Source: Planctomycetes bacterium syqfu
GTDB lineage: Bacteria > Planctomycetota > Phycisphaerae > Phycisphaerales > Phycisphaeraceae
Direction of reading: 5' to 3'
Length of the DNA stretch: 64,000 bases
Assembly (NCBI GenBank): GCA_020974905.1
Contig: CP087563.1
Location: 6,386,001-6,450,000 of the forward strand
Each line of letters opens with the position of its first letter. The first letter of the stretch is position 1. A model generated the notes under the pieces. The model was not told the origin of the DNA, searched no databases, and was given only the letters and a program-made list of their open reading frames with translations. Below are positions 1 to 64,000 of the stretch, in pieces. Both the position numbers and the translations under genes were made by a program.

Positions 1-1
1 T

Positions 2-1063
2 TACCATCACCGCGTGGCACACGTCGAAACCGCGGACAAAAAAATCACCGGCATTGTCTTGCACTCCAAGTCCGGACTCACCGCTGCCAAAGCCAAGCAG
101 TACATCGACTCCACCGGTGACGGTGACCTGGCTGCCCTGGCGGGTTGCGAATTTAAGTTCGGCTCTGAAGACACCGGCTTTGCCCAGCCGATGACCATGT
201 GCTTCAAACTCAAGCTCAGTGAAAAAGCTCGTCCCGCAGATGTCACCAACGGTGACCTTTTCCAGAACATGATGAAGGATCAATACGACCTGATTCAGGA
301 AGTCTACAAAAAGGCGCAGGCTGATGGTCGCATTGAGTGCCCGCGAGAAAACGTGCTCATGTTCCGTGGCGTGGATCGTGATGTTGTTCACTTCAATACC
401 ACCCGCGTCATCAAGCATGATGCAACCAATGGCGATTCACTGTCCGAAGCCGAAGTCCTGGCACGCAAGCAGATCCGCCAACTCGTCAAGGTACTCAGTG
501 AAGAAGTTCCGGCATTCAAGGACTGTCAACTTTACTCCATCGCCCCGCAGATCGGTATCCGTGAGTCCCGCCGCATCATGGGCCGCGACTTTGTCACCAC
601 GCAGGATTACATGGACGGTCGCACTTATGCCGACGGCATTGCCCGTGTGACCTATCCCATCGACATTCACAACCCCAATGGTACCGGCACAGTCCTGCTC
701 CACTTCCCCAAGGAAGCCTGGATGGAAGTCCCGTTCGGCTGCCTGCTTCCCAAGGATATTGACAACTTGGGTATTGGCGCTCGCTGCATCAGTGTCGATC
801 ACGCGGTGCACTCGGCGGTGCGCGTCATGCCCCCGGTGGTCTCACTCGGTCAAGCCATCGGCACCGCCGCCGCCATGGCCGTCAAGGCCGGCAAAGATAT
901 TTGCCAGGTCCAAGGTGCTGCCGTCAAGGAAGAACTTATCAAGCAGGGACGCAACCTTGTCCCGTTTGATCCTGAAAAACAAACCACCGCGACCTACACC
1001 GACGAACAGCGCGCCCAGATCGCAGAGGTCTGCGAAAAACGTGCAGGCCGATTCAGTGCTTAA
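2..1063 (+). CDS. FAD-dependent oxidoreductase, C-terminal part (5' end outside window)
   Basis: The reading frame is open from the first bases, so the gene starts before the window and about 353 residues are visible. Near the start is the stretch STGDGDLAALAG, typical of FAD_oxidored (PF12831-type) proteins, where it follows the substrate-side strand of the FAD domain. The C-terminus has NLGIGARCISVDHAVHS and then SLGQAIGTAAAMAVK, the second part of the FAD-binding fold. The GxGxxG nucleotide-binding motif must lie upstream. Family members are flavoproteins, often next to sugar catabolism genes in planctomycetes. The substrate cannot be told. A rho-independent terminator follows about 65 bases after the stop, so the transcript probably ends here. 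Confidence 0.85.
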   Translation, partial: YHHRVAHVETADKKITGIVLHSKSGLTAAKAKQYIDSTGDGDLAALAGCEFKFGSEDTGFAQPMTMCFKLKLSEKARPADVTNGDLFQNMMKDQYDLIQEVYKKAQADGRIECPRENVLMFRGVDRDVVHFNTTRVIKHDATNGDSLSEAEVLARKQIRQLVKVLSEEVPAFKDCQLYSIAPQIGIRESRRIMGRDFVTTQDYMDGRTYADGIARVTYPIDIHNPNGTGTVLLHFPKEAWMEVPFGCLLPKDIDNLGIGARCISVDHAVHSAVRVMPPVVSLGQAIGTAAAMAVKAGKDICQVQGAAVKEELIKQGRNLVPFDPEKQTTATYTDEQRAQIAEVCEKRAGRFSA

Positions 1064-1078
1064 ATGTTAATACCGTAT

Positions 1079-1120
1079 CTAAAGCCCAAGGCTGAACGAA
1101 GTGAAGCCTGGGATACCCCC
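1079..1120. repeat. REP-like hairpin element with CTAAAGCCC head (copy 1)
   Basis: The element begins CTAAAGCCC. It contains an imperfect hairpin, CCCAAGGCT (1085-1093) against AGCCTGGG (1105-1112), with one bulged A. It lies just after the oxidoreductase stop. The same nine-base head followed by a GG-rich hairpin recurs at 2394-2424. It is probably a short dispersed intergenic palindrome. Confidence 0.5.
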
Positions 1121-1127
1121 AAAAATC

Positions 1128-1162
1128 AAACGCATCGGACTAACTCCCCGATGCGTTTTTTT
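1128..1162 (+). terminator. Rho-independent terminator after FAD oxidoreductase
   Basis: AAACGCATCGG (1128-1138) pairs with CCGATGCGTTT (1148-1158) across a nine-base loop. A T-run continues to 1162. It lies downstream of the oxidoreductase on the plus strand. Confidence 0.85.
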
Positions 1163-1167
1163 ATGCG

Positions 1168-1205
1168 CAACACAAGCCGCCAGATAAGTGAAACGAATCT
1201 GACGG
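1168..1205 (+). repeat. 38-bp dispersed repeat, copy A
   Basis: These 38 bases match the reverse complement of 16228-16265 at 33 of 38 positions, ending in the shared GAATCTGACGG. A 19-base partial copy sits at 16161-16179. This copy lies just upstream of the DUF6504 gene. Confidence 0.6.
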
Positions 1206-1237
1206 GGCTCCCATCTCCGTGGTAAAATAATCACATC

Positions 1238-1561
1238 ATGCCAAACACTGAACAATTCATCTGCCAACCCATCACCCCCGACAAAGACTCGCTCAATACC
1301 GCTCACATGTCGCGTGGTGAACCCGGACTCCCCGCACGCTTCACTTGGCGCGATGACGAATTCACCGTCGCCGAAATCCTGGCCAGCTGGAAAGAGTCGG
1401 GCAAGTGCACGCATGGCAGCGAAATGTATCTCCGCAAACACTGGTACGAAATCCGCACCGTCTGTGGCAAAGTCATGAAGCTCTACTTCGAACGCAAAGC
1501 ACGATCCGCCAAACAAGCCAAACAACGCTGGTGGCTTTACACCATCACCGATGCACCCTGA
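1238..1561 (+). CDS. DUF6504 family protein
   Basis: A 107-residue protein with no signal peptide or membrane segment. The pattern PARFTWRDDEFTVAEILASW, then a tryptophan/basic centre (KHWYEIRTVCGKVMKLYFER) and the closing WWLYTITDA, resembles small DUF6504 proteins. These are characterised by an FxWRxxxYxVxEIL start and a WxLYxI end. The function of the family is unknown. The gene stands alone: a terminator lies upstream, and the next gene begins 67 bases later with its own start. No strong Shine-Dalgarno is visible. The family assignment is from pattern memory. Confidence 0.7.
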   Translation: MPNTEQFICQPITPDKDSLNTAHMSRGEPGLPARFTWRDDEFTVAEILASWKESGKCTHGSEMYLRKHWYEIRTVCGKVMKLYFERKARSAKQAKQRWWLYTITDAP

Positions 1562-1628
1562 ATCAATACATTTAGCCGCATCACTTGTGATGCGCTTCGC
1601 TTGCAACATCCGCTAAACTATTCTCATT

Positions 1629-2327
1629 ATGCCAATACAACCCACCGACTTATTTCTACTCATCGGCCAATCCAACATGGCAGGGCGTGGCAAGCTTGAT
1701 CAGGTTGCCCCCATCTCCCATGATCAAATCCACATGTTCCGCGATGGTCACTGGCTAAAAGCTGTCGAACCCATCCATACCGACAAGCCCGACATCGCAG
1801 GCATCGGTCTGTGCATGAGCTTTGCTTACGAAATGGTTCAACGCTTCCCAACGATGAACGTCGGCCTGATACCCACTGCCGTCGGGGGCACGCCCTTGAG
1901 TCGTTGGGTCCCCGGTGCGGACTTGTATGAAAATGCCGTTGCGATCTGCAAAAATGCCTTGTCACAAGGCGGAAAACTCCGTGGCATCCTTTGGCATCAA
2001 GGTGAAGGAGACAGTGGCAAGCCCGAAACAGCCAACACCTACGCGCCGCGTTTGCTCAACATGCTCATCACGCTCCGCAAAGAACTTGATGCGGAGAATG
2101 TCCCCATCGTCGCAGGTGAATTGGGGCATTACCTGATCGACTATCCGACATTGCCGTATTATCAAACCGTCAATCAACACCTGCGTCAGTTGGAAACACT
2201 GCTCCCGCAATACGCCGTCGCCACCGCTCAAGATTTAACTGTCAACGAAGACGGCCTGCACATCGACGCCAACGGACTCCGCGAATTCGGGCACCGCTAT
2301 TTCGAAAAATATCTCACCGTGATGTGA
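1629..2327 (+). CDS. Sialate O-acetylesterase-like / CE6-type SGNH esterase
   Basis: A 232-residue protein of the SASA (PF03629) fold. The nucleophile block is LLIGQSNMAGRG near residue 12. The second conserved block is GILWHQGEGDS near residue 120, and GLHIDANGLREFGHRYF near the C-terminus carries the Asp/His end of the catalytic triad. Family members remove O-acetyl groups from sialic acids or xylan-type polysaccharides. There is no signal peptide, so this copy should be cytoplasmic. It is convergent with the ABC-F gene across about 125 bases that hold a REP-like hairpin. Which acetylated sugar it acts on is not determined. Confidence 0.85.
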   Translation: MPIQPTDLFLLIGQSNMAGRGKLDQVAPISHDQIHMFRDGHWLKAVEPIHTDKPDIAGIGLCMSFAYEMVQRFPTMNVGLIPTAVGGTPLSRWVPGADLYENAVAICKNALSQGGKLRGILWHQGEGDSGKPETANTYAPRLLNMLITLRKELDAENVPIVAGELGHYLIDYPTLPYYQTVNQHLRQLETLLPQYAVATAQDLTVNEDGLHIDANGLREFGHRYFEKYLTVM

Positions 2328-2393
2328 TGCTAGGATTGATAAATCAATCCGCCAACACGATTGCGATATCACCTTTAAATCAACTGCCTGGAA

Positions 2394-2424
2394 CTAAAGC
2401 CCTGGGGTTTGAACCCCAGGGGCA
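2394..2424. repeat. REP-like hairpin element with CTAAAGCCC head (copy 2)
   Basis: The head CTAAAGCCC is followed by a perfect 10-bp stem, CCCTGGGGTT (2400-2409) against AACCCCAGGG (2412-2421), with a 2-base loop. It has no T-run on either side. It sits between the convergent esterase and ABC-F genes, where it may act as an mRNA 3' end. It shares its head with 1079-1087. Confidence 0.55.
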
Positions 2425-2454
2425 GGCGTCAACACTTACACATTGACGCCAATC

Positions 2455-4314
2455 TCACCCCTGTTTCATCGCTTCCAACTCTTCCCAGCGTGCATAAAGT
2501 CCGCTGACTTTTTTCTGGGCGGTGGCGTAGTCTTCGCAGACCTTCCCGTAATTCGCATGGTCTGTAATGACTGCCGGGTCATTCATTTTCTCCTTGAGTT
2601 CTTCAAGGATTTCTTCAGCGTTGAGAATGGTTTCTTCCATGCCATCCAGTTCGAGTTGGAGTTTGTAGCTGAGTTTTTTGCCACTGCCCCCGGAAGCTTG
2701 GCCGGGTGCGTTGGCCTTGGATTCCTGCTGCTGTTTTTTCTTTTCCTCAACTGCCGCTTGCTTGGCAGCCTGTTTGTCTTTGGCTTGCTGGGCGGTGTAG
2801 TCCTGCCACTGTTCCAGTGACTGGAAGAATTTACTGCCACCATCACCATCCAGCGCCAGCATCTCGTTGGACAATCGCCCAAGCAGGAATCGGTCGTGCG
2901 TCACCAGCACAATCGCACCCGGGAATTCGCCAAGGGTTTGCTCCAATACTTCAAGTGAAGGGATGTCCAGATCGTTGGTCGGTTCGTCGAGAATCAACAC
3001 GTCTGCAGGTTTGAGCATCAGGTTGGCAATCATGATTCGCGCCTGCTCACCGCCGGAGAGCTTGCCGACCTGTGTGCGGAATTTATCCTGTTCAAACAGG
3101 AATTTCTTGGCCCAACCTGCGACGTGAATCGCTTTGTCGCGATAGAAGATGGTGTCCCCAATCGGGCATAACGCTTCACGCAACGTCTGTGTTGGATTGA
3201 GTGCTTCGCGGTGTTGTGTGAAGTTGACGACTTTCAAGTCCGCCGCCCGTTTGATCGTGCCACTGTCCGGTTCAAGGTCACCGGTGAGCAGTCGCAGCAG
3301 GGTGGTTTTGCCCGAACCATTGGGGCCAAGCAGTCCGAGCACCTGTCCAGGCGAGAGGGTTAAATCCAGACCTGAAAACAGTTCCTTGTTGCCCATCGCT
3401 TTACAGAGACTATGCGTGGACAGCAGCTTGTTGGTTTTCCGCTCAGTTGCCTGGAACGCCATCTGCGTGGTCTTTTTCGGAGCCGCATTACGGTCTTTAA
3501 TGGCTGAGAGTTCTTCGCGTCGGTCTGCAGCTTCCTTGACCTGTGACGTGTTGCGTGTCTGGCGTCCCTGCACGCCTTGCTTAAGCCACGCATTGTCTCG
3601 CCGGACTTTCGAAGCCAGTGCCAATTGCTGATTGGCCTGCGCAGTAAGGAACTCTTCCTTGCGTCGGATGAACTCTGAGTAATTGCCGGACACTTCAAAC
3701 GTGCCGCCGGGATAGGCCGTGTTCAGTTCAATGATGCGCTGCGCGGTGTTCTCCAGAAACACCCGGTCATGGGTGATAAACACCATGGCAACGTTCGTGG
3801 TCTTGACGAAATTCTCCAACCAGAACACACCTTCCATATCCAGGTGGTTCGTCGGTTCGTCAAGCATCAACACATCCGGATCGCATGCCAATGCACATGC
3901 AATGGACAGGCGTTTTTTCCAACCCCCCGAAAGCGTATTGATGGGTTTGTCCAGTTCATCAAAACCAAGTTTGGACAGTTCAATGGATGCTTGCACCGCC
4001 GGTTCAAGGCCATGTGAATCGTGGTCATGATCCCTGCCGATCGCATCGATCACCGCATCGATGGGCGTTACCGCATCGCCAAATTCGTCCGACTGTTTGA
4101 CGTAGGCCAGCTTCAGATTTTTACGGCGAATAATCTCCCCGTCATCGGCTTCTTCCAGACCCGCAAGAATCTTGAGCAGCGTCGACTTACCCGACCCATT
4201 GGGCCCAATCATGCCCACCCGGTCGCCATCAGCAATGGTGACGGACACCCCGGTAAAAAGCACCTGATGCGCATAGGACTTGGAGATTTCAGTAGCGTGA
4301 AGGAGTGATGCCAT
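2455..4314 (-). CDS. uup: ABC-F family ATPase (Uup-like)
   Basis: A 619-residue protein with two ABC domains and no membrane segments, the ABC-F layout. Domain 1 has Walker A GPNGSGKST near residue 37, signature LSGGWKKRL and Walker B DVLMLDEPTNHLD. Domain 2 repeats the set as GPNGSGKTT, LSGGEQARI and DVLILDEPTNDLD. A charged linker rich in K, Q and E leads into a C-terminal coiled coil (MEETILNAEEILEELKEKM), the tail found in Uup. Uup-type proteins bind branched DNA or ribosomes and influence transposon excision. The exact role here is inferred. It is divergent from the next gene across 89 bases. No clear Shine-Dalgarno precedes the ATG. Confidence 0.9.
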   Translation of the reverse strand: MASLLHATEISKSYAHQVLFTGVSVTIADGDRVGMIGPNGSGKSTLLKILAGLEEADDGEIIRRKNLKLAYVKQSDEFGDAVTPIDAVIDAIGRDHDHDSHGLEPAVQASIELSKLGFDELDKPINTLSGGWKKRLSIACALACDPDVLMLDEPTNHLDMEGVFWLENFVKTTNVAMVFITHDRVFLENTAQRIIELNTAYPGGTFEVSGNYSEFIRRKEEFLTAQANQQLALASKVRRDNAWLKQGVQGRQTRNTSQVKEAADRREELSAIKDRNAAPKKTTQMAFQATERKTNKLLSTHSLCKAMGNKELFSGLDLTLSPGQVLGLLGPNGSGKTTLLRLLTGDLEPDSGTIKRAADLKVVNFTQHREALNPTQTLREALCPIGDTIFYRDKAIHVAGWAKKFLFEQDKFRTQVGKLSGGEQARIMIANLMLKPADVLILDEPTNDLDIPSLEVLEQTLGEFPGAIVLVTHDRFLLGRLSNEMLALDGDGGSKFFQSLEQWQDYTAQQAKDKQAAKQAAVEEKKKQQQESKANAPGQASGGSGKKLSYKLQLELDGMEETILNAEEILEELKEKMNDPAVITDHANYGKVCEDYATAQKKVSGLYARWEELEAMKQG

Positions 4315-4403
4315 AGTCGGGAAATGGTATCACAAATTTTCATTTTTGCTTGTGTTGGTGGTGTTACAATGTCTGAAATTCTTCATTGCCGGGAGGCGAC
4401 ACT

Positions 4404-5885
4404 TTGGATGACAAGCAGGATAAACCACGCAAGGGCTGTATTGCCCGGTTCTTCGGGACAATCTTTCGGACTGTTAAATGGACACTGATTCTGGGCTTCC
4501 TTGCAGGGGTGGGGTATGTGGTCTGGGTGCATTATGAGGGTCGCAATGCGATCAAGCGGATCGAAACGACATTAGCGACGCACGGTGTTACAGAACCGGT
4601 GTCAACAGAAGTGCCTGCTGGGGAGAATGCTTCGGCATATTGGTTAACAGCAATGGAGACTGCCGTAGACCCCTCCAGAGTTTTTATTGACAGCTTTGAA
4701 AACTGGCCAGAGTTTGGGACGCGAATCTCACAAGCGGACTCGCAGAAGCTTGGGGAGTTGTTGGTATTGAACCAGACGTCTTTTGACTTGGTTCAGCAGG
4801 CAATGACTTACGACCAGAATGCGCTGGACTTGGACGTTGTTGACGACTTTGAAATGTTCACGCCGATCTATTCAAAGAATCGAAAGTTGATGCGGAGTTT
4901 GGAAGCCAAGCTTTACTATGCGATTTCAATCAATGATCAAGCTATGGCTCTGGATGCCTGCGTGGAAATGGCCGCTGCAGTCGATGCATTTAAAGACGTG
5001 AATTTACTCATCTCAGAACTCGTTCGACTTTCTTTGACTGCTTCGGTTTACTCTGCGATTGAGCACACAATCAGTTGCATGAGTCTTTCAGTTGCTCAAT
5101 TACGGCGTATTGAAAACATGGTGGAACATGGCTGTGAGATTCAAATATTGGATGCGTATGAAGGTGAGATGTGGTTTATCTACCGTTGCGCGTTGGACCC
5201 GTACAAGTCGCTTGCGTTTGAGCGGGATTGGCGGTCCGAAATGCACATCAATTTGAAACTGACCAAGGACCAACCCTTCTACAGATGGCAGGGAATGACG
5301 ATTGGCAAACCAGTTGGATATCCCAGGCAGGAATGGTGGGATCAATTGGCTCAGTATGCCTACTATGCTGTTGAAGATTTAACCATTGGCAGAAAACAGA
5401 TTGAAGCATGGGCGGATGTGCAGAATGCGTTGGCTGCTTATCAGCTACTAAACAATCGTGATGTCACGTGGAAACATTTTCAAGGACTTGAAGAGAAAAA
5501 CGAGTTGAACTACCTCAACTGCAAAATGTATTTCCAGACATTGCTGCGAAAGCAGGTTGTCCAGACAGCATTGCAGATTGAAAAGTTCAGAGTGCAATAC
5601 GGGCGTTGGCCGGTGAGTATGGATGAGGCGACGAAACAGGTTCCTTATGACGTGTTTGGCCAACCAATCAAGCTGTCTGTGATTGATGGCGTGTTGCGTG
5701 TCTATAGTATTGGATTAGATGGTGTGGATGATCAGGGCTTGGGGCGGTTGGAGAGCGTGCTTGAGTATGAACATCAGGATGATATTGCGTTTCGTTTACT
5801 CGATCCTAAACAACGCAATCAGAAACCCAAGCCTAAGCCGGTACCAGTGGATCCGGAAAGTACAGCACCGAATTTGTTTGAGTGA
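4404..5885 (+). CDS. Membrane-anchored protein with GspG-like C-terminal segment, function unknown
   Basis: I place the start at TTG 4404, because GGGAGG (4391-4396) lies seven bases upstream. An earlier TTG at 4386 lacks a site. The roughly 493-residue protein has a basic N-terminus and one membrane segment (WTLILGFLAGVGYVVWV), then a long soluble region. The end contains YGRWPVSMDEA, DVFGQPIKL, YSIGLDGVDDQG. This order (proline-rich turn, D-x-F-G, short beta strand, Y-S-x-G-x-D-G-x-D-D) is the terminal motif of type II secretion major pseudopilin-like proteins and recurs in planctomycete membrane proteins. I see no enzyme motif. A cell-envelope role is likely but unproven. Confidence 0.75.
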   Translation: MDDKQDKPRKGCIARFFGTIFRTVKWTLILGFLAGVGYVVWVHYEGRNAIKRIETTLATHGVTEPVSTEVPAGENASAYWLTAMETAVDPSRVFIDSFENWPEFGTRISQADSQKLGELLVLNQTSFDLVQQAMTYDQNALDLDVVDDFEMFTPIYSKNRKLMRSLEAKLYYAISINDQAMALDACVEMAAAVDAFKDVNLLISELVRLSLTASVYSAIEHTISCMSLSVAQLRRIENMVEHGCEIQILDAYEGEMWFIYRCALDPYKSLAFERDWRSEMHINLKLTKDQPFYRWQGMTIGKPVGYPRQEWWDQLAQYAYYAVEDLTIGRKQIEAWADVQNALAAYQLLNNRDVTWKHFQGLEEKNELNYLNCKMYFQTLLRKQVVQTALQIEKFRVQYGRWPVSMDEATKQVPYDVFGQPIKLSVIDGVLRVYSIGLDGVDDQGLGRLESVLEYEHQDDIAFRLLDPKQRNQKPKPKPVPVDPESTAPNLFE

Positions 5886-5962
5886 GATGAAGAGCTTGCA
5901 GAATGTCGGACCGGATCGATACGCTCCGACTCGCTGAGGCAGCGGGTTTGCATTGTGTCTTC

Positions 5963-6553
5963 TTACTGGTCTTTCTTACGTGATCCGATGACTTTTGCGG
6001 GGACGCCGACGGCGATGCTGTAAGGTGGGATATCCTTGGTGACGACGGCACCGGCGCCGATGACGGAGCCTTTGCCGATGGTGACGCCGGCCATGATGTT
6101 GACGCGGCCGGCGATCCAGCAGTCGTCTTCGATCACGATGGGTTTGGCTTCAAGACCTTGAGCGTGGATGGGTTTTTCAGCATCAGCAAAGACGTGGTTG
6201 GCAGCGATCATCATGACCTGTGGGGCGATGCGGACGTAGTTGCCAATGGTGATTTTCCCGTGTTCACCGTAGCCCACGAGGATGGTGTTGGCTTGGACGG
6301 AACTGTGATCGCCGATGGTGATATTGCCCTGGACAATCGCACCGGGACCGATGGTGGAGTTCTCACCGATGGTTAAGTGATCCTTCCGGGGGTGGATCAT
6401 GGCACGTGGGCTGACTTTGGCTGTCGCAGCAAGATGGACATTGCGATGCCGTAATGCCATGCGTCTTCCTAGCCACAAGGCGATCCGTTGGCCGAGGGTT
6501 TGGTTGCTCGGCATGGAGTAGCCTTTGTCGAGTATGTTCCAGAGAAAGCTCAT
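5963..6553 (-). CDS. Left-handed beta-helix acyltransferase (maltose/galactoside O-acetyltransferase type)
   Basis: A 196-residue hexapeptide-repeat protein. From about residue 50 the sequence is a series of [LIV]-G-x-x-x-x turns ([20 protein letters not shown]). The acceptor-loop histidine lies in [14 protein letters not shown]. The closing block is [20 protein letters not shown] followed by PAKVIGSRK, the canonical end of CoA-dependent sugar O-acetyltransferases such as WbbJ. It probably acetylates a surface or capsule sugar in the cytoplasm. An inner Met at residue 14 (MPSNQT) is an alternative start. A degenerate inverted repeat lies between it and the propeller gene upstream. Confidence 0.85.
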
Positions 6554-6572
6554 GGGATGGTCCTTGGGGACA

Positions 6573-6672
6573 GGGATTAGTGATTAGGGAGTAGGGCAAG
6601 GCAAAAAGGCGGAAAATTGGGTAAAAGCTTTTGAACAGCAACCCTATTCCCAAATCCCAAATCACGAATCCC
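6573..6672. repeat. Imperfect inverted repeat built of GGGATTAG-type units
   Basis: The left arm 6573-6596 (GGGATTAGTGATTAGGGAGT then AGGG) and the reverse complement of the right arm 6641-6672 (GGGATTCGTGATTTGGGATT then TGGGAATAGGG) share the same phrase. They enclose about 44 bases. It lies between two minus-strand genes. It is probably a short non-coding mobile repeat. No ORF is present. Confidence 0.5.
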
Positions 6673-6677
6673 TTCTT

Positions 6678-7877
6678 TTAAAATTTCACCGACGCTTCAA
6701 TGGCTTGCCCATACCGATCCGGCAAGGAGTTGATCAAGAGTTTACTGCCATCTCCATTAAAGACCGGATGCGGGTCGATCCAGCCGCAGGTTCGACCACC
6801 TTTGCGTTTATGGCGTCCTGAGGTCGGTAGTTTCAGATGTAAGAGCGTTTGGTCTTTGGCCAGGTCGATGAATTCAACGTTGCCGAAATAATCATCGGTC
6901 ACAAGCAGATTTGGATCCGCAGGGCAGATGGTGGGGTGCCCACCCGAGGCATGTGTACAGAGTTTACGGTAGTTTTCGCCGGTGTGATGCACGGTTGCGA
7001 TACAGACCCTCTCTGGTTGATCGGGAATCGAGCCGTATCCCAGTAGATGTTCGCCATCAGGACACCAACCCCAATGGACACCGCGTTTCCCAAAGCTTGC
7101 ATCGACGACCATGTTGATGTTCTTGAGGTCCCGATCCGCGGTCATGATGTAGGCGATGCGTGGCTCACCGCGTTCTTTGACCACGCAGTGATTGCCGAAG
7201 TAAAAAAGCATGCGTGTTCCCTGGCGATTCCAGCGGACACAATAGAGCATTAACGTCAAGCCATCATCATTGCCCAGCCGGCTTTTGATTTCCATATCCG
7301 CTTTAAGCAACTGGTCACGGCAGGGGTGTTCATCAAGCATTTGTTGCGTGGTGTAAACCAGATCACAGGTTTGTTTGTCAAAGTCAATTTTGGAGATGCC
7401 GTGTTGATTGCGTGCCTGAAAGGGGACGGGCGTGAGTTCGGGGTGGAATTTCTGGTCGCCGTACCCCGCAGCATAGAGCATGGCATGACTGCATGAGATG
7501 CCCGGTTCACCCGATGGTGGGACACCTTCCATGTCACCTTCAAGAGTGATGGATGATCCGTCGGTCAGGTCATGACGTGTGATGGTGGATTTGAGATGCG
7601 TACCGGTTTGATAGTAGACATAACGTGCATCCGGTGACCAGCTTTGCCAGGCGCCGGTGTGCCAGAAGCATGGGGTAATCGGGACGGGGCCAAGTCGATG
7701 TTGCACCTTACGGTCCGGCCCAAGTACCAGCACATAGCCCTGATCCGAATCAATGTCCGTTGCAGCAAGTAGCAGGCGGTCAGAGTTATCCGGGGCATAG
7801 GGATTAAGCGTGTAGTAACTGTGGACACACCACTGGCCAGGAATGTCAATGGGATGAAGTTGGATGGATGGGGGCAT
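6678..7877 (-). CDS. TolB/WD40-like beta-propeller protein, function unknown
   Basis: A 399-residue soluble protein with no signal peptide. Repeating blade motifs are visible: SWSPDARYVYYQTG, VRWNRQGTRMLFYFG, HWGWCPDGEHLLGYG and HPVFNGDGSKLLINS, each a W-x-P/D-G turn followed by two hydrophobic strands, as in TolB or oligogalacturonate-lyase-type propellers. It lies downstream of the nucleoside hydrolase-ribokinase pair on the same strand, with a 136-base gap. It may be co-transcribed. A sugar-binding or lyase role is possible, but no catalytic set can be pointed to. Confidence 0.7.
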   Translation of the reverse strand: MPPSIQLHPIDIPGQWCVHSYYTLNPYAPDNSDRLLLAATDIDSDQGYVLVLGPDRKVQHRLGPVPITPCFWHTGAWQSWSPDARYVYYQTGTHLKSTITRHDLTDGSSITLEGDMEGVPPSGEPGISCSHAMLYAAGYGDQKFHPELTPVPFQARNQHGISKIDFDKQTCDLVYTTQQMLDEHPCRDQLLKADMEIKSRLGNDDGLTLMLYCVRWNRQGTRMLFYFGNHCVVKERGEPRIAYIMTADRDLKNINMVVDASFGKRGVHWGWCPDGEHLLGYGSIPDQPERVCIATVHHTGENYRKLCTHASGGHPTICPADPNLLVTDDYFGNVEFIDLAKDQTLLHLKLPTSGRHKRKGGRTCGWIDPHPVFNGDGSKLLINSLPDRYGQAIEASVKF

Positions 7878-8013
7878 TTTGGAAACCTTGCGACTATGGA
7901 ATCAAACACCTTTAAGCATAGCCATGTGAAAATCGGTTTGCCATTTGTACATTGATTGGCGGATGGACAAAACGATTGCACACAGACGCAGGCACGTTCA
8001 TGTCGGTTGGTTA

Positions 8014-8949
8014 TCAGGATACATTTTGTTGCATGAATGCAAGCACTTGATCCGTCGTGGGGACAGAAGGTTGTGCGCCAAGCTTGGTGCATGCCAGTGA
8101 TCCGGCAGCCAAGGCAAAGGGGACGCTGTCTGCGATGGTTTTGCCTTGCGCGAGATTGGCTGCAAGTGCGCCGGCAAAGCTGTCGCCAGCTGCGGTGGTG
8201 TCGACTGCTTTGACGGGTGTTGCAGGAAAAAGTTGGTTGTGGTTGTCCGTGACCCAAAGTGCGCCGCGCGGGCCAAGAGTGACGATGATGTGTTGGCTGC
8301 CACGTTCCATGAGCTTGTGCGATGCAGCCAGAATCTGGGGAATGGAACTGATGGGCATGCCGGTGAGGGTTGCCAATTCCGTTTCATTGGGCAGGAGTAC
8401 GTCGCAGGCCGCAAAGAGTTCATCGGGTAGATCATCACAGGCAGGCGCAGGATCAAGGATGACGGTGACACCTGCTTCACGGGCACGCCGGGCTGCATCA
8501 ATGTTGGTTTGTACTGGCGTTTCCAACTGCATCATCAACACGTTTGCCCATGTGTAGACATCAGCATCATCACTGGCTTTGACCTTGGCGTTGGCTCCGG
8601 CGCTGACCATAATGGAATTCTGCCCCGAGTCCGCATCCAGCAGAATCACGGCAGTCCCTGAACTGATGGCTTTGATCATGGGGACCTGGTTACAGTCAAT
8701 GCCTTCGTTGACAAGATTGGATTTGAGGGTGTGGCCAAAAGCATCATCACCCACCGCACCAATCATACGTACTGTCCCGCCAAGTCGTGCAGCAGCAACC
8801 GCAGCGTTGGCCCCTTTACCGCCGGGGATGAGCTGAACATCACCTGCCATGATGGTTTGCCCAGGTAGGGGGAGTTTTTTGATCGGTGTGACAACATCCA
8901 TATTAATGCTGCCGACGACAAGGACGTTACCGTGTGTGGGATTAGACAT
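8014..8949 (-). CDS. rbsK: Ribokinase
   Basis: A 311-residue PfkB-family kinase of normal ribokinase length. The N-terminus has VVGSINMDVV and the sugar-binding signature PGGKGANAAVAAARLGG. The C-terminal signature is VDTTAAGDSFAGALAANLA, with the AAGD variant also found in known RbsK proteins, where the Asp is the catalytic base. It phosphorylates ribose to ribose-5-phosphate in the cytoplasm. The start is eight bases after the nucleoside hydrolase stop, so the two are surely one operon: the hydrolase frees ribose and this kinase traps it for the pentose phosphate pathway. Confidence 0.92.
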   Translation of the reverse strand: MSNPTHGNVLVVGSINMDVVTPIKKLPLPGQTIMAGDVQLIPGGKGANAAVAAARLGGTVRMIGAVGDDAFGHTLKSNLVNEGIDCNQVPMIKAISSGTAVILLDADSGQNSIMVSAGANAKVKASDDADVYTWANVLMMQLETPVQTNIDAARRAREAGVTVILDPAPACDDLPDELFAACDVLLPNETELATLTGMPISSIPQILAASHKLMERGSQHIIVTLGPRGALWVTDNHNQLFPATPVKAVDTTAAGDSFAGALAANLAQGKTIADSVPFALAAGSLACTKLGAQPSVPTTDQVLAFMQQNVS

Positions 8950-8957
8950 GGTATTGA

Positions 8958-9920
8958 TTATCGCAAGATTGGCTGTGATGACAATTCAACCTGAACTTCA
9001 CGGATGATATCGCATTGTGCTGGGGTGACAGAGAGGATGTAATGCTGTCCTTGAGCGTTTGCATCAAACAGTGTTCTACCGATGTCATCCACAGTAACTT
9101 TGCCGGGGCCATGGATGGTGAAATAATTTCGGTTCTGTCTCGTTGCAAAGAGCACTGCGGTTAAATCCCAAGTCTGCCGGTCATAGGGCATTTCAATGTA
9201 TCGCTTGTATCCTTCGACAACAGGATGATGTTCCGTCCATTGGTAGTCATTGAGAATGCTTCTGACGGGATGCTTGATGCTGGCACCAACTTCCCAGCCG
9301 GTGAAATAGATTGGGCGCGGGCAGTCGGCAATGAACCGGGTGGATGCTTCCAGATCCTGGACGATGTTGAACTCCCGATGATGTGCGGGATTTTCCTCAT
9401 TGAAGCATCCTGCCATCATCGAGACGTGGCTGACTTTTTTCTCAAAGAGTTCGATACCAGTCAATGGACTGTACGCATCAGCAGGTGTGTCGAATAACTG
9501 ATGAAGATTGGTGGAAAAGCCAATGGGAATGACCACCACACTCTGATCCTCAGACTCTGCAAGCAGGCGTCGCAGCAGAGGGACAGCCGGCTGATATTGA
9601 TCCTTCTGGTGTGTGGTTGGGAAAAGCAGGTTGCCTGTGTCATCTTTCAGTTCGATGACGGCCTTATTGAATTTCCCATCTTCGGGTGTCACCCCTTTTT
9701 CAACCATACCGATGGGGACATCACCGCGTTGGTAGAACGTATTAATTGCATCGACCATCATGGGCGCATATGGATTGTCTTTACTGAGCATCACACCCAG
9801 CAGTTGGCATTCCCCGCGTGCTTCAAGACTGTGGATCATGGCCAGCGCCAGGGCATCGTCGATGTCGTTGCCCATGTCGGTGTCCAGGATGAGTTTGACG
9901 GGTTTTGAATGTTGATTCAT
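8958..9920 (-). CDS. Inosine/uridine-type nucleoside hydrolase
   Basis: I start at ATG 9920 (MNQHSKPVKL), which has GGAG about nine bases upstream. A longer frame to 9950 is open but lacks a site. The 320-residue protein carries the calcium-binding catalytic motif LDTDMGNDIDDALALAM at residues about 11-27, the family DTDxGxDDAxAL block. The later SHVSMMAGCFNEENPAHHREFNI matches the second conserved region. It hydrolyses the N-glycosidic bond of nucleosides to base plus ribose. It heads the operon with ribokinase and is divergent from an AraC-type regulator 101 bases away. Base specificity cannot be read. Confidence 0.9.
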   Translation of the reverse strand: MNQHSKPVKLILDTDMGNDIDDALALAMIHSLEARGECQLLGVMLSKDNPYAPMMVDAINTFYQRGDVPIGMVEKGVTPEDGKFNKAVIELKDDTGNLLFPTTHQKDQYQPAVPLLRRLLAESEDQSVVVIPIGFSTNLHQLFDTPADAYSPLTGIELFEKKVSHVSMMAGCFNEENPAHHREFNIVQDLEASTRFIADCPRPIYFTGWEVGASIKHPVRSILNDYQWTEHHPVVEGYKRYIEMPYDRQTWDLTAVLFATRQNRNYFTIHGPGKVTVDDIGRTLFDANAQGQHYILSVTPAQCDIIREVQVELSSQPILR

Positions 9921-10021
9921 ATGCGGTCTCCATAAAAATATGATTAGCATTTTATGTGTTCAAATGTGTGATTTAAATCGGAATAATTTGATGAAAAATA
10001 GCATATAATTATAATTTGGTG

Positions 10022-10786
10022 ATGAAGCAATGGTCTGGACACACTTGCCCCAAACTACGTTTTGCCGGTGAACATGATGCTATTGGCGATGCGGCATTTC
10101 ATACCCATCCAGTGCCAGAGTTGATCCTGGTGGTCAAAGGGGAGTGTCGTACAGAAACATCAGCAGGTAATATTCATTCAATGCCCGGGGATCTGCTTTG
10201 CATACCAGCGGGAGTCAGCCACAATCAGATTGATTTTGGCAAAGTGCGCACGTTGTATGCTGGCTTTGAGTCCAACCGATTTCAGATCAAGCAACCGTGT
10301 CAATTTCGCATGGGCTGTCGCGAATTGATTGAACACAGCCTGTGGATGCTTTACCAGCTTCACACACGTCAATGGACTGGGACGATGCAGTCAACGGGAC
10401 ATTTGTTGGCCTTGATACTCGACGCTGTTGAGCAAGTTAAGACACCAGCAGAGAATGATGTTCTGCCGACGCGTCTTGTGGATTTGCAACATTGGCTCGA
10501 TCGTCATCTGGAGCATGATCTCTGTGTTGAGCAGTTGGCTGAACAGGTTGGGATCAGTGCGGGGCGATTGTTTCAACTCTTTCAAAATCACTTGGGGCTT
10601 TCGCCAATGCAGTACGTGCAGATCCAGCGAATGTCCCGCGCCCGACAGTATCTGATGGACCCATACCTGTCAGTCAAACAGATTGCCAGTCTCTGCGGCT
10701 ATACGGACGTGAACCTGTTTATCCGGACGTTCCGCCGGCATCATCAACTCCCCCCGAGGCGATGGCGATTAAAACACAGCGTCTGA
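10022..10786 (+). CDS. AraC family transcriptional regulator (probable regulator of nucleoside salvage)
   Basis: A 254-residue protein. The N-terminal cupin-type sensor is seen as FHTHPVPELILVVKGECR and MPGDLLCIPAGVSH. The C-terminal double helix-turn-helix has LAEQVGISAGRLFQLFQNHL and IASLCGYTDVNLFIRTFRRH, the AraC signature. TTG 10016, GTG 10019 and ATG 10022 are consecutive in frame, and I prefer the ATG. It is transcribed divergently from the nucleoside hydrolase-ribokinase operon across an AT-rich gap, so control of that operon by a nucleoside or ribose ligand is the natural inference. No operator repeat was clear. Confidence 0.88.
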   Translation: MKQWSGHTCPKLRFAGEHDAIGDAAFHTHPVPELILVVKGECRTETSAGNIHSMPGDLLCIPAGVSHNQIDFGKVRTLYAGFESNRFQIKQPCQFRMGCRELIEHSLWMLYQLHTRQWTGTMQSTGHLLALILDAVEQVKTPAENDVLPTRLVDLQHWLDRHLEHDLCVEQLAEQVGISAGRLFQLFQNHLGLSPMQYVQIQRMSRARQYLMDPYLSVKQIASLCGYTDVNLFIRTFRRHHQLPPRRWRLKHSV

Positions 10787-10933
10787 ATAACTCACTTTCC
10801 AGGTCAGATAAATCATTGTTTATTTCGAATTGTATATTCATACCTCCTTGCTAAGTTCAGTTGAATGTCGGTTTAACCGATCCTTTTTTCAGTCTTTTCT
10901 AACAATAGATGGATTGATGAAGGGCTGATTGTC

Positions 10934-11989
10934 ATGCAAATGAGTCAGATACCGCGACGTACTCTGGGGATTGTTGTCATGTCATTAGGCTTGACCTGCC
11001 TGGGGTTACTTGGTTGTGACGGGAAGCCACAGCAAGCCAATGCCGCTCATGAGTATGAACAGTCGGATTCACTTCTAAAAGAGGAATTACCTTCTGAAGA
11101 GACCGTGGTTTTGACGCATTTCAAACCGACACCCAGACAGGACAATGAGTTTGATCAGGTCGTCCCACCAACGCGGCAACCGCGTGAAATCATGCTACAC
11201 TGTGTGAAGGTCAACGATGCACCCAAGATTGATGGTATAGGGCTCGATGAAGCATGGGCATTGGCAACTCCGATCCAAACGCTGGATTACTCATCGCAAC
11301 GTCCAGTGACCTTGACCGCGATTCATGACAACAAGCGAATCTATATCCGTGCTTCCTATCCGGATCAAGCGCCTTCTCTAACACACAAATCATGGCATTG
11401 GAATGAAACCGAGTCGTACTACATGCAGGGCATGGATCGCGAAGACATGTTTGTTATCAAATGGTCAATGCAAGGTCTTGATGCGGACATCACATTACGT
11501 GATGCCAATGAACACGTGGCGGATGTCTGGTTCTGGAAAGCCTGTCGAACCAATCCCGCTGGTTATTGGGATGACAAACGCCATGAAGTGACACAAGAGA
11601 AAAGAAGCAAGAGCCTGAAACTTACTTCGGCTGACGGTACCGTCGGGTACCTGCGACGCATCGGTGATAAGGGCAAGCAGGCTTATGCTGAAGTGTTCCC
11701 TTCCAGTTTTGTTGAACCTTACTTGGCACGTTACACCGTTTCCGTGCCAACACTCAGTCGCGGTGATATTCAAGGCAAAGGTGTTTGGCAGGATGGCCAA
11801 TGGACATTGGAAGCTCAACGCCTGCTTAGAACAGGCAATGATGATGACCTGCAGTTTGAACAAGGCCAGCGATATCTTTTCGGATTGGCCTGTTATGAGA
11901 TGGCGGGGACAGGTGTCAACCTGGAGTATACACAGCCGTTATATCGAACAGGTGATGTGTTTGACAGATTAATTCTCGTGATTGAATAA
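10934..11989 (+). CDS. Lipoprotein with ethylbenzene-dehydrogenase-like (CBM9/heme-binding type) domain
   Basis: A 351-residue protein with a lipoprotein signal (LGLTCLGLLGC, lipid Cys at residue 28), so it is anchored in a cell-envelope membrane. Residues about 90 onward (HCVKVNDAPKIDGIGLDEAW) match the EB_dh/CBM9-like beta-sandwich, which in ethylbenzene and DMSO dehydrogenases holds heme b through Met and Lys ligands and elsewhere binds sugars. Candidate Met-rich segment: YYMQGMDREDMFVIKWSMQG. The start has GAAGGG about nine bases upstream. A hybrid histidine kinase begins 22 bases after the stop, so the pair is probably an operon in which this lipoprotein feeds a signal to the kinase. Confidence 0.82.
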   Translation: MQMSQIPRRTLGIVVMSLGLTCLGLLGCDGKPQQANAAHEYEQSDSLLKEELPSEETVVLTHFKPTPRQDNEFDQVVPPTRQPREIMLHCVKVNDAPKIDGIGLDEAWALATPIQTLDYSSQRPVTLTAIHDNKRIYIRASYPDQAPSLTHKSWHWNETESYYMQGMDREDMFVIKWSMQGLDADITLRDANEHVADVWFWKACRTNPAGYWDDKRHEVTQEKRSKSLKLTSADGTVGYLRRIGDKGKQAYAEVFPSSFVEPYLARYTVSVPTLSRGDIQGKGVWQDGQWTLEAQRLLRTGNDDDLQFEQGQRYLFGLACYEMAGTGVNLEYTQPLYRTGDVFDRLILVIE

Positions 11990-12011
11990 ATCGAATTTTC
12001 AGGTAAAGACG

Positions 12012-14003
12012 ATGCTCTCTTTTACACGAATTCAGTACATTGCCTTCGGCTTAATGCTGATCGTGACCATTGCGCTGAGCCTGGTTTGCCTGCAGACGTT
12101 CAAACAGTTGGATATGACGGTTCGGGACAAACTGATTCTTCAGCAGCAACTCACCAGCCTGATGGGTGATATCGCATTGACGTTCACTCAGGCCCAGACT
12201 GAATTCAAGAACATCCAACTTGGTAATGAAAAATCACCGGAGTTGGTCATTGGATACCTCGATGAGATTGATCGTTATGTCGATCAACTCAATCAATACA
12301 CCAATCGTCAGGAATTTAATGTCGACAAGGAAATCTTACTTTTTAAACGGGAAACAAGGCGGTTTCGTACAGCATTGCATGCCTATATCATCGCAGTCAA
12401 GGATGATCCCTCCACAGACTATGTCAAAGAATCACTGCATCAGGTGGATCGACTCATCGAAATTGCAGTGCACAATGCCAAAGCAAGACATCACCATCTC
12501 AAACAGATGCGTCAAAGCACCATCGGTATCATCGTCGAGCAAATCGATCAGAGCTTTGGGTTTCTGATCGTGATGATTATCCTGGGGGTCAGCTTGAGTG
12601 TCGGTATTGCCTTGTGGTTGACCGGGCGGTTGCGAAGTAATGTTGAAGATATTCTTGATGTCACCCGATTGCTTGGTGAAGGCAATCTCAGTTGCAGACT
12701 GTATTCACCTCATCAAGACCCGCTTGGTCAACTCTGTGACGGTATTGATCTGATGGCTCAAAAGCTCGAACTCTCCGAAGCTAAACTCAAGCAAACCCTT
12801 GAACAGGCCCGTGAGGGCAGTCGAATCAAGAGCGAGTTTCTAGCCAATATGAGTCATGAAATACGCACCCCCATGACCGCAATTCTGGGCTTTGCCGATC
12901 TGGTGCTAGAGGAAGTGTCTGAGCCCAATAGCAAGGATAAACTCAAAGTTATTCAGCGAAACGGTCGGTATCTGTTGGAGATCATCAATGATATTCTCGA
13001 TTTATCAAAGATCGAAGCCAATCGATTGTCCATCGAGCATATTCACATTGATCCGATCAGCGTGATTGATGAGGTGGTGCAATTGCATCAGCAACATTGT
13101 GAGGAACGCGGTTTGAAGTTGCAGGTGGTTCACGAAACCTCCTTGCCACGGACGATCCTCACCGATCCGACACGAATGAAACAAATCATCAATAACTTGG
13201 TCTCAAATGCGATCAAGTTTACCGAAGTGGGTTCGATAACATTAAAGATTGGAATGATAAGAATGCAGGAACAATGGCAAATGCGGGTCCAGGTCATTGA
13301 CACAGGAATTGGCATGCAACAGGAGAATGTTGAACATATTTTTGAAGCCTTTTCACAGGCTGATAATTCAACCACACGCAAGTACGGTGGGACCGGCTTG
13401 GGATTGACCATCTCACGCCAACTCAGCCGACTTCTGGGTGGTGATCTTGTTGCAAAATCAAACCCAGGCAATGGGAGTTGCTTTACACTCACAATCGCAC
13501 CGGGACCACTTACAGAAACTTTCGTCACAACGTCCAGGCATCATATTGCGGTGAATAACACTCAGTCCAACAACGAAACACCCAGTCAGGACAAGCAGAT
13601 TGCACCGCTTGAGAATGTCCGAGTCCTGTTTGTGGAAGATGGGCCGGATAATCAGATGCTTATCAAACATCTGTTAACCAAGGCTGGTGCATCAGTGCAG
13701 CTGGCTGACAACGGGCAGATTGCGTTGGACTTGATCTTTGGTGAAAACGCACCGACATTTGATGTGATTTTGATGGATATGCAGATGCCGGTACTCGACG
13801 GTTATCAAACCACAGCAGCACTTCGCAAGCAGGGGCATGACCTGCCGATTATCGCAGTGACCGCCAATGCGATGTCTAATGATCGGGATCGATGTCTGAA
13901 AGCTGGTTGTGACGATTTCCTGCCAAAACCGATCAATCGCACCAAGTTGATTCAACTGATCCAGAAACACCTGGATATGACGCCATCAACCCCCGCGTCG
14001 TAG
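12012..14003 (+). CDS. Hybrid sensor histidine kinase/response regulator
   Basis: A 663-residue protein from ATG 12012 (AGG upstream). A TTG at 11982 overlapping the previous gene is the alternative. Order: membrane segment near residues 7-28, periplasmic helical sensor of about 150 residues, second membrane segment near 180-200, HAMP linker, and HisKA with SHEIRTPMTAILGF (phosphorylated His about 282). HATPase_c follows with NLVSNAIKFTEVGS, DTGIGM and KYGGTGLGLTIS. The C-terminal REC domain has acceptor Asp about 589 in LMDMQMPVLDGYQ and ends KPINRTKLIQLI. The REC acidic pair reads FVED, so one Asp is Glu, which is common. Output must pass to a separate phosphotransfer protein, because no DNA-binding domain is present. 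Confidence 0.93.
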   Translation: MLSFTRIQYIAFGLMLIVTIALSLVCLQTFKQLDMTVRDKLILQQQLTSLMGDIALTFTQAQTEFKNIQLGNEKSPELVIGYLDEIDRYVDQLNQYTNRQEFNVDKEILLFKRETRRFRTALHAYIIAVKDDPSTDYVKESLHQVDRLIEIAVHNAKARHHHLKQMRQSTIGIIVEQIDQSFGFLIVMIILGVSLSVGIALWLTGRLRSNVEDILDVTRLLGEGNLSCRLYSPHQDPLGQLCDGIDLMAQKLELSEAKLKQTLEQAREGSRIKSEFLANMSHEIRTPMTAILGFADLVLEEVSEPNSKDKLKVIQRNGRYLLEIINDILDLSKIEANRLSIEHIHIDPISVIDEVVQLHQQHCEERGLKLQVVHETSLPRTILTDPTRMKQIINNLVSNAIKFTEVGSITLKIGMIRMQEQWQMRVQVIDTGIGMQQENVEHIFEAFSQADNSTTRKYGGTGLGLTISRQLSRLLGGDLVAKSNPGNGSCFTLTIAPGPLTETFVTTSRHHIAVNNTQSNNETPSQDKQIAPLENVRVLFVEDGPDNQMLIKHLLTKAGASVQLADNGQIALDLIFGENAPTFDVILMDMQMPVLDGYQTTAALRKQGHDLPIIAVTANAMSNDRDRCLKAGCDDFLPKPINRTKLIQLIQKHLDMTPSTPAS

Positions 14004-14028
14004 AGCAGTGGGGACTATTAAACATCAA

Positions 14029-14064
14029 AAAAGCAGCCGTTCTTGAAGAGCGGCTGCTTTTGTT
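14029..14064. terminator. Bidirectional terminator between kinase and manA
   Basis: AAAAGCAGCCG (14029-14039) pairs perfectly with CGGCTGCTTTT (14051-14061). The stem has A/T-runs on both sides. It separates the convergent histidine kinase and mannose-6-phosphate isomerase genes and can serve both. Confidence 0.88.
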
Positions 14065-14080
14065 ATTCGATCTTGTCGAT

Positions 14081-15106
14081 TCATGCCAATTGCTGACTGC
14101 CGGCTTGCGGGAACGTGGTCTCCAGCCAAGTGGTGTCACTATTGAGCTTGACCTTCGCATCGTCCATCCTGGCAGGGATCAGCAGCGTCTGGCCCTTGGC
14201 AAAAGGGGTGCTGCTACCATCTGCAAGAATGATTTCCCCGTCGCCTTCGACAATCATCCATACCGCCGGCTGATCGTAGGGAATCTCCTGTTCGTAGCCT
14301 TCGCTCATCTTCACACGTTCGAGAACGAAGTACTCACAGGTCACAAGGCGTGTCACTGTGGTGAACATACCGCCGACATGCGATCGCTTGTCCGCTTCGA
14401 CATCACATGGCCCAAAGTCGATGCACTGCATGGCTTGCTCAATATGTAACTCACGACCTTCACGGCCCCAGTCGTAAACACGAAACGTCGTGTCGCTGGG
14501 CGTCTGAACTTCTGCAACCAACACGCCAGCACCCAACGCGTGGCATGTTCCTGATGGTAGATAGTGACAGTCACCGGGCTTGACGTTGAACTTGATCATC
14601 AACTCTTCAACCGTACCATCTTCAATAGCTTTACGGTATTGCTCCGGCGTGACACCTTCCTTGATACCCTTGAAAATACATCCGTCTTCGGTGGCATCAA
14701 TCACGTACCAGCATTCACTTTTGAGAAATGCATCGTCATGGGTATCCGCATATTCCTGACTGGGATGCACCTGTACGGAGAGATGTTCATTCGCATCAAG
14801 AAATTTGACCAGCAGGGGGAAGTTGCCATCGTCCGTTAAAGGTAGATCACCGATGAGTTCCTTGCCGTAGATCTCGATGAGTTCATGCAGTGTTTTGCCC
14901 GCATGCGGACCATTGTTGACGACCGAGCGTTCCGCACCGCCACCGCCACCGCTGACGGAGGTGGTGGACAGGTCAACCAACTCCCAGCTTTCGCCAATTT
15001 TGGTGCTCTGGTCACCAGGCAGACTCCGGCCAATTCTCTCCAGCGTACGACCGCCCCAGACTTTTTCCTTGTAGATGGGCGTAAATTTCAACGGATACAA
15101 CGACAT
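14081..15106 (-). CDS. manA: Mannose-6-phosphate isomerase, class I type
   Basis: I start at ATG 15106 (MSLYPLKFTPIYKEKVWGG), which has GGGAG nine bases upstream. The frame is open further, to 15277, but that stretch is not family sequence and would run into tRNA-His. The 341-residue cupin enzyme shows zinc ligands in LSVQVHPSQEYA and SECWYVIDA, the His in SGTCHALGAG, and the catalytic Arg region WGREGRELHIEQA. It interconverts mannose-6-phosphate and fructose-6-phosphate, linking mannose use and GDP-mannose supply to glycolysis. It stands alone between the bidirectional terminator and the divergent tRNA-His. Confidence 0.92.
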   Translation of the reverse strand: MSLYPLKFTPIYKEKVWGGRTLERIGRSLPGDQSTKIGESWELVDLSTTSVSGGGGGAERSVVNNGPHAGKTLHELIEIYGKELIGDLPLTDDGNFPLLVKFLDANEHLSVQVHPSQEYADTHDDAFLKSECWYVIDATEDGCIFKGIKEGVTPEQYRKAIEDGTVEELMIKFNVKPGDCHYLPSGTCHALGAGVLVAEVQTPSDTTFRVYDWGREGRELHIEQAMQCIDFGPCDVEADKRSHVGGMFTTVTRLVTCEYFVLERVKMSEGYEQEIPYDQPAVWMIVEGDGEIILADGSSTPFAKGQTLLIPARMDDAKVKLNSDTTWLETTFPQAGSQQLA

Positions 15107-15268
15107 ATGCAAAACTCCCGTAAATGGGTTCAAATTCAGATAAAACAACAGCTTGACGGGCCATTCTCGCATCCATATTACCAGATATGGAAAATTCAGA
15201 TTTGTCCTTCTGATGGGCTTGACAATCAGATGACGATCTCGTAAATTACCCGGCTCAGACAAACCGAT

Positions 15269-15343
15269 GGTGACCATAGCTCAGTTGGTTAGAGCACCTG
15301 GTTGTGGTCCAGGGGGTCGGGGGTTCGAATCCCCTTGGTCACC
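15269..15343 (+). tRNA. tRNA-His (anticodon GTG)
   Basis: The full cloverleaf can be folded. The extra G at position -1 (15269) faces discriminator C73 (15343), the hallmark of tRNA-His. The acceptor GTGACCA pairs with TGGTCAC. The D-arm is GCTCAGTTGGTTAGAGC. The anticodon stem CCTGG/CCAGG holds loop TTGTGGT with anticodon GTG. The T-arm is GGGGG TTCGAAT CCCCT. The 3' CCA is not encoded and must be added. A terminator follows. Confidence 0.95.
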
Positions 15344-15356
15344 CTTATTGTCACAG

Positions 15357-15387
15357 AAGCCATGCACGCAAGTGTGTGGCTTTTTTT
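15357..15387 (+). terminator. Terminator of tRNA-His
   Basis: AAGCCATGCAC (15357-15367) and GTGTGTGGCTT (15372-15382) form an 11-bp stem with two wobble pairs and a GCAA tetraloop. A run of seven T follows. Confidence 0.87.
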
Positions 15388-15555
15388 GTTTTGTCATGTG
15401 ACACACGATGTTGTGAGTAAGGTTGATCGATGTTGTTCGTATCTGAATGACTTTGGCGAGTGTGATGGGCTGTAACCGATTCATTTGAAAGTCTGAACAG
15501 GAAAGCGATTGGGTTTTGCTACAATGTTCATGTCCCAATTGCACGGAGAATTGTC

Positions 15556-16134
15556 ATGACGATGGATCGTTCACAGCTAGCTCAAAGCCTTGAAGAACTC
15601 AAACAGACACTCGAATCAGTGTCCGAACTCGATGATGTGATGCAGCAGGTGATTGATCGCGTTGCGGGGTGTCTGACATCCGGGTGCAAAGTGCTGGCGT
15701 GTGGCAATGGGGGCAGTGCTGCGGATGCGGGACATTTGACCACGGAACTGGTCTGCCGATTTTGTGATGACCGTGATCCGTATCCGGCGATTTGTCTTAA
15801 TGCACTGGGCAGTGACTTAACTGCGATCAGCAATGACTACGGTTATGACGAATCCTTCGCGCGTCAGGTCCGTGCCTTTGGCAAAGCTGGTGATGTGTTG
15901 ATCGTCTATACCACCAGTGGCAATTCACAGAATATTGTCCGTGCTTTGGAAGAAGCCAAAAAACTGGGCGTGTTCTCCATCGCGTTTCTGGGTAAGGGCG
16001 GGGGCAAGTGCAAGGACTTGTCCGATCTGGAAGTGCTCGTGTCTGGCACAAAGACCACCGCACGCATTCAGGAAGTCCATCACTTCCTGCTACATGTCAT
16101 CTGCGAAGGCATTGAACCTTATCTCAAAAAATAA
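15556..16134 (+). CDS. gmhA: Phosphoheptose isomerase (SIS domain)
   Basis: A 192-residue SIS-fold protein preceded by GGAG about eight bases before ATG 15556. The motif CGNGGSAADAGHLTTELVCRF matches the GmhA substrate and zinc loop. IVYTTSGNSQNIVRALEEAK is the phosphosugar-binding SIS signature. The C-terminal EVHHFLLHVICEGIE supplies the His of the active site. It converts sedoheptulose-7-phosphate to heptose-7-phosphate for lipopolysaccharide or glycan heptose synthesis. Length fits the family. Related SIS proteins such as DiaA are close, but the GHLTTEL segment favours GmhA. No other heptose genes are in the window. Confidence 0.88.
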   Translation: MTMDRSQLAQSLEELKQTLESVSELDDVMQQVIDRVAGCLTSGCKVLACGNGGSAADAGHLTTELVCRFCDDRDPYPAICLNALGSDLTAISNDYGYDESFARQVRAFGKAGDVLIVYTTSGNSQNIVRALEEAKKLGVFSIAFLGKGGGKCKDLSDLEVLVSGTKTTARIQEVHHFLLHVICEGIEPYLKK

Positions 16135-16160
16135 GCGTCACACCTGCATTATCAATACAG

Positions 16161-16179
16161 CAAACCGCCAGATGAATGA
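16161..16179 (+). repeat. Partial copy (C) of the 38-bp dispersed repeat
   Basis: These 19 bases match the first half of the repeat at 1168-1205 and 16228-16265. With copy B in opposite orientation they form an inverted pair flanking about 48 bases between gmhA and the glycosidase gene. Confidence 0.45.
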
Positions 16180-16227
16180 TCGTTTCTCATTGAAGTTGAC
16201 AGGTTTGTTTTGCATGTGCGTTCAGAT

Positions 16228-16265
16228 CCGTCAGATTCATTTCATTCATCTGGCTGCTTGCGTTG
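16228..16265 (-). repeat. 38-bp dispersed repeat, copy B
   Basis: The reverse complement matches 1168-1205 at 33 of 38 positions. It lies immediately downstream of the stop of the glycosidase on its strand. No T-run follows, so it is not a simple terminator. Confidence 0.6.
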
Positions 16266-16278
16266 TCTCTCAATCGAA

Positions 16279-18846
16279 TCAGGGTTTGAGTTCGATGCGT
16301 GTACGATTGATCAGGGGAATGGTCAACTCAGCCCATGATTGATTGCGGTCACGTTTGATCGTCACTTCGGCCTGCTCAACGGAACTATTGAGTTTGGTTA
16401 CATCGCTTGCAACAGGAATGATCACGCGGACGAATCGCTTGTGGAAATCACACTGCGATGGGTTGAGCATGACGGTGTAACTGCCATCATCATGTTTGGC
16501 AGCAGCAGCGAAAATGCCCTTGATTGGTGCGTCTGTGCTGCTTGCAGGGGCCAGTGAGAGTTCAATGCGTTTGCCACCGCGAAGTGACAGTTGCATGTAG
16601 TCTTCGTAGACATGGTATGCCGGTCGCGGCACGGAGTTTTCGTCGATTAAGCCGTAGTAGTGTGTGCTGCCGCCAGCATGGAAGAGACACAACTCGGACA
16701 TGTCATTGCTGATCAAACGTGAGATGGCAATGCTGGTCATTTCTGCTTGCAACTCAGGGGTGAAGACAGGTGGGGCGGTGAACCATTCGGCATTGCGAAA
16801 GACAAAGCCCATCTCGTTGGGATAGATCGGCAGGTTCAAGCCCATGGCCATGAGTTCGCCTTCCGCCAACCCACAGGGCAGGTCCCACAGCGGAGCCTTG
16901 CCGGCATAGGGATGAAATGCCATGGCATCGACGCGGTCCATGACACCGCCGTGTTTGAGTTCGTGAATGAACTTGGCTTTGAAGCCTGCCATCCCTGTGG
17001 TCAGGATGCGGGCGGTCGGATCGAGTCGACGGATAGTATCAATGGTGGCATGACACCAGGCGATGTACTCCTCGACACTACCACGCCAGTAGAGTTGGCT
17101 GTCTGCTTCGTTCCAAAGTTCATAGGTATCGATGCGGTCACCGTATTTCGTGACCAGGTGTTCAATGACCTGTTGATATTTCTGCGGATCAGCTGCTGCG
17201 GAGTAGGAACGTTTCATGTCGGTGGCTTCCTTCCACCGTTTGGGGATCGCGTTCCATTCCTGCGTGCCTTGCAGGTTCACTTCAAGGTTGTCGTTAATTG
17301 CAAGGCTTTCTTCGATCGCTTCATCCATGATTTTGAAACGATCCGGATCGGATGGCGGTCCGACATAGGACGCGCCTGCGCCGGTGCGCATGTTGGGCCA
17401 GGTCTTGGTGTACTTGGTGGAGACATTGGGTTTGGGACTGGTGCGACGGTGGCGCCAGGGGCCGCCAAGCCCGATACGCCAATCGCGGGGCGTGGGTGCG
17501 GTTTCCAGTTGGATGGCATCAAAGTAAATCGGTTCCGTGCCGGGGTTGGAGAGGGTGATGGCTTGGTTGCCTGCCCAAATCTCAGCAGGCAGGTAAGCGA
17601 TTCGATGCATTTCAATGGGCTTGTCCACGTAGCTTGGAGCAGAGAAGTTACCGCCTTCACCGGTGTCCAGATAGACGAATAGTTCATTGAGCAGGATGTG
17701 CTTGCCAACTGCGATGCAAAGTCCGCTTGAGTCTTTGTTGTAGGCGATGCGATATCGCAGATGCGTTGCTTGTGCTGCGTTGTTGGGTAACTGTAACTGG
17801 ATGGATGCACCCGGTCCAAGTTCCTGTGGCAAAGTGTTGGTCGGGCGATCAATGACCGTGTTGACCGGCTTGCCCAATTCGTGACTCACGCCATTGAACT
17901 TGCCCCATGTTTGAATAACCTGGCCTGTTGCTGGCTGGACGTCGCCGACTGCTCTGCGGCTTCGCAGTGGTTTGGGCGAGGGCATGTTCCGATCAATGCC
18001 GATGCTCAGGTAATCATCAAGATTGATGTTCTTGTTTTTCAGATCGTAAGCCATGTGTGCGATGGCAACGATGGTTTGTTCAGCAGCGGGCCACCAGTCA
18101 GCGTTTTCTTTGCCGGTGAAGTATGGAGAGATTGCATGGATACTCAGGCGGTCATGAAAACAGCTGATAAATAGCTGCGGGATGACGTCCAACTGATCGA
18201 CACGCTGAGAGCGCACCAGCGGGTAATACCTGGCGGTTTCATGTTTGTCTGCGTTGGGAATGGTCCACGCGCTGGGGAGCATGCCTTCGGGGAGTTTTAC
18301 TTTGTCCGTATCTTTGAAGTACTTTTCAAAGAGTGGGGTGATGGTGTGAACCACGCCCTGGTTATGTCGTTTGACATCGTAGTAGTACTTGATGCCCAGG
18401 TGGCGATTGATGTCATTGGTCTGCCAGGCAAAGCGGGGGGTTGGCGGGTCCATCGTCCATGTTTCGTCGGACTTCTGTTTGATCTTGACCAGGAACGGCA
18501 CGCCGGAGCCCATGTTCACCATGACACCGCCGTCATCAGCAAATTGCTGTATGGCTTTGATGGCAACGCTGGGGACCGTCAAGCCATCCATGAACAAGGC
18601 GTCATATCGCTTGGCGGAGAACGTGTTCTTGTCAGCCAACTGGTCGGCAGTCAGGCGTGTGACTTTGATGCCTGCCTGTGAGAGCCAACTGGCAACCTGA
18701 TCCATATGTTCCGGTGACAGTGTGAACCGACGCTCGCCGGTCCCTTTGACCGGATCCCAAACCACCACGTTGGGGTGGGCTTGAGCAGGACGGATCCCGG
18801 TGATGGCAAAGACAAGACAGAAGACAAGTAGGGCAAGTCGATACAT
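16279..18846 (-). CDS. Secreted clan GH-A glycosidase (GH39-like) with N-terminal amidotransferase-like domain
   Basis: An 855-residue protein with signal peptide MYRLALLVFCLVFAITG...AQA. Residues about 50-260 (YDALFMDGLTV, IQQFADDGGVMVNMGSG) resemble the trimerisation/GATase-like domain found beside glycosidases. Residues 300-450 look like a beta-sandwich. A TIM barrel follows. ELWNEADSQLYW carries the general acid at E580 and YPNEMGFVFRN the nucleophile at E678, the clan A arrangement. The end is a beta domain. It should cleave a polysaccharide outside the cytoplasm by a retaining mechanism. Substrate unknown. It is third in a LacI-prepilin-glycosidase operon (50-base gap to the prepilin gene). 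Confidence 0.8.
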   Translation of the reverse strand: MYRLALLVFCLVFAITGIRPAQAHPNVVVWDPVKGTGERRFTLSPEHMDQVASWLSQAGIKVTRLTADQLADKNTFSAKRYDALFMDGLTVPSVAIKAIQQFADDGGVMVNMGSGVPFLVKIKQKSDETWTMDPPTPRFAWQTNDINRHLGIKYYYDVKRHNQGVVHTITPLFEKYFKDTDKVKLPEGMLPSAWTIPNADKHETARYYPLVRSQRVDQLDVIPQLFISCFHDRLSIHAISPYFTGKENADWWPAAEQTIVAIAHMAYDLKNKNINLDDYLSIGIDRNMPSPKPLRSRRAVGDVQPATGQVIQTWGKFNGVSHELGKPVNTVIDRPTNTLPQELGPGASIQLQLPNNAAQATHLRYRIAYNKDSSGLCIAVGKHILLNELFVYLDTGEGGNFSAPSYVDKPIEMHRIAYLPAEIWAGNQAITLSNPGTEPIYFDAIQLETAPTPRDWRIGLGGPWRHRRTSPKPNVSTKYTKTWPNMRTGAGASYVGPPSDPDRFKIMDEAIEESLAINDNLEVNLQGTQEWNAIPKRWKEATDMKRSYSAAADPQKYQQVIEHLVTKYGDRIDTYELWNEADSQLYWRGSVEEYIAWCHATIDTIRRLDPTARILTTGMAGFKAKFIHELKHGGVMDRVDAMAFHPYAGKAPLWDLPCGLAEGELMAMGLNLPIYPNEMGFVFRNAEWFTAPPVFTPELQAEMTSIAISRLISNDMSELCLFHAGGSTHYYGLIDENSVPRPAYHVYEDYMQLSLRGGKRIELSLAPASSTDAPIKGIFAAAAKHDDGSYTVMLNPSQCDFHKRFVRVIIPVASDVTKLNSSVEQAEVTIKRDRNQSWAELTIPLINRTRIELKP

Positions 18847-18896
18847 GAAAATCCCTTGATAAAACAGCGGTTTTTAACAATTCATATGTCGGACGC

Positions 18897-19628
18897 TTAG
18901 TCCAGACGTTGCAGTTGGCGGTCATAGATGAAACGTCGAAAGTCGAAATGATCATTGCCAAAGCTTTTGAATACATCGACTTTGGCGGCAATGACATGAC
19001 CGTCTGCATAAAGCAGGTTGGCGGCTTTGTTGTGTCGGGCGTGTACCGCTTTTCGAGCTTCGGCAGAGATGTTAAAGGCTTGCACCGGATCATTGCCAGC
19101 GCCCGGTTCGGCATTCACACTGTCTCCGCCAACCGGGAAGTCGGATGGCACGCCTTTGTCAATACGGTAGGCCACTTCACTGTCTTGTGTACCTTTGTCC
19201 GTATTGCGACGTCGTAAACCATAGGAGATGTCCCCACGATCCTGATAGAGTCTCACATCAATCATCCACGAAGGACACTTGAGTTCTCGGGAACTGTCGA
19301 TGTATCCACCACGTGCCATGAATCCGATCCAGACACTACGTCCCGTTGCATAGTCTGGATGGCCGTATCCTTCGCCCAGATCCCATGCAGGTCGGAAGTA
19401 CCCGGGAATCCAGTAGCTGCCGTTGAAAAAGTCTTCGGAATAGAGTTGTTGATAAATGGCGATTTGCTTGACGCGTACTGAACACTGCGTACCGCGTGCC
19501 GACTCTCGGGCTTTTCCCAATGCCGGTAAGAGTACAGCAATCAACAAGCTGATAATCGAGATGACAACCAGCAACTCGATCAAGGTGAATGCGGCAGGGG
19601 GATGGGTTGTGTGGAGCGACTTGTTCAT
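18897..19628 (-). CDS. Prepilin-type N-terminal cleavage/methylation protein (H-X9-DG type)
   Basis: I start at ATG 19628 ([13 protein letters not shown]), which has AAAGG upstream. The frame is open to 19673. The 243-residue protein has the class III prepilin signal [20 protein letters not shown]. The conserved Glu is at +5, and cleavage would be before Phe by a prepilin peptidase. A C-terminal [16 protein letters not shown] fits the H-X9-DG motif of the large planctomycete prepilin-like family. These proteins are exported and perhaps assembled in pseudopili, but function is unproven. It lies 52 bases after a LacI regulator and 50 before a secreted glycosidase on one strand, so it is probably co-expressed with the glycosidase. 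Confidence 0.85.
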
Positions 19629-19680
19629 ATCTTCGATCACCTTTGAAATGAAGGGCAAACCATGATGAATCAATAAAGCA

Positions 19681-20712
19681 TCAAATGCTCAGAGTTGTCT
19701 GTGCAGGTACCATTGTGGATTCAAGAACTTTGGATCGGATGCGTTTTTTAGGCGTAGCGATTTTCTTCATCAGCATCTCTACGGCCACCTGTCCCATGTC
19801 CGTCAGCGGTAAGACCGTGCTGGATATGGCGATCCCCATGAAGTTGAATGATTCATTACCATTGGTCACAACAGAGAGCTGGCTGGGGACGTCGATCCCG
19901 CATTTAGCAGCAGCGTAAAGCAACACACGCGCTTCCCATGGCGAGTGTGTTTGCACAGCAGTGATCTGATCACGGTTGGCTTTGAGCCAGTTCATCACAT
20001 GCTTGAGTGTGTCACAGGACATCGGGTCCAGATCCACCTGATCAGGGAACTGTGTGGGCAAGGTCACATGCACAGGTGTCAGACCTGCATCAATCATCGC
20101 ATGCGTATAGCCCTCACGACGATCTGTGCGACTGTAGTGAACCGACCCTTCAAACTCGAGATAGTGAATCTTGCGATGTCCGAGCTTCAGTAGATATTCG
20201 GCAGCAAGGCGACCGGAATGAAATTCGTCCGGGTAAACACTGTCATAATCAAGCCGAGCATTCAACCAGATCGCCGGTAGTTTGAGTTGGTGAATGAAGT
20301 CGCTCAGATGCTCTGGGAAATGGTGTGTGTAGTTGATCAACATACCATCAACCATGTGTTGTCGGAGCATGCGCGGCAGATACTTGCTGTCAGTAAATTG
20401 AGCGTCGGTCATCTGCGACATCGTCAGATGCATTTCCTTATCACTGAGTTTAGCCATGACACTCTGAAGCAGTTTGACACTCAGGCGACTGTAGGCCGGG
20501 TGATCACTCATGAGTAATCCCACGGCATTGAACTTGCCACTGCGGGCCGCCCGCGCTGCGAGATTGGGGCGGTATCCCAAAGTACGTGCTGCCTCTTGAA
20601 CGCGCTCGTTGGTGTCTTTGGAATAGATATCGCCTTTGCCGTTTAGGATCAGACTCGCTGCGGGGACGGATATCTGGGCATGTTGGGCGACTTCTTTGAG
20701 TGTGACAGCCAT
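19681..20712 (-). CDS. LacI family transcriptional repressor
   Basis: I start at ATG 20712 ([20 protein letters not shown]), which has GAGGA eight bases upstream. The 343-residue protein has an N-terminal LacI helix-turn-helix with hinge helix [21 protein letters not shown], then a periplasmic-binding-protein-like effector domain. The C-terminus ends TTLSI. Effector unknown, probably an oligosaccharide or sugar phosphate from the glycosidase reaction. Two LacI-type operators sit 79-127 bases upstream, one inside the promoter, so it should repress its own operon including the prepilin and glycosidase genes. Confidence 0.92.
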
Positions 20713-20781
20713 GATTGATTCCTCAAACACTCCCCAGAACGCATGGGAGAATCCCCACGCAAGACGGTGAAGCGGTATGGA

Positions 20782-20838
20782 ATCATATTTCAAAAACGTT
20801 TTTGGTCAAGCGTTGAGGCGAAAAATAAAAACGTTTTT
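20782..20838 (-). promoter_or_regulatory. LacI-type double operator and promoter of the lacI-prepilin-glycosidase operon
   Basis: On the minus strand -35 TTGACC (20804-20809) and -10 TATGAT (20782-20787) are 16 bases apart. The spacer is almost filled by the perfect palindrome CAAAAACGTTTTTG (20791-20804), which has the central CG typical of LacI operators. A second site, AAAAACGTTTTT (20827-20838), is centred 35 bases upstream. The layout predicts tight autorepression. Confidence 0.8.
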
Positions 20839-20840
20839 GA

Positions 20841-20893
20841 AAAAAGTCAAAAACAGGCTCGATCCGACTTTCTGGGCAGTCAGATCGAGCCTG
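20841..20893 (-). terminator. Terminator of the GH115-like gene
   Basis: Reading the minus strand, CAGGCTCGATCTGAC (20893-20879) pairs with GTCGGATCGAGCCTG (20868-20854) with one mismatch. Two T-runs follow (TTTTTGACTTTTTT). It lies 41 bases after the stop of the upstream glycosidase and insulates the lacI operon. Confidence 0.85.
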
Positions 20894-20933
20894 TTGGTTT
20901 ATTCGGAGATGTGGCATAGATGCTAAGGTGCTA

Positions 20934-22820
20934 TCAGTCAATAGATTGAGGTTGGCTAGCTGGGTGCAGCGTCACCAAGCTTTGGAGTTGGCTTAGCAGG
21001 TGTCGCCAAGCTTCCTTGGTCTCGCCACGATACCAGTTCTCCCACGGGCCCTGGGCAAGGCGTTGACGTTCGTAAAGCAGCTTTTCGATCAGCGGGATCA
21101 CCTTGCTGACTGCTGAAAGATCATCCATCGCCACGAGCATGCCTGCTGCAATGCGATACATCGTCCCGAGCATCCGTGCTTGTTCGCGAAGGTTGTGTTC
21201 AAAGAACCGACGCTCATCATCATGCAGTTGTGTCAGTGGTGGGAATTCGTCGATGATGGATTCAAGTTGCTCAGCAGATTGGAGCATCAGTTGCGTCAAC
21301 TCGCCGACCGTCCCATAGGGCCAGTGACAGGGAGTCGAGGGGCGATCCTGCTGGCCTGCAAGATAGTCTGCAATTTCTTTGGCGATCACCCAGAGATATC
21401 CATCCTGAATGGAGCGTTCGTCGGGCAGCGGGATGAAAGCTGCGAAGTAGCGTTCGTAAAGCGGGCGCAACTCGGCAGGGCACCATTGTTCGTTGAAGGT
21501 CTCCAATTGCCAATCCTTACCTTGGCAGAGCAATTGGTTGAATGCCTGAATCGGCATGACCTGTTCACGAATATTGGCGGTGTTGAGGATGGCATAATAG
21601 GTGTCACCTTTGTCGATCATGGTATCGAACTCGCGTTGCATTTTGCTCAGGGATGTACCTTGAACCAGATGCGAACCATGGATCCAGAAACCTGCATGGT
21701 AATACGCGCCATAAGTTCGATTCGGATCACGGGGCAACGTGTGGAAGTCTTCCTGCATGCATTGCGTTGCGCCTTTGTCTGAAAAGATCACGGTGACGGC
21801 ATCGGGAATTTTTAATTGTCCCTTGGCCATCAGCTCAGCGCCTTCATGCCAAAGCGTGGTGGTGGCTGGCGGTGTCGGGCGTGAATCGATCTTGCAGATG
21901 ATTTGCCACTGGTCTGCCATGGCATTGGAGATGTATTTTCCTGCCAATTCCTGCGTGATGGTTTTGTCATACTCCCAAATCGGTCGATCACCACGGCCGC
22001 GCAGTCCCAGTTGCCAGATGACTTGATCACCTGCCAGTTCGTACCATTTCCTGGCATACTCTTCCCACGTCTGCAGCATGGGTTCGGGATTCTTTGCGTA
22101 TTCAAACACGTACGCTTTGCCGCGCTTTTGCCAATAGGTCTCAAAGCTGAACGCGCTGACCCCCAGTGTTTCGATGTGATGCTGACTGACATACAGTCCG
22201 TGTTCGGCTGCATGACTCACGAGTTTGGCTTCAGCCGGATTCATCACGTTGACGAAGGAGGCAGGGATGATGAGATTGCCGTTCAGTCGGAGAAGTGCTT
22301 CGCAGGCGCGCTGAATCACATAAGGCGATGTGACATACTGGTAATGCGGGTAGTCCAGTTCGCGTTCACCGCCGCCCAGATGCCAGAGTACCAGCAGGTC
22401 TTCATCATTGAGAAACCAGCCGCGGTAAGTGTACAGTGCGGCAGTTGAAGTAAAGCTCGTTTGTTCGACCACCAGTTCGTCACGTTTGGCAGGGAGGATT
22501 TGCTTCCAGAACCAAAGCGGGTCGAATCCAAGCATGTGTTCACTGATGTGATAAATGCCATACACTGCGCCGAGATTATCAGCATATCGCAACGTGATCT
22601 GGTCATCGGTCAATTTGATCTGCCAGGACTCAGGCGTCTGCAGTGTCGGATCATGTTGCAGTGAGATCGTGGCCTGATCCGGATGGTCAGCTTGTGAGAA
22701 GTCCGCTTCAAGGACATGTTGAAGGTCATCGCCAAGCTGCTTGATTGCCAATTCGATAGGCTTGGTGAGTGCGTGAATGTGGTAGGTCCATGGCGTGCGA
22801 GCCTGTTTGCGAAAACACAT
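20934..22820 (-). CDS. GH115-like glycoside hydrolase (xylan alpha-glucuronidase family)
   Basis: I start at ATG 22820 (MCFRKQART), which has GGAG nine bases upstream. Met codons at 22853 and 22913 are alternatives. The roughly 628-residue protein shows the GH115 course: YADNLGAVYGIYHISEHMLG, FDPLWFWKQILPAKRDEL, then YRGWFLNDEDLL, RACEALLRLNGNLIIPASFV and GLYVSQHHIETLG. In this family this part forms the barrel and substrate pocket for removing 4-O-methylglucuronic acid from xylan. No signal peptide, so action on imported oligosaccharides is likely. Family match is by remembered pattern. Activity on uronates other than glucuronate is possible. A strong terminator follows. Confidence 0.75.
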   Translation of the reverse strand: MCFRKQARTPWTYHIHALTKPIELAIKQLGDDLQHVLEADFSQADHPDQATISLQHDPTLQTPESWQIKLTDDQITLRYADNLGAVYGIYHISEHMLGFDPLWFWKQILPAKRDELVVEQTSFTSTAALYTYRGWFLNDEDLLVLWHLGGGERELDYPHYQYVTSPYVIQRACEALLRLNGNLIIPASFVNVMNPAEAKLVSHAAEHGLYVSQHHIETLGVSAFSFETYWQKRGKAYVFEYAKNPEPMLQTWEEYARKWYELAGDQVIWQLGLRGRGDRPIWEYDKTITQELAGKYISNAMADQWQIICKIDSRPTPPATTTLWHEGAELMAKGQLKIPDAVTVIFSDKGATQCMQEDFHTLPRDPNRTYGAYYHAGFWIHGSHLVQGTSLSKMQREFDTMIDKGDTYYAILNTANIREQVMPIQAFNQLLCQGKDWQLETFNEQWCPAELRPLYERYFAAFIPLPDERSIQDGYLWVIAKEIADYLAGQQDRPSTPCHWPYGTVGELTQLMLQSAEQLESIIDEFPPLTQLHDDERRFFEHNLREQARMLGTMYRIAAGMLVAMDDLSAVSKVIPLIEKLLYERQRLAQGPWENWYRGETKEAWRHLLSQLQSLVTLHPASQPQSID

Positions 22821-23186
22821 TGGGTTTGTCTCCGTGAGTTTTGATTTGTCCATCCTTTGTCGTGGACAGGAGCGTTTGAACTGGTACAAGGCTAGGCGTG
22901 TGACAAAAAACATGACATGGACAATACGTCATTTTTTTTAACGATACGACTGTTTTGAGCCCGTTTTTGATACTAAAATCAGCTTTTATATTCACCGCCA
23001 ATTCAAAGGTTTGGGAAGTGATTTTCAGGACGTTTCGGTCAGTCTCAATAGTCTGATACTGTTGCTCGCAGTCGAAATGTGCAAATACAAGATTGCCTGT
23101 CTATGGTCCTGGTTCTCTTTTGATAGTCTAATTCTTATCCAACGTTGTTATTGTCCACCGTTCTATATCTACGCATGAGGTTCACC
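22821..23186. other. Divergent intergenic region, no gene seen
   Basis: These 366 AT-rich bases separate two divergent genes (GH115-like and heparinase-like) and must hold both promoters. I found no convincing -35/-10 pair, operator palindrome or RNA gene here. Confidence 0.5.
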
Positions 23187-25280
23187 ATGTCATTGTTTCT
23201 GACCGAAAATGAAAAACAAGCCATTCTCGATTCCAAGCAGCGCGATCCATTATTGACGGATCTGTTCTGGGCATTGCAGGCCCGTGTTCGTGAGCGTGCG
23301 ATCAAGCCTGGGCTGATCTCAACGGATGATACTATTGACTGGTGGCGCGTCGTGGCGGAGTACCTGGGGGATGCTGCTATGGCCTATGCGCTGAAACCTT
23401 CCGAAGAGACGGCCATCTGGCTGCGTGATGTGACTTTGAGTGTTGCACGGCGGACAGCAGTGGATTGGACAGGACCGACTTACCGCACGCTCATTGATGC
23501 TCCTGACGAGGCTGGCAAGAAAGGCTTCCTGGAGACCACGCACATCCTCTGGGGGTTGGCGATGGTTCTGGACCTTGCTGCTGACGTCCTGACCGAAGCG
23601 GAGCAAAAGGAAGTCGCAGATGTGATGACCGAACGCGGTATGGCAATGTGTGCTTACTGGGTCGAAGGCAATGATCACATGGCCAACTGGTACTGCGTGT
23701 TGACTTCGGGTATGACCGTTGCAGCTGCTGTCCTGAACAATGAAAAATATCTGGAACTCTCACGCAAGCATCTGGCAGCTTGTTCGCAGGTCTTCCAGCC
23801 GGATGGTTCCTACTCCGAGTCTTTGCAGTATGGCAACTATGCGGGTTACTCGTTGATGATGGCGCACGAAGCGTTGCGTCGCCGTGATGAAGCGGACAGC
23901 AATGTTGTGCCGATCGCCAACTATGCCGGTTACGCTCGTTGGGCCAGCTACTCCTTCCTGTACAACAAGGCATTGACCGGTTGGGGGCCGGCCGTCAAAG
24001 CACGCAGTTTAAACTTCAATGACTGTGGTGCGGTCTTCAAGCCTTCTGCAGAGTTCCTGCTTCATATCGCCGCTCGTGCTTCGGAGTCGCATCCGACAGA
24101 AGCCGGCCTGGCGCGTTGGTTGTACGAAACCGCCTATGACCAGTTCCCTGCACAGGGGCCGCATGACCAGGCGACCTTTGGTCTGGTCACTGACTGGGGC
24201 GCATTGACCTTGCCTCTGGCAACCTATGCCGTCAAACCCATCTCACCCATCGAAGCCAAGCTCCCTGAGTTGGCGGATTTTTCCTGCGGTGACATCATTG
24301 CCCGTGATGCCTTCGGCGGCAAGACGGTCCTCGGTTTCCACACCAGCAAAGATCCGCTTTACGGTCCTGGGCACCTTCATGGCGATCTCAATAGCTTCAT
24401 CCTGGTTCACAACGATGAACGCATGCTCGTGGACCCCGGTCATGCCTGTTATCGCAACCTTTATCACAATGTCGAAACAAGTACCAAGACGCATAACACT
24501 TGTACCTTCATGGCAGAGGTCACCGACGTGGCTCGCAGTCCGCAGGAAGATCAGGGCGCCATTCAAATGCTTGAGCAGTCGCGTCAAGCTCGCCGACTTC
24601 GCGACAAGACTTCGCCCTGTGATCCGCCGTCACGTGGTGGCCGACAACTCATCGCATCACAGATTGATGATGTCCGCGTCATGGGCGGTGAGGTTTCCAA
24701 ACTCTATGGCAAGCCGCTGTCGCACTTCGGTCGTATCGTAATTCTCTGTGGCACAAACGTCGTCTTTGTCGTCGATCACATCAAAGCTGACGCACCTGTT
24801 CGGACACAATGGCATTGGCTGCTCAATAACCGGGACGGCACGCTGGACTATCGCTATGTCGGTAAGGATCGCGTGGTCGCACGTCGTGGTAACGCGGGCA
24901 TGAAACTTTTTAACTGTTCGGGCGGTCTGCCTTCCACGGTTCAGTTTGCCTGTGTGCATGATGCGTATCACTGTTTGCCTGATCATCCCGGTGAAGGTCA
25001 CTCTGGCAGTGGTCATCTGTTGACATGGCGTGACCATACCATGCGTAAGGAACTTACGTCGCTGCACGCCATTGCTGTGGATCGTTACGGCCCGGTAGCA
25101 GATTGGCATATCAAGACCGATGAGAACGGCACGAGCACCACGGGACTTGCTGGCTGCGTGGATTGGCATATCAAGGTTGATGACAATCAACAGGCCATCG
25201 ACTTGTCAGAACGCACCTCAGGCCGACAATATGCACTGCGTCTTGAAGACTCAGGATGCTGGACAATTGTTAAAGCCTGA
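23187..25280 (+). CDS. Heparinase II/III-like polysaccharide lyase
   Basis: I start at ATG 23187 (MSLFLTENEKQ), which has GAGG six bases upstream. The 697-residue protein has an N-terminal alpha/alpha toroid (WVEGNDHMANWYCVLTSG, PDGSYSESLQYGNYAGYSLM with the usual Tyr/His residues). From about residue 370 comes a beta-sandwich domain with GHLHGDLNSFILVHNDERML and DPGHACYRN, the heparinase II/III (PF07940) signature in which a His helps bind metal or substrate. Such lyases split uronic-acid polysaccharides (heparin, alginate) by beta-elimination. No signal peptide is seen, suggesting intracellular oligomer breakdown. The VOC gene follows at 21 bases and is probably co-transcribed. Confidence 0.82.
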   Translation: MSLFLTENEKQAILDSKQRDPLLTDLFWALQARVRERAIKPGLISTDDTIDWWRVVAEYLGDAAMAYALKPSEETAIWLRDVTLSVARRTAVDWTGPTYRTLIDAPDEAGKKGFLETTHILWGLAMVLDLAADVLTEAEQKEVADVMTERGMAMCAYWVEGNDHMANWYCVLTSGMTVAAAVLNNEKYLELSRKHLAACSQVFQPDGSYSESLQYGNYAGYSLMMAHEALRRRDEADSNVVPIANYAGYARWASYSFLYNKALTGWGPAVKARSLNFNDCGAVFKPSAEFLLHIAARASESHPTEAGLARWLYETAYDQFPAQGPHDQATFGLVTDWGALTLPLATYAVKPISPIEAKLPELADFSCGDIIARDAFGGKTVLGFHTSKDPLYGPGHLHGDLNSFILVHNDERMLVDPGHACYRNLYHNVETSTKTHNTCTFMAEVTDVARSPQEDQGAIQMLEQSRQARRLRDKTSPCDPPSRGGRQLIASQIDDVRVMGGEVSKLYGKPLSHFGRIVILCGTNVVFVVDHIKADAPVRTQWHWLLNNRDGTLDYRYVGKDRVVARRGNAGMKLFNCSGGLPSTVQFACVHDAYHCLPDHPGEGHSGSGHLLTWRDHTMRKELTSLHAIAVDRYGPVADWHIKTDENGTSTTGLAGCVDWHIKVDDNQQAIDLSERTSGRQYALRLEDSGCWTIVKA

Positions 25281-25301
25281 ACTTTCAGACAAGGATTGAT
25301 G

Positions 25302-25685
25302 ATGCGTTTAGAACACGTTGCGATTCAGGTTGCTGAACCTGCTGCCATGACAAAGTGGTATGGCGAGCATCTGGGTTTGACCATCTGTCGCCATGTCGGT
25401 GGTGAAGCGGACACCCATTTTCTGGCAGATGAAACCGGTCGCGTACTCATTGAGATTTACGCCAACCCAAAAGCATCGTTGCCCGATTACGCTGCCATGC
25501 ATCCGCTGCTTTTACATCTGGCGTTTGTTAGTGATGATGCTCAGGCTGACTGTGATCGGTTGGTCAAAGCGGGGGCGTCCGTGGTGGATTCACCGTTCAC
25601 GACACCGGCTGGTGACACACTGGCCATGCTCCGTGATCCGTGGGGTTTGGCGATACAGCTATGCTGTCGTGCTCAGCCCATGTGA
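25302..25685 (+). CDS. VOC (glyoxalase/bleomycin-resistance) family protein
   Basis: A 127-residue protein, the normal length for one VOC pair of beta-alpha-beta-beta-beta modules. It begins MRLEHVAIQVAEPAAMTKWY, with the metal-ligand His in EHVAIQV, and ends TLAMLRDPWGLAIQLC, with the second-module pattern DPWG. ATG 25299 is adjacent and equally possible. The site AAGGA lies six bases before 25302. Function in the family ranges from isomerases to dioxygenases. Placed after a lyase, it may act on an unsaturated uronate product or other aldehyde. That is inference from position. Confidence 0.85.
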   Translation: MRLEHVAIQVAEPAAMTKWYGEHLGLTICRHVGGEADTHFLADETGRVLIEIYANPKASLPDYAAMHPLLLHLAFVSDDAQADCDRLVKAGASVVDSPFTTPAGDTLAMLRDPWGLAIQLCCRAQPM

Positions 25686-25712
25686 CGCATGATTGCCATC
25701 TCAAATGAAATC

Positions 25713-25755
25713 AAAACAGCGACACGTTTAGGTAAGCGTGTCGCTGTTTTTGTTT
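25713..25755 (+). terminator. Terminator after the lyase-VOC operon
   Basis: AAAACAGCGACACG (25713-25726) pairs perfectly with CGTGTCGCTGTTTT (25737-25750) across ten bases. A further T-rich stretch follows. Confidence 0.88.
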
Positions 25756-25871
25756 TGAGTGCTGACCGAATGTGATGGGTCAAAGAGCTGATGGGGCAAT
25801 CCAACCGAGTCAAGAAGACTCGGCTATATACCAAGAGCTGACGCGTTATTAATCGCCAAGCGTTAATTCGA

Positions 25872-25964
25872 TTCGTCATTCCCGCGCAGGCGGGAATCCA
25901 GTGGCATGCAGTGATCGCTAGCAAATTTCACTGGACTCCCGCCTTCCGGGGGGGGAGTGACGAA
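25872..25964. repeat. Paired REP-like inverted repeat (GTCATTCCCGC... type)
   Basis: Arm 1 (25872-25903) reads TTCGTCATTCCCGCGCAGGC then GGGAATCCAGTG. Arm 2 (25929-25964) is its imperfect reverse complement (CACTGGACTCCCGCC ... GGGAGTGACGAA). Each arm is itself a small hairpin, the layout of bacterial REP/BIME elements. It lies in the roughly 330-base gap between two convergent genes. I see nothing else in that gap except the terminator. Confidence 0.65.
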
Positions 25965-26015
25965 GGTGGGCGATTGTTTATGCGAGTTGCTTTGGCCCGG
26001 TCATCCTGGTCGGGA

Positions 26016-27149
26016 TTATTCCACTGGTTCGATGCGTTGCTTGAGTGGTTGGGGTTTCTTGTTGCTGAAGGGAACGGGGATGGCCATCACCTTGTTGAGA
26101 TTTGCAGCATCACGGGCAGCAAGGCAGGTGCCCGCGGAGAGCAGGCCTTCGCGGAGTGATGTTTTGGAAACGTCACGTTTGAGAATCACATCAATGAAGT
26201 TGGCAACCAGTTTCCCATCACCGCCACCGTGCCCGCTGTCGGACTTGAGGGAGACGTTTTCGATCCGGTTGTCAATGTGGCTATGGAACGTGAAGGTTTC
26301 GGTGTACCAGTCGAAGGTGATGCTGCCGTCTTCGCCGGTGATGGTCGCGCCGCGTTTACCTGCATCTTTGCGGGTCAGGAAATTCTGCGTGTAGTTGGCA
26401 TGAATGCCGCTGGCATACTGCACGATCGCTGAGCCTGCATCCTGATGGAGCACGGGTTCCTTCCAGACCTGCTGAGAATGCATGGCCGTGATGCAAAGCG
26501 GTTGGGCATCTGCAAGGAAGTGGATGTAGTCAAAGTCGTGCGTCGCTTTTTGCAGCCAGAGTCCGCCGGTTAAGTCGTAATCGCGATACCAACTGTCGAC
26601 ATAGACATTGCCATACGCCACGTTGTTAACCGCCTGGATCTGATTGATCGTCCCCAGGCGTCCATTGGTGATGTACTCCTTGACGGCAAGCAGCAGGGGA
26701 GTGATCCGCAGTGGGAAGGAAATAACGATCTGGTTGTAGCAGTCAGCAAAGGCTGCTTCGAGCATCTCGTATTGCTGCCAATTAATACAGACCGGTTTTT
26801 CCAGAAAGATCGGCATGTTGAGCTTGGCGATCTGCAGGGCGATCGGTGTGTGTAGATTGCATCGCGTCCCAACCACCACGCCATCAATCTCCGGCCCGGC
26901 TTCGAGCATTTGATCAAGGCTTTGGTAATGCACAAAATTCTCAGCAGTGCGAATCTCCTTGTCTTCCTTGCAGCAATCAGCACGCTGTGTGTTGGGGTCC
27001 ACCAGGACAGCGAGTTCGACCTGCTCTTTGGCTTTGGAGAGAAGCTTGATAATGTGCGTTGCGCGTTCCCCCATGCCGATGGCAGCAATGCGGATCGTCG
27101 AGGGTTGGGCAGCAGAATTTGATGATTGAGTGTTGGACAGGGTTGTCAT
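26016..27149 (-). CDS. Gfo/Idh/MocA family oxidoreductase
   Basis: A 377-residue protein. After a Ser/Asn-rich leader (TTLSNTQSSNSAAQPS) the Rossmann start IRIAAIGMGERATHIIKLLS and VLVDPN bind NAD(P). MPIFLEKPVCINWQQYEMLE holds the conserved EKP lysine. The C-terminal alpha/beta domain includes GGLWLQKATHDFDYIHFL, with the catalytic His of the HDxD-like motif. It probably oxidises or reduces a sugar or inositol derivative in the cytoplasm. It is the second gene after a GntR/LacI hybrid regulator (43-base gap) and is presumably controlled by it. Confidence 0.9.
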   Translation of the reverse strand: MTTLSNTQSSNSAAQPSTIRIAAIGMGERATHIIKLLSKAKEQVELAVLVDPNTQRADCCKEDKEIRTAENFVHYQSLDQMLEAGPEIDGVVVGTRCNLHTPIALQIAKLNMPIFLEKPVCINWQQYEMLEAAFADCYNQIVISFPLRITPLLLAVKEYITNGRLGTINQIQAVNNVAYGNVYVDSWYRDYDLTGGLWLQKATHDFDYIHFLADAQPLCITAMHSQQVWKEPVLHQDAGSAIVQYASGIHANYTQNFLTRKDAGKRGATITGEDGSITFDWYTETFTFHSHIDNRIENVSLKSDSGHGGGDGKLVANFIDVILKRDVSKTSLREGLLSAGTCLAARDAANLNKVMAIPVPFSNKKPQPLKQRIEPVE

Positions 27150-27192
27150 GATGGGTTTCCAGTAAACAAAAAATACCAGTATTTAAGGGTTT

Positions 27193-28293
27193 TCAGCGTT
27201 CCACCAGGGATGGGCGCAGACAAATGTGGGCAATGCAGGAGGAGATGTTTTTCTGACGTGTCCATGCGAGTTGTGCCTGGGCAGCAGCCTGGTAACCCAT
27301 CGCTTCAAACGGCATGGCGACGGCAGCCAACGGCGGATCGGCCTGATGAGCCAGGGTGTTGTCGATACTCACAAACAGGATGTCGTCAGGAATGTTGATC
27401 TCACGTTCAAGGGCATGAGCCATCGCGCCGATGGCTTTGGAGTCACTGGCGCCCACCACGCCATCGACTTTGATGCCACTGTCCAGAAGCTGACGCATCA
27501 TCGCGCGGCCGGCTTCGCTGTCGATGCTGTGTGCTGCTTCAAGGATGCTTGGGGGTGCAGGCCTGAGCTGGGCTTCGTCCATCGCTTGCAAATACCCATC
27601 GCGTCTGGCAGCAAAGCCCCAGTAGTCATCACACGGACCATTGAGTAATGCAATATGACTCCTCCCGGCATCAATCAGATATTTCGTTGCCAGGTAACCA
27701 GCATGTTGTTGGTCGATGTAGACACAGTGCCCGTCGTCAGTCTTCTGGTTGATCGACCAGATTTCCCAGCCACGCTCGATGAGTGTCGGCTTGAGTGTGG
27801 TGAAACACGAAGGCTCAATGAGCAGGGCGACACCGGGGGGCGTCTCTTCAAGAAACGCGCGGGTTTGCTTGTCGATGTGATTGCGAGGTGTCTGTCGAAT
27901 AGTTGATGCGTTGTAGGATGGGCCCAGCGCTTCCTGAATGCCGCGCATGATCCGTAACTGAATCTCACGAGCCGGCCCTGAAAGGTTGGCAACGTCTTCG
28001 GAGATGAAAACGGTAAAAGGCGTTGTATGTGCGGTGATCGGATTGGCTGGGGCCTGTTGATTGACAGGTTGGCGATTGGAGACAAACGTGCCTTTGCCGC
28101 GCTGACGATTCAGATACCCCTCATTGACCAGTTCCTGAAGCGAACGGATCAGGGTTGGGCGACTGACATCAAAGCGTTCAAGTAGTTGGTATTCCGAAGG
28201 AAAGGCGCTGCCTGCGGGGAATTTGCCCGACTCGATTTCCTGGATAAGTTGGCGTTTGACGCGTTGGTATTTGGGGAGGGTTGTGGTTGACAT
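27193..28293 (-). CDS. GntR-LacI hybrid transcriptional regulator (AraR architecture)
   Basis: A 366-residue protein. Residues 1-75 form a GntR winged helix (FPSEYQLLERFDVSRPTLIR, NRQRGKGTFVSN). Residues about 90-366 form a LacI/PBP1-type sugar-sensing domain (YLIDAGRSHIALLNGP, VDGVVGASDSKAIGAMAHAL). This domain combination is that of Bacillus AraR, the arabinose repressor. A good AraR-type site, TTGTA-AA-TACAA, lies in the divergent control region, which fits. It probably controls its own operon with the Gfo/Idh/MocA gene and the divergent prepilin-GH114 operon. The effector sugar is unknown. Confidence 0.9.
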   Translation of the reverse strand: MSTTTLPKYQRVKRQLIQEIESGKFPAGSAFPSEYQLLERFDVSRPTLIRSLQELVNEGYLNRQRGKGTFVSNRQPVNQQAPANPITAHTTPFTVFISEDVANLSGPAREIQLRIMRGIQEALGPSYNASTIRQTPRNHIDKQTRAFLEETPPGVALLIEPSCFTTLKPTLIERGWEIWSINQKTDDGHCVYIDQQHAGYLATKYLIDAGRSHIALLNGPCDDYWGFAARRDGYLQAMDEAQLRPAPPSILEAAHSIDSEAGRAMMRQLLDSGIKVDGVVGASDSKAIGAMAHALEREINIPDDILFVSIDNTLAHQADPPLAAVAMPFEAMGYQAAAQAQLAWTRQKNISSCIAHICLRPSLVER

Positions 28294-28303
28294 GGCTATA
28301 TAT

Positions 28304-28320
28304 TACAAAGCTAGCTTGTA
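28304..28320. promoter_or_regulatory. Inverted repeat TACAA-N7-TTGTA next to gntR start
   Basis: TACAA and TTGTA half-sites flank AGCTAGC, 11 bases upstream of the regulator start. The half-sites are those of the site at 28379 but inverted in order and wider apart, so it may be a weaker autoregulatory site. Binding is inferred. Confidence 0.4.
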
Positions 28321-28378
28321 TTATCAAGTTAAAATTAAAATATCCATAAAAATAGTCAAAAATGGTAAAATTTGAATA

Positions 28379-28424
28379 TTGTAAATACAAATATGTTGAC
28401 AAGTTGTCAGGCTTGGGATATGCT
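28379..28424 (+). promoter_or_regulatory. AraR-type operator and sigma70 promoter of the prepilin-GH114 operon
   Basis: The operator TTGTAAATACAA (28379-28390) has perfect TTGTA/TACAA halves around two bases, like the AraR site TTGTACGTACAA. Six bases later is -35 TTGACA (28396-28401), a 17-base spacer, then -10 TATGCT (28419-28424). Transcription should begin near 28431, about 50 bases before ATG 28481, which settles that start. Confidence 0.75.
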
Positions 28425-28480
28425 TTTTGACAGCACTATCCACCACGGTATGTTTTGTCACGCCACCGGAGAAAATAAAC

Positions 28481-29305
28481 ATGGCAAAATCAGCCAACCC
28501 AAACGCGTTTACATTGATTGAACTGCTTGTGGTCATTTCCATCATTTCATTGCTCATCGCGATCCTTCTGCCGGCTTTGGGAGCAGCACGTCGAACCGCT
28601 CGCAACTCGGTTTGTCAAAACCAGCAGAAACAGATCGGCCTGGCCATGCACATGTATTCCAACGACAATAAAAACTACCTGCCTTACGCCTATGCCGATG
28701 CGTCGGATGATCCGTGGTATGGCAAGTACTGGCAGGTCAAGGTCAGCAAGTATCTGCAAAGCAAAATTTCAGGTCGTGGTGCCAATCCGTTTTACTGTCC
28801 AGAAGACGGCATCGATTCTTCCGGTACGGATGTCTGGAAGATTGACCCGGATCCCAATGCGGAGTTTGAAGACGGTGAACTTGAATCCAGCTACGGCGTG
28901 AACCTTTACATGTTCTTCCGAGATAATGGTGGTAACGGCGTGCATGATCAGGTCGAATGGATGACCAGCAATGCGCTGTTTGATAACAAGTTCTACACCG
29001 CCCAACGATTCGACTTCATGCAGCGTCCAACCCAGACGGTTCTTGTGACGGACAACCGACATGATTACTACTTCACGCATGAATTGCCCAATCAGGTTAA
29101 TGCCTCCGCTGCAGGTTGGGGCATGGTCGATTGGGCCCGTCATGGTGGTAGTGGTGGACCTTCGCAGAATAACGGTCTTTATGCGGATAACCATGTAGGC
29201 GTAATGCAATACGAACAAGACCTCATCGGCTGGAATGAGACCTATCTCACCGGTGGCGTCAGCAGTAAATTTGCCATGACGCATTCCTTTACCTGGCCTT
29301 ATTAA
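28481..29305 (+). CDS. Prepilin-type N-terminal cleavage/methylation protein (H-X9-DG-like)
   Basis: A 274-residue protein from ATG 28481, with GGAG nine bases upstream. The prepilin signal [20 protein letters not shown] follows a short MAKSANPNA leader, and processing before Phe is expected. The middle carries CPEDGID and other beta-rich segments. The C-terminus has [20 protein letters not shown], in which the usual DG of the H-X9-DG motif appears as DN. It is exported through the pseudopilin route and likely surface-exposed. It is the first gene of an operon whose second gene, 30 bases later, is a secreted GH114-like glycosidase. This repeats the arrangement at 16.3-20.7 kb. Confidence 0.85.
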
Positions 29306-29335
29306 TCCGATTCAATCATCATTCTGGAGTTAACC

Positions 29336-31180
29336 ATGACGCGACGATTTTCCGCGCTTCTGGCAGTATCACTGTGTCTGTTTTTTGTGACCACGATGAC
29401 AGTCAATGCTGCACAGGTCCTTGAAGTCAATTCGACACGCACCGCAACCGATTGGCAGATGCAGATCAAATGTGACACGGTCGTCGAACCCCTGATCATT
29501 CAATGCCTCATCGACGATGATCAAAATCCGCAGACCGGTTATACCGGTGGCTTTGATCGCTTGATCGAATTTGACCTGCTATACAAGTTCAACGGCACGG
29601 ACCCCGCCGGTTGGACATGGCAACAATTGTCAGGTATCACCCGGCAGCTCAGTGGCAATGTCGCAACCTACACCTTGCCCATCAACCAGTTCTCCAGCGA
29701 GCAGCTTCGCCTGCAAATCCGCCTGCTCAAGTCCGACTACTCGCAGGTGCTTGGGCAAAGTGAAGCGATCAACGTGAATCTTGCTGATCTGCCTCAACCT
29801 GTGCAAGTTGCCGCGAAACCAGACAAGCCGTTAGCGCCAGCCAAGGCCAATCGTCACCTGCCTGCGCGGGATCGCGTCAAGCAAGCCAACTCGTTTTATT
29901 GCTACTACGGCAGTGGCAAAGTTTCTCAACTCTCTGAGTATGACCTGGCGATTCTGCATTCCCCGCAGTACAAGAAACAAGACATCGCCACACTCAAAAA
30001 ACTCGGCGTGGTCACCACCGGCTACATCTCCGTCGGTGAGGATGACAAAATCAACGAAGGCAACGGCAAAGGACCCAACGGTAAAGCCAGTTGGTATTTC
30101 GACCGCGATAACGATGGTATGCCCGATCAGAATCCCATTTGGAAAAGCTATTTTGCCAACCCGATGGATCCAAACTGGCGTGCCAACCGCGTGAAAGAAG
30201 CCAAACGTCTGGTCGAAGAAGACGGCTACGACGGCATCTTCCTGGACACCATCGACACCGTCGGCCGCTTCCCGGATACTGAGCCAGGCATGGTCCAGCT
30301 GGTTCGTGATCTGCGCGAAGCGTTGCCCGACGCACCGATCATTCTCAATCAGGGTTACAGCCTGCTTTCACAGCTCGCACCCATGGCAGATGCCTTTATG
30401 CTTGAATCCTTTACCGCGACCTACGATTTCCAATCCAAGCAGTATACGATGAACACACCCGTTTCCATGGATTGGCATTCCCATAAAGTCCGTCAGTATG
30501 TTCAGCCTGTTCTCAAAGACTACCCGCTGAAGGTGTTGGTGCTCGACTATGCTTTGCCAACGGATTTGGATTCGATTCAAAAAGCAGCGGACCGAGCAGC
30601 AACGTTTGGTTTTCTCTTTGCCTCTGCACCGATCTATCTCGACGATGTCTACGTCAACGACATCGTTGGCAAGCCTGATTCAAAGTGGCTTCAGAAGCAG
30701 GCAACACCCAAAGCCATGTCGCTGACATTGCCCGAGTCTGCCAACGGTTTTCCCATGAACACCGTGATCATGCCATCAAGTTGTTATGGCGGATACTCGG
30801 TTAAACCATTGGTCGATGGCATCACTGATCGCTCGACTTTGCATTGGTCCGAGTCCGCATGGGCCTCAGCGGAGATTGAAGGCGAAGACGTTTGGCTTGC
30901 CTTTGAATTCGACACACCGCAGACTGGTGGCAAGGTTCAAATCACCTGGGCGACGGACAGCGGCAAGGCCTACATCTCCGACCGATACCGCGTGCAGATC
31001 AAGAAAGACGGGCAGTGGTTTGATGTTGTCGAGCAAACCCGACAGTCCATGCCAGTGAGTCTGCATCCCATGCCTGCGACATCTTACAACGGCATCCGCA
31101 TCTTCCAGTCCGCGGGTGATGGTCCCAAATTTCGCCCCAATCTCATGTGGATCGCCCAGGTCCGACTGTTGTCGCGATGA
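29336..31180 (+). CDS. Secreted GH114-like endo-polygalactosaminidase family protein with discoidin-like C-terminus
   Basis: A 614-residue protein with signal peptide MTRRFSALLAVSLCLFF...VNA. Residues 20-150 form a beta domain with charged loops. From about residue 180 comes the GH114 barrel: FYCYYGSGKVSQLSEYDLAI, TTGYISVGEDDK (likely catalytic Glu) and EEDGYDGIFLDTIDTVGRFP (catalytic Asp). Residues about 480-614 look like an F5/8-type-C domain, likely for glycan binding. The founding enzyme cuts alpha-1,4-linked galactosamine polymers. Many relatives are uncharacterised, so substrate is open. Expression should follow the AraR-type promoter upstream. Nothing abnormal in the frame. Confidence 0.82.
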   Translation: MTRRFSALLAVSLCLFFVTTMTVNAAQVLEVNSTRTATDWQMQIKCDTVVEPLIIQCLIDDDQNPQTGYTGGFDRLIEFDLLYKFNGTDPAGWTWQQLSGITRQLSGNVATYTLPINQFSSEQLRLQIRLLKSDYSQVLGQSEAINVNLADLPQPVQVAAKPDKPLAPAKANRHLPARDRVKQANSFYCYYGSGKVSQLSEYDLAILHSPQYKKQDIATLKKLGVVTTGYISVGEDDKINEGNGKGPNGKASWYFDRDNDGMPDQNPIWKSYFANPMDPNWRANRVKEAKRLVEEDGYDGIFLDTIDTVGRFPDTEPGMVQLVRDLREALPDAPIILNQGYSLLSQLAPMADAFMLESFTATYDFQSKQYTMNTPVSMDWHSHKVRQYVQPVLKDYPLKVLVLDYALPTDLDSIQKAADRAATFGFLFASAPIYLDDVYVNDIVGKPDSKWLQKQATPKAMSLTLPESANGFPMNTVIMPSSCYGGYSVKPLVDGITDRSTLHWSESAWASAEIEGEDVWLAFEFDTPQTGGKVQITWATDSGKAYISDRYRVQIKKDGQWFDVVEQTRQSMPVSLHPMPATSYNGIRIFQSAGDGPKFRPNLMWIAQVRLLSR

Positions 31181-31221
31181 GATCATTGCGGGTTTGAGTG
31201 AGTTCTTTTAAAGATTTTGCA

Positions 31222-32397
31222 TCATGCAGCGATCAGGTGGGTTGCCAGCTGTTGGGCTTTGCATTGCCATGTTTCATGATCGAGGCGCTTGCGTGCATCA
31301 CGTTGTGATGTCGGAAGACCACTGATCGCGCGGGCGACGGTTTGAGTGACAAACGCATCAACATGGTTCACCAGATCCGCACAGTCCTGCCAATCGATGA
31401 TGCCCGGGAGATTCCGCGTGACGATGGGTTGGCCGGTCGCCAGATATTCCTTGAACTTGAGTGGTTGCATCGCACGGGTCACCGGTAAGTCGGCGTAAGG
31501 CATGACCAGTACGTCTGCATGCTGCGCGATACTCGGCAGGTTCGCATATGCACAAGGTCCAGGCAGCGAGATATTGGGATGCTGCGTGATACGTTCATCG
31601 ACAGCCTGCACTGGCCCGACCAGAACCAGCTTGCCAAACTCAGCGAGTTTCAAGCACCAGGAAACGTCCAGCCGTTCATCAATCAACCCCCAGAACAGGA
31701 AAATCATTTCGGCATTTTGACGTTGCGCCCAAGAGGGTGCGTCCGTTAGAGATGTGGTTGTTTGTGGGCTTTGCCAATGGCTAAGTTCAATGCCATGAGT
31801 TAACAGATCAATGTTCGAAGTCCACTGGCCAAGTCGGTCAATGAGGTTGTTGGATACCGCAATCACGCGATCAACCTTGCTGACAAGTTCAGCTTCCATT
31901 TGTTGCATGACGCGACTGTCCAGTCCAGGCCAGACACTAAAGTCATCGACACAGTAGTAGACCCAGCGATCGACATGCAACTTGCCCACAAGATCCGCGG
32001 TGATGGGGAGCGTGGTGATGGCAATGCGCTGGGGGTCCGACTTGCGATCGAGATGGCGATTGACCTGGCGGCTGATGAGCTGGCTGTTGAGTTTGCGTTC
32101 AAGTGTATTGCGAAAACCGGGGTACATCAGCGGATTGATCACTCGCAGGTTCTGAGGCAGGGCGGTCTGCTGCGGTGATTGGGCTGACTTTGAACCCGTC
32201 CACTGCTTGAGCTTCGTGATCACCTTCTTGATGTCCGACGGTTTGAGGCTGGGCATGCGCATGCCGATGGTGTTCACCCACAGTGCGGGCATCTGGGGCA
32301 GCAGTTGACTGACCAGATGCTGACAACTCGACGGATGTCGGCCCCAATCATCGGAAAAGATCACAAGTTCGCACGAAGTATCACACATCTTGCTCAT
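31222..32397 (-). CDS. Glycosyltransferase, GT4-like
   Basis: I choose ATG 32397 (MSKMCDTSCELV), which has GGAG 12 bases upstream. The frame is open to 32430. The 391-residue protein begins with a Rossmann-like strand (CELVIFSDDWGRHPSSCQHL). It has IDRVIAVSNNLIDRL before the linker, and C-terminal segments ADVLVMPYADLPVTRAMQPL and FKEYLATGQPIVTRNLPG. This is the GT-B donor-sugar site with the E/Q-x7-E type pattern partly kept (KFKEYLATG). It probably adds a sugar to a surface polysaccharide. It is convergent with GH114 and divergent from tRNA-Leu. Confidence 0.82.
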   Translation of the reverse strand: MSKMCDTSCELVIFSDDWGRHPSSCQHLVSQLLPQMPALWVNTIGMRMPSLKPSDIKKVITKLKQWTGSKSAQSPQQTALPQNLRVINPLMYPGFRNTLERKLNSQLISRQVNRHLDRKSDPQRIAITTLPITADLVGKLHVDRWVYYCVDDFSVWPGLDSRVMQQMEAELVSKVDRVIAVSNNLIDRLGQWTSNIDLLTHGIELSHWQSPQTTTSLTDAPSWAQRQNAEMIFLFWGLIDERLDVSWCLKLAEFGKLVLVGPVQAVDERITQHPNISLPGPCAYANLPSIAQHADVLVMPYADLPVTRAMQPLKFKEYLATGQPIVTRNLPGIIDWQDCADLVNHVDAFVTQTVARAISGLPTSQRDARKRLDHETWQCKAQQLATHLIAA

Positions 32398-32515
32398 AGC
32401 ATCGGCAAACTCCGTATGGTCTGCCCACAAACAAGCTTCACTGCAAACAAGGTCTCATAATATCGCTGGATAATTAGCTTGCTCGGTGATCTGCGTGAGA
32501 AGGTGTTTGACAGAT

Positions 32516-32544
32516 TTGACCTTGCTGGCAAAATCAGCGACAAT
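32516..32544 (+). promoter_or_regulatory. Promoter of tRNA-Leu(CAA)
   Basis: -35 TTGACC (32516-32521) and -10 GACAAT (32539-32544) are separated by 17 bases. Predicted start is a few bases before the tRNA at 32557. The -10 is weak (four of six). Confidence 0.55.
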
Positions 32545-32556
32545 TCTCCGACTCTT

Positions 32557-32642
32557 GCCGGAGTGGCGGAATTGGCAGACGCGATGGATTCAAAATCCAT
32601 TTCGGTTCACCCCGAGTGTGGGTTCGAGTCCCACCTCCGGTA
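32557..32642 (+). tRNA. tRNA-Leu (anticodon CAA), insertion site of the mobile element
   Basis: An 86-base class II tRNA. Acceptor GCCGGAG pairs with CTCCGGT (G1-T72 wobble), discriminator A73 at 32642. Anticodon stem ATGGA/TCCAT with loop TTCAAAA gives anticodon CAA. A long variable arm precedes T-arm GTGGG TTCGAGT CCCAC. CCA is not encoded. Its 3' end from 32618 forms the left copy of the att core, so the gene stays complete after integration, but its terminator now comes from the element. Confidence 0.95.
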
Positions 32643-33891
32643 CTTCACTATGAATGTAGTAGCTCGCAATAACCCGCAAGTTGTTGCGAGTTTCTGCATT
32701 TATAGGCGAATCACCTTTTTTGATTTTTCTCACTTGCGAGCCATTTCCGGTGCTTTCGTGCAGCTTCTGCGCTGCATTTTGCGCCGCCTCATCTGATGCT
32801 GCTCGTTGGAAATGTTCATCTGTCACCTGCAGATAATGCTTCGCTGCTACAAGCTCGCTGTTACCGATCCATGAGGTTACAACGTGCAGGGGATAAGTTT
32901 CTGCCAACTCAGTCTCACGCGTGCTGCGAAGGTTTTGAAAGAGCTTGGGCCAAGGTGTATAACCAGCCTGTTGAATGATCCGATTAAATTGCGTTCGCAA
33001 GTTGGAATTGTTGTCACGATATCGCGTGATGATATATTCAACACCACCATCAGCTGATTCGAAAGCTTCCAGAAGAGCAGGTCGAAGTTCAGGGAATAGT
33101 GGTATCGTTCGCGAAGAACCGCCTCCATGGTGTTCAGTCTTTGGTGAAGGCACACGAAGGCAATTTTCCTCCCAGTTGATGTCTGACCATTTCAGAGCCA
33201 GAACCTCTGATGGGCAACGTAAACCACCATATCTGGCAAGCAAAATGATCAATTGCCACTGCTGATCAGGGCAATGTTTCAAAATGCGATCAATCATCTC
33301 ACGCTTGACGAAAAAGAACCGTTCATGATTGGCCTTGACACTGGCAGGCAGGATCTTAAATGGATTGTCTTTTGCCAACCCACGTCGAATGGCTGCATCA
33401 TAGAACTGACGGATTCGTCCATATGCCTTGCGACGGGTGTTATCAGCGCGGCCACTCTTGACCATATATTGATGGAAACCTTCTGCATCACCTTCTGTGA
33501 TGTCTCGTAGGGGAGTATCAGGTTTAAAATGTTCAAGTAAGTAAGACCTTGCTCGATTCATGTTGGTTCGAGTGCTGAGTTTAATATCCATACGGCCATC
33601 AATGTATGAGCGTGTGAATACACCAATAGTTGCTGATCCGCGGCGTTGCACTAGCCCAACCTTGAACAATCTGTCGTATGTGTCATCATCTAATGACATT
33701 AACCACAGCGTTGTTTCATCCGAAGGGGCATGGCCTATATTCTTGGCTGAGACCAGATCCTCCAGTTTGACCTTGAAAGCCAAGGCATGGCGTTGGGAAA
33801 CTTTACCCAGGCGTATGGTTTTACAATTGCCTTGGCTGTCGATGAAGAGGATGCGCCGGCGTCCGTTGGGGTCATTGCTGATACTTGCCAT
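32590..33891 (-). CDS. int: Tyrosine recombinase (island integrase) whose frame runs through attL
   Basis: A 433-residue integrase. The N-terminal core-binding (SAM-like) part spans about residues 80-190. The catalytic domain has Arg I in ARYGGLRCPSEVLALKW, box II as FQNLRSTRETEL (the usual His replaced, as in many planctomycete integrases), WIGNS, and the nucleophile Tyr in VAAKHYLQVTDEHF. The last residues VPEVGLEPT are translated from the 28-bp att core and the final LGVNRNGF from the host tRNA-Leu. In the excised circle the same frame would continue into the 60-codon tail left at 51143-51326 (about 485 residues in total). It acts on att sites in tRNA-Leu. SD GGAAGG lies 11 bases upstream. 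Confidence 0.93.
   Translation of the reverse strand: MASISNDPNGRRRILFIDSQGNCKTIRLGKVSQRHALAFKVKLEDLVSAKNIGHAPSDETTLWLMSLDDDTYDRLFKVGLVQRRGSATIGVFTRSYIDGRMDIKLSTRTNMNRARSYLLEHFKPDTPLRDITEGDAEGFHQYMVKSGRADNTRRKAYGRIRQFYDAAIRRGLAKDNPFKILPASVKANHERFFFVKREMIDRILKHCPDQQWQLIILLARYGGLRCPSEVLALKWSDINWEENCLRVPSPKTEHHGGGSSRTIPLFPELRPALLEAFESADGGVEYIITRYRDNNSNLRTQFNRIIQQAGYTPWPKLFQNLRSTRETELAETYPLHVVTSWIGNSELVAAKHYLQVTDEHFQRAASDEAAQNAAQKLHESTGNGSQVRKIKKGDSPINAETRNNLRVIASYYIHSEVPEVGLEPTLGVNRNGF
32618..32645. other. attL, left attachment core
   Basis: 28 bases identical to 51327-51354, covering the tRNA-Leu T-arm, acceptor 3' strand and discriminator plus CTT. Flanking bases differ on both sides (T versus A on the left, C versus T on the right), which defines the core. 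Confidence 0.92.
32663..32693 (+). terminator. Element-borne terminator downstream of tRNA-Leu
   Basis: CTCGCAATAAC (32663-32673) pairs with GTTGTTGCGAG (32680-32690) with one wobble. TTT follows, then TTCTGCATTTAT-like sequence similar to that after the chromosomal terminator at 51357-51396. It replaces the original tRNA terminator. Confidence 0.7.
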
Positions 33892-34043
33892 TTGTTATTT
33901 AACCTTCCGTTGACCTTTTGTCTGGTTCATGGGCTTGGTAACAATTGCAGTCCCAGACAGGCGGCCAATCTTTCTAGAGCTTCGATTGATAAACCTCGTT
34001 TGCCTTTCATAAAGCGGCTGTGTTGTTTGTCAAGGCTATTGCC

Positions 34044-35207
<1,164 letters not shown>

Positions 35208-35490
35208 TTAGTTGACTTTGTGAAATACCTGTTTCCTTGTTGAGCCGATACCGGCTCATTTCGCTCGCTTCAATGGCTTGTCTGATTTCATCGTAATTGG
35301 GCATACATCCCTTTGTAATAAAGTGTACATTTAAAATGAAGTAATTATTGCATGTTGCTGTCAGTAAAATCTGTCAATGGTTGTCTGGCCACCTTTCGTT
35401 GTTAGCAGTGAGATCAATCACCTGTCATGCATGACGTATTCCCTTGGCAAAGTGGTTGCTTGCCAGTTGGTTTGGAGTCGGTGTGGTGTG

Positions 35491-35910
35491 TTATGGTTCT
35501 GTTGCTTCACCATCATCATCACTAACTGGCGTAATGGATTCGATCGTCAAACCATCGTCAGCAAACACTTCTTGCAATTGTGTTACGAGTGCCATGCAAT
35601 CAGGGCTAATGTTGCCTTCGTGCAACATCTTCAGTTCATCTTTACTCCATAAAGCACGACTGGGTTCTGACACTGACAAAACTGACAAAACCTTTTGTCG
35701 GGCATTGGGAGATGTTTTTGAGTTTATGGACAATGCTTCAATGATTGCATGCTTGTTGTCTTGCAGGCGACGAGCCAAAGATGGCGTCATCTTTGATTTG
35801 GGGTGATAACGGAGTTTCTTGCCGTCGGCCACAAGCGTGATCCCACATTCATTGACAGCTTTCAAAATGTCTTGAACAACATGTGAGTACAAAGCGGTTG
35901 ACTGATTCAT
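35491..35910 (-). CDS. TubC N-terminal docking domain-like small protein
   Basis: A 139-residue protein. Residues 10-60 (ILKAVNECGITLVADGKKLR, MTPSLARRLQDNKHAIIEAL) match the TubC_N pattern: helix, beta hairpin with DGxxLR, helix with P-x-L-x-x-x-L-x-x-x-K. This module is known as a docking domain in synthases but is also common in plasmid and island replication loci. The rest is acidic and probably disordered. The start overlaps the stop of the DUF3987 gene by four bases (ATGA), so the two are translationally coupled. Role on the element unknown. Confidence 0.72.
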   Translation of the reverse strand: MNQSTALYSHVVQDILKAVNECGITLVADGKKLRYHPKSKMTPSLARRLQDNKHAIIEALSINSKTSPNARQKVLSVLSVSEPSRALWSKDELKMLHEGNISPDCMALVTQLQEVFADDGLTIESITPVSDDDGEATEP

Positions 35911-37442
35911 AACTCACCCCAATCATTTTCGTCCACGATAGGAGTGGAAGTGGAGGTATTACCACCCATATCAATGTCAGACGACGGTTCCGGTAGTGAT
36001 TCATTACTTTCTTCAACCAGCACGAACCGTTTGGATGGACGACCACCATTGGGGCTCTGCGTGGAGGATTCCCATCGACCAAAGCCAGCTTTTACCATTT
36101 TGTTCAATTCGACTTCTGCATCATCAGCTGTGCGATGAGTACGCTGACGTTGCCATTCGCGTATTGTGACTGTGCCTCCTTATTGCTTGATTTTTCCAAC
36201 AAGCTGACGCTGTTCGCGATCCTCTTTCGAATCTTCCAGAGCTTGATAGACACGCCTGGCTTCAAAGCCGAACCATCGCGATAGCACAATCCCAGCGGAG
36301 ATGCTGACTGCATCAATCTCGTTGCCGACGGTTTCGTCAGATGCTTGACGTAGCATGTGTATGACCAGAGCAATACGGGCTGCATAGCCTTCGAGTTTGG
36401 CCCATGCCGCAGCGTGATCACCCGTTAATTCGTTGGCGATCTCATTGTGCTCGTTGTAAAACTTGATCCAGATCGCTTTGGCTTGAGGTGTCAGTTTGAG
36501 AATAGCTGGCTGAGGTTTCGCATCAGTGTCATATGCCTATGGTAAATCGATAAGCCTTTTATAGATGTTACTCATCTGCGATTCGGTGTCAGGATGAAGA
36601 TCATCTTCAGTCCATGTTTTGGGTTGCCTGGGAGGCATCACAAGCAGAAGCCTGGCGAGTAAGCCATTGTCTCTGTTGTCTTGGCCAATGGCACGGCAGA
36701 GGATTCCAGGCTGAATCCCACCGATGATCGAAACAGCCGCACGTGGTACATGGATCTTGGCTGTGGTTTTGCGATCCACAATCAGTGGACGACCACCAAA
36801 CAACTCCAGCCACTTGGCTGATTCACCATGTTTGCTGCCATTGGAATAACGATCGAAGTCTAACCAGCTTGTCAGTTCATCCCGACTGAGAAGTAAACCT
36901 ACTGGGTTCTTCTGTAACAGCATGGCGATGGCTTCTATGGTTGCATCGTCCGTTACGTACCTATCACAATTCGGTGCTTTGGGCTCTTCGGGGGGATTAG
37001 TGTTGCTTTTTGAGTGTTTCCACTCAGCGTGCTTGCGTTCGTATTCAAGCAGATCACGCTGGTGTTGGTTCATTTGAGCTTCATAAGCTTCCAACAATTC
37101 GCTTTGACAGCGTTTGATGGCTCGTAGTGCGACATCCATCGCAGGGCTTTTTGCGCTGCCAGATTCGCCCACGATAGCGCCCCAGAGAATTGAGGGTTCT
37201 TTCCAGGCATGTTTGAGCTGGATTTGCCGCTTGTTCCCGATGAGAGAAGCGGAGCCTACAAGCAGTGGCAAAGCCACATAAGCGTGGTCACATCCGATTG
37301 CCTGGGCGGATTCAGTAATAAATTGCTTGACAGGGGCAGGCAAGAGATGGGTTGGGAAGGGGCGATATGAGATGATGTTTTGATCCTTGATGTTATGAGT
37401 GAATATTGGCGTAATAGGTGTTGGATTGGAGATATCTGTCAT
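35907..37442 (-). pseudogene. DUF3987 helicase/primase-like gene with two in-frame stop codons
   Basis: The frame from ATG 37442 (four-base ATGA overlap with the HTH gene) codes 301 residues to TAG at 36537-36539 (RLIDLP-stop). It continues in the same frame with AYDTDAKPQPAILKLTPQAK and on through SRWFGFEARRVYQALEDSKE to a TAA at about 36179-36181 (GKIKQ-stop). It then resumes as GGTVTIREWQRQRTHRTADD and GGRPSKRFVLVEE to the final stop at 35907. All three pieces align in order with DUF3987 proteins, 511 codons with stops. The N-terminal part keeps GESGSAKSPAMDVALR, a P-loop-like motif. Single-base changes explain both stops (Tyr to TAG, Lys to TAA). The family lies at replication loci of islands. 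Function is probably lost unless stops are read through. Confidence 0.8.
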
Positions 37443-37660
37443 TGGAGAGATTTCCCCTTGCAGTTGGTTTTGCATTTGGCAACGTAATCGCGCAGATCCG
37501 ATGGATCGATCCGAACATTCCGCCCAAACTTGACCGCTGGGAGCTCGCCCTGGTCGACCAATGACCAGATCGTCCGCTCAGTGACACCGAGAAGCTCGCC
37601 TGCTTGCCGGTAGGTCAATAGGTGTTCAAGTTGATGTGTAAGAGATTGGCAGTCAGCCAT
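37439..37660 (-). CDS. Excisionase-type helix-turn-helix protein (HTH_17)
   Basis: A 73-residue protein. LLTYRQAGELLGVTERTIWS and LVDQGELPAVKFGRNVRIDP form the MerR/Xis-like winged helix: a helix-turn-helix and a wing whose RxVRI residues contact DNA. Length and position upstream of a DUF3987 gene are typical of planctomycete and phage-like islands, where such proteins act as excisionase or replication-control factors. The stop overlaps the DUF3987 start. An array of GGGGAT-type repeats lies upstream and may be its target. Confidence 0.87.
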   Translation of the reverse strand: MADCQSLTHQLEHLLTYRQAGELLGVTERTIWSLVDQGELPAVKFGRNVRIDPSDLRDYVAKCKTNCKGKSLQ

Positions 37661-37735
37661 ACATTAGTCCTCCATGTCTTTGTGTCGTTGAAATTCAAAT
37701 GCCAATTCGCAAACGTGTAGTTCGTTTTCTTGACT

Positions 37736-37750
37736 TGTGAATTATTCACA
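37736..37750. promoter_or_regulatory. 15-bp palindrome upstream of the HTH-DUF3987 operon
   Basis: TGTGAATTATTCACA is a perfect palindrome around one base, about 76 bases before the HTH start. TTGACT-like sequence overlaps its left side. It is a candidate operator for an island regulator. The binder is unknown. Confidence 0.4.
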
Positions 37751-37756
37751 GTACCT

Positions 37757-37957
37757 GGGGATACAAGCGGTTAACTGAAAGGGGATTATGAAATTTGTAG
37801 GGGGGATAATTTCGAGATAAAAGGGGGATGCAAGGGGGTAAAAAGAGGATAAAGCCGGGATTAAGTGGAATCAAGTGTCAACGGTTGGCATGGCAAAGGG
37901 GATCAAAGTCGGATCAGAGCAACGAGCATGTAAGATAAAATGGGATCAGAAGGATCA
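37757..37957. repeat. Iteron-like array of GGGGAT/GGATCA motifs
   Basis: Purine-rich plus strand with repeated GGGGAT at 37757, 37781, 37802 and 37824, then GAGGAT 37845 and TGGAAT 37866, spaced 24, 21, 22, 21 and 21 bases. GGGGATCA 37898, GGATCA 37911, GGGATCA 37942 and GGATCA 37952 follow. The roughly two-turn period suggests protein binding on one DNA face, as at iteron origins. The 328-base gap 37661-37988 holds no gene. Confidence 0.5.
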
Positions 37958-37988
37958 TCAGATCGGAATGGCAGCCTGGGGGGAAGGT

Positions 37989-38336
37989 CTAGTGTGATTC
38001 ATTTTCGTCAAAGTCATCGATATCATGGTTGTTATCTAAGTCTAGATAATACACGCCCTTATTCTGTCTCTTAATCAAGGATCCCCATGCGGGATGTTGT
38101 TTGAGTTTGCTGTCTACAAAATTTCGAAAAGTCTTTCTCAATAGAAACTTATCGGCGCTGGAGCCGATTTTTTCGCCGATTGTTTCCTGGAACAGTCCAT
38201 GTTTACCATTTTCCCAGCACTCCCATAGGACACGTATCGTTTCGGCTTGGTTGCCTTTTGAAAACTTAAAGGTTTTGCCCCGCCAGGTGACTGAAGTGAA
38301 ATCGTCTGAATGTGAAGGTTTTATTGTTTTGTTCAC
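37989..38336 (-). CDS. Small island protein, function unknown
   Basis: A 115-residue protein with no signal peptide or membrane segment. It contains TIRVLWECWENGKHGLFQET and FVDSKLKQHPAWGSLIKRQN, then KGVYYLDLD and an acidic tail. The helix-rich first part, an HPAWG turn and a K-G-x-Y-x-L strand look like a winged-helix fold repeatedly met in planctomycete mobile elements, where they often sit near integrase or helicase genes. I do not recognise a named family. It is on the same strand as the rest of the island. Confidence 0.6.
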   Translation of the reverse strand: MNKTIKPSHSDDFTSVTWRGKTFKFSKGNQAETIRVLWECWENGKHGLFQETIGEKIGSSADKFLLRKTFRNFVDSKLKQHPAWGSLIKRQNKGVYYLDLDNNHDIDDFDENESH

Positions 38337-38395
38337 ATTGGCTATGCTGGGGACTTTGTCATCAGTAACGGGTGCATCACTGGGTTGCTTCTTGA

Positions 38396-38875
38396 TTACT
38401 GGGGTGCGTTTCGTTTTGGAACTGTTATTAAGGGATAAATATACATTTTCAAGTCCCGCACCTTCTCATCGTTGATGCTTGCCAATTCAATCTGAAGCTC
38501 GTTGTGGCCAGCGACTGATACAACTGATTGGGATGCATCAATTTGACCGCGTTCCAGAAATATGCTTTGCAACGCATGTAACCGTTGTCCCATGCAAGAG
38601 GCTGTTTCGTGTGACAGTGCATAATTGATCCTGATACGAGTTGCCTGGACGAGGAATGACTCCTGTGGGTTTGCTAGATCGTACAGGTATGAGTCGTATT
38701 GACGCTGATTTTGAAAATCTGATGCGGCGCCTTCATATTCTCCTTGACGTTTCACCAAGCCCAAAACGCTGTAATCGGACTCGTTTTTGATTGAGAACTC
38801 GAATGCACCTGGCTCAAGCTTGTTAAAACAGGACTGCATCACCTGTAAATGTACGGCGATATCGTCAGGATGCAT
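38396..38875 (-). CDS. Hypothetical island protein
   Basis: About 159 residues from ATG 38875 (TTG 38878 adjacent). It begins MHPDDIAVHLQVMQSCFNKL and has alternating strands and helices (GAFEFSIKNESDYSVLGLVK, ESFLVQATRIRINYALSHET), ending in a basic tail. No family recognised and no catalytic motif. The start overlaps the stop of the small upstream frame (TGATG), suggesting coupling. Composition is normal for the island. Confidence 0.5.
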   Translation of the reverse strand: MHPDDIAVHLQVMQSCFNKLEPGAFEFSIKNESDYSVLGLVKRQGEYEGAASDFQNQRQYDSYLYDLANPQESFLVQATRIRINYALSHETASCMGQRLHALQSIFLERGQIDASQSVVSVAGHNELQIELASINDEKVRDLKMYIYPLITVPKRNAPQ

Positions 38876-39111
38876 CAAGGGGTATTCGTAGCACCTTCTC
38901 CTCTATATGAGAAGTACAGGTCGGTGATTGGCTGGGTGTTTTTGTTCATCGATGTCAGGACTTTCATTTTCAGGGGCGTTTGGGCTGCAGATTTTGTGAT
39001 GGACAGTGAGGTATTCACCATCAATCGCGCAATCTGTATTCCCCCAGAAAGACCTAGGTGTGAACAGATCGTTGGCAATCCATTCTCCGTTACAGTTGAC
39101 AGGATACACAT
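38875..39111 (-). CDS. Possible small coding frame upstream of the hypothetical protein
   Basis: A 78-residue frame with Ser/Thr-rich sequence (LMVNTSLSITKSAAQTPLKM) and no family match. The only support is strand, position and the TGATG overlap with the following gene. It has no good Shine-Dalgarno at ATG 39111. It could be the remnant of a longer gene or not coding at all. Confidence 0.3.
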   Translation of the reverse strand: MCILSTVTENGLPTICSHLGLSGGIQIARLMVNTSLSITKSAAQTPLKMKVLTSMNKNTQPITDLYFSYRGEGATNTP

Positions 39112-39240
39112 TTATGAAGAGATAGGGTAGCCAGTTGACATCCAGAGCTTGTCAACCGTTGACAGATTCGAGATATGTGGCTTTGACCATGCGATCCCCC
39201 GTACCTGCTTTTTTGATGATTCATCTGAGCGTTTGGAGCA

Positions 39241-39317
39241 GTGAGTGATTGAGAATCCGATCTGAAGTTGTCACGTTGCCATCGTGATTGTCGACGGTTC
39301 GAGTCCGTTCACCCGCT
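39241..39317 (+). tRNA. Degenerate tRNA-Gly(GCC)-like element (probable pseudo-tRNA)
   Basis: The 3' half is a perfect tRNA: anticodon stem TCACG/CGTGA with loop TTGCCAT (anticodon GCC), five-base variable region, T-arm GACGG TTCGAGT CCGTT, acceptor strand CACCCGC and discriminator T. The 5' acceptor GTGAGTG matches with one A-C mismatch. The D-arm is irregular, several bases too long and lacks the GG of the D-loop. Canonical tRNA-Gly would start GCGGGTG. It is followed by a strong terminator, so it may still be transcribed. Confidence 0.5.
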
Positions 39318-39322
39318 CTTTG

Positions 39323-39360
39323 ACAACGGCTGACAGCAAATGTCAGCCGTTGTTTATTTT
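39323..39360 (+). terminator. Terminator after the tRNA-Gly-like element
   Basis: ACAACGGCTGACA (39323-39335) pairs perfectly with TGTCAGCCGTTGT (39341-39353) around GCAAA. TTATTTT follows. Confidence 0.85.
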
Positions 39361-39725
39361 GCGCACGGGGCGAGAGTTAGGGTGATTTCGGGTTGGATCT
39401 TGGGTGTGTTTCTTTTGTCAGTTCTAGACAGTGGAAGTCTGTTAAAGACTGTGGTTTGGCAGCATTTCTGGCAGTAGGGCGGTTTTCTGGCACCGAATTT
39501 GACACTGAAACATGGCTAAATAAGTCGTGGTTCGGGTATGGCCATTTTAATCATGTACTTGAGTGAACCGAGCGCATTCTGATGATGTTGCATGTCAGGG
39601 GCTGATTCTTGAAAAATTAGACGTCAATGACGAACAACTGAATTTTAACATCAGAAGTGTCATAGGTAACAAATAGAGGGGCTTGCGTTTTTCGCCACCT
39701 GGAAGGTGGGGCAGGGCAGGACAGG

Positions 39726-42700
39726 TCAGCGTTTTAATGCACTTTGATCTAACGATTCATCAACAAGGTAGAGCTTGATTCGATTGTCTTGTTTCGTTAG
39801 TGACATGTTTAATATATTGGTTGATACATTGTTTGCATATGTGCTTTGTTGGGACAGTGTCGAGGCCAACGCTTCAATATTAGACATTTTTTTTGTGCCG
39901 GACTCAGTTCGCAAGTTCAGACCTGGGTTGTTTGTTGTCGCGGCACTGGTTCGATGGTTCCATGTGATAAAAATATCTTCTAAGTCTACAAAGCCGTCTT
40001 GATTGATATCAAACGCGTTGTTTTCTGATACTTGATAACCGAGTGAGCTGCGATGGTTCCAGATGGAGAAGACATCAGCGATGTTGGCGTGACCATCACC
40101 AGTCACATCACCAATGGCATTGCCAAAAAAGAAGATTTCACTTTCAGATAAGCCTGTTGTATCGTTGGCCAACATATGTACTTTCAACCATTGATTGGAA
40201 ATGGCATCTTTTTTCCATATCAGTACAATGCGGTCTGAGCCATTCACACCTGCTCCGGGACGTATGTATAATTCTGGCGTGGGCGATTGTTCCCATGTAT
40301 CCGAATCGGTTTGGTTGCCAATCTGGAATTCAAAGTCGTTGTATACAGACAGGTCACGCGCCTCGGCTAAATTTGCCACATCAATGAATAAGCCAGTGAT
40401 GCCATTGACCACATTGGTATAGTTGGTTTGATCAGGCGTTTGTCCAGGACGCAACAGGACTTTACTCATGTCAATCGCGTTGTCGTCTGCATCGTTTATC
40501 GCAGCATCGTTACCATCCCAATGTGTGTTGTTATGGAAGACATTCTGCGCCAGTATCTGAGTTGGTGGCTGATAGGGTTTAGGATTGAATCGATACACGG
40601 TATCTGCATCTCCAGTGACCCGCAGATAGTACGTACCAGCATTGAGATTGTACCTTCCCTCAGTGGGAGTAATGATCTGCTGTCCATCAGTAATTGCCAG
40701 TGTGACATCTGATGTTTTGAGTTCAAAAATAAGCTCGTTATCTTCTAAAAGAGTAAAGGTGTACCAATTTTCATCATCCTCATTGAGGATGCGGCCGGTG
40801 ATCCATGTTTGCCTGTTCAATGGATCGATTGGTATTGCATCGAGCATCTGATCAGACGACCGGGTGGTTCCATTGATCAAGTAGATTTCGCCATGGTTCG
40901 AACCTGTGCTGCTATTGCACGGAGCACTGATGAGCAAATCCGAAAAGCCATCGCCATTGACATCGCCAGCCAAACACACTTCATCACCCAATTGATCTTC
41001 ACTTGCCAGTCCCGTGAAGACTGCGCCGTTGAGTGTTCCCAATGCGATGGCCGCAAGGTCTGTTTGTACATCGAATGATTGTTTTTGGCCATAGATCAGA
41101 TAGGTCTTCCCGGATGTACTGCCATTGGGATCTGCGTAAAATGCACCAATCAAGATGTCTGCTAACCCGTCACCGTTAACATCACCTGCACTGGAGACAG
41201 AATTCCCGACGCGATCGTAAGACCTTTCGCCCTTAAACGCGACAATATTGGTCATGTCTGCCAATTCATATTCACCAGCAAAAGTATCTTGCTGACCATA
41301 AATCAAATAGGTCGCGCCAGCGCCGTAATTGACCCCATATGCACCAATAAGAAAATCATCACAGCCATCACCATTGACATCGCCAGCATTAGAAAGGTCA
41401 ATACCTACGACATGGTCTGTGTAGGCTCCGTTAAACGCAGCGCCGTGCAATTCGCCTGTTAACAGGTCTTCGAGCATGAAGTTGCCAAACAGATCTTGTT
41501 TGGAGCCGTAGACCAGGTAAACCTGCCCGGAACTATAGCCATTGACATCACTGGCGTAGGCACCGATGAGAATGTCGTCAAAGCCATCATCATTGACATC
41601 ACCAGCAGAAGAGACAGCTGATCCTGCACGATCGAAGTTATAGATCCCCTCGAAGGTGGCGATGCGATCAAGTGTTGAAAGATTGACAAGGCCGTTGTAA
41701 TGATCGGCCGAACCGTAGACCAGATATGTTTTGCCTGGAGATGCGCTGGAGCTTGGAATGGCTCCGATGAGTATGTCATCCAATCCATCGTTGTTCACAT
41801 CGCCAGCTTGGGCTATGTCAAAGTAGAAAGCTCCGTCAATCAATGCATTCGAATCGTCAGTAACCAACACTGCAGCATCAATGTTGCCAGATGTCACGTC
41901 CGCCAATGAAACCATGCCGGATAAACCTGCTTCTGAACCGTACACAATATAGACTGCGCCCGAGTGCCCATCAATTTGAACGGATCTGCTGGCAATGAGA
42001 ATATCGTCGTAGCCATCATGGTTAATATCACCCGCGATGGCAACACTATCGCCCAAAAAATCGTAGCTTGGACCTAATGACCGGGTACCGCTTGATGTGT
42101 CTGTTGGGTCGGTGTAAACCGTTGCGTCTTCGTTGAGCTGGGCAGTTGTAAAAACTGCGCCTGGAATGGTTTTGCCGATATCTGATAATTTGAGACGTCC
42201 GGTGAAGCCATCAGACGAGCCATAGATCAGATAGGTCAGGCCAGCATAGGTGCCAAAGGTATCTGAGAGTGGGACACCGATAAGCAGATCATCATAACCA
42301 TCACCATTGACATCGCCTGCGCCGGATATTTTTTCACCTGCGTTGTAGTCCCTGTCAGCCCCATCGAAAGCCGCACCATCCAATGAGCCGTCAAACAGTT
42401 CGTCTAAATCAATCACGCCGTCAATGCGATCGCGAGAAGCTTTAACCATGCCAGCATCAATGACCGTCGTAATCTGGCCAGCATTAAGCACGATGTCCTG
42501 TGTTCGGCCAGTGAGTGGATCGACGTCACTGTCCATGTTTGATTGATCACCCACATGCATTGGGGCAAACTGATAATCGGCGGGCAGCTCAAACGCAAGC
42601 TGATACTGGCCAAGATCCAAATCGGCAAAGGCGTATCGACCTTGAGCATCGGTTGTCTGCGTTGCTACTACTTGCCCCTGGTCATCCAACAAGTTGACGG

Positions 42701-45700
42701 TGACATCGGCAGCATTAGTCAATTCGGTCACATCACGTACGCCGTTCTCATTCAGGTCATACCAGACCATGCCACTGATTGCCTCAAACGATCGCCCATA
42801 GATGACAACGGTCTGCCCGCTATCATTCGCATCAGGATCGCCAAGCAGCAGATCATCAAGTCCATCCTGATTCATATCTCCCAACGCGCTCAGTGCATAT
42901 CCACTACCATTGAACACAGTAGCTGGGATCGAACCGTTGTAGGCTTCTGATAAATTCACTTCGCCCGTCAAATAGTCTGCCGAACCATAAATCAGAAACG
43001 TTAATTTATCGGAGTTCGAGCCGATGAGTAAATCCGCTAATCCGTCGCCATTGACATCCCCCGCAGCAGAAACGGATCGTCCTGCATTCATGTACGATTC
43101 ATTACCGTAAAACACAGCACCATTCAAACTGCCGTAATTAATCCGGTCCAGCCTGTTCGTACCCACTAACTGTTCTGAACCACCATAGATTAAATATGCT
43201 CCACCATTCTTATAGGCGCCATGGGTGATATCACCGGCACCGATGAGTAAATCATCAAAACCATCACCATTCACATCGCCCAGACCAGCAACTGAATCGC
43301 CAACTTGACCATTATCAAACGTTCCCTGGAATATGGCAGCATAATTATCCATGTACATTCCACTGGGCAGCATGTCTGCTGAACCGTAGACCAGATAGAC
43401 TTTGCCCTTGTCATTACTGGAAGAAAAACTTGAATCAGCATGAGGTGCGCCAATAGCAAAGTCGTCAAAGCCATCAGCATTGATATCGCCAACACCTGAA
43501 ACGGAACTTCCCAAAGCTGCATACCGATTGTTGCCGATCAAGTGTACGGCGTACTGTCCAAAGACATCCTCAATTTCAATCTCACCATGTAAACCGGAAG
43601 CCGAACCATAGATCAAGTAGACCGAGCCATTGTTATTTCCGGAAGTACAACCAATGAGGATATCATCAAACCCATCAGCATTCACATCACCGGCGCTGGC
43701 GACCGATCGTCCGGAATAGGAATAGTGTTGGCCGTAGATCAAAGCACCATCCAACCTGCCGTCGACCACGCCGTCTAGGTCAATCAATCCTACCAAACCA
43801 TCCGCAGAACCATAGAGCAAATAGGTTTGCCCGGAGTTGCCATCGTAATGGATATCGCTGCCGTTGTAGGGTGAATCGCCTGCAATGTCAGCGATGAGAA
43901 TATCGTCAAAACCATCGCCATTAAAATCACCCGCTGCACTGACCTTGCTGCCGGGATTACCATTGTTTGTCCCGCTGTAAAGTATCGCTCCACGGATTGT
44001 GCCATCAAGAATATCACCAAGATCGATTTGCCCGTTGAGCGTTTGGCCGGTGCCGTATACCAGATAGACCTTACCGCCACTATCGGTTTGTCCGGGTGCG
44101 TTGATCAGAAAGTCTGTCAATCCGTCGCCGTCAACATCGCCAGCAATGCTCACCGCGGTTCCTGCCCGAACGCCCCAACTGTCACCTATGAATTCAACGC
44201 CGGGGACGATGCCTTGCGGGATTGCATCAAGATCAACTTCACCAGTGACGTTTGAGTCAGGTACTGCAACAAGTCCTGCGTCGATATCTTTGAGATGCAG
44301 ACCGTTTGTCAGATGATAGACAACGGTTTGTTTCGTAGCCGGATCGATGTCGTTGTCATAGGTTGCCTGATCTGTTTGCGTATGGAGCGTGAATTCAATA
44401 TATAAAGGAAGATCAATTGAGATGGCATACTCGCCTGTTAGCATCCCTGTAAAAAGGTATCTTCCATCACTTTCGGTCGTGAATGTCTCAACGACATTTG
44501 ACTGAGCATCGAGTAGTTTCACTTTGAATCCATCAGCTCCGCCGGCTTCATTCTCATCACGAATTCCATCACCGTTGAGGTCGAACCAGACGGTGCCTGA
44601 GATGGATTGAGTGGGTTGGCCGTAAAGTAGATAGACTTGGCCTGCATCAACATTGCTTCCCTGGGCAGAGATCAAAAAGTCATCGTAACCGTCTTGATTC
44701 GCATCTCCGATTGGCGCGACATCACGTCCAAGTTCATCACCACGACCACTGATGCCATGCAAGATCGCGACATTGATTCGTTGACGATCACTGGCCATGT
44801 TGAGATTGACTTGTCCCTGCAACTGATCCGAGCCATAGAGTAGGTAAGCCAGGCCTGATCCGGACATTGAAGATGACCATGAGTTGTAGGAAGAGACGGC
44901 ACTGCCAAAGAGTAAATCGTCATACCCATCACCATTGACATCACCTGCAGATGAGACAGCCAATGTCGCTTCGTTATCATATCCTGCTGCCAGTATTTTC
45001 ATGCCTTTAGTTGGTGCATTGAGTAAAGATTTGATTTGTGTTTGACCGGAAGGTAAATCAAGGCTGCCATAGATCAGATACACCGTGCCCGTCAGCCACG
45101 AATCGCGATCGACAAGTGTTTGGCCAATGAGCATGTCTGCAATCCCATCACTGTTGACATCGCCGGCAGCAGCGAGGGTATAGCCCAGGTAATCGTCCTC
45201 TTCACTGCCGTCGATTGCCAAGCCGTTGAGTGTGCCGTCTGTAACACCTTCAAGGTTAAGAGTACCTTGGTAATGCGTTGCCTGTCCATAAAGCAGGTAT
45301 GCCCGGCCACTCGCTTCGCCGTTGGTATTGGATTGTCGCGCACTGAACATCAAATCGTCATAGCCATCACCATTGACATCACCTGCGGTCACAGCCATTT
45401 CACCGAGCCTGTCATCAAATTGACTGGTGGTGAAGACCGCGCCAGTGATCGAACTTGATTCGATGTTCGCCAGATTAATAAGGCCTGTCACAGCGTTGGC
45501 TTGACCATAAATCAAGTAAGTCTTGCCTGTGTTCTCAAATGTTGTCGTTGTTGGCAAAGTACTGACAAGTATGTCTTCAAAGCCATCGCCATTCACATCA
45601 CCTGCTAAGGCGACATGTGTTTGCTGTTGAACATCTGTTGCTGCATCAGTGAATTGGATACCAGCCAATGTCCCTGCTGCAATGTCTGAAAGGAGAATCT

Positions 45701-48700
45701 GGCCGGTTAAACCATCAGCAGAGCCGTAGACTAGATAGGCTAATTCGGTGGTCTGCCCGTCGAGATTGGTATCGGTGATGCTGATGAGAATGTCATCAAA
45801 TCCATCATCGTTAATGTCACCAGATGATGAGACTGCCTGGCCGATCCGTTGCCCATCGGATGTCCCGTTGAAAACAGCACCGTGAACTTCGCCGGTGATT
45901 ATGTCGGCCAAATCATACGTGCCATACCAATCACGGTCTGAACCGTAGAGCAGATAGGTCTGCCCATCGTGGGTGTTGCCTTGTGTATCTGTGACGTCAT
46001 AAGCACTGATCAACAGGTCCAGGTAGCCGTCCCCATTGACATCACCTGCAGTACTGATTGATGCACCTGCATGATTGGGGCCATACAGTGTTGAGCCATC
46101 AATGCCATTGAAAATTGCTCCTGCAAGTTGACCATCAGCAATTTCAGTCAAGTCTATTTCGCCAGACAGTCCGCTGCCTGAAAGTGCAACCAATCCGGCA
46201 TCCACGTGATACACATTGGTGATATCCGTAAAATCCATCAGAGCAGTCTTGCCCGTTGCATCCAGGTTTATATTACCTGCGTGTGATTCGGCAAATGTAT
46301 AGCCTTGAGGCAAATCAAATCGGATGGCATATTCGCCTGATTCAAAGCCAAAGAATTGATAGTAGCCTTGATCGTCAACATATCTTGATGCAACTTCATT
46401 GCCTTGGTCGTCCAATAGATAAACCTTCATATTCGGACATTCCGCAGACTCGTGATCCGAATACAAACCGTCTTGATTTAAGTCATACCAGACATGACCA
46501 GAAATCGACCGATAGCCCTGACCGTAAATGATAAAACCTGCGCCTGAAGATGTCCCATTGGGGTTGGCATTGGGTGCGCCGATTGAAAAATCGTCGAATC
46601 CATCCTGATTGAGATCTCCAAGTGGCGTGATTGGTGACCCCAGAGAATAACTGTATCCATGCCAATCGATAATAGCGCCCGGCTTATAACCATGCTCAAT
46701 ACTATTTACTGTGATTTCTTGCTCGATTCGGTTTGATGAGCCATAGATCAGATACACCTTGTGATCGTCGTCAAAATCAGCGGGGCTGATGAGCAGATCG
46801 TCATAGCCATCACCGTTGATATCGCCAGTGCCTACAGCTACAGCAGCACCATACACATCATCATCTTCAGTAAAAATTGGCGTTATGTCCGTGCCAATTG
46901 CAATGGAGGGTGGAGTGTTTTGCGAACCGTAAATCAGGTACGTTTGACCAGGTATGGAGACCAAAAGCTCATCTGCACCATCGCCGTTGACATCGCCTGC
47001 AAATTGAAATATAGCATATTCAACATCATCGGGGTCTATTGCATCAAGCCTCATACCGATTTCGGGGACAGGTTGGTCAAAGTTGATCTCCGAAGACCAA
47101 CCCTCCGAAGAACCATACAAGAGATAAACCTCACCGTTTGCTTGATAACTCGGATATTGATCCTGCACGCCGACAATAACCAGATCATCGAATCCATCAC
47201 CATTAAAATCATTTGAATTGACGTTCGATTGCCACCAGCTGCGTATCCGACCATTGATCGTTGTCATTGGTAAATCAGTGGTGCTCGCAAGGTGATAGGT
47301 ACCTTCGTAGATTTCTTCTCTGCCGAAAATGGCATAGACTTGGTGATCGAATTTACTCGTAGTGATGACCATGTCATTGAGGCCGTCCCCGTTGATATCA
47401 CCAACTGCATTGACGATTGCTCCCAGGTCATCAGCATTGTTTGAGCCTGCAAAAATCGCACCTTCAATCATCTGTGAGTTGATGGCTTGATCAATAACAA
47501 TCTGCCCGGTCAATTTCTCAGATGAACCATAAATCAGGTAAACCTTGCCCAAGCCATCTGAAGCTCCAACAGCACTGATGAGTAGATCGTCAAACCCATC
47601 GCCATTGACATCACCCACGCCTCTTGATGCATAACCGAGACGATCATCTTCGTCGGCTCCAAGTAAGACTGCAGCTTCTAATTGGTCATTGAGAATATTT
47701 GCCAGTTCATACTCACCATGCAACAATTCCTGCGAACCGTAAATCAGGTAGGCAGTACCTGAATCCGAGCCGTTTGTATCTGCATAGGGAGCTGTAATTG
47801 TCAAATCCAGATAACCGTCAGCATTGAGATCACCAACTGAATAAATCTTCCCTGCATGGTCGTTTGTATCGGCACCATTAAAAACGGCACCGACTTGAAG
47901 ATCTTGATAGATATCCGATAGATCAAGATTGCCCAATATCGCATTACGATTGGATAAGCTCAACAAGCCAGCATGAATGGGGGTTGCGCCCTGGTTGGGG
48001 CTGATTGTGATGGTGTCCGATTTACCAGTTAGTGGGTCAACATCACTATCCAGTTCCGGGTTGCTGCCTTGCGCTTTGGCGGTCAGGGTGTAGCCCAGGG
48101 GCGTCTGGATGGAAACAGTGTAGGTGTTGCCCGTCGCCAGTGTGTTGAATCGGTAGTCGCCATGTTCATTCGTAGTGCGAGTGGCGATGGTTTGGCCGTT
48201 CTCATCCAGTAATGCCACGACGATGTTGGCAGCATCTGTTTCATGAGCAGATTCGACACCGTCAGCATCAAAGTCATACCAGAGATGTCCGCAGAGTGTT
48301 TGGAAGTCAGAACCATTGATCAGGTAGACTTTCCCGGAACGTTTGCCAACCACATCGTACATAGGGTCTGCCACAAGCAGATCGTCATACCCGTCATGGT
48401 TCAAGTCACCCACCGCAGCTGCAACCGATCCAAAGGCATCGCCAGCCATACCAAAAGCTGATCCGACCGTTGTGTCGCCTTGCAGTTTGACTCCCAATAA
48501 TTCGCCTGTATTGATACCTGATAGTTCAATCAATCCTGAAAAATGTTCTTCCTGACCATAGATCAGATAACACAGGCCAGGCTCCGTGTCACTGGGCGCA
48601 CCAATGAGAAAGTCATCAAACCCATCACCATTGACATCACCAGCAGCACTGAGTTTCTGTGCGTTTTGTGTTTCATGAAACTCGGCTCCATCCCAGTCAC

Positions 48701-49940
48701 CGGGTTGAAGATATGACATTCTGAATGAATCACCAAGCCCGTCTGCCGAGCCATAGAACAGATAAGTTGAACGCCTGGCTGAACCGTAACGCGATCCGCC
48801 CATTGAAAAGAGAACATCATCAAAACCATCGCCATTGACATCCCCAGCAGAGGCAATGGATCGCCCCAGTCTGTCGTTATAGCTTTGGCCAACAAAAAGC
48901 GTGTGATTGACTGATTCAAGGCTATTTTCCTGCGACAGGTCATAATAGCCTTGGAGGTTTGATGCTGTTCCGTAGATTAAATACGCGCTCCCAAGATCCC
49001 AAACAGTATAAGGGGCATACTCAAAACCGGGCGTACTGATCATGAAATCGGATCGGCCATCACCATTGACATCGCCCATGGATGAAACGGTCAACCCATT
49101 TCTGTAAACATCTGTCAAACCGGCAAAGACTGCGCCACGCACAGGACCGGTTGATTGCTGCCCAAGCTCGATATTGCCCGTCAACGCATCCGCAGAACCG
49201 TAAATCAAAAAGACTTTGGAAGTCACAGAGGAGTTATATGGTTCTGGAGCTGAAATCAGCAGGTCGGCAAAACCATCACCATCAACATCACCTGCAGCTT
49301 CAACGGTATAGCCGATTTGATCCCGCTCTTGTGTGCTGTAAAACATCGCACCATCAACAAGGCCTGCCTGAACATCAGAAAGGGTGATTACACCGGTCAG
49401 ACCCGCTTGCGAACCATACAACAACAATGCCACACCTGAGTCAACATTGATATTAGTGCGCCCAGGATTGCCGATCAAAATATCATCGAATCCATCACCA
49501 TTCACATCACCGACACCTGCAAGTCTCGTTCCCACCGAGTATAAATCTGTACCTCCACTGATGATGGCACCTGCAACATGGCCATTCTCAATATCCTGTA
49601 ACTGGATGGTGTCGGTAAAACCGTTCTCTGAGCCGTAGAGCAGGTATGCTTTGTTGTGGCTTGTGCCAATGAGCAAATCGGTATAGCCATCGCCATTAAC
49701 ATCCCCGGCGTTGGCTATGTTGATGCCAGCGTTTTCATTGGGCTCTCTGCCTGTGAAGACCGCACCTAGGGTGACATCTGTAATGGACATGTCGCCCACC
49801 AAAGGTGTACTGCTGAGCAGAACACGTGGTTCAAGGCGTTCGAAAGCCCAATCCGTTTTGAATCGATGGTGAATGGGACGATGTTTGGCTTGTCGAATGC
49901 GTTGAAGCAAGCGGACATACAACTTGTTCAAACACTTCAT
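39726..49940 (-). CDS. Giant FG-GAP/SdrD-B repeat surface protein with LEPR motif and dockerin-like end
   Basis: About 3404 residues from ATG 49940. An upstream in-frame TTG at 49961 with GGGG before it would add seven. The basic N-terminus leads to FERLEPRVLLSS, the LEPR-XLL export-related motif of planctomycetes. Five blocks of FG-GAP (integrin alpha beta-propeller) repeats follow, each repeat carrying a calcium loop such as GDVNGDGYDDLLI and a closing VYLIYGS strand. Blocks are separated by four SdrD-B/Cna-B type domains near residues 550, 1150, 1780 and 2390 (ISGHVWYDLNQDGLYS and variants). Near 3060 is a PPC-like beta domain. At about 3280-3340 lie two dockerin-like calcium loops (GDVTGDGHANIADVFSIWNH, FDINQDGFVDLEDIFITWNH), then a short tail. 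It is probably secreted, calcium-stabilised and adhesive. It looks AT-richer than the chromosome. It is cargo of the island. Confidence 0.92.
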   Translation of the reverse strand: MKCLNKLYVRLLQRIRQAKHRPIHHRFKTDWAFERLEPRVLLSSTPLVGDMSITDVTLGAVFTGREPNENAGINIANAGDVNGDGYTDLLIGTSHNKAYLLYGSENGFTDTIQLQDIENGHVAGAIISGGTDLYSVGTRLAGVGDVNGDGFDDILIGNPGRTNINVDSGVALLLYGSQAGLTGVITLSDVQAGLVDGAMFYSTQERDQIGYTVEAAGDVDGDGFADLLISAPEPYNSSVTSKVFLIYGSADALTGNIELGQQSTGPVRGAVFAGLTDVYRNGLTVSSMGDVNGDGRSDFMISTPGFEYAPYTVWDLGSAYLIYGTASNLQGYYDLSQENSLESVNHTLFVGQSYNDRLGRSIASAGDVNGDGFDDVLFSMGGSRYGSARRSTYLFYGSADGLGDSFRMSYLQPGDWDGAEFHETQNAQKLSAAGDVNGDGFDDFLIGAPSDTEPGLCYLIYGQEEHFSGLIELSGINTGELLGVKLQGDTTVGSAFGMAGDAFGSVAAAVGDLNHDGYDDLLVADPMYDVVGKRSGKVYLINGSDFQTLCGHLWYDFDADGVESAHETDAANIVVALLDENGQTIATRTTNEHGDYRFNTLATGNTYTVSIQTPLGYTLTAKAQGSNPELDSDVDPLTGKSDTITISPNQGATPIHAGLLSLSNRNAILGNLDLSDIYQDLQVGAVFNGADTNDHAGKIYSVGDLNADGYLDLTITAPYADTNGSDSGTAYLIYGSQELLHGEYELANILNDQLEAAVLLGADEDDRLGYASRGVGDVNGDGFDDLLISAVGASDGLGKVYLIYGSSEKLTGQIVIDQAINSQMIEGAIFAGSNNADDLGAIVNAVGDINGDGLNDMVITTSKFDHQVYAIFGREEIYEGTYHLASTTDLPMTTINGRIRSWWQSNVNSNDFNGDGFDDLVIVGVQDQYPSYQANGEVYLLYGSSEGWSSEINFDQPVPEIGMRLDAIDPDDVEYAIFQFAGDVNGDGADELLVSIPGQTYLIYGSQNTPPSIAIGTDITPIFTEDDDVYGAAVAVGTGDINGDGYDDLLISPADFDDDHKVYLIYGSSNRIEQEITVNSIEHGYKPGAIIDWHGYSYSLGSPITPLGDLNQDGFDDFSIGAPNANPNGTSSGAGFIIYGQGYRSISGHVWYDLNQDGLYSDHESAECPNMKVYLLDDQGNEVASRYVDDQGYYQFFGFESGEYAIRFDLPQGYTFAESHAGNINLDATGKTALMDFTDITNVYHVDAGLVALSGSGLSGEIDLTEIADGQLAGAIFNGIDGSTLYGPNHAGASISTAGDVNGDGYLDLLISAYDVTDTQGNTHDGQTYLLYGSDRDWYGTYDLADIITGEVHGAVFNGTSDGQRIGQAVSSSGDINDDGFDDILISITDTNLDGQTTELAYLVYGSADGLTGQILLSDIAAGTLAGIQFTDAATDVQQQTHVALAGDVNGDGFEDILVSTLPTTTTFENTGKTYLIYGQANAVTGLINLANIESSSITGAVFTTSQFDDRLGEMAVTAGDVNGDGYDDLMFSARQSNTNGEASGRAYLLYGQATHYQGTLNLEGVTDGTLNGLAIDGSEEDDYLGYTLAAAGDVNSDGIADMLIGQTLVDRDSWLTGTVYLIYGSLDLPSGQTQIKSLLNAPTKGMKILAAGYDNEATLAVSSAGDVNGDGYDDLLFGSAVSSYNSWSSSMSGSGLAYLLYGSDQLQGQVNLNMASDRQRINVAILHGISGRGDELGRDVAPIGDANQDGYDDFLISAQGSNVDAGQVYLLYGQPTQSISGTVWFDLNGDGIRDENEAGGADGFKVKLLDAQSNVVETFTTESDGRYLFTGMLTGEYAISIDLPLYIEFTLHTQTDQATYDNDIDPATKQTVVYHLTNGLHLKDIDAGLVAVPDSNVTGEVDLDAIPQGIVPGVEFIGDSWGVRAGTAVSIAGDVDGDGLTDFLINAPGQTDSGGKVYLVYGTGQTLNGQIDLGDILDGTIRGAILYSGTNNGNPGSKVSAAGDFNGDGFDDILIADIAGDSPYNGSDIHYDGNSGQTYLLYGSADGLVGLIDLDGVVDGRLDGALIYGQHYSYSGRSVASAGDVNADGFDDILIGCTSGNNNGSVYLIYGSASGLHGEIEIEDVFGQYAVHLIGNNRYAALGSSVSGVGDINADGFDDFAIGAPHADSSFSSSNDKGKVYLVYGSADMLPSGMYMDNYAAIFQGTFDNGQVGDSVAGLGDVNGDGFDDLLIGAGDITHGAYKNGGAYLIYGGSEQLVGTNRLDRINYGSLNGAVFYGNESYMNAGRSVSAAGDVNGDGLADLLIGSNSDKLTFLIYGSADYLTGEVNLSEAYNGSIPATVFNGSGYALSALGDMNQDGLDDLLLGDPDANDSGQTVVIYGRSFEAISGMVWYDLNENGVRDVTELTNAADVTVNLLDDQGQVVATQTTDAQGRYAFADLDLGQYQLAFELPADYQFAPMHVGDQSNMDSDVDPLTGRTQDIVLNAGQITTVIDAGMVKASRDRIDGVIDLDELFDGSLDGAAFDGADRDYNAGEKISGAGDVNGDGYDDLLIGVPLSDTFGTYAGLTYLIYGSSDGFTGRLKLSDIGKTIPGAVFTTAQLNEDATVYTDPTDTSSGTRSLGPSYDFLGDSVAIAGDINHDGYDDILIASRSVQIDGHSGAVYIVYGSEAGLSGMVSLADVTSGNIDAAVLVTDDSNALIDGAFYFDIAQAGDVNNDGLDDILIGAIPSSSASPGKTYLVYGSADHYNGLVNLSTLDRIATFEGIYNFDRAGSAVSSAGDVNDDGFDDILIGAYASDVNGYSSGQVYLVYGSKQDLFGNFMLEDLLTGELHGAAFNGAYTDHVVGIDLSNAGDVNGDGCDDFLIGAYGVNYGAGATYLIYGQQDTFAGEYELADMTNIVAFKGERSYDRVGNSVSSAGDVNGDGLADILIGAFYADPNGSTSGKTYLIYGQKQSFDVQTDLAAIALGTLNGAVFTGLASEDQLGDEVCLAGDVNGDGFSDLLISAPCNSSTGSNHGEIYLINGTTRSSDQMLDAIPIDPLNRQTWITGRILNEDDENWYTFTLLEDNELIFELKTSDVTLAITDGQQIITPTEGRYNLNAGTYYLRVTGDADTVYRFNPKPYQPPTQILAQNVFHNNTHWDGNDAAINDADDNAIDMSKVLLRPGQTPDQTNYTNVVNGITGLFIDVANLAEARDLSVYNDFEFQIGNQTDSDTWEQSPTPELYIRPGAGVNGSDRIVLIWKKDAISNQWLKVHMLANDTTGLSESEIFFFGNAIGDVTGDGHANIADVFSIWNHRSSLGYQVSENNAFDINQDGFVDLEDIFITWNHRTSAATTNNPGLNLRTESGTKKMSNIEALASTLSQQSTYANNVSTNILNMSLTKQDNRIKLYLVDESLDQSALKR

Positions 49941-50246
49941 GGAACGGCTGGCGTAAGACAATATAATTTACCCCGGAAGAAATTAAGTGTGATGGTTGAC
50001 TTTTTACTCATGTAATTCATGTATCAAGAGTATAATTCGTTAAAGGCAGCTGGCACAAAACCTGGGTTGCACTAACGAGCCACACCCGTCAGGAAGTGGA
50101 TATCCGAAAACACAACACCTGTCCGCTTCCTTACAGTCTTGGTCGTGGCAAGTATCTTTGAAGAATCACAACCCGCATTAGTGTGACAAGCTCTTTACTT
50201 ATTATAGTTGATGTGTGCTAATTTTCATATCGCGAAGGCTACAACT
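49941..50246. other. Upstream region of the giant gene
   Basis: No gene seen. A TATAAT on the minus strand (50202-50207) could be a -10 element of a promoter with a long leader, but no matching -35 was found. Confidence 0.3.
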
Positions 50247-50537
50247 TCATGCAATTTCTGTGATGGAATTGAAGTGCGTAACGATTATGATTTCTCGTGA
50301 ACGCATGTAGCGGCGCAGCAGATTGTTGTGCTGGTTTGGCAAGTTTTTCTGATCCTTGAAACGCTGATTTTGCTCAATTCCGTTCAGTAAACGCGTAAAG
50401 AGCATGCGGCAGCGTTCACATTGGATTGCTTTGTTCATTGGATGTGCGGATTTTGATCGGGTTTTATGCTGCAAGACGGTGTACTTTGTCTTTGAGCACT
50501 TTCCGTCTAAATGACCTTGAAATAGATGGAGATTCAT
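50247..50537 (-). CDS. Doubtful small frame with Cys pair
   Basis: A 96-residue basic frame containing AIQCERCRMLFTRLLN. The CxxC could bind metal, but only one pair is present and no family is recognised. It is on the island's coding strand. No clear ribosome site. It may not be a gene. Confidence 0.22.
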   Translation of the reverse strand: MNLHLFQGHLDGKCSKTKYTVLQHKTRSKSAHPMNKAIQCERCRMLFTRLLNGIEQNQRFKDQKNLPNQHNNLLRRYMRSREIIIVTHFNSITEIA

Positions 50538-50581
50538 TCGCTACCTGTGTAGCTGTGCATCTATAAAAAATCTGTATTTGA

Positions 50582-50953
50582 CTACTCAAGACGCGTTTGC
50601 TGTCGATCAAGGAAACATAACACATCATCCAGCCTGAACCAGACACGGCGACCAATGCGGACGGTTTTCAGTCCCATACTTCGATAACGTTGGATGGTTT
50701 TACTAGGGAATTTAGTCTTGCTTTTGTTGAGGCGAAAGAAGGCAATCACTTCATCTAGACTCATGAGAAACGGGGCAGGAGTTGTTGTTCCATCGGGGTG
50801 TCGGATGACAACCAGGGGAATGCTGTGATAGCGATCGCCGGTATTTGATTGGCGTGTAGAACCAACAGGCGGATTGTCGCATTGTTTTGCCGGCGGATTT
50901 TCGAGGGGGGGATTGATTGAAAATGAATGGTGATCGTCCCCCCGTGCCCCCAT
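50582..50953 (-). CDS. Helix-turn-helix (excisionase-like) protein of the island right end
   Basis: A 123-residue protein. The first 55 residues are polar and probably disordered (NPPLENPPAKQCDNPP). The second half, MSLDEVIAFFRLNKSKTKFP, SKTIQRYRSMGLKTVRIGRR and VWFRLDDVLCFLDRQQTRLE, fits the MerR/Xis-type HTH_17 fold: DNA-recognition helix then basic wing and strand. It lies 370 bases inside attR, a usual place for recombination directionality factors. The start is uncertain: a second frame beginning at ATG 51009 with AAAGGA upstream meets this one at G-runs near 50940-50955, so an upstream N-terminus could be joined by a one-base shift. Confidence 0.65.
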   Translation of the reverse strand: MGARGDDHHSFSINPPLENPPAKQCDNPPVGSTRQSNTGDRYHSIPLVVIRHPDGTTTPAPFLMSLDEVIAFFRLNKSKTKFPSKTIQRYRSMGLKTVRIGRRVWFRLDDVLCFLDRQQTRLE

Positions 50954-51142
50954 GTCCTGCCCGGCAGTTTCATAATGGGTCGATGGCTGGTGTGATTTGT
51001 GGTATTCATCGATTTGTTCCTTTTCTTAAAATGCTGATCACGTTTCGGTAAAGCACATAACAGCTATCGCTATGATCTTGCTGGCCCGTTATAGGTTTTG
51101 TCAGTTTTGTCAGTGTCAGTAGGGGTAGTTGTTCACGAAACA

Positions 51143-51326
51143 TCATTGAGCATCACATGATGCGTTGACCATTGCGATGATTCCTTGCCGGACAGCTATA
51201 GGGAGAGTGTCCCATTTTTCAACGATATTGATCAGTTCAGGTGGCAAAGTGACATGTGCTGCAGCTTGTGCGCCGGATTTTGCGCCACCTGTTTCCCCAA
51301 CCGCTATATTTTTCGAGGAATTTGAA
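51143..51326 (-). other. Stranded C-terminal tail of the island integrase
   Basis: On the minus strand, reading through the attR core in the integrase frame (VPEVGLEPT) gives 60 further codons: SNSSKNIAVGETGGAKSGAQ, AAAHVTLPPELINIVEKWDT, LPIAVRQGIIAMVNASCDAQ, stop at 51143. The helix pattern (P-E-L-x-x-I-V-E-x-W, L-P-x-A-V-R-x-G-I-x-A-M-V) is like terminal tails I associate with planctomycete integrases. In the integrated state it has no proper start except a frame opening outside the island at 51400. In the circle it would be fused to the integrase. Confidence 0.75.
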
Positions 51327-51354
51327 GTGGGTTCGAGTCCCACCTCCGGTACTT
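51327..51354. other. attR, right attachment core
   Basis: 28 bases identical to 32618-32645, that is the tRNA-Leu T-arm and acceptor 3' strand without the rest of the tRNA. It is followed directly by the original chromosomal terminator. Confidence 0.92.
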
Positions 51355-51356
51355 TC

Positions 51357-51396
51357 AAAGAACTCGCAGCAAACTGATCATTGCTGCGAGTTCTTT
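51357..51396 (+). terminator. Original chromosomal tRNA-Leu terminator, displaced by the island
   Basis: AAAGAACTCGCAGCAA (51357-51372) pairs perfectly over 16 bp with TTGCTGCGAGTTCTTT (51381-51396). Three bases separate it from attR, so before integration it stood right behind tRNA-Leu. Confidence 0.85.
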
Positions 51397-51469
51397 GCAT
51401 TTATGGGAACCGTGTTTGAATTCAAGAACCTCGGGTTGTTCTTTATTTCCAGGCTTGGTAACCGATAAA

Positions 51470-51500
51470 AAAACCACCTTGCATGAAGGTGGTTTTATCT
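51470..51500 (-). terminator. Terminator of the carbohydrate-binding lipid/secreted protein gene
   Basis: AAAACCACCTT (51470-51480) pairs with AAGGTGGTTTT (51486-51496). On the minus strand the stem is followed by extra T residues. It lies 30 bases after the stop at 51526. Confidence 0.83.
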
Positions 51501-51525
51501 TTGGATTGTTGTTGGGTGATCAAGC

Positions 51526-52533
51526 TTATTCAGTAAAGCTCAATGTGATCGACTTGAATTCAATGACCTGTTCCATGTAACCCAGAAGCAATGTTATGGT
51601 GCAATCGCGTGCATCAAAATCCTTGTCCATGGTGGCGTTGAACTCATAGGTTTCCCAAGTGTCGGTGAGTTTGATGCCTGCTGCTTTGATCAGACGTTCC
51701 TTGTGTCCACCTTTACCTTGCAGGAACATGTCAATCTTTGCTCCTTGAGTTGGACTGCGCATCACGGCAACCAGTTTCACCTTGCTGTCTTTGGGCAATG
51801 GTGAGTAGATGCGCTCTGAGACAGCCTGCTCCCAACGCTTTTTGGGGTCGACATCTTTGGTGGTGAATTGAATGTAGTCATCGCTGCCATCCTTAAGCAG
51901 TTTCATGTCTATTTTCTTTGAGTTGTACCACCAGTTGTTGCTTTTGTGTGCGAAGGTCGCATTGGGATTGATGGCCTTACCTGCTGGTGCCAATCCTGCA
52001 CCTTCAACTTCAAGGTGAATATCAGTGATCGTCAGTTCACCGGCATCCAGGCCAAACAGGCCATACACACGCAGGTCACCGGGCGCGTAATCGCGTTTGG
52101 CTTTGCCTTCGTAGGTGTAGGTCTTCCATTCACCGGTGAGTTTGATATAAGGCGTAGCAAGTGTGGTATCCCATGGATGGCCGTTGGTCTGAATGTTAAA
52201 GCGGACCTGCTTGCCTTCATCGCCCTTGGCCTGGAAAGTGAGTTTCATGGCAGCACCTTTGGGGATGAACATGCTGGTGATCTGTTGCAGACCGCATCGG
52301 TAAGATGCCTTGGGCTGTGGCTTGGTCACATTGGCATGCACGCCACCCTTGATACCAGGCAGGTCATCAATCGTGACATACTTGACAACCATGCCGTCAC
52401 CTTCGATGACATTCCAGGGTTCAATGTTCTTTTCAAACTGCGGATTCTCGCAGACCTCAGTTGCGTGTGCGGTTAATGGACTTGTCAGAAAAAACAAAGC
52501 CAGCCCAAGCAGGCAAGTTTGAAATCGTGTCAT
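51526..52533 (-). CDS. Secreted carbohydrate-binding (CBM4/9-like) protein
   Basis: I start at ATG 52533 (MTRFQTCLLGLALFFLTSPL), which has GGGAG ten bases upstream. A cleavable signal ends near AHA. The mature protein, about 310 residues, appears to hold two jelly-roll modules: EVCENPQFEKNIEPWNVIEG, LTFQAKGDEGKQVRFNIQTN, LTGEWKTYTYEG, then a repeat of the plan from residue 190 (INPNATFAHKSNNWWYNSKK, LTDTWETYEFNATMDKDF). The N-x-x-F/G-W and W-x-x-Y patterns fit CBM_4_9. No catalytic domain, so it is a binding protein or part of a surface complex. Confidence 0.78.
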   Translation of the reverse strand: MTRFQTCLLGLALFFLTSPLTAHATEVCENPQFEKNIEPWNVIEGDGMVVKYVTIDDLPGIKGGVHANVTKPQPKASYRCGLQQITSMFIPKGAAMKLTFQAKGDEGKQVRFNIQTNGHPWDTTLATPYIKLTGEWKTYTYEGKAKRDYAPGDLRVYGLFGLDAGELTITDIHLEVEGAGLAPAGKAINPNATFAHKSNNWWYNSKKIDMKLLKDGSDDYIQFTTKDVDPKKRWEQAVSERIYSPLPKDSKVKLVAVMRSPTQGAKIDMFLQGKGGHKERLIKAAGIKLTDTWETYEFNATMDKDFDARDCTITLLLGYMEQVIEFKSITLSFTE

Positions 52534-52716
52534 GTGATGTCTCCCTTTGATATCGATTCCCATGTTGATAACGAATGTGTTTACATATCATGTGTCATTA
52601 CACACAGTACATTCTACATCAATTCGGCTCTGGTGACTTGGTTTCCGCTGGTTGACGGACTATGATGTTAATGTCAATTTTCACTATTTTACGTGGATTA
52701 TCAGGAGGTTTACACG

Positions 52717-53226
52717 ATGACAAAATGGGTGAGTATGTTGATGATTCTGCTTGGTGCACAGTTTGCATTTGCAGAGGTCATTGAATTGGAAGCTGAAGAC
52801 GCCAAGGTGGATGCTGCCAACATTCTCGAAGTCGAAGAGGCATCGGGTGGCAAGGTGGTTGCCTTTGACAAGCAGACCAAGAAGCCCAGCGTTGAATTCA
52901 CTTTTGAGGTTCCTGCTGACGGTGAGTATCAATTCTGGGCTGTCGGGCGCGGGCTCTCTGGTCGTGAAGATTCGTTCTACACGCAATTGGATAAAGAAAA
53001 ACGTGAGACCTGGGATGTGAAGTGGGATGCTACAAAAGCCCTGATCAAACAGCCGGTTCGCTACCGTGTCCCCAAGGAAGACGGTAAGTACTTTGGCAAG
53101 GCCTATACCGCCAAGTTGACCAAGGGTGAGCACACCTTTGTCGTCAGTCGCCGCGAAGCAGGTGCCCAGTTGGATAAACTGATCATTGCCCCAGCAGACA
53201 TGAAAATCAAAGAAGACAAGAAATAA
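52717..53226 (+). CDS. Secreted CBM6-like beta-sandwich protein
   Basis: I start at ATG 52717 (MTKWVSMLMILLGAQFAFA), which has GGAGG eight bases upstream. It is a 169-residue protein. After the signal peptide, VIELEAEDAKVDAANILEVE and VEFTFEVPADGEYQFWAVGR follow the CBM6/CBM35 plan (E-A-E-D near the N-terminus is a calcium-binding hallmark). It ends GEHTFVVSRREAGAQLDKLI and a Lys-rich tail. It probably binds a glycan outside the cell. Divergent from the CBM4/9-like gene and followed by its own terminator. Confidence 0.78.
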   Translation: MTKWVSMLMILLGAQFAFAEVIELEAEDAKVDAANILEVEEASGGKVVAFDKQTKKPSVEFTFEVPADGEYQFWAVGRGLSGREDSFYTQLDKEKRETWDVKWDATKALIKQPVRYRVPKEDGKYFGKAYTAKLTKGEHTFVVSRREAGAQLDKLIIAPADMKIKEDKK

Positions 53227-53263
53227 CACAGCAGTGAATCGCAAGATAAACTGACATCAAAAC

Positions 53264-53299
53264 AAAACGCTCATCCCTGTGATGGGCGTTTTTTTTTTA
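53264..53299 (+). terminator. Terminator after the CBM6-like gene
   Basis: AAAACGCTCATC (53264-53275) pairs with GATGGGCGTTTT (53281-53292) with one wobble. A long T-run follows. It may also serve the convergent AraC gene weakly. Confidence 0.87.
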
Positions 53300-53323
53300 T
53301 TATGGCTGAGTTCATCAGAAGCG

Positions 53324-54154
53324 TTAAGTCTTATTGTCCCATTGCCATTGCTTGCGGTATTGGCCCGGGGGTAAACCGATGTGTCGGGCGAACTGTGTGT
53401 TGAAGCTGTAGACGTCGGGATAGCCCAGGTTTTCAGCGATATCCGCGATGGTCAGATGCGAACCTGCCAATTGTTCCTGTGCCTGCTGCAGACGCAGACG
53501 GATGCGGAATTGTCCGGGACTGGTGCCGGTGGCTTGGGTGAACTTCTTGCGGAAGCTGGCATAGGTCATGCCCAGTTGCTCTGCGACGTTTTGCGTTGCC
53601 ATACGTTGGTCAAGGTTCTGTGCCAGTAACTGTCGTGCGCGATCCAGCCAGTGATCTTCTCCATCTCCGCCAGCGGATTTGGCCAATTGATGCATGTCGA
53701 TCATCAGTTGCTGCATCGCCATCATGCTGTATGGCAATTGACTTTGTGGTCCGTCATGCAGTCTCCGGCGGACCTGTTCATAGCGACGGATAATCTGCGG
53801 GTGATGGCCGATGTGAAAGACGATGGGCTTGACGGTGTCGATCCCCGCGATCTCAAGCAGGGGGATCACCGCAGCAGGTACTGCCACGTGATGCCACGTA
53901 CATACTTCATGACAGAACACCGAATGCACGACATTGGGCAAGCGCTGCCAAACATCACCGGCTTTGATGGGAATCGCTTCGTGGTGTTCATCCACATAAG
54001 TCGCCCGACCTTCGACCATGTAAAGCATCGCATATTCCGTGGTCAGAAAATTCTCCTGACAACTGCCTGCCGGCTGCGTACCCATGCCACATCGCAACAC
54101 ATCCTTGGTCGACGGAGAGAGATACCGAATGGTTGTAATGACTTTTTTAGCCAT
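53324..54154 (-). CDS. AraC family transcriptional regulator
   Basis: A 276-residue protein. The N-terminal cupin has YMVEGRATYVDEHHEAIPIK and AGDVWQRLPNVVHSVFCHEV, and the linker is GIDTVKPIVFHIG. The C-terminal AraC double HTH has NVAEQLGMTYASFRKKFTQA and IADIAENLGYPDVYSFNTQF followed by GLPPGQYRKQ. It is divergent from the sulfatase-SGNH operon across 113 bases and so is its likely regulator, sensing a sulfated sugar product. No operator repeat was found. Confidence 0.9.
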   Translation of the reverse strand: MAKKVITTIRYLSPSTKDVLRCGMGTQPAGSCQENFLTTEYAMLYMVEGRATYVDEHHEAIPIKAGDVWQRLPNVVHSVFCHEVCTWHHVAVPAAVIPLLEIAGIDTVKPIVFHIGHHPQIIRRYEQVRRRLHDGPQSQLPYSMMAMQQLMIDMHQLAKSAGGDGEDHWLDRARQLLAQNLDQRMATQNVAEQLGMTYASFRKKFTQATGTSPGQFRIRLRLQQAQEQLAGSHLTIADIAENLGYPDVYSFNTQFARHIGLPPGQYRKQWQWDNKT

Positions 54155-54267
54155 GGCATTATTTTATCAAAAATGACAAAAGCCGTTCAAAAGCAACATT
54201 GTACATCCTGATATGAATGACAATAATCTATCAGAATTCATAAACATTCACTTTTGGAAAGTCCACC

Positions 54268-55692
54268 ATGAAACGCACAAATGTTGTACTGGTTCTGCTT
54301 GATGACTACGGCTGGAAGGATTCGACCTGCTACGGTTCGACGTTTTACGAAACGCCCAATCTCGATAAGCTCGCTTCGCAAGGCATGCGATTCACCGATG
54401 CCTACGCGTCCTGTCCAGTCTGTTCACCCACCCGCGCTTCCATGCTCACCGGTAAGTATCCGGCAAGGCTCGGCGTGACCAACTACATCCAGCATGGTTC
54501 TGGGCATCCAAGCAAAGGTCAACTGATCGATGTGCCATACATCAAGCATCTGGACACAGGCGAATACAATCTGGCCAAATGTCTCAAAGACAACGGCTAT
54601 CAAACCTGGCATGTCGGCAAATGGCATCTTGGGCTCGAAGACTACTGGCCGGAGAAGCAGGGCTTTGATGTCAACGTTGCAGGCTGTCAGATGGGCCATC
54701 CCTGGAAAGGTTATTTCAGTCCTTACCAGATCCCGACTTTACCCGAAGGCCCTGATGGTGAATATCTCACCGATCGCATCACTGACGAAGCGGTCAAGCT
54801 CATTGAAAACCGTGATGCTGACAAGCCGTTCTTTTTGAACATGTGGTACTACACCGTCCATACACCGATCCAGGCCAAGCAAGAGTACATCGAGTACTTT
54901 GAACAGAAGGCCAAGGACATGGGGATCGACACCGTCGAGCCGTTTGTTGAAGGTGAGTTTTTTGCCTGTGATCACAAGAAGGACATGCGCGTGCGTCGTC
55001 GCGTGATTCAGTCGGACCCGGTCTATGCTGCCATGATCAAGAGCATGGATGAAAACCTTGGCAAACTCATGCAGGCGATTACCGATGCTGGTGAGGAAGA
55101 CAACACGCTCTTCATCTTCACCTCCGACAATGGTGGTCTTGCAACCGCTGAAGGTTCACCGACCTGTAACGCGCCATTGGCTGAAGGCAAAGGCTGGATG
55201 TACGAGGGTGGCACGCGTGAACCGCTGGTCATCAAACTGCCGGGCACCATCGAAGCCGGAAGTGTCACCCATTGTGTGACCACCACGCCTGACATTTATC
55301 CGACCGTGCTGGAAGTCTGCGGCCTGGATGCACAGCCTCAGCAACACTGTGATGGCAAGAGTATCCTGCCGGTGCTTAAGGGCGATGAGAGCTATGATCG
55401 CGGCCCGGTGTTCTGGCATTACCCGCACTATGGCAATCAAGGCGGCACGCCCGGCTCCTCCGTCCGCGAAGGGGACTACAAACTCATTGAGTTCTTCGAA
55501 GACAATCGCATTGAACTCTACAACCTCAAGGACGATATCAGCGAAGAAAAGAATCTGGCTGACGAATTACCCGACGTTGCCAAGGAACTGCACATCAAGC
55601 TTGCCAATTGGCGACAGGATGTCCTTGCTCGTATCCCACAACGCAATCCGGCTTATGAACCCTTTGACCGTTTTGCGATTGTTAATCAGTAA
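54268..55692 (+). CDS. Type I sulfatase (formylglycine dependent)
   Basis: A 474-residue alkaline-phosphatase-fold enzyme. N-terminal VLLDDYGWKDSTCYGSTFYE gives the metal Asp pair at 12-13. CSPTRASMLTGKYPARLG at residues 52-69 is the C-x-P-x-R sulfatase signature whose Cys52 becomes formylglycine. YQTWHVGKWHLG carries the Lys/His pair, FTSDNGG the later metal Asp/Asn. No signal peptide, so it acts on imported sulfated sugars, or export is by another path. An anaerobic or FGE-type maturase is needed but not in the window. It is probably transcribed with the next gene and regulated by the divergent AraC protein. Confidence 0.92.
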   Translation: MKRTNVVLVLLDDYGWKDSTCYGSTFYETPNLDKLASQGMRFTDAYASCPVCSPTRASMLTGKYPARLGVTNYIQHGSGHPSKGQLIDVPYIKHLDTGEYNLAKCLKDNGYQTWHVGKWHLGLEDYWPEKQGFDVNVAGCQMGHPWKGYFSPYQIPTLPEGPDGEYLTDRITDEAVKLIENRDADKPFFLNMWYYTVHTPIQAKQEYIEYFEQKAKDMGIDTVEPFVEGEFFACDHKKDMRVRRRVIQSDPVYAAMIKSMDENLGKLMQAITDAGEEDNTLFIFTSDNGGLATAEGSPTCNAPLAEGKGWMYEGGTREPLVIKLPGTIEAGSVTHCVTTTPDIYPTVLEVCGLDAQPQQHCDGKSILPVLKGDESYDRGPVFWHYPHYGNQGGTPGSSVREGDYKLIEFFEDNRIELYNLKDDISEEKNLADELPDVAKELHIKLANWRQDVLARIPQRNPAYEPFDRFAIVNQ

Positions 55693-55775
55693 ACCTTTCG
55701 AAAGTTTACTGGTCGATCAACACATAACGAGTATCATGAGCAGCAACCACCTGTCTATCAGAAGGATTGCTGCTC

Positions 55776-57491
55776 ATGTCATTTGGTCCACGCACGTTTC
55801 GTCCCGCATCGCTTATACCACTCCTCCTGCTGCTTGCTTTTGCCACCACGGCAACCGCGGCACCAGAACACGACAGCTATGGCCTGTACCACTTTTTCAA
55901 CAAACTCCGAAATAACCAACAGGTCACCGTCGCCGCCATCGGCGGATCGATCACCATGGCACACAACGGTTGGGCCAGGAAGACCGCTGACCTGATCGCG
56001 GAGGCATACCCGCAAGCCAAGGTCAACTTCGTTAATGCCGGCATCAGTGGGACCGGCAGTAATCTCGGCGTCTTCCGACTTAAGCGTGATGTCATCGACT
56101 ATCGCCCCGATCTCGTGCTTGTGGAGTTTGCAGTCAATGACGGTGGTGCGTCGGACGAGATTTGCATCCGCAACCTTGAGTCGATTGTGGTGCGTTTACG
56201 TCAATGTGCCAAGCCGCCTGCCATTGTGTTTGTCCAGGCCGCATCGCGCGTTGGTGGCAATCACAAGCGACACAATCTCGTTGCAAAACATCACCGGATC
56301 ATGAGCGTGGACATGCAGAAAGCCATTGAAGACCGCGTTGCCAACACCGAGGCAACCTGGGATGAACTCTTTGGCGATAATGTCCACCCACGCGGACCGG
56401 GGCATGCTGTCTATGCTCAGACACTCTGGAAGCGCATGCAGGCTTACGAACACCTGCCTGCCATGACCATGCCTATGGAACCAGATCGCGGCCTGCTTTC
56501 CAAGGACGGTTTGATTCTCGATGGCACGATGGTCGTCCCCAACTACAACATCGACGGCTGGGACTACAGCAACGAACGCATCAATGGTTGGTGGATGAAA
56601 TACTTCCAAGGCTCTTTGCAGAGTTCCGAAGAAGCCAAGCCACTGCACATCCCGTTTTATGGCAGGACCGTCGGACTCATGATGCTCATCAAGGAGGGGC
56701 GAGGCCAGGTTCGCGTGCTCATTGATGGTGACTACGTCCGCGACGTCAGTGCCTTTCGCCCCGACTGGTACTACGGCACATTTGTCCACGGCGAGTTACT
56801 CGAAAACACGTGGCATGTCCTCTCCGTGATCCCCATCGGTGTCAACGATAAACCTGCCATCGCGCGCATCGGGTATCTGTTGGTTGAGGATCAAACCAAG
56901 GCCCCGTACCCCAATCCTGAATTCTGGAAAACCACGTGGACCACAGCCCAGTCCAAAGCCGTCTCACTGGCCAAAGTCGAATGGGATGTCATCCCCACCG
57001 ACGCATGGCAGGTCGTCGGACCCTTCGGCGGTGAAGCTGCCAAGCCCTGGGAAAATCCAACGGCGGATCTGAACACCGACTTCGGCGTCAAGCCCGTTGG
57101 CAATCCGGATACCAAGGCAACCTACACCGGTTATCAGAACAAGTCGGTCACCTGGCAAGCCGCGCAGGGGCTCAACGGTTGGGTCGACATGCGCACCATG
57201 TACGGCTTGCGGGATCGATCAGTCAGTTATGCGCACGTGCAACTCAAAGCCCCCAAAGCCGGTGACTATGATTTACGGATCGCTGCTGACTACTTCACTT
57301 ACATCACCGTCAACGGTAAGCGTGTTCACGAAATGCTCCAGCCGCATGGCAGTCCGCGGACCCGCGTGCCTGTGACTTTGCCATTGGTTGAAGGTGTCAA
57401 TGATGTCTGGGTGACCGTGCATGCCGGGAGTATGGGCTACGGATTCCTGATGGAGTTGCCAGCAGACGATACGTTGGAAGTGGTCAAGTAA
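55776..57491 (+). CDS. Secreted SGNH/GDSL hydrolase with C-terminal beta domains
   Basis: I choose ATG 55776 (MSFGPRTFRPASLIP), which has AAGGA nine bases upstream. It is 571 residues with a signal peptide ending near TTATAAPEHD. The SGNH blocks are visible: AAIGGSITMAHNGW (Ser), NAGISGTGSNLG (Gly), EFAVNDGGAS (Asn), and the Asp/His end NVHPRGPGHAVYAQ. Later regions (VLIDGDYVRDVSAF; WQVVGPFGGEAAKPWE; DLRIAADYFTYITVNGKRVH) form two beta-sandwich domains, the last galactose-binding-like. It probably deacetylates polysaccharides outside the cell. A palindrome AGTAAAC-CTTTCGAAAG-TTTACT covers the sulfatase stop (55688-55710) and may attenuate transcription between the two genes. Confidence 0.85.
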   Translation: MSFGPRTFRPASLIPLLLLLAFATTATAAPEHDSYGLYHFFNKLRNNQQVTVAAIGGSITMAHNGWARKTADLIAEAYPQAKVNFVNAGISGTGSNLGVFRLKRDVIDYRPDLVLVEFAVNDGGASDEICIRNLESIVVRLRQCAKPPAIVFVQAASRVGGNHKRHNLVAKHHRIMSVDMQKAIEDRVANTEATWDELFGDNVHPRGPGHAVYAQTLWKRMQAYEHLPAMTMPMEPDRGLLSKDGLILDGTMVVPNYNIDGWDYSNERINGWWMKYFQGSLQSSEEAKPLHIPFYGRTVGLMMLIKEGRGQVRVLIDGDYVRDVSAFRPDWYYGTFVHGELLENTWHVLSVIPIGVNDKPAIARIGYLLVEDQTKAPYPNPEFWKTTWTTAQSKAVSLAKVEWDVIPTDAWQVVGPFGGEAAKPWENPTADLNTDFGVKPVGNPDTKATYTGYQNKSVTWQAAQGLNGWVDMRTMYGLRDRSVSYAHVQLKAPKAGDYDLRIAADYFTYITVNGKRVHEMLQPHGSPRTRVPVTLPLVEGVNDVWVTVHAGSMGYGFLMELPADDTLEVVK

Positions 57492-57739
57492 AAATTTTTC
57501 AGTTCAACTTTGTCACATTCGAACACGCGATTGGAAGTTGGTCTGCTTCAGGCATGTCAACTTTAAGATCACTCGGATGAGTCTTTTGTTGTGGATGGTC
57601 CACATGTGACAAACGTGTCAGTGCAAGTGCATTTTTGTCATTCTTTTCAGGTCTGATCAAGATGCAAATGCACTTGAGTTTCTTACAGGCTTGCTGTAGT
57701 TTGGAATTATTCTACAACCCTCTACAAGGAGTTCTCGCC

Positions 57740-58255
57740 GTGATTGATCCAAAGATTGAAGATGCCATTAATGGACAGATTAACCAGGAATTGACAGCGG
57801 CATACAGCTATCTGGCCATCGCTGCACATTTCGAGAAGACCAATCTCTCGGGCTTTGCCAACTGGATGCATCACCAGCGTCTTGAGGAGTTGGACCATGC
57901 CATGAAGCTGTTTAACTATCTCATTGACCGTGGTGGTGAAATCAAACTTCAGGCAGTTGAGAACCCGCATAAAGATTTTGGGGGTCCGTTGGATGTCTTC
58001 AAGCTGGCATTGGGTATGGAGCAGAACAACACTAAGTCCATTAATGAGCTTTATCGTCTTGCTACGGACCTGAACGACTATGCCACGCAAAGCCATCTCA
58101 AGTGGTTTATCGATGAGCAGGTCGAAGAGGAAAAGAGCATGGAAGATGTGATTGCCATGCTCGAACTGGCCGGTGATGACCGCAGCGCCTTGCTGGTGCT
58201 CAATCAACAGATGGGTTCACGCCAGGGCGATTCTGCTGCGGTGACTGGCGAGTGA
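57740..58255 (+). CDS. Ferritin (non-heme, FtnA type)
   Basis: I choose GTG 57740 (read as Met: IDPKIEDAINGQINQELTAA), which has AAGGAG eight bases upstream. The longer frame to 57635 is not family sequence. It is a 171-residue four-helix protein. Ferroxidase ligands lie in INQELTAAYSYLA (Glu about 16), HHQRLEELDHAMKLFNYLID (Glu and His pair) and FIDEQVEEEKSMEDV (Glu and Gln). It stores iron as a 24-mer shell. There is no heme-binding Met pattern of bacterioferritin. It ends with a polar tail. Terminator at 58345. Confidence 0.92.
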   Translation: MIDPKIEDAINGQINQELTAAYSYLAIAAHFEKTNLSGFANWMHHQRLEELDHAMKLFNYLIDRGGEIKLQAVENPHKDFGGPLDVFKLALGMEQNNTKSINELYRLATDLNDYATQSHLKWFIDEQVEEEKSMEDVIAMLELAGDDRSALLVLNQQMGSRQGDSAAVTGE

Positions 58256-58344
58256 TCCATTGGTCATAGCATGGTCTTGTTGCCGGTGTTCAATATTTCT
58301 GACACTTTGGCTTAAACCTGCTTGCTCATCATGAACAGGAACAT

Positions 58345-58390
58345 AAACTGGCTGACTTGTATTGTTTGATATAAGTCAGTCAGTTTTTTT
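58345..58390 (+). terminator. Terminator between ferritin and the esterase gene
   Basis: AAACTGGCTGACTT (58345-58358) pairs with AAGTCAGTCAGTTT (58373-58386), one wobble, with T-run to 58390. Only about 20 bases separate it from the next ATG, so the next gene either starts its own transcript within the loop region or depends on read-through. Confidence 0.82.
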
Positions 58391-58411
58391 ATAGACCACG
58401 GAGATTTCGTC

Positions 58412-59380
58412 ATGCCCTCGATGGATATGCCACTGGATCAACTCAAAACGTATCTGGGGATCACCCCCAAGCCTGCCGACTTTGATGCCTACTGGGAAAA
58501 AGCATTGGCGGAGATGCACGCGGTTGATCCGCAGATCGAGATGACGCCCAGTGAATTTCAGGCACCCAATGCCGAGTGTTTCGATCTGACATTTACCGGC
58601 GTCCGCAACACGCGTGTCTACGCCAAGTATCTGCGTCCTGCCAATGCACAGCAGGGCAAGCACCCGGCCATCGTTCAATTTCATGGTTACTCCGGCAGTT
58701 CCGGTTCCTGGCATGAGAAGCTTGCTTACGTCAATGCTGGTGTCAGCATCCTCTCGATGGACTGTCGCGGGCAGGGGGGCAAGAGTCAGGACAATGCCAA
58801 CTACGTCGGCACGACTTTCCGTGGCAACATCGTTCGCGGTCTTGGTGATCCCGATCCACAGAACCTTGCTTTCCGACACATCTTTTTGGATGCTGCTCAG
58901 TTGGCCAAGATTGCCATTGAGAATATCGATGAGATTGATCCGCAGCGCGTTGGCTGTATGGGTGGTTCTCAGGGTGGCGCACTGACTTATGCCTGTGCTG
59001 CACTTGAACCGCGCATCAAGCGCTGCGCTCCTGGCGTGCCGTTTCTTTCAGACTATCGTCGTGTGTGGAATATGGATCTGGATCAAAACGCTTATGAAGA
59101 GTTGCGATACTTCTTCATGAATTTTGATCCGGAGCACAAACGCGAAGAAGAAATCTTCACGACACTGGGTTACATTGCTGTGAACCATCTGGCGCCACGC
59201 ATCAAAGCCAACATGCTTCAGGGCTCGTCATTGCGAGATAACATCTGCCCGCCGAGTACCCAGTTTGCAGCCTACAACAATGTGCAGTCTGAAAAAGCGA
59301 TGTTGATTTATCCTGATTTTGGTCATGGCTTGCCATCGGTTTGGGGCGATGCTTCGTACCAGCACATGATCCAGCTGTAA
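58412..59380 (+). CDS. Acetylxylan esterase / cephalosporin-C deacetylase family (CE7)
   Basis: A 322-residue alpha/beta hydrolase from ATG 58412 with GGAG nine bases upstream. The CE7 (AXE1) pattern is clear: MPLDQLKTYLGITPKPADFD at the start, FHGYSGSSGSWHEKLAYVNA oxyanion region, SMDCRGQGGKSQDN (RGQ loop), nucleophile Ser in GCMGGSQGGALTYACAAL, and His in YPDFGHGLP near the end. These hexameric enzymes remove acetyl from xylo-oligosaccharides inside the cell, consistent with no signal peptide. It stands alone between a terminator and GH16. Confidence 0.92.
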   Translation: MPSMDMPLDQLKTYLGITPKPADFDAYWEKALAEMHAVDPQIEMTPSEFQAPNAECFDLTFTGVRNTRVYAKYLRPANAQQGKHPAIVQFHGYSGSSGSWHEKLAYVNAGVSILSMDCRGQGGKSQDNANYVGTTFRGNIVRGLGDPDPQNLAFRHIFLDAAQLAKIAIENIDEIDPQRVGCMGGSQGGALTYACAALEPRIKRCAPGVPFLSDYRRVWNMDLDQNAYEELRYFFMNFDPEHKREEEIFTTLGYIAVNHLAPRIKANMLQGSSLRDNICPPSTQFAAYNNVQSEKAMLIYPDFGHGLPSVWGDASYQHMIQL

Positions 59381-59582
59381 CTAAATTTAGTACTAAAATC
59401 ATAGGCATATTTGGTTGGAAACAACGCTGATTGGCGGTGTAAGATATTCTATGTGCATCGCAAGTGATCCTGCTTTGTGATGCGTCTGACTGCAATGCTC
59501 ATCATGATGATCGCTGCAATGAGCCGTGACTTGTTCACGTTTCAAAGTCGTTTGCACCGTCCACAGCAAAAGGAGTTTTTCG

Positions 59583-60959
59583 ATGATCCGCAGGTTCCCA
59601 ATAGGCAGCAAGGTTGTCCTGGCTGCATTATGTCTTTTGATGGTTGTCTTGCCTTTGGCAGCGCAGAATCTCTCACTCAAGGAAGCCAAACAACTCCGCG
59701 ACGATGCGGCGTTGGCAAAGAAAGCAGTAAGCAATCCAGAAGCGAATGCAGCTTTGGATCGTGTGATCGGTAAGCTCGATTCGGTGATCACCAAGCTGGA
59801 AGAAAAAGAAGCTGACATCTACGACAACGGCAAGAAATATCCGGCAGCGGCCAAAGTCGAAATCAAATCGTTTGATGTTCCCGTGGGCGCAACCGAAGTC
59901 CACGTCCCCGTGATCATGGATCGTCAAAGTCCCAACACGGTCATTGCTCATGTCCGTGTCTTTGATGGCAAGGGCGGGCGTGCCAATCCTGACACCACCA
60001 AGCCGGTGATCTTTCGTCCCGGTGATCCGCTGATTAAAACCGCGACATTCACAGTTCGTCCGCTTAAAGAGGGCACCGACGTGCGTTGCAATCAACCCTC
60101 GGTTCCCGATGGTGCCTACCGTAAAGGTGGGAGCATTCGTATCACCGCCAAGGAAGGTGCAGTCAATGAGCCCATCGAAGGTGGGCGTGAGCCGTTGACC
60201 TTCGAACCCATCGGCAAACTCACCTACAGCGAAACCGGTGACACCATCAAGTTTGATGACAAGGGCGGTTCGATGAGTTTTTCCACCGCGCTTTCTCATG
60301 GTCGCACGCAAGTGGGTAACGGTGAAACCGGCTACTACGGTGAAGTGAAATACAACGGCTTTAAACGAACCAAGGAAGGCTTGGTGCTTTCGAGTCGTCG
60401 CCTGGAAGAACCGGTGAAAGTCGGCAGTCCGGCAATCGAGTATCCCTTCCTGGCAGTCATGCTCTCAGGACACCGCACGCCGGAAACCTATTTCAAATAT
60501 GGCACCGTTGAATGGGTTGTCAAGATGCCCAATCGTCGTGGGTCGTGGCCAGCATTGTGGCTGGTTCCCACCGGTGGCTGGCCGCCTGAGATCGATGTCT
60601 ATGAAGGCTTTGGCTACAACGGTTCCTGGCGCTTTAATGCGTCACTCTCAACCAACCTGCATGGTGGTGATCGCAATGTTCGCACGTTCACACGTCCTGC
60701 CATGCGCATGAAAATGTCGGACTTTGGATTGCCCAATACGCTCGATAGTGAATTTCATACCTTTGCTGTGACAGTGACCGCCGAATGGATCACCATGTTC
60801 ATTGATGGTGTGGAGACCATGCAGTATGCCAACCCGTTTGACGGTGAGCAGTGGTACCCGCTGACCAATGTGGCAGTCAAGGCCAGTGTGGATTCGTCCT
60901 ACGATCAAGGCTCCGGCGACATGGTGGTCAAGTCCATCAAGGTCTGGCGTGCCGATTAA
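59583..60959 (+). CDS. Secreted GH16-type glycoside hydrolase
   Basis: I start at ATG 59583 (MIRRFPIGSKVVLAALCLLM), which has AAGGAG upstream. A signal peptide ends near LAAQ. Residues 25-75 are helical (LKEAKQLRDDAALAKKAVSN), possibly coiled coil. 85-200 is a beta module (VPVGATEVHVPVIMDRQSPN). The rest is a GH16 jelly roll with WPALWLVPTGGWPPEIDVYE: the catalytic E-x-D-x-x-E reads EIDVYE, with Glu nucleophile, Asp assistant and Glu acid/base. The family includes laminarinases, agarases and carrageenases. The neighbouring sulfatase and esterase hint at an algal substrate, by inference only. Confidence 0.88.
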   Translation: MIRRFPIGSKVVLAALCLLMVVLPLAAQNLSLKEAKQLRDDAALAKKAVSNPEANAALDRVIGKLDSVITKLEEKEADIYDNGKKYPAAAKVEIKSFDVPVGATEVHVPVIMDRQSPNTVIAHVRVFDGKGGRANPDTTKPVIFRPGDPLIKTATFTVRPLKEGTDVRCNQPSVPDGAYRKGGSIRITAKEGAVNEPIEGGREPLTFEPIGKLTYSETGDTIKFDDKGGSMSFSTALSHGRTQVGNGETGYYGEVKYNGFKRTKEGLVLSSRRLEEPVKVGSPAIEYPFLAVMLSGHRTPETYFKYGTVEWVVKMPNRRGSWPALWLVPTGGWPPEIDVYEGFGYNGSWRFNASLSTNLHGGDRNVRTFTRPAMRMKMSDFGLPNTLDSEFHTFAVTVTAEWITMFIDGVETMQYANPFDGEQWYPLTNVAVKASVDSSYDQGSGDMVVKSIKVWRAD

Positions 60960-61169
60960 CACGAACTGATCTGTAATGTGTAGATCAAATGACAGGCAAG
61001 TGATGACGTCACGCGATTTGATCAACTGACGTTTTCGTTTGTCAGGCCTTGAAGTCAAACTGAATCAAGGTGCGATAACGGTTATACACTTTGCCGGCTG
61101 ATCTGGGATGATTGACCGATAAAAACATCGACTCCCGCATTGACAAGTCAACAGTCGATAAGACTTGTC

Positions 61170-61760
61170 ATGAACGCCAAAAAACTGGCTCAATCTGTGG
61201 CTGCGCTACGGGCAATTCCAATGCTCATGCGCTATCGATTTGCCTGTCGGATCATGGGGCAGCAACGCGCTTTGATGCAACTGAGCGAGTCACTTTCCGC
61301 CAAGACCGGCATGATGGGACTTTATCTCCGCCATGCCGTCTATCGCCAGATTCTCGATCACGTTGGCAATGATGTGTACATCGGATTCATGTCACAGTTC
61401 AGTAAGACCCACGCTCAACTGGGCGACCGCGTTTACATCGGCCGGTTCTGCTCGATCGGCTCGGTGGTGATGGGGGATGATGTCATGCTTGCTGATCACG
61501 TGCAACTACTCAGTGGCCGACATCAGCATGGTGATTCATCAAGTTCGGGTTCTTTGCACAAAAACAGCCATGTTTATCAGACCATCACGATTGGCAAAGG
61601 CGCATGGATCGGTGCTGGGGCGGTGGTGATGGCTGACGTTGGCGAAGGTGCGATTGTCGGCGCCGGTGCCGTGGTGACCAAACCGGTTGCAGCAGGTGAT
61701 CGCGTTGGCGGTGTTCCTGCCAGGTCACTTGTGAATCAGACCACGAAACAGGCAGCATAA
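61170..61760 (+). CDS. Hexapeptide-repeat acyltransferase (surface sugar O-acetyltransferase type)
   Basis: A 196-residue protein from ATG 61170 (MNAKKLAQSVAALRAIPMLM). A TTG at 61140 is an alternative, and neither has a good ribosome site. The helical N-terminus is followed by left-handed beta-helix repeats (LGDRVYIGRFCSIGSVVMGD), loop with SGRHQHGDSSSSG, and IGKGAWIGAGAVVMADVGEG then [20 protein letters not shown], the closing turn of such transferases. It probably acetylates capsule or exopolysaccharide. It lies before the FemAB-like gene, which is often found in exopolysaccharide loci. Confidence 0.83.
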   Translation: MNAKKLAQSVAALRAIPMLMRYRFACRIMGQQRALMQLSESLSAKTGMMGLYLRHAVYRQILDHVGNDVYIGFMSQFSKTHAQLGDRVYIGRFCSIGSVVMGDDVMLADHVQLLSGRHQHGDSSSSGSLHKNSHVYQTITIGKGAWIGAGAVVMADVGEGAIVGAGAVVTKPVAAGDRVGGVPARSLVNQTTKQAA

Positions 61761-61899
61761 TCACTTGCGGTTTAGCAGCTTGTTAGTGCGATTCCAATCC
61801 GGCATTTTCAACATCTCCCCAAGTCACATCCGCAAATGGTCGATGGAGTAGGTAGACGTTTTATCCGTCACAGACGTTGCAGAGAGATGTGAGACGCCC

Positions 61900-62963
61900 A
61901 TGCAGATTCAGATACACGAAAAGCTGGATGCCGATTTACTCCGTGAAATTCGCATGTATTTGCAGTCCAATACGCAAGTCGGTGCGGTGAGTAGTGATCA
62001 TGATCCACGGTGGCTGTCGGTGCTTACCCATGCATTGGATCACCGTACATTTGTGATCACCGCCCGTGAAGGTCAGCAGTTGGTGGGATACCTGCCTTTG
62101 GCATTGGTGACCAGTCGCCTGTTTGGCCGGTTTCTGGTGAGTTTGCCTTACCTGAATTTAGCGGGTGTGGTGGCTGAGAATGATACGGTTGCGACGGCTT
62201 TGATTACTGAAGCGTCGGACCTGGCGCGCGTGCATGATGTGCAGTACATGGAACTGCGACATGGCAATGCTCATGCCCATGAAAATCTCACCAAGCAGCG
62301 TGATGAAAAAGTCCGCATGGTTTTGGATTTGCCCGGGGACAGTGACACACTCTGGAACAATCTCAAAGCCAAGGTTAGAAACCAGATTCGCAAGGGCGAT
62401 AAGTTCGAGCTGAGTATGCACTGGGGCAGCATGGATTTGCTTGATGACTTTTACAACGTCTTTGCCATCAACATGCGTGATCTGGGCACACCGGTTTACC
62501 CGCGGAAGCTGTTTGCCCAAATCGTTCAAACCTTCCCGGACACCGCCGAGTTTGGGGTGGTGAAGCATGAAGGTCAGGCCATTGCGGGGGCACTGTTGAT
62601 TCACGATCCATTACGCGAATCCGGTGGCATCACACAGGTGCCTTCTGCAAGCACGCTTCGAAATTTCAATCACACCAATGCGAACATGTGGATGTATCAC
62701 CATCTATTGTGTCGCGCGATTCAGCGCGCGCAGGTCAGTTTGACTTTGGTCGCAGCAGCGAAGACTCCGGCACGTATCGCTTCAAGAAACAGTGGGGCTC
62801 TGAGCCGATCCCAACGGTTTGGCAGTACCATGTCCGCCGCGGTGATATCAATGTTGTTCGACCGGACAGTCCGAAGTACAAGCGTCGGATCGAGACCTGG
62901 CAGAAGCTGCCTGTCTGGGTGACGCGACTTGTCGGGCCGAGTATTGTGCGCGGGATTCCCTGA
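61900..62963 (+). pseudogene. FemAB-like protein (GNAT superfamily), frameshifted by a CG dinucleotide
   Basis: The first frame reads about 279 residues of a FemAB-type protein (GYLPLALVTSRLFGRFLVSL, LKAKVRNQIRKGDKFELSMH, NANMWMYHHLLCRAIQR) and then leaves the family. The family continues in another frame: AGQFDFGRSSEDSGTYRFKK, QWGSEPIPTVWQYHV to VGPSIVRGIP and stop at 62961-62963. Deleting one CG from the GCGCGCGC run at 62724-62731 joins them exactly (353 residues). As read, the product ends aberrantly at 62922. Relatives occur in exopolysaccharide/PEP-CTERM loci. It could be phase variation, recent inactivation or a sequencing error. Confidence 0.85.
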
Positions 62964-63282
62964 TTGGGATGCGCGTTTGCGGTGAGTCGTTCTGACTTGC
63001 CTTGGCTTCGAGTTTTTCAATTTCCTTACGAATCAACGCCACCGCCGATTCACGTTCTCTGAGTCGTTGCGTGGTACTCACGATTTGGTCTCCTTGCCAG
63101 GTGAGTCGTCCGTTGGTTGCGCGTTCCAGGAGCATGCAGTGTGTGCGCTGGATGCGCTGGTTCATCAACTGCGTTGAAATGTCCACCGATGGCTCTGAGC
63201 CGATGGGGAGCATTTCATTGTTCCGACAATCGCGATAGCTTTGCATGGGCTCGTTAGAGCCGTCGTCAAAATCATTGGGCAT
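62848..63282 (-). CDS. Hypothetical protein overlapping the FemAB 3' end
   Basis: A 144-residue frame beginning MPNDFDDGSNEPMQSYRDCR, with a helical centre (TQRLRERESAVALIRKEIEK, LEAKASQND) likely to form a coiled coil and a low-complexity basic tail. No family recognised. It overlaps the restored FemAB end by 116 bases tail to tail, where its sequence looks non-native, so the true product may be shorter or the frame may not be coding over that stretch. Cannot be assigned a role. Confidence 0.4.
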   Translation of the reverse strand: MPNDFDDGSNEPMQSYRDCRNNEMLPIGSEPSVDISTQLMNQRIQRTHCMLLERATNGRLTWQGDQIVSTTQRLRERESAVALIRKEIEKLEAKASQNDSPQTRIPIRESRAQYSARQVASPRQAASARSRSDACTSDCPVEQH

Positions 63283-63545
63283 TGCATCATCCTGGAAGGG
63301 CGGTGAGTTAAATCGTCTAAACCAAACGGGAGGGCCTGGATTGAACAGGCCGTCGGCCGGGCTTGCGGGAGTGTCTCAAGCCGTCCGTCCCCCGACCGCA
63401 GTGCTGAAATTCGTGATCTTTTCGCCGGTCCCACGATGTTGATTTTGCACACTGCGTAATTGTTGTTTGTCGACATTCGATATGTGTATGTTAGGTATTT
63501 GATTGGGTTTTGTCAAGGGTGTCGTGTGATTAAAAATGTTTAAAA

Positions 63546-63586
63546 TCAACAATTTTGTTGACTTCTTGTCGGAAATGAGTTTAATA
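63546..63586 (+). promoter_or_regulatory. Palindromic operator and promoter of the XRE-S24 gene
   Basis: TCAACAA-TT-TTGTTGA (63546-63561) is a perfect 16-bp palindrome. TTGACT (63558-63563) overlaps its right arm as a -35. TTAATA 17 bases later (63581-63586) may be the -10. The layout suggests autorepression. Confidence 0.5.
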
Positions 63587-63591
63587 GATTC

Positions 63592-64000
63592 ATGGCCCAT
63601 TTTGGTTCACGCATCCGAGCACTCCGCGCTGAAAAAGGCTTAAGTCAGGAAGACTTTGCCCAACGCTGCGGTCTGCATCCCAACACGCTTCGCAAAGTCG
63701 AACGGACTTGTGCTGCGCCGGATGAAATCAAGGAGTCGACCCGCGTTTGTCTGGCGCATGGTTTGGGCATTACACGTGACGAACTCGATCGTCTCTACAA
63801 GCCGGTGATCCAGCAGTACATCGGTGATCCGGATCGCGGTATTCCTGTGATCAATCGCGTGCAGGCTGGTGAGCCGGTGGACTACGAACACATGGAGTTG
63901 GACAACGGCATCGGCAGCGATTACATCTCACGCACCGGTTCGGGTGTCGATGATCCCAATGCCTTTGCGGTCGTGGTCACCGGTGACAGCATGACGCCGG
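63592..64000 (+). CDS. XRE-S24 family repressor (LexA/CI-like), cut by window end
   Basis: The frame opens at ATG 63592 and has no stop before the window end (136 complete codons). Residues 1-70 form an XRE helix-turn-helix: MAHFGSRIRALRAEKGLSQE, DFAQRCGLHPNTLRKVERTC. From about residue 88 the S24 peptidase domain starts: GIPVINRVQAGEPVDYEHME, then AFAVVVTGDSMTP, where GDSM holds the catalytic Ser. The catalytic Lys would lie beyond the window. Family members are repressors that self-cleave on RecA-DNA damage signalling. The cleavage-site Ala-Gly appears as QAGEPV. A 16-bp palindrome lies in its promoter. Confidence 0.85.
   Translation, partial: MAHFGSRIRALRAEKGLSQEDFAQRCGLHPNTLRKVERTCAAPDEIKESTRVCLAHGLGITRDELDRLYKPVIQQYIGDPDRGIPVINRVQAGEPVDYEHMELDNGIGSDYISRTGSGVDDPNAFAVVVTGDSMTP

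Follow-up and report, generated by a model that had tools for sequence, protein, structure and literature searches.

We describe a giant gene of a planctomycete, contained in the 64,000-nt stretch of DNA analysed here (the window), which is a real, lineage-variable cargo of an island integrated at a tRNA-Leu gene. With a probability of roughly 0.7, judged from sequence comparisons, the island is composite, the giant gene residing in a cassette of tRNA-Gly type that was captured by a tRNA-Leu element; the gene is thus probably nested within a second type of element. This composite structure is a point absent from the earlier reading of the same DNA (hereafter the sequence-only reading), and the composite origin together with the parent array at tRNA-Gly, rather than the domain families of the protein, is the interesting part of the finding.

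The island is bounded by a 28-nt exact repeat, GTGGGTTCGAGTCCCACCTCCGGTACTT, which starts at 32618 in the 3' end of the tRNA-Leu gene and again at 51327 (28 of 28 nt); the window has no other match of this kind (Table 1), and a search of the border repeats against Rfam matched the tRNA alone. The giant gene occupies 10,236 of the 18,709 bp of the island (55%), so the sequence-only reading was correct in assigning it more than half of the element, and the 28-nt borders and the integrase at the tRNA gene agree with the view that it is the main cargo of a mobile element delimited by tRNA sequence. The same tRNA-Leu site is empty in two congeners, G001 and G003, where sequence equivalent to window positions 32513-32645 joins the right flank from about 51526/51618; in G001 the flanks are 87-95% identical to the window. 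The island is therefore real and missing from both genomes, and the empty sites with their intact flanks rule out the reading of the giant gene as a core gene, with an orthologue at the same locus of relatives and no island borders. A search of 80 relatives for the giant protein gave no orthologue, only partial matches of 37-54%, and no relative of the gene was found in 84,980 species genomes or in IMG/VR.

The integrase of the island is intact, with its arginine- and tyrosine-containing motifs in place, and its stop falls within the tRNA-Leu gene. Integrases of relatives, 46-58% identical to it, are located at tRNA-Glu, -Leu, -Val and -Ile genes, and a pair formed by an integrase and a DUF3987 gene recurs across the order beside tRNA-Val, tmRNA and tRNA-Leu. 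The DUF3987 frame of the island is broken: past a change of phase and an additional stop it can be followed downstream to about 35.8 kb; intact open frames, mostly of about 490-930 codons, exist among its relatives. The broken DUF3987 gene and the IS110 insertion make the present-day autonomous mobility of the island doubtful, and judging by these lesions it may now be immobile on its own. No relaxase or transfer genes of the ICE/IME kind were found among the island ORFs with Pfam and NCBIfam, and the island backbone gave no match on plasmids. As a possible tycheposon or phage satellite (tRNA site, tyrosine recombinase, partial replication gene), the island has the tRNA site and the recombinase, and DUF3987 is present but frame-broken. 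A perfect 27-nt inverted repeat, CTGACACTGACAAAACTGACAAAACCT, is located at 35667-35693, in an ORF behind DUF3987, and at 51093-51119, upstream of the small HTH gene.

Table 1. Features of the tRNA-Leu island and of the giant gene (window positions).
Feature	Position	Strand	Evidence
tRNA-Leu (CAA), integration target	32557-32643	+	ARAGORN; Rfam tRNA E 2.1e-10
attL, 28-nt repeat of tRNA 3' end	32618-32645	+	exact repeat
Tyrosine integrase, 433 aa	32590-33891	-	PF00589 E 2.8e-11, PF13102 E 1.1e-9
IS110-family transposase, later insertion	34044-35207	-	NF033542 E 1e-59
DUF3987 protein, 312 aa, frame-broken	36537-37475	-	PF13148 E 1.6e-51
ORF, 115 aa	37989-38336	-	no Pfam match
ORF, 160 aa	38396-38878	-	no Pfam match
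tRNA-Gly-type att: tRNA-Gly(GCC) 3' half from anticodon loop + hairpin terminator	39285-39371	+	alignment
ARM, element-end arm of tRNA-Gly elements	39372-39520	+	similarity to array copies
Giant LEPR-XLL / FG-GAP / SdrD-B / dockerin-like protein	39726-49961	-	ORF, 3411 aa
Dockerin-I-like pair of calcium repeats	39972-40112	-	residues 3284-3330, PF00404 E 1.1e-4
Propeller 5, 7 blades	40869-42446	-	calcium loops
SdrD-B spacer 4	42447-42779	-	residues 2395-2505, Pfam
Propeller 4, 7 blades	42780-44273	-	calcium loops; structure model with spacer 4
SdrD-B spacer 3	44274-44603	-	Pfam + unit alignment
Propeller 3, 7 blades	44604-46181	-	calcium loops
SdrD-B spacer 2	46182-46505	-	Pfam + unit alignment
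Propeller 2, 7 blades	46506-47972	-	calcium loops
SdrD-B spacer 1	47973-48296	-	Pfam + unit alignment
Propeller 1, 7 blades	48297-49805	-	loops at residues 87-519
LEPR-XLL motif	49794-49850	-	residues 38-56, NF012209
R2 end-repeat of tRNA-Gly elements	50306-50500	+	own-genome matches
Small putative HTH protein	50582-50953	-	excisionase-like by position only; HTH_17 E 0.24, not significant
attR, second 28-nt repeat copy	51327-51354	+	exact repeat

The evidence for a second element type comes from the sequences on either side of the giant gene. A weaker repeat from the att search (39293-39320) is part of a tRNA-Gly(GCC) 3' half with its terminator, adjoined by about 150 nt of further shared sequence, the whole stretch extending over 39274-39519. 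Positions 39270-39390 are 97% identical to the end of the tRNA-Gly gene in the same genome (3218123-3218240), the whole stretch matches about 20 sites of an array at that gene, mostly at 80-87% identity and with E down to 5e-74, and the ARM is about 70-82% identical to copies at 18-19 sites of the array between 2.56 and 3.22 Mb. On the opposite side lies R2, with 11 other matches in the genome, all on the minus strand, which is the strand of the array, and all within 2.27-3.37 Mb. R2 precedes att copies at several array places and in G003 (by about 310-320 nt at 3013 kb and in G003); many array units have no recognisable R2, which makes it a typical and not a universal component. The att and ARM (39285-39520) lie 205 nt past the 3' end of the giant gene and R2 345 nt past its 5' end, in the order and orientation of a unit of the array and of G003 (att and ARM, cargo, R2, next att), and the block from att and ARM to R2 measures 11.2 kb, within the size class of integrase-less units. 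With att and ARM on one side and R2 on the other, the giant gene looks like an integrase-less tRNA-Gly cassette. The GC content is 0.477 in the cassette, 0.47-0.49 in other parts of the island, 0.516 in the flanks and 0.501 in the tRNA-Gly array.

A second, right-hand tRNA-Gly att was not found in 50250-51340, which leaves the capture route unproven and the right border of the cassette approximate; as the far att is missing, the block is to be regarded as cassette-derived and not as an intact CIME. Its absence also favours an alternative in which the island is a simple tRNA-Leu island with the giant gene as ordinary cargo, the att with ARM and the R2 being unrelated relics of separate events, and so does the location of giant LEPR-XLL/FG-GAP homologues elsewhere in the genus, which sit outside Gly cassettes. 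We consider this alternative unlikely, since the relics would have to flank this one gene in the order and orientation of the array, and R2 has its other matches only in the array region. In the tRNA-Gly array we found no copy of the giant gene and nothing closely related to it, nor did we find this tRNA-Leu element in uninterrupted form.

A different arrangement, accreted and not nested, would result if the tRNA-Leu integrase had used the Gly att as a junction, leaving a 6.7-kb Leu element beside an 11-12-kb Gly-derived block. The Gly att and the Leu att have an 11-nt T-arm sequence in common, GGTTCGAGTCC (at 39296 and 51330), and accretion of tandem elements is already known (PMC5704250). 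However, the internal site keeps the whole tRNA-Gly 3' half, the terminator and the ARM, of which a Leu crossover would leave far less, and the Gly block separates the small HTH gene and attR from the rest of the Leu element; we therefore regard accretion as quite improbable. In the preferred, composite reading, an integrase-less tRNA-Gly cassette (a CIME-like unit) carrying the giant gene would have entered the tRNA-Leu element, perhaps by insertion at a secondary tRNA-like site by the Gly integrase or perhaps by recombination, and would then travel, or have travelled, along with that element. To the left of the internal att, 11 nt (GTCACGTTGCC) agree with the 5' anticodon stem of tRNA-Gly, which is not the case in the array copies; this match would fit insertion at a secondary site (attB) or could be due to chance, and is only suggestive.

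The presumed source of the cassette, the chain at tRNA-Gly(GCC), extends over 0.73 Mb of the chromosome (2491388-3218225), about one tenth of its length; its 24 att copies all have the same orientation and lie downstream of the only intact tRNA-Gly gene found in the region. A search with the att pattern gave about 20 other chromosome places, all of them, save one distant partial match, in the 2.49-3.22 Mb region and on the same strand. Between the 24 copies lie 23 intervals. Ten of these are long (37-99 kb) and have exactly one integrase each, which is split in the outermost of them; the other thirteen, of 3-19 kb, have none. In representatives of the long intervals we identified portal, head-protease, terminase, primase and Sak4 genes; several of these families recur 6-8 times, and such shared phage-type genes mark the long intervals as prophage-like. 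One prophage-like interval contains a reverse transcriptase with an HNH domain, of group II intron type (2921838-2923505). The cargo examined in short intervals comprises GH95, GH29, GH20, GH42, GH5 and sulfatase genes, with regulators of GntR type (confirmed) and LacI type (by appearance). A prepilin-type gene (FTLIELL), in many cases accompanied by a regulator resembling GntR or LacI, is found within 8 kb downstream of 84% of the array ARMs, against a random expectation of 27%. Two closely similar 6-kb cassettes without integrase occupy different positions of the chain (2892399-2898441 and 2961481-2967521), a similarity that suggests cassette duplication.

The same att, with at most one mismatch, is present in three congeners, in 17 copies in G001, 4 in G003 and 1 in G002. 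In G001 the copies are often located at contig ends, and short-read assemblies of the genus thus hide the chain. Neither the tRNA-Gly att nor the Gly integrase was found in viral contigs. In the literature covered, no paper on such arrays in Planctomycetes was found, and wider searches gave nothing relevant.

At another tRNA gene of G001, a homologue of 5334 aa with FG-GAP repeats starts just past the tRNA-Met gene (L145:10627-11065). Three congeners lose their synteny at the 3' end of this tRNA-Met gene, identity to G001 up to that point being 95% for the genome under study and 78% for G003, and the former has cassettes of regulator, prepilin and sulfatase type there instead of the FG-GAP homologue. 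No att repeat was found at this site in G001, and the recombinase beside the homologue belongs to the conserved part common to all three genomes.

With its large domain arrangement, the giant protein adds a new member to domain families that are already known. Its ORF begins with TTG; the first ATG (residue 8) is at 49940, the coordinate given in the sequence-only reading, and would yield 3404 aa. Pfam matches comprise FG-GAP in 24 stretches (E 2.8e-180) and SdrD_B in four (E 7.6e-90), and the N-terminus scores 22.2 bits against a cut-off of 17 for the LEPR-XLL family NF012209 (NCBIfam). There are 35 calcium loops (DxNxDGxxD; 32 strict matches and three from a relaxed pattern), arranged as 7+7+7+7+7 and split by the four SdrD-B spacers at about residues 556, 1153, 1787 and 2395. 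At the C-terminal end Dockerin_1 (PF00404) reaches 22.7 bits, just under its cut-off of 22.9, and two repeats are visible in the sequence. The previously described layout of five propeller blocks, four SdrD-B spacers and a dockerin-like end is thereby confirmed.

The same reading had also proposed that the blocks arose by repeated duplication of one unit, and this part of it held up only weakly. In an alignment of the four propeller-plus-spacer units and the fifth propeller, identity to the first sequence is 34-41%. Copying of whole blocks should make blades most similar to those that hold the same position in other blocks; the observed excess is slight (90.8 versus 86.3 score units for same and different positions, permutation p = 0.014) and is driven by blades 1-3. 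This register signal is too weak for a clear whole-block duplication, which we rejected; block duplication in the giant gene is likely, but would be old or blurred by blade exchange.

An AlphaFold2 model of propeller 4 with spacer 4, for which the remaining units of the protein served as input alignment, reached pLDDT 80.5 and pTM 0.82; the model of the C-terminal module (pLDDT 45) was too poor for use. In a Foldseek search of the PDB, the top matches listed for propeller 4 with spacer 4 were integrin alpha headpieces (best E 3e-18), with TM about 0.5 over the whole model, possibly because the angle between propeller and Ig-like domain differs. Like the integrin headpiece, each such unit places an Ig-like domain after seven calcium-loop FG-GAP blades, but the giant protein has five propellers in one bacterial chain with SdrD-B spacers, about 16% identity, and no sign of a beta subunit. 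The resemblance in the model is one of layout, and adhesion itself is inferred. The protein would be exported, with five rigid, Ca2+-stabilised seven-bladed propellers held apart by SdrD-B Ig-like domains, and would act as a multivalent surface or matrix adhesin. It has SdrD-B calcium-binding spacers in common with the MSCRAMM Sdr proteins of staphylococci (SdrC/SdrD) but differs from them in having no SD repeat region and no LPXTG end, and in its planctomycete LEPR-XLL and dockerin-like ends; assignment as an MSCRAMM Sdr adhesin was rejected (140.8 bits against an SdrD cut-off of 2500 in NCBIfam, no LPXTG in the C-terminus).

The dockerin-like repeats, and the sugar-degrading character of the tRNA-Gly array cargo examined, could instead suggest that the protein is not an adhesin and serves as a scaffold or enzyme-docking protein, or as a carbohydrate-binding surface protein of a polysaccharide-degradation machinery. 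We find this rather doubtful, because no cohesin was found in the genome with PF00963, a search that gave matches in a control genome, and because the propeller and Ig-like layout fits integrin alpha headpieces. A role of the dockerin end in a scaffold, for which the sequence-only reading left room, is therefore not supported, and a cohesin-based scaffold is unlikely. For the adhesin that we favour, a lineage would have or lack a surface component according to whether it carries the island.

The analysis connects a lineage-variable giant protein of surface type with a definite means of movement. It also brings to light, in a large-genome member of Phycisphaeraceae, a single tRNA gene at which prophage-like elements and sugar-degradation cassettes follow one another in an ordered chain of unusual length. 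Tentatively, and at somewhat less than even odds, the genus may run a phage-built cassette system, in which prophages and cargo cassettes devoid of an integrase gather head to tail at one tRNA-Gly gene, over 0.7 Mb, the near end of each cassette being marked by att and ARM, and from which unrelated integrases can carry cassettes such as that of the giant propeller gene out again to other tRNA sites; such a system would be a large-cassette analogue of a superintegron, devoted to polysaccharide and surface functions. If cassettes do move from the chain to other tRNA islands, much of the polysaccharide and surface repertoire of the genus could be exchangeable as discrete units.

Among known systems, the closest in design to the island is CGI48 carrying GI21 at tRNA-Trp in Shewanella putrefaciens, a composite island of which both elements excise experimentally (PMC8978831). 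Both are tRNA-integrated islands with a captured second island of different att specificity; the inner unit here differs in being an integrase-less cassette with one recognisable att, known from sequence alone. For the array, the comparison is with CIMEs and with the accretion of ICEs, IMEs and prophages in tandem at one att (PMC5704250). The integrase-less units of the array likewise keep their att sites and are stacked in one orientation at one tRNA; the difference is one of scale, as the array spans 0.73 Mb with 24 att copies and 10 prophage-like intervals that have an integrase, and of location, the giant-gene cassette having been relocated, on the composite reading, to another tRNA.
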